Part shown: in pieces, positions 1-32,913 of the stretch
Numbering within the stretch: position 1 is the first letter of the stretch
Layout: each line of letters opens with the position of its first letter
From: a virus
Strand: one strand, 5' to 3'
Length of the DNA stretch: 32,913 nt
Virus record (IMG/VR): IMGVR_UViG_3300030012_002642
Span: 1-32,913 of that record
The notes under the pieces: model-generated
Databases searched by the model: none
The model's input: only the letters and a program-made list of their open reading frames with translations
Told to the model about the DNA's origin: nothing
Made by a program: the position numbers and the translations under genes

Positions 1-960
1 GAAAAACAACTGAAAGCAGCAAGAGAATATCTGAAAAAAATGTTTGGTGAAGGTATGCCAAATGGTGCTATTGAGATTTCAGACTATGACATACAGAGTT
101 TTGTTGATATTGTATCTGATGCCAGAAATCCTATGGGAACTGGTGATCAGGCATTTGATAGAGAGATGACGGTATTACTTGCGAGTCCTATAGTTCAGGC
201 AGCAGCTTCTAAAGGCATTGCTGCTCTTGCTACCCTTGTGGGGGGTGTGGAAACTGCAAAACAAATTATGAAAGCTATAAACAATTCATCAAGGAGCAGT
301 TCTGCTGGGATGGGAACATATGGTGAAACTTCTCAACAAGCACGAGAAAGAGAGGCAGCAGATAAGAAACTTGCGGACGCTGAAGCACGATATGGTGCAG
401 ACAGTGATGAAGCTATTGAAGCAAGACGTGAAAGAAGTGATACTCTTACTAGACATAAGAGAGAAAGAAGAAGTAAAACTGGGTCTACGACTGGAGATGC
501 TAGAAGACAAAGAGAAGCAAAACAAGAGGCTGCTAAGAAAGCAAGAGAGGAAAGACTAAGAAGAAATCAGGAAGCAACAAACCGTGAGAATGAAGAGAAA
601 ATTAGAAGGGGAAAACAGAGAGAAAGAAGAGGCAGACAAAGAACAAGTGAGGATGAAGTTCAAGATTTGTTAAGGGGTGAGACATATGAACCAGAAGGAA
701 AAGTTATCAAAGAGAAGAAATCATTTAAGGACATCACGAAAAAAATTCCTGGATACTATGATGGCAAACCATCACTACTTGGTTTTCCATTGGAAGAACC
801 TCCCAAAATGGTGAATGGGTATCATCCAGATCTGGTGGATGGTAAGAAAGTTGCAAATAGATTTAATCGTTTGGATCCTCAAAGTGCAAAGGCGATGCCT
901 AAGACTGGTAATCCGCACATTGATAAGAAGGTTAGAGCAGCAGCAAAGAAACCTAAGTGA
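1..960 (+). CDS. Charged hypothetical protein, probably structural (5' end outside window)
   Basis: The frame is open from base 1, so the start lies upstream; the first internal ATG is at 40. About 319 C-terminal residues are visible. The first third is mixed hydrophobic (around LASPIVQAAASKGIAALATL). The middle is a long Lys/Arg/Glu-rich stretch that should form extended helix or coiled coil. The C-terminal tail carries a compact segment (NGYHPDLVDGKKVANRFN) and ends KKPK. I recall similar C-termini in cyanophage virion proteins but cannot name the family. It is followed by the psbA promoter region, so it likely ends an upstream transcription unit. Function unknown; coding status is well supported by length and composition. 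Confidence 0.8.
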   Translation, partial: EKQLKAAREYLKKMFGEGMPNGAIEISDYDIQSFVDIVSDARNPMGTGDQAFDREMTVLLASPIVQAAASKGIAALATLVGGVETAKQIMKAINNSSRSSSAGMGTYGETSQQAREREAADKKLADAEARYGADSDEAIEARRERSDTLTRHKRERRSKTGSTTGDARRQREAKQEAAKKAREERLRRNQEATNRENEEKIRRGKQRERRGRQRTSEDEVQDLLRGETYEPEGKVIKEKKSFKDITKKIPGYYDGKPSLLGFPLEEPPKMVNGYHPDLVDGKKVANRFNRLDPQSAKAMPKTGNPHIDKKVRAAAKKPK

Positions 961-965
961 GGGAG

Positions 966-999
966 TTGACAGATCCACAAGAATCGCTTAATATAAATA
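966..999 (+). promoter_or_regulatory. psbA promoter: sigma70-like and T4-late-like motifs overlapping
   Basis: TTGACA at 966-971 is followed after 17 bp by TAATAT at 989-994 (4/6 match to a -10 box). Overlapping it, TATAAATA at 992-999 matches the T4-type late promoter consensus exactly. Either or both could drive psbA, allowing expression early by host RNA polymerase and late by the gp55/gp33-modified enzyme. The overlap is seen directly; dual use is inference. Confidence 0.5.
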
Positions 1000-1007
1000 C
1001 AAGGACA

Positions 1008-1103
1008 AGTGAGGGATTCCTCACTATCCACACACGCCTTACCAAGACTAAACAGCGTGTTAAAACAATAGTCTTTAATACCTCAGGCGGAGGGTGTCTG
1101 AGG
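1008..1103 (+). promoter_or_regulatory. Structured psbA 5' leader with three hairpins
   Basis: Three stems can be drawn in the 150-nt leader: AGTGAGG/CCTCACT (1008-1014 with 1019-1025, 4-nt loop), ACACGC/GCGTGT (1032-1037 with 1055-1060), and CCTCAG/CTGAGG (1081-1086 with 1098-1103). None is followed by a T-tract, so they are not terminators. Upstream of psbA in marine cyanobacteria and cyanophages the PhotoRC RNA motifs are known; this leader is a candidate member, but I cannot confirm the consensus by eye. psbA has no evident Shine-Dalgarno, consistent with leader-controlled translation. Confidence 0.4.
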
Positions 1104-1152
1104 AATATTCTAACTTGTGTTCCCCGCACTAATACTTACCCTTTTACGAATA

Positions 1153-2235
1153 ATGGCTCAAACAATTTTAACGCGGCAACAGTCGCAATCAAACTGGGAA
1201 TCCTTCTGCGAATGGGTTACCAGCACTAACAACCGCTTATATGTCGGTTGGTTCGGCGTTCTGATGATCCCTACGCTGCTTGCAGCAACCATTTGTTTCA
1301 TCGTCGCCTTTGTCGCTGCTCCTCCTGTGGACATCGACGGCATCCGTGAACCCGTTGCTGGTTCACTTTTGTATGGTAATAACATCATTTCTGGTGCAGT
1401 TGTACCATCTTCTAATGCAATCGGACTTCACTTCTATCCCATCTGGGAAGCAGCCGGACTGGACGAGTGGCTCTATAACGGTGGCCCTTACCAGTTGGTT
1501 GTTTTCCACTTCCTCATCGGTATCTTCTGCTATATGGGACGTGAGTGGGAACTCTCTTATCGTCTCGGCATGCGCCCTTGGATCTGCGTTGCTTACTCTG
1601 CACCTGTTGCAGCAGCGTCCGCAGTATTCCTCGTCTATCCTTTCGGACAAGGCAGTTTCTCTGACGGTATGCCTCTGGGTATCAGCGGCACCTTCAATTT
1701 CATGCTTGTTTTCCAGGCTGAGCACAACATCCTGATGCACCCCTTCCACATGCTGGGAGTTGCCGGTGTCTTCGGTGGTTCACTGTTCTCTGCAATGCAT
1801 GGTTCACTGGTTACCTCTTCACTGGTTCGTGAAACCACTGAAACCGAGTCCCAGAACTATGGTTACAAGTTTGGACAAGAGGAAGAGACTTATAACATTG
1901 TTGCTGCACATGGATACTTCGGTAGACTCATCTTCCAGTATGCATCATTCAACAACTCTCGTTCACTGCACTTCTTCCTGGCTGCATGGCCTGTTGTCGG
2001 CATCTGGTTCACTGCCCTTGGCGTGTCAACCATGGCATTCAACCTGAATGGTTTCAACTTTAATCAGTCCATCCTTGACGGACAGGGAAGAGTTCTGAAC
2101 ACCTGGGCAGACGTTCTGAACCGTGCAAACCTGGGTATGGAAGTAATGCACGAGCGTAACGCTCACAACTTCCCTCTGGATCTGGCTGCTGCCGAGTCCA
2201 CCCCTGTTGCACTTCATGCACCAACTGTTGGTTGA
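1153..2235 (+). CDS. psbA: Photosystem II D1 protein
   Basis: D1 reaction-centre subunit of photosystem II, five transmembrane helices in the thylakoid; the phage copy replaces the fast-turning-over host protein. The 360-residue length matches the family exactly. ATG 1153 gives the [11 protein letters not shown]-terminus; an upstream in-frame GTG at 1117 would add a non-family extension. Visible landmarks: [12 protein letters not shown], the Tyr-Z region, [13 protein letters not shown] with manganese and chlorophyll ligands, and the C-terminal NFPLDLA processing site before AAEST. The residue at canonical position 130 is Glu (GREWELS), the form typical of high-light D1. Third codon positions are richer in C/G than in neighbouring genes, suggesting host-like, high-expression codon use. 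A strong terminator follows, so it is probably largely monocistronic. Confidence 0.99.
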
Positions 2236-2241
2236 TACAAT
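2213..2241 (+). promoter_or_regulatory. Extended -10 promoter at the psbA stop codon
   Basis: TGATACAAT at 2233-2241 is an extended -10 (TG, one base, TACAAT) in which the TGA is the psbA stop codon. Only a weak -35 (TTCATG, 2213-2218) is found 17 bp upstream. The identical nine bases recur at 3577-3585 and 3859-3867. It would drive the small gene at 2309 and psbD, if transcripts pass the hairpin at 2257-2280. Confidence 0.4.
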
Positions 2242-2256
2242 ACCATCATAAACTTC

Positions 2257-2286
2257 AAAAGGGACTTTCGAGTCCCTTTTGTTTTC
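2257..2286 (+). terminator. psbA intrinsic terminator
   Basis: Perfect 10-bp stem AAAAGGGACT / AGTCCCTTTT closed by a TTCG tetraloop, running into a T-rich tail (2277-2286). It lies 21 nt after the psbA stop. Confidence 0.9.
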
Positions 2287-2308
2287 TTAAAAAATATTAA
2301 GTTTTATT

Positions 2309-2521
2309 ATGGTTGGACTTCCAGAATTTTTTTATCAAACATCTGATGAACCTTACGATAGGCATAATTACAGATTTCATTTCAAAGACAAACAAAGTAT
2401 AATCTTTGAGAGTTATGAAGAGGTTCGTGCAGAATGGTTTAACACACCTTGTCTTTTTAAATCTCATATTGAAGTTCTTGATAAAAAACAAAACACAAAA
2501 TTTAAAGGAGGATTTAAATAG
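2309..2521 (+). CDS. Small conserved hypothetical between psbA and psbD
   Basis: 70 residues, soluble, aromatic-rich (FFYQ, HNYRFHF, AEWFN), ending in a basic tail. No signal peptide or membrane segment and no recognised domain. It ends 2 nt before psbD, and the psbD ribosome binding site lies inside its last codons, so the two are co-transcribed and probably translationally coupled. Its own start lacks a clear Shine-Dalgarno. Small genes at this position between psbA and psbD are common in cyanomyophages; a role linked to photosystem II is only suggested by location. Confidence 0.75.
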
Positions 2522-2523
2522 TA

Positions 2524-3579
2524 ATGGTAACATCAACTATTCAACAACCAAAGAGGGGGTGGTTCGATGTCCTGGACGATTGGCTTAAACGAGATCGCTT
2601 TGTCTTTGTGGGTTGGTCTGGACTACTTCTTTTTCCCACTGCTTATCTGGCCATTGGCGGCTGGCTTACTGGGACAACTTTTGTCACGTCTTGGTACACC
2701 CACGGAATTGCTAGTTCCTATCTTGAGGGGGCTAACTTTCTCACAGCAGCTGTCTCGACGCCTGCTGATGCTATGGGTCATTCTCTTCTTCTACTTTGGG
2801 GTCCTGAAGCTCAGGGCAGTTTCGTCAGGTGGATCCAACTTGGGGGACTCTGGCCTTTTGTGGCTCTCCATGGTGCATTCGCTTTAATTGGTTTTATGCT
2901 TCGCCAGTTTGAACTGGCACGTCTTATCGGTATCCGTCCTTACAATGCTATTGCTTTTTCTGGCCCTATCGCTGTTTTTGTCAGCGTTTTTCTCATATAT
3001 CCTCTGGGACAGTCGTCCTGGTTCTTCGCGCCATCGTTTGGGGTTGCCGCTATTTTCCGCTTCCTACTTTTCCTACAAGGTTTCCACAATTGGACGCTCA
3101 ACCCGTTCCACATGATGGGAGTTGCGGGTATTCTTGGAGGAGCATTGCTTTCTGCGATACATGGTGTTACTGTAGAGAACACTCTGTATGAAGACGGTGA
3201 ACAAGCAAATACTTTCAAAGCGTTTGACTCAACTCAAGAGGAAGAAACCTATTCTATGGTTACAGCAAATAGGTTCTGGTCTCAAATCTTTGGGATTGCG
3301 TTCAGTAATAAGAGGTGGCTTCACTTCTTTATGCTTTTTGTCCCTGTCATGGGCCTTTGGACTTCCTCTATTGGTATCATTGGTCTTGCTCTTAATCTTC
3401 GTGCCTATGATTTTGTAAGTCAAGAAATTAGAGCAGCAGAAGATCCTGAGTTTGAGACTTTCTACACAAAGAATATCCTTTTAAACGAAGGACTTCGTGC
3501 CTGGTTAGCACCAGTAGATCAACCTCATGAATCATTTGTATTTCCTGAGGAAGTATTGCCAAGAGGTAACGCACTTTGA
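2524..3579 (+). CDS. psbD: Photosystem II D2 protein
   Basis: D2 partner of D1 in the photosystem II core, 351 residues as in cyanobacteria. Visible: N-terminal [20 protein letters not shown], the conserved helix with [18 protein letters not shown], the [16 protein letters not shown] chlorophyll/iron-ligand region and the C-terminus ending LPRGNAL. A strong Shine-Dalgarno (AAAGGAGG, 2504-2511) precedes ATG 2524 by 12 nt. Codon use is less GC-rich at third positions than in psbA 300 bases away, although both products act 1:1. The TGA stop is part of an extended -10 box for the next gene. Confidence 0.99.
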
Positions 3580-3585
3580 TACAAT
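3556..3585 (+). promoter_or_regulatory. Promoter overlapping the end of psbD
   Basis: TTGCCA (3556-3561), 18-bp spacer, TACAAT (3580-3585) preceded by TG, where TGA is the psbD stop codon. Five of six -35 bases match consensus. It should drive the membrane protein at 3652. Confidence 0.6.
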
Positions 3586-3604
3586 TTACGATTGGTTTAG
3601 CTAT

Positions 3605-3622
3605 CGGGTATTTTTTTACCCG
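3605..3622 (+). terminator. Hairpin after psbD, possible terminator
   Basis: CGGGTA / TACCCG stem with a T6 loop. The bases after it (ACTTCTTATT) are only moderately T-rich, so termination may be weak. A second hairpin, ATTACC / GGTAAT (3630-3635 with 3643-3648), covers the GAGG ribosome binding site of the next gene. Confidence 0.45.
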
Positions 3623-3651
3623 ACTTCTTATTACCTACATGAGGTAATCAA

Positions 3652-3855
3652 ATGATTCCATTACTTTTCTTTGGATGTTTATTTGCTATTGGTGGTGCTT
3701 CTTTTGCTCTAATGTGGGCGAACATAAAATCTATTAATGATTTGAATACCCCCATCAAAACAACTAGACATCCTGAGACACCTGAACCTGGTGAAACTGT
3801 AATGTATGTCGATTTGTCTAGAGAAAAACTTGAAGATCTTTACAATAAAGAGTAA
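3652..3855 (+). CDS. Small single-span membrane protein with HPE motif
   Basis: 67 residues. Residues 1-25 form one hydrophobic segment (MIPLLFFGCLFAIGGASFAL), followed by a soluble tail with TRHPETPEPGETVMYVDLSRE. The layout, one N-terminal span then an HPE box and a short beta-like strand, resembles small cyanobacterial proteins of the DUF2973 type and the protein encoded at 5669 in this window. ATG 3652 is preceded by GAGG 7 nt upstream, partly folded into a hairpin. Function unknown; its place between psbD and talC suggests a thylakoid or plasma membrane role in infected cells, which is inference. Confidence 0.8.
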   Translation: MIPLLFFGCLFAIGGASFALMWANIKSINDLNTPIKTTRHPETPEPGETVMYVDLSREKLEDLYNKE

Positions 3856-3867
3856 ACCTGATACAAT
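3839..3867 (+). promoter_or_regulatory. Promoter superimposed on a terminator, module 1
   Basis: TTTACA (3839-3844, 5/6), exact 17-bp spacer, TACAAT (3862-3867) with upstream TG. The expected start site, about 3874, falls inside the hairpin at 3870-3887, so its transcripts would lack a complete 5' arm. ATG of the next gene is 27 nt after the -10 box. Confidence 0.7.
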
Positions 3868-3869
3868 AT

Positions 3870-3892
3870 GGGGGTGTTGAACCCCCCTTTTT
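3870..3892 (+). terminator. Intrinsic terminator, module 1
   Basis: GGGGGT / ACCCCC stem (3870-3875 with 3881-3886), 5-nt loop, T5 at 3888-3892. The start codon of the next gene begins at 3894, one base after the T-tract. Confidence 0.85.
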
Positions 3893-3893
3893 C

Positions 3894-4190
3894 ATGGCTG
3901 CTAAAAAGAAAGAGTACGTCGAAGCCGTTTCACCTGTATCAGGTAATGGTGTTAATTATGAAATAATTAGTCGCACGGTAACTGAAAACGCACATCTTCG
4001 TTGGCCTGATGTTAAAATTGATCCTTACGATGAGATTGTAGAAGTCAGGAAAAAAACTTGTTATGGTAACCCTGAAGAAACTTTTGAAACATTTGAAACT
4101 GCAAGATATCGTAAGTATCATCCGATTCCAGATCCCGTTGTTTTTGTTGAAACAAAGGTAAAAGCAAAAATAAAAGAGGTTAAAGCATAG
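3894..4190 (+). CDS. Conserved hypothetical protein
   Basis: 98 residues, highly charged, Lys-rich at both ends (MAAKKKEYVEA, VKAKIKEVKA). The centre contains LRWPDVKIDPYDEIVEVRKK and a Phe/Glu/Thr-rich stretch. No membrane span or cysteine pair. There is no Shine-Dalgarno, because the 5' side is the terminator T-tract; translation would use a short leader of about 20 nt from the promoter at 3839-3867. Function not recognised. Confidence 0.75.
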   Translation: MAAKKKEYVEAVSPVSGNGVNYEIISRTVTENAHLRWPDVKIDPYDEIVEVRKKTCYGNPEETFETFETARYRKYHPIPDPVVFVETKVKAKIKEVKA

Positions 4191-4195
4191 TATGG

Positions 4196-4224
4196 TTGAA
4201 TAAAAATCAAATATGTGATATATA
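4196..4224 (+). promoter_or_regulatory. talC promoter superimposed on a terminator, module 2
   Basis: TTGAAT (4196-4201), exact 17-bp spacer, TATATA (4219-4224) preceded by TG. Predicted start about 4231, in the loop-proximal part of the hairpin. The talC ATG is 27 nt after the -10 box, the same distance as in module 1. Confidence 0.65.
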
Positions 4225-4249
4225 AAGGGCGTATGAATCGCCCTTTTTT
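4224..4249 (+). terminator. Intrinsic terminator, module 2
   Basis: Stem AAAGGGCG / CGCCCTTT (4224-4231 with 4239-4246), 7-nt loop, T6 at 4244-4249. It stops transcription from upstream one base before the talC start codon at 4251. Confidence 0.85.
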
Positions 4250-4250
4250 A

Positions 4251-4895
4251 ATGAAAATTTTTCTGGATACTGCGGATACTGATATTATCGCAAAGTATTT
4301 TTCAACTGGGTTGGTGGATGGAGTGACAACCAATCCTACTTTGATTATGAAGAGTGGTAAAAATCCTGAGGATGTTTACCAAGAGATCAAAGACATGGGT
4401 GTCAAAGACATCAGTATGGAAGTGATGGGTTCTGATCTTGAGATGTATGATGAGGGTATTCGTCTCTATCAAAAGTTTGGCGATGTTGCTACCATCAAAG
4501 TTCCTTGCACCAGAGAAGGCCTAATCGTCTGTAAGCGTCTTTCAGAGCAGGGTATTAAGGTAAACGTCACTCTGATCTTCTGCGCCGCACAGGCGGTTCT
4601 GGCTGCCAAAGCGGGTGCTGCATATGTCTCTCCTTTTGTAGGACGACTGGATGATCAATCAGTTGCAGGGCTGGAAGTAGTTCGTTCTATTTCTGAACTG
4701 TTCCGTATTCATGGAACCAAAACTCAGGTTCTGTCTGCTTCTATTCGCAATGTGCAAAGAGCGATACGTTCGTGGTATAATGGTGCTGAGATCTGCACGA
4801 TGCCACCAAAGGTATTCGATCAAATGTATGATCACATCCTCACTGATAAAGGAATGGAAATTTTTGAAAACGATTGGGAGTCTGTTAAAAAATGA
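4251..4895 (+). CDS. talC: Transaldolase, short TalC/fructose-6-phosphate aldolase type
   Basis: Pentose phosphate pathway enzyme that moves a dihydroxyacetone unit between sugar phosphates; in cyanophages TalC raises NADPH and ribose supply for nucleotide synthesis. 214 residues, the usual size of the short subfamily. Visible: KIFLDTADTD start, TTNPTLI, the catalytic Lys83 in TIKVPCT, VNVTLIF and YVSPFVGRLDD. ATG 4251 gives the family N-terminus; a GTG at 4215 and an ATG at 4233 would add residues encoded by the terminator hairpin and are unlikely. It overlaps nrdC by 4 nt (ATGA). Transcription should restart at 4196-4224. Confidence 0.97.
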   Translation: MKIFLDTADTDIIAKYFSTGLVDGVTTNPTLIMKSGKNPEDVYQEIKDMGVKDISMEVMGSDLEMYDEGIRLYQKFGDVATIKVPCTREGLIVCKRLSEQGIKVNVTLIFCAAQAVLAAKAGAAYVSPFVGRLDDQSVAGLEVVRSISELFRIHGTKTQVLSASIRNVQRAIRSWYNGAEICTMPPKVFDQMYDHILTDKGMEIFENDWESVKK

Positions 4896-5131
4896 GCAGT
4901 TTTGCAGTTTACACAAAAATTGGTTGCCCCTACTGTACTAAAGTAATTTCTGCTTTAGGACTTGCCGAACAACGATTTGTTGAGTATAAATTGGGTAGAG
5001 ATTTTAATGGAGCAGAATTTTATCAAAAGTTTGGACAAGGATCCACTTTCCCTCGCGTTGTTCTGAATGATAAATTAATTGGTGGATGTCAAGAAACTGT
5101 CAAGTACCTAAAAGAAAACAATCTGGTTTAA
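4892..5131 (+). CDS. nrdC: Glutaredoxin
   Basis: Dithiol redox protein of thioredoxin fold, likely a reductant for ribonucleotide reductase. 79 residues with the CPYC active site at positions 12-15, a cis-Pro loop TFPRV (Pro54) and a C-terminal GGCQET segment that normally contacts glutathione. Overlaps talC by ATGA and the next gene by one base (TAATG), so it belongs to the talC operon. A cysteine-less relative is encoded at 8037. Confidence 0.93.
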   Translation: MSSFAVYTKIGCPYCTKVISALGLAEQRFVEYKLGRDFNGAEFYQKFGQGSTFPRVVLNDKLIGGCQETVKYLKENNLV

Positions 5132-5484
5132 TGGATCAAGAAGTCTATACAATCATAGAGCAATCGATTGATGATGCCTTCACGGCATTTAGATTTAGAC
5201 TGAATCTCTATGATTACTTTAAAGTTATTAAGGCAACTCGAAAAGATGCTGATGACTTTATTAGTAGCAGCACTTCCAAAGAGATTAAGGATCTTGTCTT
5301 CGATTTAGAAGAATATCTGGAGGGAGGACAAGATAATGAGCATAAACAATTGCGTGAGGGTTATGGACACATCCCAAAACCACAGGCAAGAAAGATCAAA
5401 CAATTTTTAGAGGGTATCCTTGCAGATGCTAAAAGGTATAGTTATGATAGAAGACCTGGACGGAGAAGAAAAGGCTCTAAATAA
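5131..5484 (+). CDS. Conserved hypothetical protein
   Basis: 117 residues, mainly helical and charged, ending in a basic tail (RRPGRRRKGSK). Central segment EYLEGGQDNEHKQLREGYGH followed by IPKPQARKIKQFLEGIL looks like a conserved block. Start chosen at ATG 5131, overlapping the nrdC stop (TAATG); an in-frame start at 5086 lies wholly inside nrdC. No known domain recognised. The basic tail could bind nucleic acid, which is speculation. Confidence 0.8.
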   Translation: MDQEVYTIIEQSIDDAFTAFRFRLNLYDYFKVIKATRKDADDFISSSTSKEIKDLVFDLEEYLEGGQDNEHKQLREGYGHIPKPQARKIKQFLEGILADAKRYSYDRRPGRRRKGSK

Positions 5485-5647
5485 ATCAGAACCTCATCTT
5501 AATCGTGGGGTAGAGTTATTACTTAGAAATAGGAGGAGAGCAGAACCGCCCAAAACTTTCCAAGTAAGGTTTGGAAATATGGTTTCTCTCTTCAAGAGAG
5601 ACATTGTTTTCCATTTCAATTTTTATTTGGATATTCGGAAAAGATAG
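5444..5647 (+). CDS. Small conserved hypothetical protein
   Basis: 67 residues from ATG 5444, with AAAAGG 8 nt upstream; overlaps the preceding gene by 41 nt. Sequence features: a polar N-terminus (NKSEPHLNRGVELLLRN), then FQVRFGNMVSLFKRDIVFHF and the ending FYLDIRKR, an alternating pattern that suggests paired beta strands. No cysteines or membrane spans. It fills the only gap between 5484 and 5669. Function unknown. Confidence 0.65.
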   Translation: MIEDLDGEEKALNKSEPHLNRGVELLLRNRRRAEPPKTFQVRFGNMVSLFKRDIVFHFNFYLDIRKR

Positions 5648-5668
5648 ATACTCTCGGAGGACGGGAAA

Positions 5669-5893
5669 ATGTTAGCAGTAACATTGACGATTGGAACATT
5701 AGTATCAATAATGTTCTTTTTTGTTGGAGGTATGGTAGGATGGCTTGCGAAAGAGCACGTCTACAATACCCAACCAGTATACACTCATCCCGAAATGTTT
5801 GATGAGAACGGAAATGTTCTACCTGATGAAATTTTAGCAGTAAGGTTTGAAAACGATTATGGCGACAACGACGAAGACGAAGAAGAAAATTGA
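5669..5893 (+). CDS. Small single-span membrane protein, DUF2973-like
   Basis: 74 residues. One N-terminal transmembrane segment (about residues 3-26, LTIGTLVSIMFFFVGGMVGW), then YTHPEMFDENGNVLPDEILAVRF in the soluble part and a very acidic tail (DNDEDEEEN). The HPE-x-x-DE-x-G box followed by a short strand resembles cyanobacterial DUF2973 proteins. Strong ribosome binding site GGAGG at 5657-5661. Its 3' end overlaps the next gene by 35 nt. Related in layout to the protein at 3652. Function unknown. Confidence 0.85.
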   Translation: MLAVTLTIGTLVSIMFFFVGGMVGWLAKEHVYNTQPVYTHPEMFDENGNVLPDEILAVRFENDYGDNDEDEEEN

Positions 5894-6335
5894 ACTACCA
5901 CCCAATCCTTTTCTTCATGAAATCCTTGAATTTGTAAGTAAGCAACGTGCAAAGGCAAAGAAAGTTGAAATTCTTCAACAGTATGAAAACGATGCTCTGA
6001 AGACTATTTTTATTTGGAACTTTGATGAGACTGTAATCTCAGTTCTTCCTGTTGGAGATGTTCCTTTCAATAAGAACGAAGTGCCTGTTGGTACGGATCA
6101 CACCTCTTTACGTAGAGAATATAAACATCTCTACAATTTTGTAAAAGGTGGTAATGATGGACTCTCTGGACTCCGTAGAGAAACTATGTTTATTCAAATG
6201 CTTGAGGGACTGCATCCTGAAGAAGCAGAAATTCTATGTCTCTGTAAAGATAAAAGACTTGCAGACAAGTACAAAATCACTTATGATATTGTCAAACAGG
6301 CATTTCCTGACATTCAATGGGGTGGACGCAGTTGA
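5859..6335 (+). CDS. Conserved phage protein, DUF6433-like
   Basis: 158 residues from ATG 5859; a start at 5847 is also in frame. A basic N-terminus (TTKTKKKIELPPNPF) is followed by a helical region, a WNFDETV segment, then conserved-looking blocks TDHTSLRREYKHLYNFVKGG and MFIQMLEGLHPEEAEILCLC. I recall this as a family of T4-like marine phages (DUF6433), with no established role. It overlaps genes on both sides, so it is part of the talC-speD operon. Confidence 0.85.
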   Translation: MATTTKTKKKIELPPNPFLHEILEFVSKQRAKAKKVEILQQYENDALKTIFIWNFDETVISVLPVGDVPFNKNEVPVGTDHTSLRREYKHLYNFVKGGNDGLSGLRRETMFIQMLEGLHPEEAEILCLCKDKRLADKYKITYDIVKQAFPDIQWGGRS

Positions 6336-6589
6336 AAATTATTAAAGAAAATTGTGATCCGTCTGTGGATAACAAGACGGATCTTCCTAACAATTGTTAC
6401 CTTGTTACATACAACAAAGATGGTGCGGTAACTTATGATTTAGTTGCAGCATCAAAACAATCTGAAATCTTTGATAGCTATTACGATAAGTATAAAAAAG
6501 ATTTTGTTACCATGGTACAATCTGAAGGAAGAGTATCTTCTAAGACATGGGGCAACTCTGCACCAAAAGAAAAAAAGAAAAAATCATGA
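6332..6589 (+). CDS. Conserved hypothetical protein, probable TTG start
   Basis: 85 residues if begun at TTG 6332, which overlaps the upstream stop (TTGA) and gives the natural-looking start KIIKENCDPSVDNKTDLPNN; ATG 6317 would add five residues. The body contains CYLVTYNKDGAVTYDLVAAS and SKTWGN, ending in a lysine run (KEKKKKS). The lysine run is encoded by an A-rich tract containing A AAA AAG in frame (6571-6577), with the next gene in the -1 frame. Function unknown. Confidence 0.75.
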   Translation: MKIIKENCDPSVDNKTDLPNNCYLVTYNKDGAVTYDLVAASKQSEIFDSYYDKYKKDFVTMVQSEGRVSSKTWGNSAPKEKKKKS

Positions 6590-6804
6590 GCGGATTTAAA
6601 GGGTTTACCAACGATCCGCAGAAAGATGGAAACGTTAGGTTTGAAATTAATACTGACGAAGTTGGTAAACTTATCAAAAAATATAAAAAACTAAAAAAAT
6701 TTCAAAAATCAAATATCGCTGAGGTGTGTAAACTCTCTGATATTAAAACAACAGTTGATCGTCTTGTAGAAGAATACGGTATTGACTCTGAAGCAATCGA
6801 ATGA
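6586..6804 (+). CDS. Small conserved hypothetical protein
   Basis: 72 residues starting MSGFKGFTNDPQKDG, then a lysine-rich helix (KLIKKYKKLKKFQKS) and an acidic C-terminal helix (VDRLVEEYGIDSEAIE). ATG 6586 overlaps the upstream stop (ATGA), and its own stop overlaps speD in the same way. No known domain. Confidence 0.8.
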   Translation: MSGFKGFTNDPQKDGNVRFEINTDEVGKLIKKYKKLKKFQKSNIAEVCKLSDIKTTVDRLVEEYGIDSEAIE

Positions 6805-7130
6805 TGGGCAAGCATTATCTTCTCAATCTTTATGGATGTGAGTTTGACTATCTTAATAATGAAACATATCTAAGAGAATTGTTGGAGATTGCTGCTGAGG
6901 CAAGTGGTGCAACTGTTATTCAAACTATTTCAAAAAAGTTTGAACCACATGGTGTAACTACTGTTTGTCTTCTCTCTGAGAGTCATATTAGTATTCATTC
7001 TTGGCCTGAAAAAGGAGAAGCAGCAGTCGATATATTTACATGTGGTAACGCAGAACCCAAGGTGGGTTGCGATATTATCATTCATCAGTTAAAATCAGAT
7101 CATCATAGACTCAGTTACATTGAACGGTAA
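6801..7130 (+). CDS. speD: S-adenosylmethionine decarboxylase proenzyme
   Basis: Makes decarboxylated S-adenosylmethionine, the aminopropyl donor for spermidine; polyamines help phage DNA packaging. 109 residues, the short bacterial/archaeal type. The self-cleavage site is LSES at Glu60-Ser61, where Ser61 becomes the pyruvoyl cofactor; IHSWPE with His66 and FTCG with Cys81 are the other catalytic elements. ATGA overlap with the preceding gene. It ends the operon that began at talC: 25 nt and a late promoter-like motif separate it from the next gene. Confidence 0.95.
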   Translation: MMGKHYLLNLYGCEFDYLNNETYLRELLEIAAEASGATVIQTISKKFEPHGVTTVCLLSESHISIHSWPEKGEAAVDIFTCGNAEPKVGCDIIIHQLKSDHHRLSYIER

Positions 7131-7138
7131 CTAAATAT
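7131..7138 (+). promoter_or_regulatory. Late promoter-like motif
   Basis: CTAAATAT lies directly after the speD stop and 18 nt before ATG 7156. It matches the CTAAATA form proposed for cyanophage late promoters. A single short motif, so support is modest. Confidence 0.35.
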
Positions 7139-7155
7139 CCACATATGATTTCATC

Positions 7156-7353
7156 ATGACTTACAAACCTTACTCTCCTGAGTGGCATCGAAAGAGGTAT
7201 CTCAAAGAAGCAATTGATACATACTTCGATGACTACGTGGATAATGAAATAATCTACGAAGATATCATGGATATCCTAGGCGACAGAATGTCTGCTGCTG
7301 CCAATGAGGTAAATAAGGTTCTTGATTTAAAAGACAAACTCAAAACGAACTAA
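7156..7353 (+). CDS. Small conserved hypothetical protein
   Basis: 65 residues, MTYKPYSPEWHRKRYLKEAI then acidic, helical sequence (IIYEDIMDILGDRMSAAANE). All-helical, soluble, no cysteines. I recall the EWHRKRYLKEAI block from other cyanomyophage genomes, where its role is unknown. First gene of a new cluster after the 7131 motif; followed by the next gene after 1 nt. Confidence 0.8.
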   Translation: MTYKPYSPEWHRKRYLKEAIDTYFDDYVDNEIIYEDIMDILGDRMSAAANEVNKVLDLKDKLKTN

Positions 7354-7354
7354 C

Positions 7355-7669
7355 ATGCTTTCTACCGCGTATCGACTTCGTTTGGAGTCCATCTGCCGTT
7401 GCATCGCCAACAAAGAACAAGTCCCTTTAGAAGATATGATCTGGGCAGAGAAACTTGCTAAGGCACATACTCTTGCCAGAGATTGGTTGCAACAGGCACG
7501 TCGTCAAGCATCACAGGACATTGAAGAGGGAAGTATTGAGGATTTTATGAATAGGATGGGATTAGGTGATCCCGATCCATCCAATCATAAAACGGGATTT
7601 GATAGTGCAGACGAAATTGTTGATTGGTTTCAAAGAGATAAACCTGATGATTGGAGGCAGCGAGATTGA
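7355..7669 (+). CDS. Conserved hypothetical protein
   Basis: 104 residues. N-terminal helical part with two cysteines (LESICRCIANKEQ), a helix AEKLAKAHTLARDWLQQARR, and an acidic C-terminal part (MNRMGLGDPDPSN, FQRDKPDDWRQRD). The final motif could be a flexible recruitment tail. Stop overlaps the start of the next gene (TGATG). Function not recognised. Confidence 0.8.
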   Translation: MLSTAYRLRLESICRCIANKEQVPLEDMIWAEKLAKAHTLARDWLQQARRQASQDIEEGSIEDFMNRMGLGDPDPSNHKTGFDSADEIVDWFQRDKPDDWRQRD

Positions 7670-7785
7670 TGAAAATGTGGGAGACAAAGTGCAGTTCTTG
7701 TGGCAAGATCGTTCCAGCAAATAAGTGTCCTCAACTTTTGACAACCCCTCTTTGCAAACCCTGTTGGTTAAAAAGACATGAATGA
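7669..7785 (+). CDS. 38-residue zinc-ribbon-like protein
   Basis: Short frame starting at ATG 7669 inside the previous stop (TGATG) and overlapping the next gene by 8 nt. It encodes CSSC at residues 8-11 and CKPC at 29-32, with a further Cys20, a spacing that suits a small zinc knuckle. GGAGGC 10-15 nt upstream serves as ribosome binding site. It exactly fills the space between its neighbours, which argues that it is real despite its length. Function unknown; a nucleic-acid or protein adaptor is plausible. Confidence 0.65.
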   Translation: MKMWETKCSSCGKIVPANKCPQLLTTPLCKPCWLKRHE

Positions 7786-8044
7786 TTTTCTAGATAATTT
7801 GGGTGCAAATCAATATCGAAAAATGCACCAACCCAAAAAAATTCGTCTGACTCCTCAAACATATATTGATATGAATAAAGAGTTTGTTGAAAATGGTGAT
7901 AGGATAATAATTAATGTGCCTACACAGGAAGCAATTGATAAATGGCAGGAGTATTCAAAAAATTCTCCATACATAGAAACGCCCCCATCAAAAGATCTAG
8001 TACAAGAAATGTGGGATAAAATTGGAGAAAGGCCAAATGATTGA
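7778..8044 (+). CDS. Conserved hypothetical protein
   Basis: 88 residues: MNDFLDNLGANQYRKMHQP, basic stretch KKIRLTPQTYIDMNKEF, then IIINVPTQEAIDKWQEY and an acidic C-terminus. No cysteine or membrane span. It overlaps both neighbours, consistent with a tightly packed operon. Not recognised. Confidence 0.7.
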   Translation: MNDFLDNLGANQYRKMHQPKKIRLTPQTYIDMNKEFVENGDRIIINVPTQEAIDKWQEYSKNSPYIETPPSKDLVQEMWDKIGERPND

Positions 8045-8276
8045 AGCACTTGTTTATAGTAACGGAAGTCAAGAATCTGAAAGAGCAAAAATGGTTCTTG
8101 AGGCATGTGGACAGCAAGTAAAAGAGTTTTTACTTGGTGCTGATTTCAGCGACAGACAATTTCGTGCTGAGTTCGGAAGTGAAGCAGAGTACCCTCAGGT
8201 TGCTATTGGATTAAATCATCGTGGTAATTTAAAAGAAACTCTTAAGTTTATGTCTGATGCAGGGATGTTTCTATAA
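8037..8276 (+). CDS. Glutaredoxin-fold protein lacking active-site cysteines
   Basis: 79 residues from ATG 8037. It aligns with the glutaredoxin at 4892: shared EF/Y-x-LG-x-DF, F-x-x-x-FG and the cis-Pro loop (EYPQV here, TFPRV there), followed by a KET helix. Where the active enzyme has CPYC, this protein has SQES in YSNGSQESERAK, so thiol chemistry at that site is impossible; the one cysteine (Cys29) is elsewhere. It is therefore likely a binding or scaffold paralog. A start at 8022 is possible but adds five residues inside the previous gene. Confidence 0.8.
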   Translation: MIEALVYSNGSQESERAKMVLEACGQQVKEFLLGADFSDRQFRAEFGSEAEYPQVAIGLNHRGNLKETLKFMSDAGMFL

Positions 8277-8301
8277 ATTGTATCACAAGTTACAAAACTA
8301 C

Positions 8302-8330
8302 TTGACTATATAAAATTATGAGTCTATAAT
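8302..8330 (+). promoter_or_regulatory. Strong sigma70 promoter with palindrome around the -10
   Basis: TTGACT (8302-8307), 17-bp spacer, TATAAT (8325-8330). The -10 is flanked by inverted arms GAGTC (8320-8324) and GACTC (8331-8335), a possible operator. Predicted start about 8337, directly at the first base of the riboswitch-like element. Confidence 0.85.
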
Positions 8331-8337
8331 GACTCTA

Positions 8338-8450
8338 CGTTCATCCAGGAAACTGGACGCAAGTAAGTCGCGGAACGGATCGTTCATCCCTCCGGGGACG
8401 CAAACGACTGAAGGAACGGGGCTAAAAATCCCTTACTTCAGGAGACTACC
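8338..8450 (+). promoter_or_regulatory. Tandem glutamine-riboswitch-like leader (glnA / Downstream-peptide type)
   Basis: Two units repeat with a 43-nt period. Unit 1: outer stem CGTTC/GAACG (8338-8342 with 8373-8377), inner hairpin TCCAG-GAAA-CTGGA (8344-8357). Unit 2: CGTTC/GAACG (8381-8385 with 8414-8418), inner hairpin TCCC-TCCG-GGGA (8387-8398). Stem bases differ but pairing is kept, and both share GACGC plus 12 nt before GAACG. This matches what I recall of the glutamine-binding glnA/Downstream-peptide RNAs of cyanobacteria and cyanophages. CTGAAG (8408-8413, unit 2) can pair with CTTCAG (8436-8441), and AAGTAAG (8361-8367, unit 1) with CTTACTT (8432-8438); both targets adjoin AGGAG (8440-8444). 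Likely translational control of the peptide at 8451. Confidence 0.75.
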
Positions 8451-8618
8451 ATGAACACACTCAACCTCATTAAGAAGCAGATTGAAAAACAGTCTGCTCT
8501 GCATGATGCACAGATTACTCACACTGCCTATCGAGGTATTGTGACTAAGAAGTTCACATCTGCACCTAAGGAAGTCCACGGCAAGTTTACTTATCGCGGA
8601 CACACTTACACAAAGTGA
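8451..8618 (+). CDS. 55-residue DUF4278-like peptide under riboswitch control
   Basis: Starts at ATG 8451, 7 nt after AGGAG. MNTLNLIKKQIEKQSALHDA is an amphipathic helix; the rest holds two copies of an AYRG / TYRG box (AYRGIVTKK and FTYRGHTYTK), as in cyanobacterial DUF4278 proteins. This is the type of short product found downstream of Downstream-peptide RNAs. Function unknown; regulation by glutamine, a nitrogen signal, is inferred from the leader. The stop (TGA) is followed at once by the -35 box of the next promoter. Confidence 0.85.
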   Translation: MNTLNLIKKQIEKQSALHDAQITHTAYRGIVTKKFTSAPKEVHGKFTYRGHTYTK

Positions 8619-8647
8619 TTGACTTACTAGTGACAGATTGATAGAAT
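8619..8647 (+). promoter_or_regulatory. Promoter superimposed on a terminator, module 3
   Basis: TTGACT (8619-8624, 5/6), exact 17-bp spacer, TAGAAT (8642-8647) with upstream TG. Predicted start about 8654, in the middle of the hairpin at 8648-8663. ATG 8671 is 24 nt after the -10 box. Confidence 0.75.
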
Positions 8648-8670
8648 GGGGGCATATGCCCCCCTTTTTT
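8648..8670 (+). terminator. Intrinsic terminator, module 3
   Basis: Perfect 16-bp palindrome of GGGGG-CATATG-CCCCC, then C and T6 (8665-8670). It ends the riboswitch-controlled transcript. The start codon of the next gene abuts the T-tract. Confidence 0.9.
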
Positions 8671-8844
8671 ATGGAAGCAGAACAGCAAGAACGACTTAAA
8701 CTGATCGTGCGTAATCTTAAATCTTTAGTGGAGGTGCTAGAGTCGGAGGTATATTCCGACGTGACTAAATACTCCAGCGGAAGTAGTGCAATTATAACTG
8801 ATTATGATGAGATTTTTGACGACGACGATGGTTACCCCGATTAA
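8671..8844 (+). CDS. Small acidic hypothetical protein
   Basis: 57 residues: an N-terminal helix (QQERLKLIVRNLKSLVEVLE), a Ser-rich linker and a very acidic C-terminus (DYDEIFDDDDGYPD). ATG 8671 directly follows the terminator T-tract, so there is no Shine-Dalgarno; an in-frame upstream start at 8638 would translate the hairpin and is unlikely. Stop overlaps the next start (TAATG). Function unknown. Confidence 0.7.
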   Translation: MEAEQQERLKLIVRNLKSLVEVLESEVYSDVTKYSSGSSAIITDYDEIFDDDDGYPD

Positions 8845-9008
8845 TGTCCATGGAAGAGTTATCTCTTAAAAAAGCGGCAAAGAAAATTATTAAACGAGCA
8901 AAGAAACATCCGGAGTGGTATTCCCAAGAGGATGTAATGTATGCTAAACTTTATAGAAAAGAACTGAAACTAAGTGAACGACGTAAAACTGATCAGTGTA
9001 ACTCCTGA
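8844..9008 (+). CDS. 54-residue basic hypothetical protein
   Basis: ATG 8844 lies in the upstream stop (TAATG). The product is basic and helical: MSMEELSLKKAAKKIIKRAK then HPEWYSQEDVMYAKLYRKEL. The HPEWY-x-x-EDV-x-YAKL pattern looks familiar from small cyanophage proteins. It overlaps thyX by 35 nt. The lysine/arginine content suggests nucleic-acid binding, unproven. Confidence 0.7.
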   Translation: MSMEELSLKKAAKKIIKRAKKHPEWYSQEDVMYAKLYRKELKLSERRKTDQCNS

Positions 9009-9609
9009 CGCGGAGAAACACATTGCCTATTGTGCTCGCGTAAGCAATCCAAAAAATCAGGAGAGTGAGTCTTTCTCAGGACTCTTGAAGTATTGTATTA
9101 AACACCAGCACTGGAGTATTTTTGAACAAGCGTTCATGACTCTAGAACTAAACACCAGTCGCGGAATAGCGGCTCAAGTGTTGCGTCACCGAAGTTTCAC
9201 ATATCAAGAATTCTCACAAAGATATGCTGATGTCAATTGGTTAGATGCTGGTATTCCTGTACCCGAACTGCGTCGTCAGGATGAAAAGAATCGTCAGAAC
9301 TCTATTGATGATATTGATCCTGAGAAGACTAAGTTCTTGAAGCAACGCATTGAAGCATACTTTAATGAAGGTATGGATCTTTACAATGAACTTATTCGTG
9401 AGGGAATTGCAAAGGAGTGCTCTCGTTTTGTGCTTCCCCTCGCTGTTCCCACAAGACTCTACATGACAGGCTCTATTAGATCGTGGATTCATTATATTGA
9501 TTTGCGTTCTGCTAATGGCACACAGAAAGAGCACATGGATATTGCTAATGATGCTAAGCGTGTATTCAAAGAACAGTTCCCTTCTATTGCTGAAGCACTA
9601 GAGTGGTGA
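8974..9609 (+). CDS. thyX: FAD-dependent thymidylate synthase
   Basis: Converts dUMP to dTMP using FAD, NADPH and methylene-tetrahydrofolate, supplying thymidine for phage DNA. 211 residues with the ThyX signature RHR-x7-S: RHRSFTYQEFSQRY at residues 71-84. C-terminal LPLAVPTRLYMTGSIRSWIH holds further active-site residues. The start is GTG 8974, giving VKLISVTPDAEKHIAY near the N-terminus as in the family; no ATG fits. The start overlaps the preceding small gene, so translation may be coupled. Confidence 0.96.
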   Translation: MNDVKLISVTPDAEKHIAYCARVSNPKNQESESFSGLLKYCIKHQHWSIFEQAFMTLELNTSRGIAAQVLRHRSFTYQEFSQRYADVNWLDAGIPVPELRRQDEKNRQNSIDDIDPEKTKFLKQRIEAYFNEGMDLYNELIREGIAKECSRFVLPLAVPTRLYMTGSIRSWIHYIDLRSANGTQKEHMDIANDAKRVFKEQFPSIAEALEW

Positions 9610-9617
9610 ATAAATAT
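9609..9617 (+). promoter_or_regulatory. Late promoter-like motif
   Basis: AATAAATAT begins at the last base of the thyX stop and lies 20 nt before ATG 9638. It resembles the T4-type late consensus TATAAATA. Confidence 0.4.
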
Positions 9618-9637
9618 TACATCGTAAGTTAATTTTT

Positions 9638-9886
9638 ATGGCTACATATCCTGTTATTAATAAGGAAACTGGTGAACAAAAAGACGTTATCCTTAGCGTA
9701 CATGCATGGACTAAGTGGTTAGAGGATAATCCTGACTGGCAAAGAGACTGGAGTGATCCAACCTCTGCACCTGGTTGCGGAGAGATTGGAGAAGTCTACG
9801 ATAAACTGAGAAAGTCGCATCCAGGTTGGAACGACGTTCTCAACAAATGCTCTAAAGCTCCAGGATCCACTGTCAAACCTGTTTAA
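9638..9886 (+). CDS. Conserved phage protein (MATYPVINKETGEQ family)
   Basis: 82 residues. N-terminus MATYPVINKETGEQKDVILS resembles the first strands of FmdB-type zinc-ribbon proteins, but the cysteine pairs are absent (single Cys in PGCGEIGEVYDKL and one in NKCSKAPGS). Conserved ending HPGWNDVLNKCSKAPGSTV. Such proteins are common in cyanomyophages, often near phoH. Located between a late-like promoter and phoH (3-nt gap). Function unknown. Confidence 0.85.
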   Translation: MATYPVINKETGEQKDVILSVHAWTKWLEDNPDWQRDWSDPTSAPGCGEIGEVYDKLRKSHPGWNDVLNKCSKAPGSTVKPV

Positions 9887-9889
9887 TCT

Positions 9890-10642
9890 ATGCCTGCTAA
9901 AAGAAAAAGAGATCAACCAATTGGTGTCGGTTTAACCGCTAAACAGATGAAGCGTCGTAAACCAATCAATACAGAATTGATGAGGGATATTGATCCCCTT
10001 ACTGATAATCAAGAAAAACTATTTGACGCATACGCCGATGATAAAAATCTAGTCGCGTATGGTGCAGCGGGAACGGGTAAAACTTTCATCACTCTTTATA
10101 ATGCACTGAGAGACGTACTTGATGAAAGATCACCATATGAAAAAATTTACATTGTTCGCTCACTTGTAGCAACCAGAGAAATTGGTTTCCTTCCTGGAGA
10201 TCATGAAGACAAGTCTGACATTTACCAGATTCCATATAAGAATATGGTGAAGTATATGTTTTCTCTTCCTTCAGAGACAGACTTTGAAATGCTCTATGGT
10301 AATTTGAAGACTCAGGGCACCATTAGTTTCTGGAGCACCTCATTCATTCGTGGCACAACTCTTGATAAAGCGATTATTATTGTTGATGAATATCAGAACT
10401 TGAACTTCCACGAACTTGATAGTATTATTACTAGGGTTGGTGAAGATACCAAGATCATGTTCTGTGGTGATGCCACTCAAACTGACTTGGTTAAACAGAA
10501 TGAAAGGAATGGTATTCACGATTTCATGAACATTCTTCGAGTGATGCCATCCGTTGATATTATTGAATTTGGTGTTGAAGATATTGTCCGCTCTGGACTC
10601 TGTAAAGAATACTTGCTTGCGAAAACAGAACTTAATCTATGA
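9890..10642 (+). CDS. phoH: PhoH-like ATPase
   Basis: P-loop ATPase of the PhoH family (possible RNA helicase or nuclease-associated role), widespread in marine phages and not necessarily linked to phosphate. 250 residues: Walker A GAAGTGKT at 58-65, Walker B IIIVDEYQN with Asp166-Glu167, and a downstream MFCGDATQTDL motif. The basic N-terminus (MPAKRKRDQP) precedes the ATPase core. Overlaps the next gene by ATGA. Confidence 0.95.
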   Translation: MPAKRKRDQPIGVGLTAKQMKRRKPINTELMRDIDPLTDNQEKLFDAYADDKNLVAYGAAGTGKTFITLYNALRDVLDERSPYEKIYIVRSLVATREIGFLPGDHEDKSDIYQIPYKNMVKYMFSLPSETDFEMLYGNLKTQGTISFWSTSFIRGTTLDKAIIIVDEYQNLNFHELDSIITRVGEDTKIMFCGDATQTDLVKQNERNGIHDFMNILRVMPSVDIIEFGVEDIVRSGLCKEYLLAKTELNL

Positions 10643-11322
10643 ACTTCACTCATCATAATTTTCTAGGTGACATTGAACTAAACAAAAAAGAAACTCAGGG
10701 TATCCGCTTCTACAATCTTCCTGATGGACAGTGGGTTCCCTCCATTACTTCTGTGACATCTTTCTACAACAGAGAGATCTTCGCAAAGTGGAGGAAGCGA
10801 GTTGGTATTGAAGAAGCAAATCGTATCACGAAGAAAGCAACTGCACGGGGAACAGACTTTCACGAGGCAGCGCAAGCATACCTGATGAATCTACAATTGA
10901 ACTGGGAAGAGTTTCGTCCCATGACTCAGTTCATGTTTCACCATGCCAAGCCATATCTGGATAAGATAAATAACGTACATGCTATTGAAAGAACTTTATA
11001 TTCAGGATACCTTGGGTTGGCGGGTAGAGTAGACTGCATCGGTGAGTACGAAGGAGAACTAGCAGTCATAGATTTTAAGACATCTGAAAAGATTAAACCT
11101 GAGAAGTGGTTGGAAAATTACTTTGTTCAAGAAACATTTTATGCATGTGCTTACTATGAGATGACTGGTATTCCAGTCAAAAAACTAATTACTCTCATGG
11201 TAACTCCTGGTGGTGAAGTTAAGGTGTTTGACAAACGGAACAAAGACGACTATATTAAACTTCTAGTTCGTTACATCAAGGAATTTGTACATCACAATAC
11301 TAGGACAGAGAATGGAGAATGA
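10639..11322 (+). CDS. PD-(D/E)XK exonuclease
   Basis: 227 residues. Nuclease core is visible: His75 in RGTDFHEAAQAYL, Asp132 in GRVDCIGEY, and the D-x-K pair Asp145/Lys147 in VIDFKTS, followed by a Gln/Tyr-rich helix (VQETFYACAYYE) typical of RecB-like exonucleases. Similar cyanophage proteins are annotated exonuclease, near the mitochondrial MGME1 group. It may process replication ends or host DNA. Flanked by phoH and gene 33 with overlaps on both sides, so in the replication operon. Confidence 0.88.
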   Translation: MNFTHHNFLGDIELNKKETQGIRFYNLPDGQWVPSITSVTSFYNREIFAKWRKRVGIEEANRITKKATARGTDFHEAAQAYLMNLQLNWEEFRPMTQFMFHHAKPYLDKINNVHAIERTLYSGYLGLAGRVDCIGEYEGELAVIDFKTSEKIKPEKWLENYFVQETFYACAYYEMTGIPVKKLITLMVTPGGEVKVFDKRNKDDYIKLLVRYIKEFVHHNTRTENGE

Positions 11323-11569
11323 ACTAGAAAAAGCACTAGAAAAGAAATTCTTCTGCCCGTCAAAGTTCGCGCAGGATATTGAAAAACTTGTCCTTGACAA
11401 TGAGGACATGAGTTATATCGATGCGATTGTTCATTTCTGTGAGATGAACTCGATTGACGTGGAGTCCGTACCTAAACTGATTTCAAAACCTCTGAAAGAG
11501 AAATTGAAATATGAAGCAATGGAGTTAAACTTTTTGAAGAGAACCTCCCGAGCGAAACTACCCCTTTGA
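11312..11569 (+). CDS. 33: Late promoter transcription accessory protein gp33
   Basis: 85 residues from ATG 11312, overlapping the exonuclease end by 11 nt. In T4, gp33 binds RNA polymerase and the sliding clamp to activate late promoters with sigma factor gp55. Here ENELEKALEKKFFCPSKFAQ, a central helix and the ending LNFLKRTSRAKLPL match my memory of cyanophage gp33 proteins. Gene order 33-59-(x)-32 mirrors T4, where 33, 59 and 32 are neighbours, and supports the call. It explains the late-type motifs seen elsewhere in the window. Confidence 0.8.
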   Translation: MENELEKALEKKFFCPSKFAQDIEKLVLDNEDMSYIDAIVHFCEMNSIDVESVPKLISKPLKEKLKYEAMELNFLKRTSRAKLPL

Positions 11570-11570
11570 C

Positions 11571-12170
11571 ATGATGCCCTTTGACGCTTATAAAAGCTAT
11601 TTGTCATTAAAAAATCACTTCACAAAAGAAAAGTATGATTATCACAAATATTGTGGTAAGAGTCGTGCTACAGTAAAATCTTTTTACAAACGTAAAGATC
11701 GCTTCTGGTTTGAGAAACTTGCTAGAAACAAATCAGACAAAGAAGTAATCGAATTTTTCGTATCTAACTTTATCGACTGTACTGATCCGGCAAAACTTTG
11801 GATTGGAGAGATGATTCGAGAGGGTGAAGATAGATATGTGTCATGGAAAAAACGCACTCAATCTCTATCCTATTTGTTTAAGGAAGAGACTGATAAAGTA
11901 TTTGGTGACAATAACTTTGATTCGATGTTTGCCTTGGATGGATCGAGACACCCACAAATTCTCAAGGAATATTTGAGAGGTAATGTGTCTATCGAAACCA
12001 TGGTGATCTTGAATCTTATCCTTGGTTACAAAACGAACTGGGACAAACAACTTATAGATCCAGTATGGACATCCGTAAGTTTGAAAATAAGGAAGTACAC
12101 ACCTTTCCTAAATATTGATGTATTTCGTTACAAAAAAATACTTAAGGAAGTAGTTTTAGGAGAAGCATGA
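11571..12170 (+). CDS. 59: DNA helicase loader gp59
   Basis: Loads the gp41 replicative helicase onto gp32-coated forks. 199 residues (T4 gp59 is 217). Resembles T4 in the N-terminal KYDYHKYCGKSRATVKSFYKR-like block, the RFWFEKLARNKSDKEVIEFF helix and C-terminal FLNIDVFRYKKIL. Two consecutive ATGs (11571, 11574) are possible starts; there is no clear Shine-Dalgarno, and translation is likely coupled to gene 33, whose stop is 1 nt away. Overlaps the next gene by ATGA. Confidence 0.85.
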   Translation: MMPFDAYKSYLSLKNHFTKEKYDYHKYCGKSRATVKSFYKRKDRFWFEKLARNKSDKEVIEFFVSNFIDCTDPAKLWIGEMIREGEDRYVSWKKRTQSLSYLFKEETDKVFGDNNFDSMFALDGSRHPQILKEYLRGNVSIETMVILNLILGYKTNWDKQLIDPVWTSVSLKIRKYTPFLNIDVFRYKKILKEVVLGEA

Positions 12171-12511
12171 GTTTTTTTGATTCTGAAGTTGTCCGTGCAG
12201 AAATGACGGAGATCCAAGAACTTCAGGAAGAAGTTTATAGTAATGTTTTTAAGTTTCCCTCCATGAATAAGGAGGAGAAAAAATTCCATGTTGCGCTTCT
12301 TGAGAAACTACTAGATAAACAAAAGGTTCTCTATACGAGACTGAGTTTATCTGATGATCCCGAAGCCAAGATGATGAAATCCCGTATTGTAGAATCTGCT
12401 ACGATGATGGGACTGCCTAAAGACGTTGACATCAGTGTCATCTTTTCTAATATGGGAAAGATGCTTTATGCAATGAAACAGCAGATTGACACCCAGGGTT
12501 CCGACGTATAG
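12167..12511 (+). CDS. DUF1825-like protein
   Basis: 114 residues. Begins MSFFDSEVVRAEMTEIQELQ, like the MGFFDS start of cyanobacterial DUF1825 proteins, and continues as helices with FHVALLEKLLDKQKVLYTRL. Found in cyanobacteria and their phages; role unknown. It sits where T4 has no extra gene, between 59 and 32, so it is a cyanophage-specific insertion in the replication operon. The ribosome binding site AGGAG at 12159-12163 lies in the end of gene 59. Confidence 0.85.
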   Translation: MSFFDSEVVRAEMTEIQELQEEVYSNVFKFPSMNKEEKKFHVALLEKLLDKQKVLYTRLSLSDDPEAKMMKSRIVESATMMGLPKDVDISVIFSNMGKMLYAMKQQIDTQGSDV

Positions 12512-12555
12512 AATAACGAAGTACCCAAAAGCCAAATCCCACTAATACAAAAACA

Positions 12556-13500
12556 ATGTCCTTTTCTGATCTCAAAAAGCAATCCTCTATCGGTTCTCTA
12601 ACTTCCAAACTCGTTAAGGAAGTTGAGAAGATGAACAACACCGCTAGCGGAGGCGATGATCGCCTTTGGAAACCCGAAGTCGATAAAGTTGGTAACGGTT
12701 TCGCTGTACTCCGTTTCCTCCCTGCCCCTGAAGGAGAAGATCTCCCCTGGGCAAAGATGTATTCCCATGCCTTTCAAGGCCCTGGTGGTTGGTACATCGA
12801 AAACTCTCTGACAACACTGGGACAAAAAGATCCTGTGTCAGAACACAACCGCGAACTGTGGAACAGCGGTGTCGAATCTAACAAAGATGTTGTCCGTAAG
12901 CAGAAGCGTAAACTGTCTTACTATGCAAACGTCTATGTTGTGAAAGATCCTACTAATCCTCACAACGAAGGTAGTGTCTTCCTCTACAAGTTTGGTAAGA
13001 AGATCTTTGACAAGATCATGGAAGCAATGCAACCTGAGTATGAAGATGAAACTGCTATCAACCCCTTTGACTTTTGGGCTGGTGCCAACTTCAAACTGAA
13101 GATCGTCAAAAAGGATGGTTACTGGAACTATGATAAGTCTGAGTTTGAAGCACCTGCTCCTCTGCTGAGTGATGATGATGCTATGGAAGCAATCTGGAAG
13201 AAGCAGTATTCCCTTGCTGGACTGACTGCCGAAGATCAGTTCAAGTCCTATGAAGATCTTGAGCGTCGTCTCAAGTATGTCCTTGGACAGAAGTCTCGCA
13301 CTCCTTCTCCTGCTGATGAAGAGACTGAGTACGATGACTATGCAGCAAAAGAGACTGCAGAGCGTCAGATTCAAGAGTCACTGTCACGCTCCAAGCCTGA
13401 CTTTAACGCACCTGATATCACTGCATCTACACCAGTTGCATCCAAGGATGAAGATGAAGACGATGCACTCTCTTACTTCCAGAAACTGGCAGAGAGTTAA
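12556..13500 (+). CDS. 32: Single-stranded DNA-binding protein gp32
   Basis: Coats ssDNA at the replication fork and organises gp59/gp41. 314 residues: basic N-terminal cooperativity domain, OB-fold core with NGFAVLRFLPAP, GGWYIENS, the KRKLSYYANVYVVKDPTNP block and KFGKKIFDKI, then an acidic C-terminal tail (KDEDEDDALSYF) for partner proteins. The zinc-binding His/Cys set of T4 gp32 is missing; the protein has no cysteine. The 44-nt leader has no Shine-Dalgarno and is A/C-rich and apparently unstructured, so autoregulation by gp32 binding as in T4 is possible. Codon use is GC-rich at third positions, like psbA. Its stop overlaps the convergent gene 53 stop. Confidence 0.96.
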   Translation: MSFSDLKKQSSIGSLTSKLVKEVEKMNNTASGGDDRLWKPEVDKVGNGFAVLRFLPAPEGEDLPWAKMYSHAFQGPGGWYIENSLTTLGQKDPVSEHNRELWNSGVESNKDVVRKQKRKLSYYANVYVVKDPTNPHNEGSVFLYKFGKKIFDKIMEAMQPEYEDETAINPFDFWAGANFKLKIVKKDGYWNYDKSEFEAPAPLLSDDDAMEAIWKKQYSLAGLTAEDQFKSYEDLERRLKYVLGQKSRTPSPADEETEYDDYAAKETAERQIQESLSRSKPDFNAPDITASTPVASKDEDEDDALSYFQKLAES

Positions 13501-14165
13501 CTAAACAGTTTAATATCTTCCCCTCTCTTCAAGGTTCTGCTCACATACTGAGTAGAACCTTTTTTATATGGCATCAATTTGTTAATCTCTTCAAAGATCA
13601 ACTCAAGGTAATCGGGTTTGATCAAATAGATATTTCTCTTTGCTTCTTCTTTGCGAATTTCATAGGTGTAGTTTGTAACTGCATCTACCTCATTAGTTCT
13701 AATAACATATTGCCCTCTTTCAATATCAAAATATTCAACTTTATAATTCTTGGGAACATTTAACCCCTTAGGTACAACAATTTCTCCGCTATCATTTTTC
13801 ATCTCTCTTGTTTCATAATGATGAATGTTTCTAGATTTTTCAATATCACCATATTTTTTAATCAAGAAGTCATTGAATGCTGCCTGTGACATAGGCCATT
13901 CATCTTGAATATTCATTACATTATTAGATAGTAAGACTACCCAATCAAGTGTTTCATCTTCATAGATTTTAAAGGCAACATTATCTGGACGATCATCTCC
14001 TTGAATTTTATACTGAGTAAAGTATGCAAGGTTTTGAAGAATGTCCTCACGAATCTTTACTCTCTTAAAAAGATTTTTTACAACCTGATAGTCGCCAATA
14101 CTTTTGCCATCAGAATCTCTGTTGACATAATCAAAGTTTGGAACTTGTCTGAAGTAACTTGCCAT
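13497..14165 (-). CDS. 53: Baseplate wedge protein gp53
   Basis: Structural wedge subunit of the baseplate, joining wedges to each other. 222 residues (T4 gp53 is 196). N-terminus MASYFRQVPNFDYVNRDSDG, then a block typical of gp53: NLAYFTQYKIQGDDRPDNVA and WVVLLSNNVMNIQDEWPMS. A C-terminal basic segment ends RGEDIKLFS. Its start lies 1 nt from the gene 48 stop, so both are on one minus-strand transcript. Its last bases double as the gene 32 terminator. Confidence 0.9.
   Translation of the reverse strand: MASYFRQVPNFDYVNRDSDGKSIGDYQVVKNLFKRVKIREDILQNLAYFTQYKIQGDDRPDNVAFKIYEDETLDWVVLLSNNVMNIQDEWPMSQAAFNDFLIKKYGDIEKSRNIHHYETREMKNDSGEIVVPKGLNVPKNYKVEYFDIERGQYVIRTNEVDAVTNYTYEIRKEEAKRNIYLIKPDYLELIFEEINKLMPYKKGSTQYVSRTLKRGEDIKLFS
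13531..13566 (+). terminator. Gene 32 terminator inside the convergent gene 53
   Basis: Stem of 13 pairs with one G-T wobble (13531-13543 with 13549-13561), 5-nt loop, T-tract 13560-13565. It lies 30 nt past the gene 32 stop and within the last 70 bases of gene 53 on the opposite strand. Confidence 0.85.
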
Positions 14166-14166
14166 T

Positions 14167-15597
14167 TTAGTAACCTATCTCGCCGGGGAATGCGCTATTA
14201 TTGGGATCTGCTCTAAAGGCCTCATTGGGATCTGCTAATGGGCCTGTGTTTGATAAGTAATCATTTTCGGTAATTGGATCAAGTTCCTGGAACGTCATAT
14301 CAATTTTATATTGTGTCATCGTTTTATCACGATCATCATATGTCATGTATGTATTTCCATTACCATATGTTGTATTTAGATCTATCAAAGCACAATTTTT
14401 AATCTTACCAATAGAAGGATGATCTCTTCCATCACCTGTTTTATACTGAATATTGAATATATTAGGACTTACTACAAAGATATTATTATTTGATTTCTTT
14501 ACAGACATTCCTTGTTTAAAAAATCTGATGATTTTTTTAATTTGAGTTGCTTCAGTTCTACTTCTAGCAGACATTGTGAATGAAAAGTTAAAAGTTCTCA
14601 GTGTCGGCCCTTGAAAAAGTAATTCCATATTTGGATTAAGCACTCCTCCACCAACTCTTGAAAGAAGATTTCCACCTGAAAATTGCTGTGCCAATCCCAA
14701 TCTCAATGCTCCTACAATATTTTTTGCATCCTCAGAGCCAAGAATTTTCTGAAGTTCATCTGGTGGTAAAGTAATGGCTGATCTTAAAAAATCTGCTCCT
14801 GCTTGAATTGCACCTCCGGGGTTTAAAATCGCAGCAGCACCTGCTGCTTGAATAACATTTATATTTTCAGCGTCATACTTTACGGAATTTTTATCTTGTA
14901 TTCCACCTGTGATTGGAAGTGTTACAGAACCTTGTATTGCTGTGGTATTTCTATTTCCAACAGATAATGGATTAAAATTATTAAAATTGAAATTTATATT
15001 TCTACCACCAGAAATATAGCGCATTGAAAATCTAATCCTATCCTGTTCTGAATCTACTATGTCTTCTGGATAATAGAGATTTTCATATTCTTTTCTTCTT
15101 ACTCCTTTAAAAACAGAGGGGAGTATATTTGTAGAATTAAATGCAAGATCTGTCAATCCTTTTTCTACAGCATCAGCAGTCAATAAAACATTATTAACTG
15201 TTGGATATTGTTGCTGCCAATGACTTAAAGGTAAATCTGTATTTTTACGAAGTGCTATAGCAGATTCTGAATTCAAATTAGCTTTTAATGAAGTCTTACC
15301 ATTTTTTGCATATTCTTTTTGAAAAGCAAGATCAGCATATATTGAATCCGTTCCACTAATATTACCACTAGCATCTCTAGTTTCAGTTCTTACGGTGTTA
15401 TAATATAAACCATCATCACCCTTTGCTACGAGAGTAGGTGAAGTTAATTTTCTTTGATCATATACCGACTCATCAATTTGTTGTTGATAGACAGTTTTCT
15501 TCACATCACCATTTTCATGAGTGGTGATGGTTCTATACTTTCTTTCAGTACCATCAACTGGAAACGGTACGGGCCCACTCGTTACTTCTTCTGCCAT
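14167..15597 (-). CDS. 48: Baseplate tail-tube cap protein gp48
   Basis: Caps the baseplate hub and starts the tail tube. 476 residues, longer than T4 gp48 (364). The N-terminal third is polar (VPFPVDGTERKYRTITTHEN). The C-terminal part has the tail-tube-like block ELLFQGPTLRTFNFSFTMSA, then RTEATQIKKIIRFFKQGM and an LDPITENDYLSN tail. The order 4-x-48-53 on one strand is usual in cyanomyophages. A minus-strand late motif lies about 20 nt upstream. Confidence 0.87.
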   Translation of the reverse strand: MAEEVTSGPVPFPVDGTERKYRTITTHENGDVKKTVYQQQIDESVYDQRKLTSPTLVAKGDDGLYYNTVRTETRDASGNISGTDSIYADLAFQKEYAKNGKTSLKANLNSESAIALRKNTDLPLSHWQQQYPTVNNVLLTADAVEKGLTDLAFNSTNILPSVFKGVRRKEYENLYYPEDIVDSEQDRIRFSMRYISGGRNINFNFNNFNPLSVGNRNTTAIQGSVTLPITGGIQDKNSVKYDAENINVIQAAGAAAILNPGGAIQAGADFLRSAITLPPDELQKILGSEDAKNIVGALRLGLAQQFSGGNLLSRVGGGVLNPNMELLFQGPTLRTFNFSFTMSARSRTEATQIKKIIRFFKQGMSVKKSNNNIFVVSPNIFNIQYKTGDGRDHPSIGKIKNCALIDLNTTYGNGNTYMTYDDRDKTMTQYKIDMTFQELDPITENDYLSNTGPLADPNEAFRADPNNSAFPGEIGY

Positions 15598-15616
15598 TAT
15601 AGACGAGATTTTTTTC

Positions 15617-15626
15617 TATTTATTAG
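15617..15626 (-). promoter_or_regulatory. Late promoter-like motif for gene 48
   Basis: On the minus strand the sequence reads TAATAAATAG, ending about 20 nt before the gene 48 ATG (15597). It overlaps the stop codon of the upstream gene. Confidence 0.45.
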
Positions 15627-16006
15627 ATATTAGTGAGATAATATGCATAAGGAATATCAAGGAGAGATTGTATTTCACTCTGTCTTACAAGATGTAATTG
15701 TCCAGGTACTTCTTGCCATGTATAATTTCTTATCTTATCCCAGTGAAAATTTACTCCTCTGAATCCCCATTGAAATACATCAGTCACGCCAACCATAGGG
15801 TGTTGATCATATTGAATACCAGGAGTTTTTGCATTGTAGATAAAGGTATAAGTTTCACCTACATCAGGTATGATAACTGTTTCATTTAATATGCTCATGA
15901 TTTCAACCATCATGTCTTCAGGATCACCCAAATCTTTGATTGAATTTTTGGCAAACTCTAATCTATTATTACCTACTTGCTCTATAAACTGAAAATCATC
16001 TTCCAT
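15623..16006 (-). CDS. Conserved cyanophage protein between genes 4 and 48
   Basis: 127 residues. N-terminal acidic (MEDDFQFIEQVGNNRLEFAK), central TYTFIYNAKTPGIQYDQHP then VFQWGFRGVNFHW, C-terminal LHLVRQSEIQSLLDIPYAYY. Tryptophan- and aromatic-rich beta segments suggest a virion component, and its place between head-completion and tube-cap genes agrees. It overlaps gene 4 by 11 nt. No named family recalled with certainty. Confidence 0.8.
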   Translation of the reverse strand: MEDDFQFIEQVGNNRLEFAKNSIKDLGDPEDMMVEIMSILNETVIIPDVGETYTFIYNAKTPGIQYDQHPMVGVTDVFQWGFRGVNFHWDKIRNYTWQEVPGQLHLVRQSEIQSLLDIPYAYYLTNI

Positions 16007-16451
16007 AAGTTCTGATACCTAATTCGTCTTCGGTGATGATCTTGAATTCGATTCTTCTGTCTGCACACCACTCGCGGGCTGCTTTCCACTTTGCCTGATT
16101 CACAGCATAGGTTGTGCTTTCTCTAATCAAGGTTTTGCGTTGCTTTTTACCAACGGTGGGTGGAGCAGTTTCTCTCTTAGGTTTTACTTCAATGACATAA
16201 GTCTTCACTTCTCCACTACTTTCTCTTACTTTGATAATAAAATCTGGAAAGTAACGATGAACTCTTCTATCAACTGGTGAAATGTATGGAATAAAAAACT
16301 CTTCACTTCCCCACTCAAGAATGGCATCAGTCTTATCACACCAAACGCAGAAACTTCTCTCCCAATTACTACGACATATTATATTGTTGACATTACCTTT
16401 GTATTTCTGTGGATTGGAAGGACGGTAAATACTTTTCTTACTAACTCCCAT
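15996..16451 (-). CDS. 4: Head completion protein gp4
   Basis: Closes the filled head before tail joining; the T4 protein has a TnsA-like nuclease fold. 151 residues, as in T4 (150). Visible: KYKGNVNNIICRSNWERSFC, LEWGSEEFFIPY, the Asp in RYFPDFIIKV and VIEVKPKRET, i.e. the E, D and E-x-K catalytic pattern of that fold. First gene of the minus-strand unit, divergent from the plus-strand tail cluster with a 29-bp gap. Confidence 0.92.
   Translation of the reverse strand: MGVSKKSIYRPSNPQKYKGNVNNIICRSNWERSFCVWCDKTDAILEWGSEEFFIPYISPVDRRVHRYFPDFIIKVRESSGEVKTYVIEVKPKRETAPPTVGKKQRKTLIRESTTYAVNQAKWKAAREWCADRRIEFKIITEDELGIRTYGR
16425..16432 (+). promoter_or_regulatory. Possible late promoter for the plus-strand tail cluster
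   Basis: GTAAATAC on the plus strand, inside the start of gene 4 and about 50 nt before ATG 16481. Weaker match than the others; it is the only candidate close upstream of the tail cluster. Confidence 0.25.
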
Positions 16452-16472
16452 ACATAATATATACGGTAAAAA

Positions 16473-16480
16473 CTATTTAG
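16473..16480 (-). promoter_or_regulatory. Late promoter-like motif for gene 4
   Basis: Minus-strand CTAAATAG, 22 nt before the gene 4 ATG, within the 29-bp divergent gap. Confidence 0.5.
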
Positions 16481-17128
16481 ATGGCAACATCAACACCAAA
16501 ACCAAGAGCAAGGAATGTTGCTGACTTAAAGGCAAGCATACTTAATCCATCACTAACATCCACCTACGAAACATCATTTGTTTTTCCGGGTGCGGTGGCT
16601 GGATGGATGAATAGGCAATCTGGAGTTGGTAATGGTATAGATTTTGATACTTTAAATAGGGTTCAAATTGCTTGTAGAGAGGCTGCACTTCCTGATACGA
16701 ACTTAGCAACACACGAACAATTTAATGATTTTACTGGCGTCACTGAGAGGCACGCATATAGAAGACAATATTCATCGACATCATCATTTGCATTTTATGT
16801 TGACACAAATTATGAATCCATACTCCTTTTTGAAAACTGGATTCGCTTTATAGTAAATGAAGATGCGTCTAATAGTAATTTAAGTAATCGTAATTATACT
16901 TACAGAGTAAACTTCCCTAATGAATATAAATCTGAAATCTTCATCAGAAAATTTGAAAAAGATTACGCGGGCAAAGATTTAGAATATAAATTTTTAAATG
17001 CGTATCCAGTTTCTATCAATACAATGCCATTAAGTTATGACGCATCTCAAGTGCTTGTGTGTACTGTGAACTTTAACTTCTCTCGCTATACTGTTAATAT
17101 CAAACAAACTGATAAAATTAGAACTTAA
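16481..17128 (+). CDS. Tail-tube-fold protein (gp54/gp19-like)
   Basis: 215 residues. Motifs typical of T4-like tail-tube proteins: ALPDTNLATHE, ERHAYRRQYSSTSSFAFYVD, a helix LLFENWIRFIVNED, a strand pair NYTYRVNFPNEYKSEIFIRK, and a C-terminal NAYPVSINTMPLSYDASQVL followed by the last tube strand. Both gp19 (tube) and gp54 (tube initiator) share this fold. Its position beside 4/48/53 and 26/51, away from sheath and tube genes, favours a gp54-type initiator. A typical tube protein would be slightly shorter. Confidence 0.7.
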   Translation: MATSTPKPRARNVADLKASILNPSLTSTYETSFVFPGAVAGWMNRQSGVGNGIDFDTLNRVQIACREAALPDTNLATHEQFNDFTGVTERHAYRRQYSSTSSFAFYVDTNYESILLFENWIRFIVNEDASNSNLSNRNYTYRVNFPNEYKSEIFIRKFEKDYAGKDLEYKFLNAYPVSINTMPLSYDASQVLVCTVNFNFSRYTVNIKQTDKIRT

Positions 17129-17136
17129 TTACATAC

Positions 17137-17145
17137 GATAAATAC
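17137..17145 (+). promoter_or_regulatory. Late promoter-like motif for gene 26
   Basis: GATAAATAC, 19 nt before ATG 17165 in the 36-nt gap after the tube-like gene; a close match to TATAAATA. The same GATAAATA core recurs at 31652. Confidence 0.55.
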
Positions 17146-17164
17146 TCACACTGAATAACATATC

Positions 17165-17884
17165 ATGCCTTTACCAAAAATTTCAACCCCAACTTATGAG
17201 TTGGAGTTGCCTTCGACTGGAAAAACAATTAAGTTTCGTCCTTTCCTTGTTAAAGAAGAAAAGTTATTAGTTCTTGCACTTGAGAGCGACGATACAAAAG
17301 AAATCACCAATGCTATCAAAGCAGTCCTCAAGGATTGTATTCAGACTCGTGGTATCAAAGTAGAAACTCTCCCTACCTTTGATATTGAATATTTGTTTCT
17401 TAACATTCGTGGTAAGTCTGTTGGTGAGGATATTGAAGTAAGTGTTCTTTGTCCTGATGACGGAGAGACTTATGCTGAAGTTCAAATCAGCATTGACGAC
17501 ATCAGAGTATCAAAAGATTCAGAACATACCAATCAGATCAAGATTGATGATAAGTTGATGATGGAGATGAGGTATCCATCACTCAATCAATTTGTTAAAA
17601 GCAATTTCGATTTTGGAGAAGACAATCAAGTTGATCAATCATTTGAATTGATTGCCTCTTGTGTAGATAAAGTTTTTTCTGAAGATGAGGCATGGACATC
17701 TGAAGACTTTACTAAGAAAGAAATTAATGATTTCTTGGAGCAAATGAACTCATCGCAGTTTAAGCAGATTGAAAAATTCTTTACGACGATGCCTAAATTA
17801 AGTCATGAAGTTGAAGTTGTGAATCCAAAAACCAAAAAGAAAGGTAAGGTTGTTCTTGAGGGACTGTCTAGTTTTTTCGCTTAG
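17165..17884 (+). CDS. 26: Baseplate hub assembly protein gp26
   Basis: 239 residues of the T4 gp26 baseplate family: KTIKFRPFLVKEEKLLVLAL near the N-terminus, a cysteine-containing beta region (VSVLCPDDGETYAEVQ), FELIASCVDKVF and a helical end. In T4, gp26 is a hub-assembly factor. The last codons agT TTT TTC form a slippery heptamer (17872-17878) just before the TAG, and gp51 is in the -1 frame, so about 299-residue gp26-gp51 fusion molecules are likely made as well. This is the arrangement of phage tail-assembly chaperones (lambda G and G-T), and the tape-measure gene follows. Confidence 0.9.
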   Translation: MPLPKISTPTYELELPSTGKTIKFRPFLVKEEKLLVLALESDDTKEITNAIKAVLKDCIQTRGIKVETLPTFDIEYLFLNIRGKSVGEDIEVSVLCPDDGETYAEVQISIDDIRVSKDSEHTNQIKIDDKLMMEMRYPSLNQFVKSNFDFGEDNQVDQSFELIASCVDKVFSEDEAWTSEDFTKKEINDFLEQMNSSQFKQIEKFFTTMPKLSHEVEVVNPKTKKKGKVVLEGLSSFFA

Positions 17885-17910
17885 CACTCTCCCATATGAA
17901 CTTGGAGAGT
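17872..17910 (+). other. Predicted -1 programmed ribosomal frameshift site, 26 to 51
   Basis: Slippery heptamer T TTT TTC at 17872-17878 in the zero frame of gene 26, followed by a 7-nt spacer (17879-17885) and a perfect 7-bp stem ACTCTCC/GGAGAGT (17886-17892 with 17904-17910) with an 11-nt loop holding the gp51 ATG. After slipping, reading continues CGC TTA GCA CTC TCC CAT into ATG 17896 with no stop. Gene 51 has no Shine-Dalgarno of its own. All elements are seen in the sequence; frameshifting itself is inference. Confidence 0.75.
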
Positions 17911-18063
17911 TACTATAAATTAAATTTTTCTTTGATTCAGTTCCATAAATACTCATTAACAGAGATAGAAAACATGATGCCTTGGGAGAGAGACGTTTAT
18001 GTTGAACTCCTAAGATCTCATTTGGAAGAAGAGAAACTTAAGATGCAACAGCAGCAAGGGTAA
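17896..18063 (+). CDS. 51: Baseplate hub assembly protein gp51
   Basis: 55 residues from ATG 17896. YSLTEIENMMPWERDVYVEL is the short conserved block of gp51-like and other tail-chaperone C-terminal domains; the tail is Gln-rich. T4 gp51 assists hub assembly and is absent from the virion. The ATG lies in the loop of a stem and lacks a ribosome binding site, so much of the product may arise by -1 frameshifting from gene 26, attached to gp26. A CATAAATAC at 17944-17952 is part of the coding sequence. The stop overlaps the next start (TAATG). Confidence 0.82.
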   Translation: MNLESYYKLNFSLIQFHKYSLTEIENMMPWERDVYVELLRSHLEEEKLKMQQQQG

Positions 18064-20174
18064 TGAATCTAGACGATCTTTTAAAGTCAATCAGAGAAGA
18101 AGATGACTCTAAAGGAGCGAAGATAGATACTGAAAAGTTTTTTCAAACAAAAACTTTTATAAACCCTTTAAAGGGGCAAAGATATCAGGCACCTGGATTG
18201 CCTAGTGCTCCTCCTGTTGTTGTTAAACCAACTGTTGTTAAAATAGATCCGGAAAAATTAATTCCTGAAAACTCTGACGTAGTTAGTGAGGAACTTGGCG
18301 ATAAACTTAATGAACTTATTAAAGTAATTAGAGAGGATAATGAGTTAGAAGAGGAAAGTCAAAAAGAAGATAAGAAACAATTAGAGGCGAAGAAGAAAAA
18401 AGATAGAGAAGATAGAATAGAATCAAAGAAAGAAACTAAATCTTTTGTTATTGATTTAAAAAAGAGCACCGGCAAAGTTGGTGGATTTTTTGATAAACTA
18501 AAGGATTTTTTAAAAATTACATTATTAAGCGGATTAATTAATACACTTTATAATTTTTTAACTGATCCAAAAAATAAAGAAAAAATAGCTGCAACACAGA
18601 AATTTTTAAAAAACTATTGGCCTGCTGTTTTAGGGGCATTAGCTTACTTTTTCACACCCTTTGGTAAACTAGTTAATTTTGTAGTGGGAACTGTCGGTAA
18701 ATTTTTATTAAAACTTGGATTACTCGTTGCAAAAAATCCTATTCTTCTTGCTGCATTAGGTGGAGCGGCTTTAGGTATTGCTGGATCTGAATTAGCAAAG
18801 CAGAGACAAGAAGAGGCTAGAGAAAGACAAAGAGATTTCTTGAGAGAATTGGGAGTTAGATTTGAGGATAAAGAAACCGGTGAACCCCTCACTGATCGCG
18901 ATAAAGAATTTGATCCAACTCCATTCATAGATACTCCAGATAACCCCGTACAAATTGAACAACGTGAACCAGGTTTTCTTGAAAAATTAAGGAACACAAG
19001 AGACAAATTTATTTTCGGCACTGAGTTTGGCCCTAATCAAACAATTTTCCCTCCTCCAGGAAGTTCACTACTCACGAATCCATCCTATCAATTCCGTGGT
19101 GGTGGACTTAGCATGGGAACTGATGTAGTTCCTGCTATGCTGACTCCTGGTGAATTTATTATGAGTCGTGGTGCTGTTAATATGTTTGGTGTAGATACCA
19201 TGATGGCGATGAATAAAGCAGGTGGTGGAACCAACCGTCCTAAACTTGGAAAGGTAATGGGATATCAGCAAGGTGGAATGGTAGGAGCAGAACCACCTAA
19301 ACTGCCGCAAAAAGGAAAAGACTTCTGGACTTTGGTTGCTGTCGCTGGCACTGAAGATAATGATCCTCAAGCTTGGGCAGATGTTGCACAATCAATTTAT
19401 AACAGACAGATGTCTGGTTTAAATTTCAATCAGATTGATAATTCTATCTCTGGATTTATTTTAGGAAAAGAACAATATGAACCTACCTGGAAACTTCCTA
19501 AACCAGGTAAAAAGGGTATTCCAAATCTCGATTGGTACAATATTAATGACATTCAAACAGCATCTATGGCAACTGGTAAGTCAATTGCTTACCTGCAAAG
19601 AGTTGCTGATGCAATTCAGAATCCTACCTATCAAAAGAAAGCAAGAAAATTTGTAGGTGGAAAAACAGATTTTATGGGTGGAGATGAAAAACCAAAATTT
19701 GAATTAGGTGACGTAAGGAGAGGAAAACAAGGAGAGGATAATTTCTTTGGATTCTTTGCCGGGACTGATGCTGAAGATTATGGAAAAACAAGTCCGAGTG
19801 CTGCAGAAATTCCATCTTTTGTAGGCACTCAACCTACTATTCCATTACCGATAAAACAATCTGAAAAAATTAAACCGCCCGAAAAAAGTAGACAACAACA
19901 AATTAGAGATAATTTTGATTCTATAAGAAGAAAACTTTCTGATCCAATTGAAACATTTATTAAAACTCCTTTTAGAAATGTCTTTCCTGTGGGCACTCCT
20001 AATGTACCTACAGAAACAAAGAATTTTGTATTACCACCCATTGAATCTCCTAAACAAAATCAAAGTTCTAGTCAAACAAATGACATTCCTTCTTTTAGCG
20101 TCGTATCTAGCAATAAAATGAGAGATCTTATTTCAAAAGATCTTGGAATCGGTGATCTGGCAGGTGTATCATGA
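18063..20174 (+). CDS. Tape-measure/hub protein with SleB-like hydrolase domain
   Basis: 703 residues. Order: acidic N-terminus; Lys/Glu helix with KKKKDREDRIESKKE (about 114-128); hydrophobic segments (about 150-170 and 190-240); the tape-measure motif VVPAMLTPGEFIMSRGAVN then MAMNKAGGG (about 354-389); a domain at about 421-555 starting VAVAGTEDNDPQAW, with DVAQSIYNRQ, resembling SleB cell-wall hydrolases (catalytic Glu in GTED); Pro-rich tail. It likely spans or plugs the tail and digests peptidoglycan at entry, a role of the gp5 lysozyme in T4. Follows gene 51 by TAATG and overlaps the next gene by ATGA. Confidence 0.75.
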   Translation: MNLDDLLKSIREEDDSKGAKIDTEKFFQTKTFINPLKGQRYQAPGLPSAPPVVVKPTVVKIDPEKLIPENSDVVSEELGDKLNELIKVIREDNELEEESQKEDKKQLEAKKKKDREDRIESKKETKSFVIDLKKSTGKVGGFFDKLKDFLKITLLSGLINTLYNFLTDPKNKEKIAATQKFLKNYWPAVLGALAYFFTPFGKLVNFVVGTVGKFLLKLGLLVAKNPILLAALGGAALGIAGSELAKQRQEEARERQRDFLRELGVRFEDKETGEPLTDRDKEFDPTPFIDTPDNPVQIEQREPGFLEKLRNTRDKFIFGTEFGPNQTIFPPPGSSLLTNPSYQFRGGGLSMGTDVVPAMLTPGEFIMSRGAVNMFGVDTMMAMNKAGGGTNRPKLGKVMGYQQGGMVGAEPPKLPQKGKDFWTLVAVAGTEDNDPQAWADVAQSIYNRQMSGLNFNQIDNSISGFILGKEQYEPTWKLPKPGKKGIPNLDWYNINDIQTASMATGKSIAYLQRVADAIQNPTYQKKARKFVGGKTDFMGGDEKPKFELGDVRRGKQGEDNFFGFFAGTDAEDYGKTSPSAAEIPSFVGTQPTIPLPIKQSEKIKPPEKSRQQQIRDNFDSIRRKLSDPIETFIKTPFRNVFPVGTPNVPTETKNFVLPPIESPKQNQSSSQTNDIPSFSVVSSNKMRDLISKDLGIGDLAGVS

Positions 20175-22513
20175 GATTTACTGACTTCGGATCTGTTGTA
20201 AAAACTTATAAGAAAAACTTTCAATTAAGAAAGAAAACATTTGTTGCTGAGAGAAAAGCAACTCAAGCAAAAAAGAAAAAAGACAGAGAAGATAGAATTG
20301 AAGCAGTAAAAGCAGTACAACCTCTTATAAAAATTAAAGGAAGCACATCTAAAAAAATAAACTTTCTTGGAGATATAAAAAAGTTTTTAGGTTTTATGTT
20401 AGCAGGATTTATTCTGCAAAATTTAAAAACTATATTACCTATATTACAGAATATTATAAAAAAAATAGGTGATATTGTAAAAGGTGTAAAAGAATTTGTA
20501 GAAGGAGTAATAGGAGGGGTACAAAACTTTTTTGAAGGTTTAGATGGTGCTAAAAAAAGAATGGAAGATTTATTATCTCCCATTTTAAATGCAGACTTAT
20601 CTAATTTTGTTCCCTTTCAAAATCAATTAGATAAGGTATTGACTGGTGTTCTTGCTATTGCTGGTATAATTACTGGACTGTATCAAGGTAGTAAGGGTGC
20701 TGATGGTAGTGGTGATGGTAGCACTCTAATTGATGAGACTGCTAAGGGATCTGCTGTTGGAGTTAATATTGCTGCTCAGAGAAAAGCAGCACGTCTTAAA
20801 GCACTTAATGAAGCAAAAAAATTAAAAGCGCAGAGAGCAGCAGAAAGAGCAGCAGCAAGAGAGGCAGCTGCAAGGAAATTAAGAGCAGAAAGTAATTTAA
20901 CTAGAATAGCAAGAGAAAAAGCAGCACAAAGAGCAGCAGAAAAAGCAGCACGAATAGCGGTAGCACAAGAATCACTACGAAAAGCTATTTTAAGAGAAAA
21001 TATTGCAATAACAGGTGGATCTACTGGAACTACAAAACCCTTATCGCCTGGAGCAGGAATACCCTCTGGTGCAAAAATAACTCCAGACATTGCTAAATTA
21101 TTTAAACAAAATATAGCAAAGATGGGTGGAAGTCCCATAAATCTTGGAGATATGGGGGATTTTGTTGAACCCACGACTGATGTAAAAAGTTTAGTAAACG
21201 AAGCGATTGAGGAAAGTGCGAGAAGGAAAGCAATAGAGAGTGCTGCAAAAGACGCTGCTTTTTTCAATAAAGCAGGTATTGATCCTGGTAAACTTTTTAC
21301 AGAAGCGCAGTTAGATCAATTTGGAGAAGATCTTTTAAAAGATAAAAAATTTAAATCTATCACTCCGTTAGAGAAATTAGTTGGGAAACCTTCAGCAACT
21401 CCCTACCCTGCAAGTCCCTCACCCGATAAAGTGAGCAAATTTAATCAGATAATGAAAAATGCAAGAGGTTTTATCAAACCAAAAAATCTCAAATTACTTA
21501 GAGGATTTGCTAAAGATTTAGGAATTGGTTTAGCGATTGAATTTGCTGCGGGATGGGCAATAGATAGAGGATTGGAGGCACTTAAACTTGATGAAAAGTC
21601 TTTACTTGAAGAAAGAGTTTTAAAATTTAATCGACTACCTAAAGAAAAACAAAAAAGTATCATTGAAACTTATAATAAAAATCTAGAAAAAGAGTTGGAG
21701 TATCAAAAGACATTTTTTGCAAAGGTAGAAAAAGTTATTGCACTAGGTGATATGACAGTAAATGAAAGAAGAATTAAATCATTAACAAGTTTTTTAACTG
21801 CAGTATCAATCTCTGGTGCTGGGCCTGTTTATGATCTAGTAAGTGCTGGGCCTTTACCTGATTACCTTGGATCTGATGTTGATATTGAACTACCAACTCA
21901 AGCACCTGCTCAACCATCCACACCAAAGATCAGCACTCCCTCTGTGATGCCACCACTTCCTCCTACAGGTACGTTAGGAACAGGAGCACAAGCATATGGT
22001 GCTCCTAGGGCAGGTGGAACCAGAAGACACGCAGGTGTAGACTTTGATCCTGCTGATGATAAGAACAGTAAGTTCTATTCAAGAATCGGTGGAAGGGTTA
22101 TGCGTGTTTTATTTGATCCAAATGGATATGGCAACTATGTTGATATCTACAACGCTGAGTTAGATAAAACTGAAAGAATTGCTGAGGGCAACAGAAATCA
22201 TGTTAAGGTTGGTGATATTGTCAAACCAGGAACTCTTGTTCAGTCTGGTTCTGAAATGACTGGTGTCTTTCATTACGAAATAAGAGATGGTAAGGTAGAA
22301 ACTTATGGTTTCAAAGGCACTCTTGATCCTATTAAGTTTTTAAAAAATTTGCAGAAAACGCAAGATGTAAAACAATCTCCTCAAGCTTTTATAAAGACAT
22401 CTTCATCTAACCTAATTAGTAGTGCAGGATTAGATCAACCCACCACATATTCAAGTGAGGGAATGTCTGTAAGACGCGAAGTTAACAACATATTCGTCCC
22501 AATCGCCGCCTAA
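20171..22513 (+). CDS. Tape-measure/hub protein with M23-like domain
   Basis: 780 residues. N-terminal KKKKDREDRIEAVK, shared with the preceding protein, then hydrophobic helices (FLGFMLAGFILQNLKTILPI), an Ala/Arg-rich coiled region (about 195-280), a helical middle part, and an M23 (LytM-like) domain at about 605-730: AGGTRRHAGVDFD (His619, Asp623), HVKVGDIVKPGTLVQSG, and GVFHYEI (His701). The usual HLH pair is VFH, so the catalytic first His is lost while the zinc His remains; activity is doubtful. Probably forms a hub or tail channel with its neighbour. Confidence 0.72.
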   Translation: MRFTDFGSVVKTYKKNFQLRKKTFVAERKATQAKKKKDREDRIEAVKAVQPLIKIKGSTSKKINFLGDIKKFLGFMLAGFILQNLKTILPILQNIIKKIGDIVKGVKEFVEGVIGGVQNFFEGLDGAKKRMEDLLSPILNADLSNFVPFQNQLDKVLTGVLAIAGIITGLYQGSKGADGSGDGSTLIDETAKGSAVGVNIAAQRKAARLKALNEAKKLKAQRAAERAAAREAAARKLRAESNLTRIAREKAAQRAAEKAARIAVAQESLRKAILRENIAITGGSTGTTKPLSPGAGIPSGAKITPDIAKLFKQNIAKMGGSPINLGDMGDFVEPTTDVKSLVNEAIEESARRKAIESAAKDAAFFNKAGIDPGKLFTEAQLDQFGEDLLKDKKFKSITPLEKLVGKPSATPYPASPSPDKVSKFNQIMKNARGFIKPKNLKLLRGFAKDLGIGLAIEFAAGWAIDRGLEALKLDEKSLLEERVLKFNRLPKEKQKSIIETYNKNLEKELEYQKTFFAKVEKVIALGDMTVNERRIKSLTSFLTAVSISGAGPVYDLVSAGPLPDYLGSDVDIELPTQAPAQPSTPKISTPSVMPPLPPTGTLGTGAQAYGAPRAGGTRRHAGVDFDPADDKNSKFYSRIGGRVMRVLFDPNGYGNYVDIYNAELDKTERIAEGNRNHVKVGDIVKPGTLVQSGSEMTGVFHYEIRDGKVETYGFKGTLDPIKFLKNLQKTQDVKQSPQAFIKTSSSNLISSAGLDQPTTYSSEGMSVRREVNNIFVPIAA

Positions 22514-22514
22514 C

Positions 22515-23822
22515 ATGAAAGGTAATAAACCTATTCTCTATAAAAAATTAGAAGTTTTTTCTAATGAAAACGATGAATCTGTAGATATCAGAGCAGGTGT
22601 TCCTGTGCTTGAGTATCGTGAGAGTGTCTTGAGTCCTTATATAACGATTGATTTAAGTATCATTGATGCGGGAACAGCAACTGAAGTTGATGATGGTTCA
22701 AGAGGGACGATAGGATTATTAGAATCAATTAAACTTCAAGCAGATGAAAAATTTAAATTGATACTTGAAGATGAATATGGTAATAGAATTGATTTATCAG
22801 AGGACACTGATTTAAAGGTAGGAAAAACTACATTCGCAACCACAAGTAATAGACAGTCTACAGTTGTAATTAGAGTTGTATCTAAAGAGGCGTATGATAA
22901 TACCCTTTTAGAAAATAGAATGACTGATTCTTATATTGGAAAGGGAGATGAGATCATTCGTAAAGCACTTGATTCCTTAGGGACAGAGAAGGATAGATTT
23001 TTAGAAACAACTGAAAATGAAATTCAATTCAATGGAGATAACAGATATCCTTTTGAGATGTGTTTAGATATTCAAAAGGTTTCAATTCCTGAGGGAATTA
23101 AAAGTGCTGGATATCTCTTCTGGGAAACATCGAGAGGATATCATTTTAGATCACTTGATAGATTATTTGAAGAGAGAGGAAAAATTATTAAAAGATATGT
23201 TGAGACTGGATTTTCTGATCAGAGTGTTCTTCCCGGTTATGATGGTAAAATTCTTAAATCAAGTTTCCTAAGAATTAATGACACACTAAAGCAATTTGAA
23301 GAGGGTGCATATAATACTGAACTGGATTTATTTGATATCCTTGGAAAGGAAAACAGGTTTCAGGAAATTACTAGAACCACACCTGGTAATGGTGAACCTA
23401 ATGAAAAAGATAATATTATTGCTGGACTTAATGTACCAATTTTGAGTAAAGAATACAGAGAAAAACCTACCGTTGAATTACACCGAACAAAAGATGATGG
23501 ACAAAAGATTAAACCTGGAGATGGTTTGGCTGATATAAAAGATAGTAGTTTTGATGTTGTCAGGACATCACTACAATCACTACAAAATTATAGGCAAAAG
23601 TTCAGTATATCAGTTAATATAGTAATTGATGCAGATCTTTCATTGAATGCCGGTGATCTAATTTTTTGTAAGTTTCCTGAAACTGCTCAAAAACAAACTA
23701 TCCAAGGAAGTCCCAAAGATAGTGGCATATATATGATAGCGGATTTGTGTCATTACAGCACGCCAACACAGGCGTTCACCGGACTAAACCTAGTCAGAGA
23801 TTCTTACGGAGTTAAAACCTAA
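22515..23822 (+). CDS. gp27-like baseplate hub protein
   Basis: 435 residues. In T4, gp27 is the trimeric hub ring that carries the gp5 spike. The fit is shown by LSPYITIDLSIIDAG, KVSIPEGIKSAGYLFWETSR, a NAGDLIFCKFPE block near the C-terminus and YMIADLCHYSTPTQAFTGLN, the last strands of the hub barrel (gpD/gp27 type). Directly follows the tape-measure-like genes; the stop overlaps the next start (TAATG). Length (T4 gp27 is 391) and position support the call. Confidence 0.78.
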   Translation: MKGNKPILYKKLEVFSNENDESVDIRAGVPVLEYRESVLSPYITIDLSIIDAGTATEVDDGSRGTIGLLESIKLQADEKFKLILEDEYGNRIDLSEDTDLKVGKTTFATTSNRQSTVVIRVVSKEAYDNTLLENRMTDSYIGKGDEIIRKALDSLGTEKDRFLETTENEIQFNGDNRYPFEMCLDIQKVSIPEGIKSAGYLFWETSRGYHFRSLDRLFEERGKIIKRYVETGFSDQSVLPGYDGKILKSSFLRINDTLKQFEEGAYNTELDLFDILGKENRFQEITRTTPGNGEPNEKDNIIAGLNVPILSKEYREKPTVELHRTKDDGQKIKPGDGLADIKDSSFDVVRTSLQSLQNYRQKFSISVNIVIDADLSLNAGDLIFCKFPETAQKQTIQGSPKDSGIYMIADLCHYSTPTQAFTGLNLVRDSYGVKT

Positions 23823-24049
23823 TGGAAAGCGTCGAGAAACACATCCAAAAAGATAAGGAGATTCTTCAAGATCCCACAACATCGCCACAGCAACGTCGTC
23901 ACATCGAAGGCGAGTTGCATGAGCTAGAAGTATATGTTGAAAATCATAAGAAAGAAATAGAGGCAGGAGATCATCATGATCCAACTGCATTAGAACTTTT
24001 CTGCGAAATGGAACCTGATGCAGACGAATGTAGAATTTACGACGATTAA
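23822..24049 (+). CDS. cp12: CP12-like protein inside the tail operon
   Basis: 75 residues. The C-terminus ELFCEMEPDADECRIYDD is a CP12 signature: Cys61 and Cys70, eight residues apart, then ECR-x-YDD, the part of CP12 that docks GAPDH and, in the ternary complex with phosphoribulokinase, shuts the Calvin cycle in the dark. The N-terminal cysteine pair of plant CP12 is absent; the N-terminal 50 residues form a charged helix (SPQQRRHIEGELHELEVYVE). Cyanophage CP12 is known to divert carbon to the pentose phosphate pathway, alongside TalC. Being overlapped by gp27-like and gp5-like genes implies late expression. Confidence 0.8.
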   Translation: MESVEKHIQKDKEILQDPTTSPQQRRHIEGELHELEVYVENHKKEIEAGDHHDPTALELFCEMEPDADECRIYDD

Positions 24050-24052
24050 TAA

Positions 24053-27000
24053 ATGGGATTAGAAAAGGCATACGATTCAAAGACAATAGCAAAACTCTGG
24101 GCTGCAACCCAGAGAAAAATTGCTGTGATCGTTGGAACTGAAACACAATTAGACACACAAGATGATACTAAGTTTGATAGTGTAAAACCTGATGTTGTTG
24201 CTCAACGATATAGAATCAGAGTCTTAGGAGAAGATCCTGCAAGTAAACCAGAGAGTAGACTTCCTGTCGCCTATCCATTACAAATTTCAAGTGGATTGGG
24301 TGGACAAGATATGGGTACTATTAAGTATGTGCCTAATACTTTTGTTTATGTTTCAAAAGATCCTAATAATGGAACTTATCTAATTGAACGAGTAGTTCCT
24401 AACTATATTTCTGAACCCTTAAGAGATCTTGAGGGAGATAGCACAGGAGAGCAAGCATATAGTGGTTTTATTCCTGGGGTATCTATCGTTCCTCAAACTT
24501 ATTACGATAGAAATAGTCCATATAATCTTAATACTGCTGAATTATTTGGGGCTACAGCACCATCACATGATGATATAAAAATAGATTTTGATACTCAACT
24601 TCCAAAATTTCCCAAACCTAAATCTTGCGAAAAAGTAAATGTTTCTGGTGTTAATGATGCTGTTGAAAAATTAATTAAAGAAGTAGAGGCAATCAAAACA
24701 GGTATTACTGGAGATGATAGTTTCCTTGTTACTGCACAACAGTTTGCAGGAGATGTTAGAGCAGGCATTTCAACCTTTAATATCGCAAGTGGTATCGGTA
24801 TTGGTGAAAAAGAATTTGATATATCATTAAATAATGCAGCAGGAGACATCTCAAGAATTATTGCTGCTATGATGCAGCAGGTTAGAAAATGGGTACTGAG
24901 AAAGATAACAACAGTTGTTAATAACTTAATAGGTAATGTACCACTCAGTGCAAGATACCTTGCCAATGAAGCAAGTGATAAAGCACTCTCTGCTATCTCC
25001 TGTTTGTTCTATAGAATCCTTTCAGGATTAGAAGATATTGTTGCGAATATATTGAGAACTATTATTAATAAAATTCTTAATGCAGCAGATTGTTTAGTTG
25101 AAAATATTTTTGGTGGTATAATAGGAAATATTATAGGAAATATAATCGGAGCAATCAATTCTATCCTTTCAACTTTTACGGAACTTCTTGGAACAGCAAT
25201 TGATTTTGCAAACGACTTATTAGAATTTGTTATTGATTTGTTAGACTTTTTCAAATGCCCTGTCAAAAATGAGTGTCCTCAGACAGAGAAATGGGATTTC
25301 TTAAGTGGATCATCTGCCCCCAAAGAAACGTTAGACTTTAACAGTATCTTTACTCAAGCGCAGAATCTTGTGCGAGATGTATCTCAGGGAGTTGGAAATA
25401 TTACAACTACATTTGAAAAAACTTATGATGAGGTAGGAAATGAGATAAACGAGATAGTTAATTTTACAAACAGTGATGGATCAAAATTTGATCCTATTGA
25501 CAATTTTAATGCCGGAGTAATTTGGCAGAATGTTATTGACGGTTCTTGTAATGCAGGTGCGGTTGATTGTGGGCCTCCCACCGTTCAGTTCTGGGGTGGT
25601 GGAGGCACAGGTGCTTCAGGAAACGTAGTTGTAAATGCATTAGGAGAAATACTGGGAGTCAACATAATAACTCCTGGTAGTGGATATTCTAATCCTCCCT
25701 TATTACAATTTCAAGATGCTTGTGGTAAAGGAAAGGGTGGTAGAGGAATAGCAATTATTGGGCCTATTACTGGAGGAACTGGTATTGACGGTGATGGGCC
25801 ATTCGGTGATATTGGAACAGGTGATGATAGCACTGGAGTATTTGATGACGGGACAGGAGTTGGGCCCACAACGACAGTAGGCCCAACGGGTGGTGTTAAT
25901 ACTGGAGTTGGTGATGATGGTGATGTGTTCCTTGATGATGATACAACATATGATATTGTTGATGATCGCGGCACGATTACTATTGCTGACGACTTAAAGG
26001 ACTTCATTACCGTAACGAGATACAATGAAATTGAAGCACGCACTGAAACAACCAGAAATGTTACTTCAGTAACTTTTACTACCACTCCCTTATACAGATA
26101 TTACAATCCCACCAATGGTGATCATTTTACCGGTTTAGATAGCATAGCTCCCGAAGGATATGATAATGAGGGTATATTAGCTAATGTTTTTGTTGGACCT
26201 CAACCACCAGGAACTATTCGCCTTATTGATGATGAAGAAGGGAACCGAAGTAATGAGGGAAAACCATTAAGTAATTACACTGCTTATGTTTTCCCTCGCA
26301 ATGCAAATCGTCCATTTAAGATTGATGGTGGAGAGATACCAACTACACTGTTGTATGCAAAGACTAATAACAGGGATGTATTGTTTACAAGTGATGTAAA
26401 CGAAGGATCACCTGAATATTTTTTAGATAGAACCAATAACGCTTACGGATTTGCTTTTTATGCGCCAACTTCTCCGGTAAGTATTACTGTCACTGATGAA
26501 GAGATAATAAACACCGTTGTTTATGATGGCACTGGAACAGAAGGACACCTTGTCGGTAGCATCGGATATTATATTGATATTAGAAACATTGAGGAACCTA
26601 AATTTGCTGTTAGGGGTGTTACTAGTAGACTTAGAGCAAGTGGATTAGTTGCTTCAGATAGATCAATTAGACTGTCCTCTGCATATCCACAATCAAATAG
26701 TATTAATAGGTACAAAGTAGCCTTTGATATGACAAATAGTCTAAAACCTGGAAGGCAAGCAACCTATGTAAGGGGATTTAATATAAGTCTTGGTGTTGAA
26801 GACACTGGAACACCTGGCACTACAACTGGAGTCGTAGGTGTTGTTATGCTTGATTCTGGATATGGATATGATAGTTTACCAATAGGTGATAGGGGTGGTA
26901 GTGGAAGAATATGGGCAAATAGATGTCAAACAACTGTGCATAGAGCAAACTTTGATTGGGACATTCCATACAGTGAGGGACAAACTATTACCTTGTTTTA

Positions 27001-27694
27001 TGGAGACACTATTACTCTGCCCGGTAAAAATCCTGTGGTTATTGATCAAAACTTTACTGAAGATTTAATACCTGGATGTGTTGTAACTGGCATCAATCCA
27101 ATGTTGAAAGATATGACACAATTTGATTATTCATACGGAAAGGTTTATGAGACTGGTATAAAACATCAGTTTGGTTTTGCTGTCGATGCACAAAGAGCAT
27201 TTGATCAAGGATTTACTGAGCAAGATATTAGATTTTTCTTGGAGAATAAGTTCTTCTTGAGAGTTGGGCCCGAGATGAGAGAGAAACTGCTTGATCCTAA
27301 TTGGGGAAATATATCTGAGTTTAGCGTCACTGTCACAGCACCGGGATGTCCTCCTGGGCCTGGGACTGGGACTGGGATTGGTAGCGGAGATTCAGTCATC
27401 ACTGTTTTAGATGATGTGTTTATTGCTAATCCTGGATTTGGATATGACGATAGTGATACTTTAGATCCCCCTGTTGGTGATTTAGTAATCCGTGATGGTA
27501 GAATAATTGATGTTAACGTAACAAATCCTGGTATTGGTTACACAGTTCTTCCAAATCTGAAAATAAATACAAGAACCGGATTTAATGCTGATTTGAAACC
27601 ACTATTAGGATTTGTTGATGCTAATAATTCTGGATTCGCTGTTCCATTCGGAACTCCGACTCTGCAAGTAATCGACTGCGTAGGTAAGGTGTAA
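24053..27694 (+). CDS. Giant gp5-like baseplate protein with OB-fold start
   Basis: 1213 residues. N-terminal about 50-120 resembles the gp5/VgrG OB-fold: YRIRVLGEDPASKPESRLPV then GGQDMGTIKYVPNTFVYV. Next come long hydrophobic/amphipathic helices (about 240-400, with GGIIGNIIGNIIGAI), a Gly/Asp-rich linker, a DUF5648-like repeat at about 678-715 (LYRYYNPTNGDHFTGL), and four PG-x-GY or SG-x-GY motifs (SGYSNPP, SGYGYDSLP, PGFGYDDSD, PGIGYTVLP). The lysozyme domain of T4 gp5 is missing. Probably the central spike base or a wedge extension. Stop overlaps the next start (TAATG). Confidence 0.7.
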   Translation: MGLEKAYDSKTIAKLWAATQRKIAVIVGTETQLDTQDDTKFDSVKPDVVAQRYRIRVLGEDPASKPESRLPVAYPLQISSGLGGQDMGTIKYVPNTFVYVSKDPNNGTYLIERVVPNYISEPLRDLEGDSTGEQAYSGFIPGVSIVPQTYYDRNSPYNLNTAELFGATAPSHDDIKIDFDTQLPKFPKPKSCEKVNVSGVNDAVEKLIKEVEAIKTGITGDDSFLVTAQQFAGDVRAGISTFNIASGIGIGEKEFDISLNNAAGDISRIIAAMMQQVRKWVLRKITTVVNNLIGNVPLSARYLANEASDKALSAISCLFYRILSGLEDIVANILRTIINKILNAADCLVENIFGGIIGNIIGNIIGAINSILSTFTELLGTAIDFANDLLEFVIDLLDFFKCPVKNECPQTEKWDFLSGSSAPKETLDFNSIFTQAQNLVRDVSQGVGNITTTFEKTYDEVGNEINEIVNFTNSDGSKFDPIDNFNAGVIWQNVIDGSCNAGAVDCGPPTVQFWGGGGTGASGNVVVNALGEILGVNIITPGSGYSNPPLLQFQDACGKGKGGRGIAIIGPITGGTGIDGDGPFGDIGTGDDSTGVFDDGTGVGPTTTVGPTGGVNTGVGDDGDVFLDDDTTYDIVDDRGTITIADDLKDFITVTRYNEIEARTETTRNVTSVTFTTTPLYRYYNPTNGDHFTGLDSIAPEGYDNEGILANVFVGPQPPGTIRLIDDEEGNRSNEGKPLSNYTAYVFPRNANRPFKIDGGEIPTTLLYAKTNNRDVLFTSDVNEGSPEYFLDRTNNAYGFAFYAPTSPVSITVTDEEIINTVVYDGTGTEGHLVGSIGYYIDIRNIEEPKFAVRGVTSRLRASGLVASDRSIRLSSAYPQSNSINRYKVAFDMTNSLKPGRQATYVRGFNISLGVEDTGTPGTTTGVVGVVMLDSGYGYDSLPIGDRGGSGRIWANRCQTTVHRANFDWDIPYSEGQTITLFYGDTITLPGKNPVVIDQNFTEDLIPGCVVTGINPMLKDMTQFDYSYGKVYETGIKHQFGFAVDAQRAFDQGFTEQDIRFFLENKFFLRVGPEMREKLLDPNWGNISEFSVTVTAPGCPPGPGTGTGIGSGDSVITVLDDVFIANPGFGYDDSDTLDPPVGDLVIRDGRIIDVNVTNPGIGYTVLPNLKINTRTGFNADLKPLLGFVDANNSGFAVPFGTPTLQVIDCVGKV

Positions 27695-28314
27695 TGAGTG
27701 CAGCAAGGTGTCCGGATTATAATAGAATAGGTAACACACGAGGACAAGTTACCTTTGAGGATGTAGATGTTAGAAATAACAAAATGGCGGTGATGATTCG
27801 TCGCATCTTTCCTGCACCTCAATTTAGAAGAAGTCAATACATTGGACTTCAGATGGATGGTGAACTCGATGGAGCAGTCGTTGTATCTGCACCATCGGTG
27901 TATAATGTAAGGTGTGGTGAAAAACCTGTTGATGGCGTATCTGCCATTACATATGCTGAAAATGGTGATATAATACTTTATGCACCTAGAGGTAGAGTGA
28001 GGATAATGGCACAGGACATTGATCTTATTTCAGAGGGTAATGGAAGCACTACAGGTTTCGTAAACATAAACTCTAACTCTGTTGTTGATATTGATACAGG
28101 TGAGGTGAGAGTTAATGCATCTGATGCAATTGGTTTGGGTGCAGAGAGAAATATTAATTTAAACTCTGGACAACTTGTCAAGGTTGCATCTGGAAACTTT
28201 AAGGTTATTGAATCTCCTGATGTATCCTTGGTGACATCATTGTTTGGAGCGGGTTCGTTGTCACCCATTCAATCCCTTGAGGGACTTAAAAAACTTCTAC
28301 AGAGTCTATTATAA
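27694..28314 (+). CDS. Beta-helix spike protein (gp5 C-terminal-like)
   Basis: 206 residues. The region about 85-170 alternates short hydrophobic strands and turns (GDIILYAPRGRVRIMAQDID, VNINSNSVVDIDTGEVRVNA, GAERNINLNSGQLVKVASGN), like the triple-stranded beta-helix of T4 gp5C and other membrane-piercing spikes. The N-terminus has two cysteines and a compact strand domain. It lies between the gp5-like giant and a fibre-like gene, so the spike appears to be encoded separately from the OB-fold part. Confidence 0.65.
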   Translation: MSAARCPDYNRIGNTRGQVTFEDVDVRNNKMAVMIRRIFPAPQFRRSQYIGLQMDGELDGAVVVSAPSVYNVRCGEKPVDGVSAITYAENGDIILYAPRGRVRIMAQDIDLISEGNGSTTGFVNINSNSVVDIDTGEVRVNASDAIGLGAERNINLNSGQLVKVASGNFKVIESPDVSLVTSLFGAGSLSPIQSLEGLKKLLQSLL

Positions 28315-29298
28315 ATGGAAGCACAAGATCTACATATTGGTAAACAACTGCAGGTAAACTTTTCCCCTAAAGGATCAGTTCCGATTCCTTGTGCTGCTTA
28401 CTTGACAGGCGCTGCTGCCATTCCTGGCACAGGATTCTTTAACGGAAGTGTGATGGTTGGAAGTCCTATACTTCATCCAATACATACTGCTGCCCTTCAG
28501 ATAACTCGTCCGGATCCTGTTGGCAATCCATTAGCAGCAAAGGCACCCTCGATTGTTCATATCAGAGGACTTCCTCCTCCGGCATCCACACCTATCGATG
28601 TGGTGATTGGTGATCCTTTAGGCCCTGTTGGCATCACAATGGCAACAACCATTGTGCTTGAAATTAATGCGGTATCAAAAAAAACAATTTCTCCGCTTGA
28701 TATCAACATCATTGCCCTGATGAAAAAACTTGGTGTTCAAGTTGACAATGGAGCTACGGTTGAAACTGGGGCACAAGCACAAGCAGGTGCAGAATCTAGA
28801 GCGTCTGCAAAGGCAATAGCAGGGCCTATGGCGGTATCATCACCTGTTTCAGCTCCTAAGTTTGTAGGAAAGATTTTTACCGGTAGAGCATTATTAAACA
28901 AATCCTTTGATATTGAGCACCCTACAAAATCAGGATGGAGATTAAGGCACTCTTGTGTTGAAGGCCCCGAGAATGCTGTTTATATTAGGGGTAAACTTGA
29001 GGGTGAGCATATAATTAAACTTCCTGAATACTGGAAAAGATTAATAAATTATGATACAATATCAGTAAATCTCACTTCATTTGGGAGAAAAGATAACTTG
29101 TATGTAAAAGATATACAAGAAGATAGAATTATTGTAGCGGGTGATCACCTAACCAATGTAAATTGTTTCTATCAAGTATGGGCAGATAGATTAGGAGAAG
29201 CACTAATCGCTGAATATGAAGGAGAGACACCTGCTGATTATCCTGGTGACAACTCAGCGTATTCAGTTGCTGGACATGATTATGATGTAAGGAGTTAA
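28315..29298 (+). CDS. Structural protein with cyanophage fibre-type C-terminal domain
   Basis: 327 residues. Gly/Pro/Ala-rich N-terminal half (GSVPIPCAAYLTGAAAIPG, HIRGLPPPASTP), an Ala/Gln segment (TGAQAQAGAESRASAKAIAG), then a domain at about 195-300: KSFDIEHPTKSGWRLRHSCV, EGPENAVYIRGKL, IKLPEYWKRLINYDTISVNL. That domain occurs in many cyanophage fibre-like proteins, and a free-standing relative is encoded at 30758. The N-terminal part could be a spike tip (PAAR-like), but no clear PAAR motif is visible. Confidence 0.7.
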   Translation: MEAQDLHIGKQLQVNFSPKGSVPIPCAAYLTGAAAIPGTGFFNGSVMVGSPILHPIHTAALQITRPDPVGNPLAAKAPSIVHIRGLPPPASTPIDVVIGDPLGPVGITMATTIVLEINAVSKKTISPLDINIIALMKKLGVQVDNGATVETGAQAQAGAESRASAKAIAGPMAVSSPVSAPKFVGKIFTGRALLNKSFDIEHPTKSGWRLRHSCVEGPENAVYIRGKLEGEHIIKLPEYWKRLINYDTISVNLTSFGRKDNLYVKDIQEDRIIVAGDHLTNVNCFYQVWADRLGEALIAEYEGETPADYPGDNSAYSVAGHDYDVRS

Positions 29299-29303
29299 TA
29301 AAA

Positions 29304-30761
29304 ATGTTATCTACAGAACTTGTAAAAAGAGCACAAGAAGATATCGATTTCAAAGCAATGAACATCGAGAAACTTCAAGATCAGATCGTTGAGTTTGACG
29401 ATCAAAAGTCCTTATATGATGAAGGTATAGTCAAGATTGAGACAACACTTTTGAATCGTCTTGATGATGTTAATAAATCATTTGATGCGGTAAGTGAGGC
29501 ATATGATGCAGCAATTGCTAGTACCTGTAAAAGCGATTTGTTTTGGAGAATTGTTGATTTTACGGAGACAAGTGAAGAAGATGAATATACATTAGAATGC
29601 ACTAGACTTAACCCCGGCGGATATAGTTTAACCGATACTAATATTGCTGGGAACTCTGGTATTGGTAGCACGGTTGCATATTTGGGTGTAACTGGTATTG
29701 TAACTTATTATCCTGCTAGTCAAACTTATGGAAATGAAAATGAGGAGATAAATGATTTTGTAAATAATCCATACTTTGGATTTGATAGAAGAAACAGATA
29801 TGGATTAAAAATATATTCAGAACCTTATGATAAAGATATTGGCGACACATTAATTGGTGAGTTCATCGGTACTTGTAGTGTTGGATCTACGGAAGTCACT
29901 GTGATGCAACCAGTGGGATCTGGTTTAACTTTTGGTGTTGGACAAATTATCGTTAGTGCAGGAAAAACTGCTATCTTTCCTAATAATGCAAAAATTGTGG
30001 GAATCGGAACCGCTTTAAAAGACATTCGTTCTATTCCATCAACAGGTATTGGTAGCACTGCTGTCACAGTTAATATTTTATCAATGGATACGGTTTGTGG
30101 GGCCCCTGCATCTGCTCCAGAATCTGATGGTTCCTTTGTAGAGTTTAGAGCACTGGACGATCCTATTGCATTTAGATTTGGTGGTAGAAAACGATATGAT
30201 ATTCCTTTTAATCAAGATCCTTTCACACCGCAAACTATTAGTATTGCAAACACCAGCACATTAGGCACAGGTGTATCTGTTTACATTGAAAACTCAGGTG
30301 TGAATGTAAAATTTGCATCATGGGACGCCTCATTAAAGTTTATTCCTCCTGAATTTGGGGCAGTAGAACCACAAGTTGGTGCCGGACAAGCATTTTATAG
30401 AGTTGGCTTTGGACATGCTCCCGTCGATGGATTAACAAAAGCTTCTGAAGGAGATAGAATAACTGTCACCGATCTTACGGGTAATTATACTTCTCTATCT
30501 AATTGTTCTAGCGATATTGAGAATCAAATTACAAATGCTTTAGGTATTTCAAGCACTAAAGAGACTGCTCTAACAGCACAAAATAGTCAAAACACTATAC
30601 TAGCTAATAGTGCTCAAGCATTGAGGGCTGAGAGAAACCGTATTCAACTTGGTATATTTGGCGTAAGAAAAGTTCTTACCACAATAAATGAGGAAATGGA
30701 TGAACTTGAATCACTGCAAGTTCTTATTAATGACACTACAGTATCGGATGTCGTACAATGA
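29304..30761 (+). CDS. Virion structural protein with coiled-coil ends
   Basis: 485 residues. Residues about 1-70 and 400-475 are predicted coiled coil (ERNRIQLGIFGVRKVLTTIN near the end); the centre is beta-rich with Gly/Thr/Ser turns (NIAGNSGIGSTVAYLGVTG). AAGGAG 9 nt upstream is a good ribosome binding site. Position after spike genes and an ATGA overlap with the fibre-domain gene suggest a baseplate or fibre role. Family name not recalled. Confidence 0.75.
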   Translation: MLSTELVKRAQEDIDFKAMNIEKLQDQIVEFDDQKSLYDEGIVKIETTLLNRLDDVNKSFDAVSEAYDAAIASTCKSDLFWRIVDFTETSEEDEYTLECTRLNPGGYSLTDTNIAGNSGIGSTVAYLGVTGIVTYYPASQTYGNENEEINDFVNNPYFGFDRRNRYGLKIYSEPYDKDIGDTLIGEFIGTCSVGSTEVTVMQPVGSGLTFGVGQIIVSAGKTAIFPNNAKIVGIGTALKDIRSIPSTGIGSTAVTVNILSMDTVCGAPASAPESDGSFVEFRALDDPIAFRFGGRKRYDIPFNQDPFTPQTISIANTSTLGTGVSVYIENSGVNVKFASWDASLKFIPPEFGAVEPQVGAGQAFYRVGFGHAPVDGLTKASEGDRITVTDLTGNYTSLSNCSSDIENQITNALGISSTKETALTAQNSQNTILANSAQALRAERNRIQLGIFGVRKVLTTINEEMDELESLQVLINDTTVSDVVQ

Positions 30762-31000
30762 TTGAACCAAACTTTGAATTTCTGCATGGCAGAACAACTA
30801 AAAAGGAAATTATTATCCCAGAATCGTGGGAAGAGGATATTGATATGGATTCCATTACCATTCATCTAACGCAGGTGGGAGCGAATCAAGATCTTCGTGT
30901 TAAGCGTCGTCAGGGTAGGGAGATTACTCTGGATACCAATGGGTTACCTGTCGATTGTTACTACATAATTATCGGTGAGTTGCTTGACAAGGACTCCTAA
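30758..31000 (+). CDS. Free-standing fibre-domain protein
   Basis: 80 residues. EIIIPESWEEDIDMDSITIH then LTQVGANQDLRVKRRQGR, and CYYIIIGELLDKD, aligns strand by strand with the C-terminal domain of the 28315 protein (IKLPEYW-, TISVNLTSFG, NCFYQVWADRLGE). It may be a partner or assembly chaperone for that domain. It overlaps the preceding gene by ATGA; the -35 box of a strong promoter lies in its last codons. Confidence 0.75.
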   Translation: MIEPNFEFLHGRTTKKEIIIPESWEEDIDMDSITIHLTQVGANQDLRVKRRQGREITLDTNGLPVDCYYIIIGELLDKDS

Positions 31001-31012
31001 TTACCTTATAAT
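30984..31012 (+). promoter_or_regulatory. Perfect consensus sigma70 promoter
   Basis: TTGACA (30984-30989), 17-bp spacer, TATAAT (31007-31012), a full match to the bacterial consensus. Inverted arms ATTACC (31000-31005) and GGTAAT (31018-31023) flank the -10, and the predicted start is about 31019. It drives three small genes and the tRNA from inside a late gene block. Confidence 0.92.
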
Positions 31013-31036
31013 ACGTGGGTAATCAAGGAAACACCA

Positions 31037-31219
31037 ATGCAAGACGAATTTCTCACCCGAGTCGTCATCGATCCTTCTACCCGCAACTTTTATCTTTATT
31101 CCAACGAAGGTGATGAGAAGATTGTGGATTGCACGACAATGGATGAGTTTATGAATGTATTATCTTTCATTCGTGACACTGCACCCGAAGATGCCATCGC
31201 GTACTCAAGTCCTCTCTGA
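31037..31219 (+). CDS. Small acidic hypothetical protein
   Basis: 60 residues: MQDEFLTRVVIDPSTRNFYL, YSNEGDEKIVDC, a helix MDEFMNVLSFIRD. Beta-beta-alpha pattern. AAGGA (31025-31029) precedes ATG 31037 by 7 nt. First gene after the consensus promoter, so probably early expressed. Function unknown. Confidence 0.8.
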   Translation: MQDEFLTRVVIDPSTRNFYLYSNEGDEKIVDCTTMDEFMNVLSFIRDTAPEDAIAYSSPL

Positions 31220-31226
31220 GGGAAAA

Positions 31227-31406
31227 ATGAGCTTTAATTCCAAAAAACCCCCAAAAAAAATTCCAGCAAAAATTTACCCTGTAGGGTTTTACGAAGAAAT
31301 TCTTAAGTGTTACGAGTATGAGAACAGAAACCCGACAATCTATGGAAATGTTATTCGCAGCGAAATGGAATTTACCCAAAGCAGCGAAGAATGCGAATCT
31401 GACTAA
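31227..31406 (+). CDS. Small hypothetical protein
   Basis: 59 residues from ATG 31227, with GAGGG 7 nt upstream. Basic N-terminus (MSFNSKKPPKKIPAKIYPVG), Tyr-rich middle and an acidic end (EFTQSSEECESD). Its last 89 nt overlap the next predicted gene in another frame, so one of the two may be shorter or not expressed. Function unknown. Confidence 0.6.
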   Translation: MSFNSKKPPKKIPAKIYPVGFYEEILKCYEYENRNPTIYGNVIRSEMEFTQSSEECESD

Positions 31407-31491
31407 TAAAGAGATGAAGATTACATTCAATGAATATTGCCTTCTTCATCCGCCTACCTGGGTGCTTGAAAACGAATTGTGGATGAACTGA
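31318..31491 (+). CDS. 57-residue conserved hypothetical protein
   Basis: Frame from ATG 31318: RTETRQSMEMLFAAKWNLPK, then KEMKITFNEYCLLHPPTWVL. Helix-turn-helix-like pattern and the HPPTW ending look like a family of small cyanophage proteins. A second ATG at 31342 would remove the overlap with the 31227 gene only partly. No clear ribosome binding site. The stop TGA ends at the base before the tRNA. Confidence 0.6.
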   Translation: MRTETRQSMEMLFAAKWNLPKAAKNANLTNKEMKITFNEYCLLHPPTWVLENELWMN

Positions 31492-31575
31492 GGGAGTGTG
31501 GCGGAATTGGTAGACGCACCAGACTTAAAATCTGTTGAGAGTAATCTCGTGGGGGTTCAAGTCCCCCCACTCCTA
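31492..31575 (+). tRNA. tRNA-Leu (anticodon UAA)
   Basis: Full cloverleaf with a long variable arm. Acceptor stem GGGAGTG/CACTCCT with G1-U72, D-arm GCG/CGC, anticodon loop CTTAAAA with TAA at 31526-31528, variable arm GAGA/TCTC, T-arm GGGGG-TTCAAGT-CCCCC and A73. CCA is not encoded. The 27-43 pair of the anticodon stem is C-U. It reads UUA, and UUG by wobble, codons frequent in these AT-rich phage genes but rarer in GC-richer Synechococcus hosts. Confidence 0.97.
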
Positions 31576-31651
31576 TTACTTTTCATTTTAGTAGAGCAAT
31601 GCTTAAAATGTAGTCCATGTTCAATTTGTTGGGAGCTTGATAATATAACTG

Positions 31652-31660
31652 ATAAATAAC
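31652..31660 (+). promoter_or_regulatory. Late promoter-like motif for the 31688 gene
   Basis: GATAAATAA, 27 nt before ATG 31688, in the 112-nt gap after the tRNA. The gap also holds a weak 7-bp hairpin CATTTTA/TAAAATG (31584-31590 with 31604-31610) without a T-tract; otherwise nothing is seen there. Confidence 0.55.
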
Positions 31661-31687
31661 TAACAACAGAAATAGTGCGTTAGTAAG

Positions 31688-32913
31688 ATGCCTCTCAGTC
31701 GTCTAGATAATTTTTTAAAGAATGCGCGTGGCAACATTCTCTACGTTAATCCTAACGATTTAGACGCCACAGACTCTATCGAAAATCAGGGTAATTCTCT
31801 TGCTCGTCCTTTTAAAACTATTCAAAGGGCACTCATTGAGGCAGCTAGATTTTCGTATCAGAGTGGATTAGATAACGATAGATTTAGTAAGACTACGATT
31901 CTTTTATATCCTGGTGAGCACCTTGTAGATAATCGTCCTGGATGGATTCCTGATGGATCTGGTAACTTTAGACTGAGAAATGGACTTACCTCTTCAGACT
32001 TCCCGTCTTTTTCGCTAACCACTAATTTTGATCTCTCAACAGAAAATAACGCTTTATATAAGCTTAACAGTGTTCATGGTGGAGTTATTTTACCTAGAGG
32101 AACATCTCTGGTAGGTTTAGATCTTCGTAAAACCAAGATTCGTCCGAAATATGTTCCCGATCCTGAAAATGCGAATATTGAAAGAACTGCTTTATTCAGA
32201 GTAACTGGTACTTGCTACACTTGGCAGTTCTCTATTTTTGATGGTGATCCTAATGGAATCGTATTTAAAGATTACACTTCTAATACATTCGTTCCTAATT
32301 TTTCTCACCATAAACTTACTTGTTTTGAGTATGCTGATGGCAAGAACGACGTAAAGATCAACGATGCATTTATCAGCAACTTTGATGCTGGAAGAACTGA
32401 TCTTGACATATATTATGAAAAGGTTGGTTTGGCGTATGGGCCCTCCTCTGGTAGAGAGATTCAACCTGATTATCCTGATTCAGGACTTGATATTCAACCC
32501 AAGATTGATGAATTCCGTATCGTTGGCCCTAAGAGTGGTGCGATCGGAATTACAAGTATCAAGGCAGGAGATGGTGTAACTGCTACTACCGATATTACTG
32601 TCACTCTTGAGAGTGCTCTGTTCGGATTAGACGTTGATACCCCAATCAAGATTTCCAACGTTGCAACAGATGCATACAATGGACAGTTTGTTGTTAGTGA
32701 TGTATTAGAGACGAGTGCTGCAGGAACCACTAAATTTAAGTATAGTGTATCCAATGCACCTTCTGATGCATTACCCACTGTAACTGGTTCACAAGTTGAT
32801 CTGCAGTCTGATAGTGTAACTTCAGCGTCTCCTTACATCTTTAACATCTCTCTGCGTTCCGTCTTCGGTATGTGCGGTATGCACGCTGATGGAAGCAAAG
32901 CACTTGGATTCAA
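31688..32913 (+). CDS. Large virion structural protein (3' end outside window)
   Basis: Open from ATG 31688 to the window edge, at least 408 residues. N-terminus MPLSRLDNFLKNARGNILYV, then NPNDLDATDSIENQGNSLAR and RPFKTIQRALIEAARFSYQ, as at the start of a large cyanophage structural protein family; I recall VrlC-like proteins here, uncertainly. The following sequence (RGTSLVGLDLRKTKIRPKYV) is typical of right-handed beta-helix proteins that begin with a PFKTIQ-A box. Likely a baseplate or fibre component under the late motif at 31652. Confidence 0.85.
   Translation, partial: MPLSRLDNFLKNARGNILYVNPNDLDATDSIENQGNSLARPFKTIQRALIEAARFSYQSGLDNDRFSKTTILLYPGEHLVDNRPGWIPDGSGNFRLRNGLTSSDFPSFSLTTNFDLSTENNALYKLNSVHGGVILPRGTSLVGLDLRKTKIRPKYVPDPENANIERTALFRVTGTCYTWQFSIFDGDPNGIVFKDYTSNTFVPNFSHHKLTCFEYADGKNDVKINDAFISNFDAGRTDLDIYYEKVGLAYGPSSGREIQPDYPDSGLDIQPKIDEFRIVGPKSGAIGITSIKAGDGVTATTDITVTLESALFGLDVDTPIKISNVATDAYNGQFVVSDVLETSAAGTTKFKYSVSNAPSDALPTVTGSQVDLQSDSVTSASPYIFNISLRSVFGMCGMHADGSKALGF

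Follow-up and report, generated by a model that had tools for sequence, protein, structure and literature searches.

Described systems close to the locus analysed here include the tail-assembly chaperone genes of T4-like phages and those of phages lambda (G/G-T) and P2 (E/E'). A further point of comparison is the frameshift signal of E. coli dnaX, in which an SD-like element about 10 nt upstream, the heptamer A AAA AAG and a downstream hairpin occur together. According to an older review, G-T frameshifting is a conserved trait of long-tailed phages, with T4 as the exception (PMC5009743). A passage of PRFect (PMC10885494) citing a study by Vladimirov, Gautam & Davidson (2022, Virology 566:9-15) credits T4-like phages with one gene for a short chaperone and another for the fused long one, in place of frameshifting, and a passage of PMC12846349 citing the same study refers to poly-T slip signals in T4-like TAC-N genes. 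A sequence-only reading of our window (the whole 32.9-kb stretch of DNA analysed, an IMG/VR virus record) knew of no description of such a system for T4-like genes 26 and 51, but as these passages relay it, T4-like chaperone genes and slip sites were already reported by Vladimirov et al. 2022. The gene 26/51 frameshift is known in kind, and our window adds a further member. The surprise is limited because the core idea has been published; the loss of start codons, the SD-like bias and the covariation of the hairpin may be new details.

The window differs from lambda G/G-T and P2 E/E' in its heptamer, T TTT TTC, in its PF12322-family proteins and in its probable SD-like and hairpin stimulators, and no solved chaperone matches its proteins significantly in sequence or fold. 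With dnaX it shares a likely three-part layout of SD-like element, heptamer and hairpin, but the dnaX heptamer is A AAA AAG, the gene is unrelated, and the shifted product is shorter there whereas it would be longer in the window. The TAC locus of Vandenendeviridae and Andersonviridae (PMC12846349) likewise has a conserved -1 frame and poly-T (GTTTTT) slip motif at the end of TAC-N; these are other phage families, likened to the window by frame and slip motif.

Genes 26 and 51 of the window

Two photosystem II D1-family genes, together with baseplate and head genes of T4 type, identify the window by its content as cyanomyovirus DNA. Homologs of gene 26 are found in hundreds of phage records, from Synechococcus and Prochlorococcus. 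The features of the locus, and what each rests on, are as follows.

16481..17128, + strand: upstream gene, tail-tube-fold protein (gp19/gp54 type); PF23849 E 3.9e-16, phrog_45 E 1e-33
17165..17884, + strand: gene 26, short product (TAC-N-like), 239 aa; PF12322 / phrog_150
17858..17862, + strand: SD-like GAGGG, probable 5' stimulator, 9 nt upstream of the heptamer; Glu codon bias
17872..17878, + strand: slippery heptamer T TTT TTC, in frame with gene 26; sequence
17878..18063, + strand: -1 frame extension, RLALSH (upstream of the ATG) plus the gene 51 domain; phrog_634 and the end of phrog_150
17882..17884, + strand: TAG, zero-frame stop of gene 26; sequence
17886..17892, + strand: 5' arm of the hairpin, ACTCTCC; fold test, and an equivalent stem covaries in relatives
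17896..18063, + strand: gene 51 as conventionally annotated, ATG start, 55 aa; start missing in many relatives
17904..17910, + strand: 3' arm of the hairpin, GGAGAGT, with the gene 51 ATG in the loop; fold test
18063..20174, + strand: 703-aa gene, candidate tape measure, overlapping the gene 51 stop (TAATG); position and weak matches

The 3' end of gene 26 reads AGT TTT TTC GCT TAG, which places the heptamer in the X XXY YYZ phase. Three elements that the sequence-only reading had picked out are present as described: the in-frame heptamer closing gene 26 is exact at 17872-17878; a perfect 7-bp stem with an 11-nt loop (17886-17892/17904-17910) follows after a 7-nt spacer (17879-17885); and the -1 frame is free of stops from the slip to a TAA at 18061-18063. 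The fusion, put at about 299 residues, is exactly 299 aa by sequence with the junction LSSFFRLALSHMNLE, and after a -1 slip the product would read SSFFRLALSHMNLE across it. That gene 51 lacks a ribosome binding site is also borne out, as no SD match is found at its start (17896), but this is a weak point alone because the genes at 22515 and 24053 in the window lack one as well. In the window's main genes, this is the only in-frame T TTT TTN close to a gene end. A short and a long form with a common N-terminal domain are encoded by the sequence, with T4 gp26 and gp51 as their equivalents.

We consider it very likely that genes 26 and 51 form a single recoded gene, in which a -1 slip would yield a long tail-assembly chaperone for the tape measure. 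The majority of ribosomes would end at the TAG at 17882 and release the 239-aa short protein, while some would slip one base back on T TTT TTC and make the 299-aa protein with the gene 51 domain. The slip would probably be aided by the upstream SD-like GAGGG and, in cyanophages, also by the downstream hairpin. The short (TAC-N) and long (TAC-NC) proteins would then act as tape-measure chaperones, like lambda gpG/gpGT. Inferred parts of this scheme are how often the frameshift occurs, what the stimulators do, that the products act as chaperones and which gene encodes the tape measure.

Conservation of the slip site

Every close relative with a readable stop (79/79) has T TTT TTC exactly 10 nt before that stop, and gene 51 lies in the -1 frame in all 79. 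Scans with five further queries, one of which yielded nothing, and annotated isolates enlarged the collection to 249 loci with gene 26, of which 196 were kept as distinct and with sufficient downstream sequence. The viral-contig scans added little (two loci each with the Stenotrophomonas and Vibrio queries), and the scan with the Desulfovibrio query returned no relatives. When the 26/51 junction is aligned, the check that the sequence-only reading had proposed, an in-frame T TTT TTN near the gene 26 stop, its phase and the -1 frame are kept in 195/196 distinct loci. These cover a wide range of phages, including isolates of Prochlorococcus, Synechococcus, Methylophilales, Sinorhizobium, Rhizobium, Stenotrophomonas, Delftia, Desulfovibrio, Vibrio, Aeromonas and Pseudoalteromonas phages. 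The heptamer reads T TTT TTC in 153 of the loci, T TTT TTT in 22, T TTT TTA in 19 and T TTT TTG in one, and the -1 frame stays open for at least 120 nt beyond the stop in all 195. Relatives without a heptamer, which that reading held would count against it, are the T4-type gene 26 discussed below and the single exception L255, a Stenotrophomonas phage with 5 T where the near-identical L254 has 6. The 5-T run of L255, near position 2250, is either a sequencing error or a real loss. Clustered at 70% identity, the 195 heptamer-bearing loci form 51 clusters and the site is kept in 51/51; shared descent is allowed for by this clustering alone.

One might expect a conserved Phe-Phe to maintain a run of T. 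From the amino acids alone the heptamer pattern is expected at about 41%, and internal Phe-Phe pairs in the same genes show it in 4/200 cases (2/49 among cluster representatives); by this control, conservation of the amino acids does not by itself account for the T run. The -1 peptide from the heptamer to the ATG is itself conserved, as R-I/L/V-A-L/M-x-H, and codon position 2 varies least. On comparative sequence evidence, T TTT TTN would be a programmed -1 frameshift site under strong conservation. Each comparative test agrees with the original claim of a -1 shift: the heptamer and its phase, the frame, the open extension, the lost start codons, and the two-gene alternative that evolved in T4.

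The two-gene alternative in T4 and the probable role of the products

In T4, genes 26 and 51 are divergently oriented, and gp26 and gp51 both match PF12322 and phrog_150 (gp51 over 13-280 of 282 for the latter). We compared T4-type gp26 and gp51 with a profile of 297 positions built from the frameshift fusions. The gp51 proteins match it up to 286-294 of 297, and among six gp26 proteins four end at 240-241, which is the slip point, while two match to about 201-202. T TTT TTN is missing from all six T4-type gene 26 ends inspected, and T4 gene 26 retains the Phe-Phe, coded TTC TTT. T4 itself has no frameshift at this place: its gp51 already corresponds to the full-length long form, and its gp26 to the short one. 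According to this comparison, gene 51 corresponds to the C-terminal part of the long chaperone form. Cyanophages, KVP40-like, Aeromonas 65-like and other T4-related phages would make that form by frameshifting, while in T4 and the phages nearest to it a full-length gene encodes it separately: two solutions to the same two-product problem within one phage family. Reading genes 26 and 51 as recoded would correct many genome annotations. In an unrooted tree the T4-type 26 and 51 proteins group together, separate from all frameshifting forms (99/95), and the KVP40-like and Aeromonas 65-like frameshifting forms lie on the frameshifting side at the edge closest to the T4-type proteins. The simplest reading of this tree, which has long branches and no root, is that one duplication may have replaced frameshifting within Straboviridae. 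In RB43-type phages (L095 3001-4294 and L262 2501-3795) a full-length 51 and a short 26 adjoin on the same strand, and in L262 gene 25 comes next after the pair, an order unlike the divergent one of T4.

Short and long tail-assembly chaperones are the most likely products of gene 26 and its fusion, a role we assign from sequence because of the gene order, the anatomy of the locus and the homology with gp26 and gp51 of T4. The tube-fold protein is followed by 26, 51 and the large gene, and the G/G-T-like layout that had been claimed gains support from the comparative tests of signal, frame and extension. The same claim made the next gene a tape measure. Its position fits, but its profile matches are weak (several tape-measure PHROGs, at about residues 320-450), and at the profile level it has no similarity to the T4 gp29 family. 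Counterparts of this gene match tape-measure families better in some relatives (Vibrio phage phi-ST2, E 1.7e-6; phage phiN3, E about 4e-5). Elsewhere in the window, a 1213-aa protein (24053-27694) has weak hub/lysozyme matches and weak matches to several tape-measure families at about residues 260-490, which makes it an alternative, though less likely, candidate for the tape measure. For gp26, the AlphaFold model (pLDDT 87.4) has a suggestive, not significant, predicted fold likeness to HK97 gp13: the HK97 tail-assembly chaperone 2ob9_B matches it with probability 0.80, E 1.0, over 61 columns. Among the PDB matches listed, 2ob9_B alone exceeds a probability of 0.5; 3fgx and 3klu, which we take to be members of the HK97-type tail-assembly chaperone group, score lower, and E values are about 1 or above. 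A sequence search found no solved relative of gp26 or gp51, and an NCBIfam search gave nothing useful.

It is also conceivable, though quite unlikely, that the frameshift is real and that its products are structural or enzymatic parts of the baseplate hub ('hub subunit', 'assembly catalyst'). The historical T4 annotation as hub parts points that way, and early T4 studies put gp26 in the hub (reviewed in PMC3004832). The same review nevertheless treats gp26 and gp51 as hub-assembly chaperones and has gp51 absent from the particle, and prior work, as cited in passages of PMC10885494 and PMC12846349, names genes of the gp26/gp51 type tail-assembly chaperones, which fits both the gene order and the two-product logic.

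Start codons of gene 51 and candidate stimulators

Surveyed public records give genes 26 and 51 as two separate genes, and in the window phage and most close relatives an ATG does stand 12 nt past the gene 26 stop. Gene 51 might on this basis be translated on its own from the ATG at 17896, by coupling or re-initiation, with the T run reflecting Phe-Phe conservation. Separate initiation cannot be general, because 80/195 extensions have no ATG in their first 16 codons, and 41 of the 195 lack GTG and TTG there as well. In the -1 frame the residues ahead of the ATG are conserved, the Phe-Phe codons at the slip site are far from the codon choice at internal Phe-Phe pairs, T4 gp51 is homologous to the whole fusion and not merely to its small domain, and the start at 17896 has no SD. 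Taken with these points, an independent gene 51 is very improbable. In Aeromonas phages Asswx_1 (L088 3706-3870) and 65 (L093 3622-3788) no common start codon lies near the beginning of the extension; the gene 51 extension region is unannotated in Asswx_1 and shows only an 81-nt hypothetical protein in phage 65.

Returning to the proposed recoded gene, the SD-like GAGGG and a covarying hairpin confined to cyanophages are its probable stimulators, judged from codon choice and predicted folding. The Glu five codons ahead of the slip is encoded by GAG in 120/165 cases, against 30% gene-wide, which yields GAGG(G); in the 70% clusters GAG outnumbers GAA by 19 to 13 (p 6e-4). The window stem folds more stably than dinucleotide shuffles (z -2.1) and synonymous shuffles (z -2.6). 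Its exact 7-bp register was rejected as a conserved structure, being common to only about 6/73 sequences. Most of the 73 instead pair over 5 bp at a place a few bases 3' of it. Counted across relatives, this covarying stem has 36 double-sided changes where shuffles give 12.5 (0/500). Against synonymous shuffles, post-heptamer folding has a mean z of -2.0 at loci with the ATG and -0.16 at loci without it, and the hairpin, being absent from the latter group, does not belong to every version of the signal.

This confinement of the hairpin excess to phages carrying the ATG raises the possibility that in cyanophages the hairpin both stimulates the slip and gates initiation at gene 51, with the free gp51 domain as a possible third product in certain conditions. 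Gating would follow from the position of the gene 51 ATG in the loop, and we regard this dual role as unlikely. Slippage of RNA polymerase on the T run, adding an extra U to some transcripts in place of a ribosomal shift, is scarcely credible: the slip site is a T run and reaches 7-8 T in 22/195 loci, but in 173/195 it has exactly 6 T, which is short for known bacterial transcriptional slippage, and it always lies in the ribosomal heptamer phase and is flanked by an SD-like element and, in cyanophages, by a hairpin, as would be expected of ribosomal stimulators.

Two further RNA elements occur in the window. A PhotoRC-II RNA (RF01717) at 1021-1116 abuts the D1-family photosystem II gene at 1117-2235, of whose PHROG a second gene lies at 2524-3579, and a glutamine riboswitch aptamer (RF01739, 43.6 bits) is found at 8336-8422.
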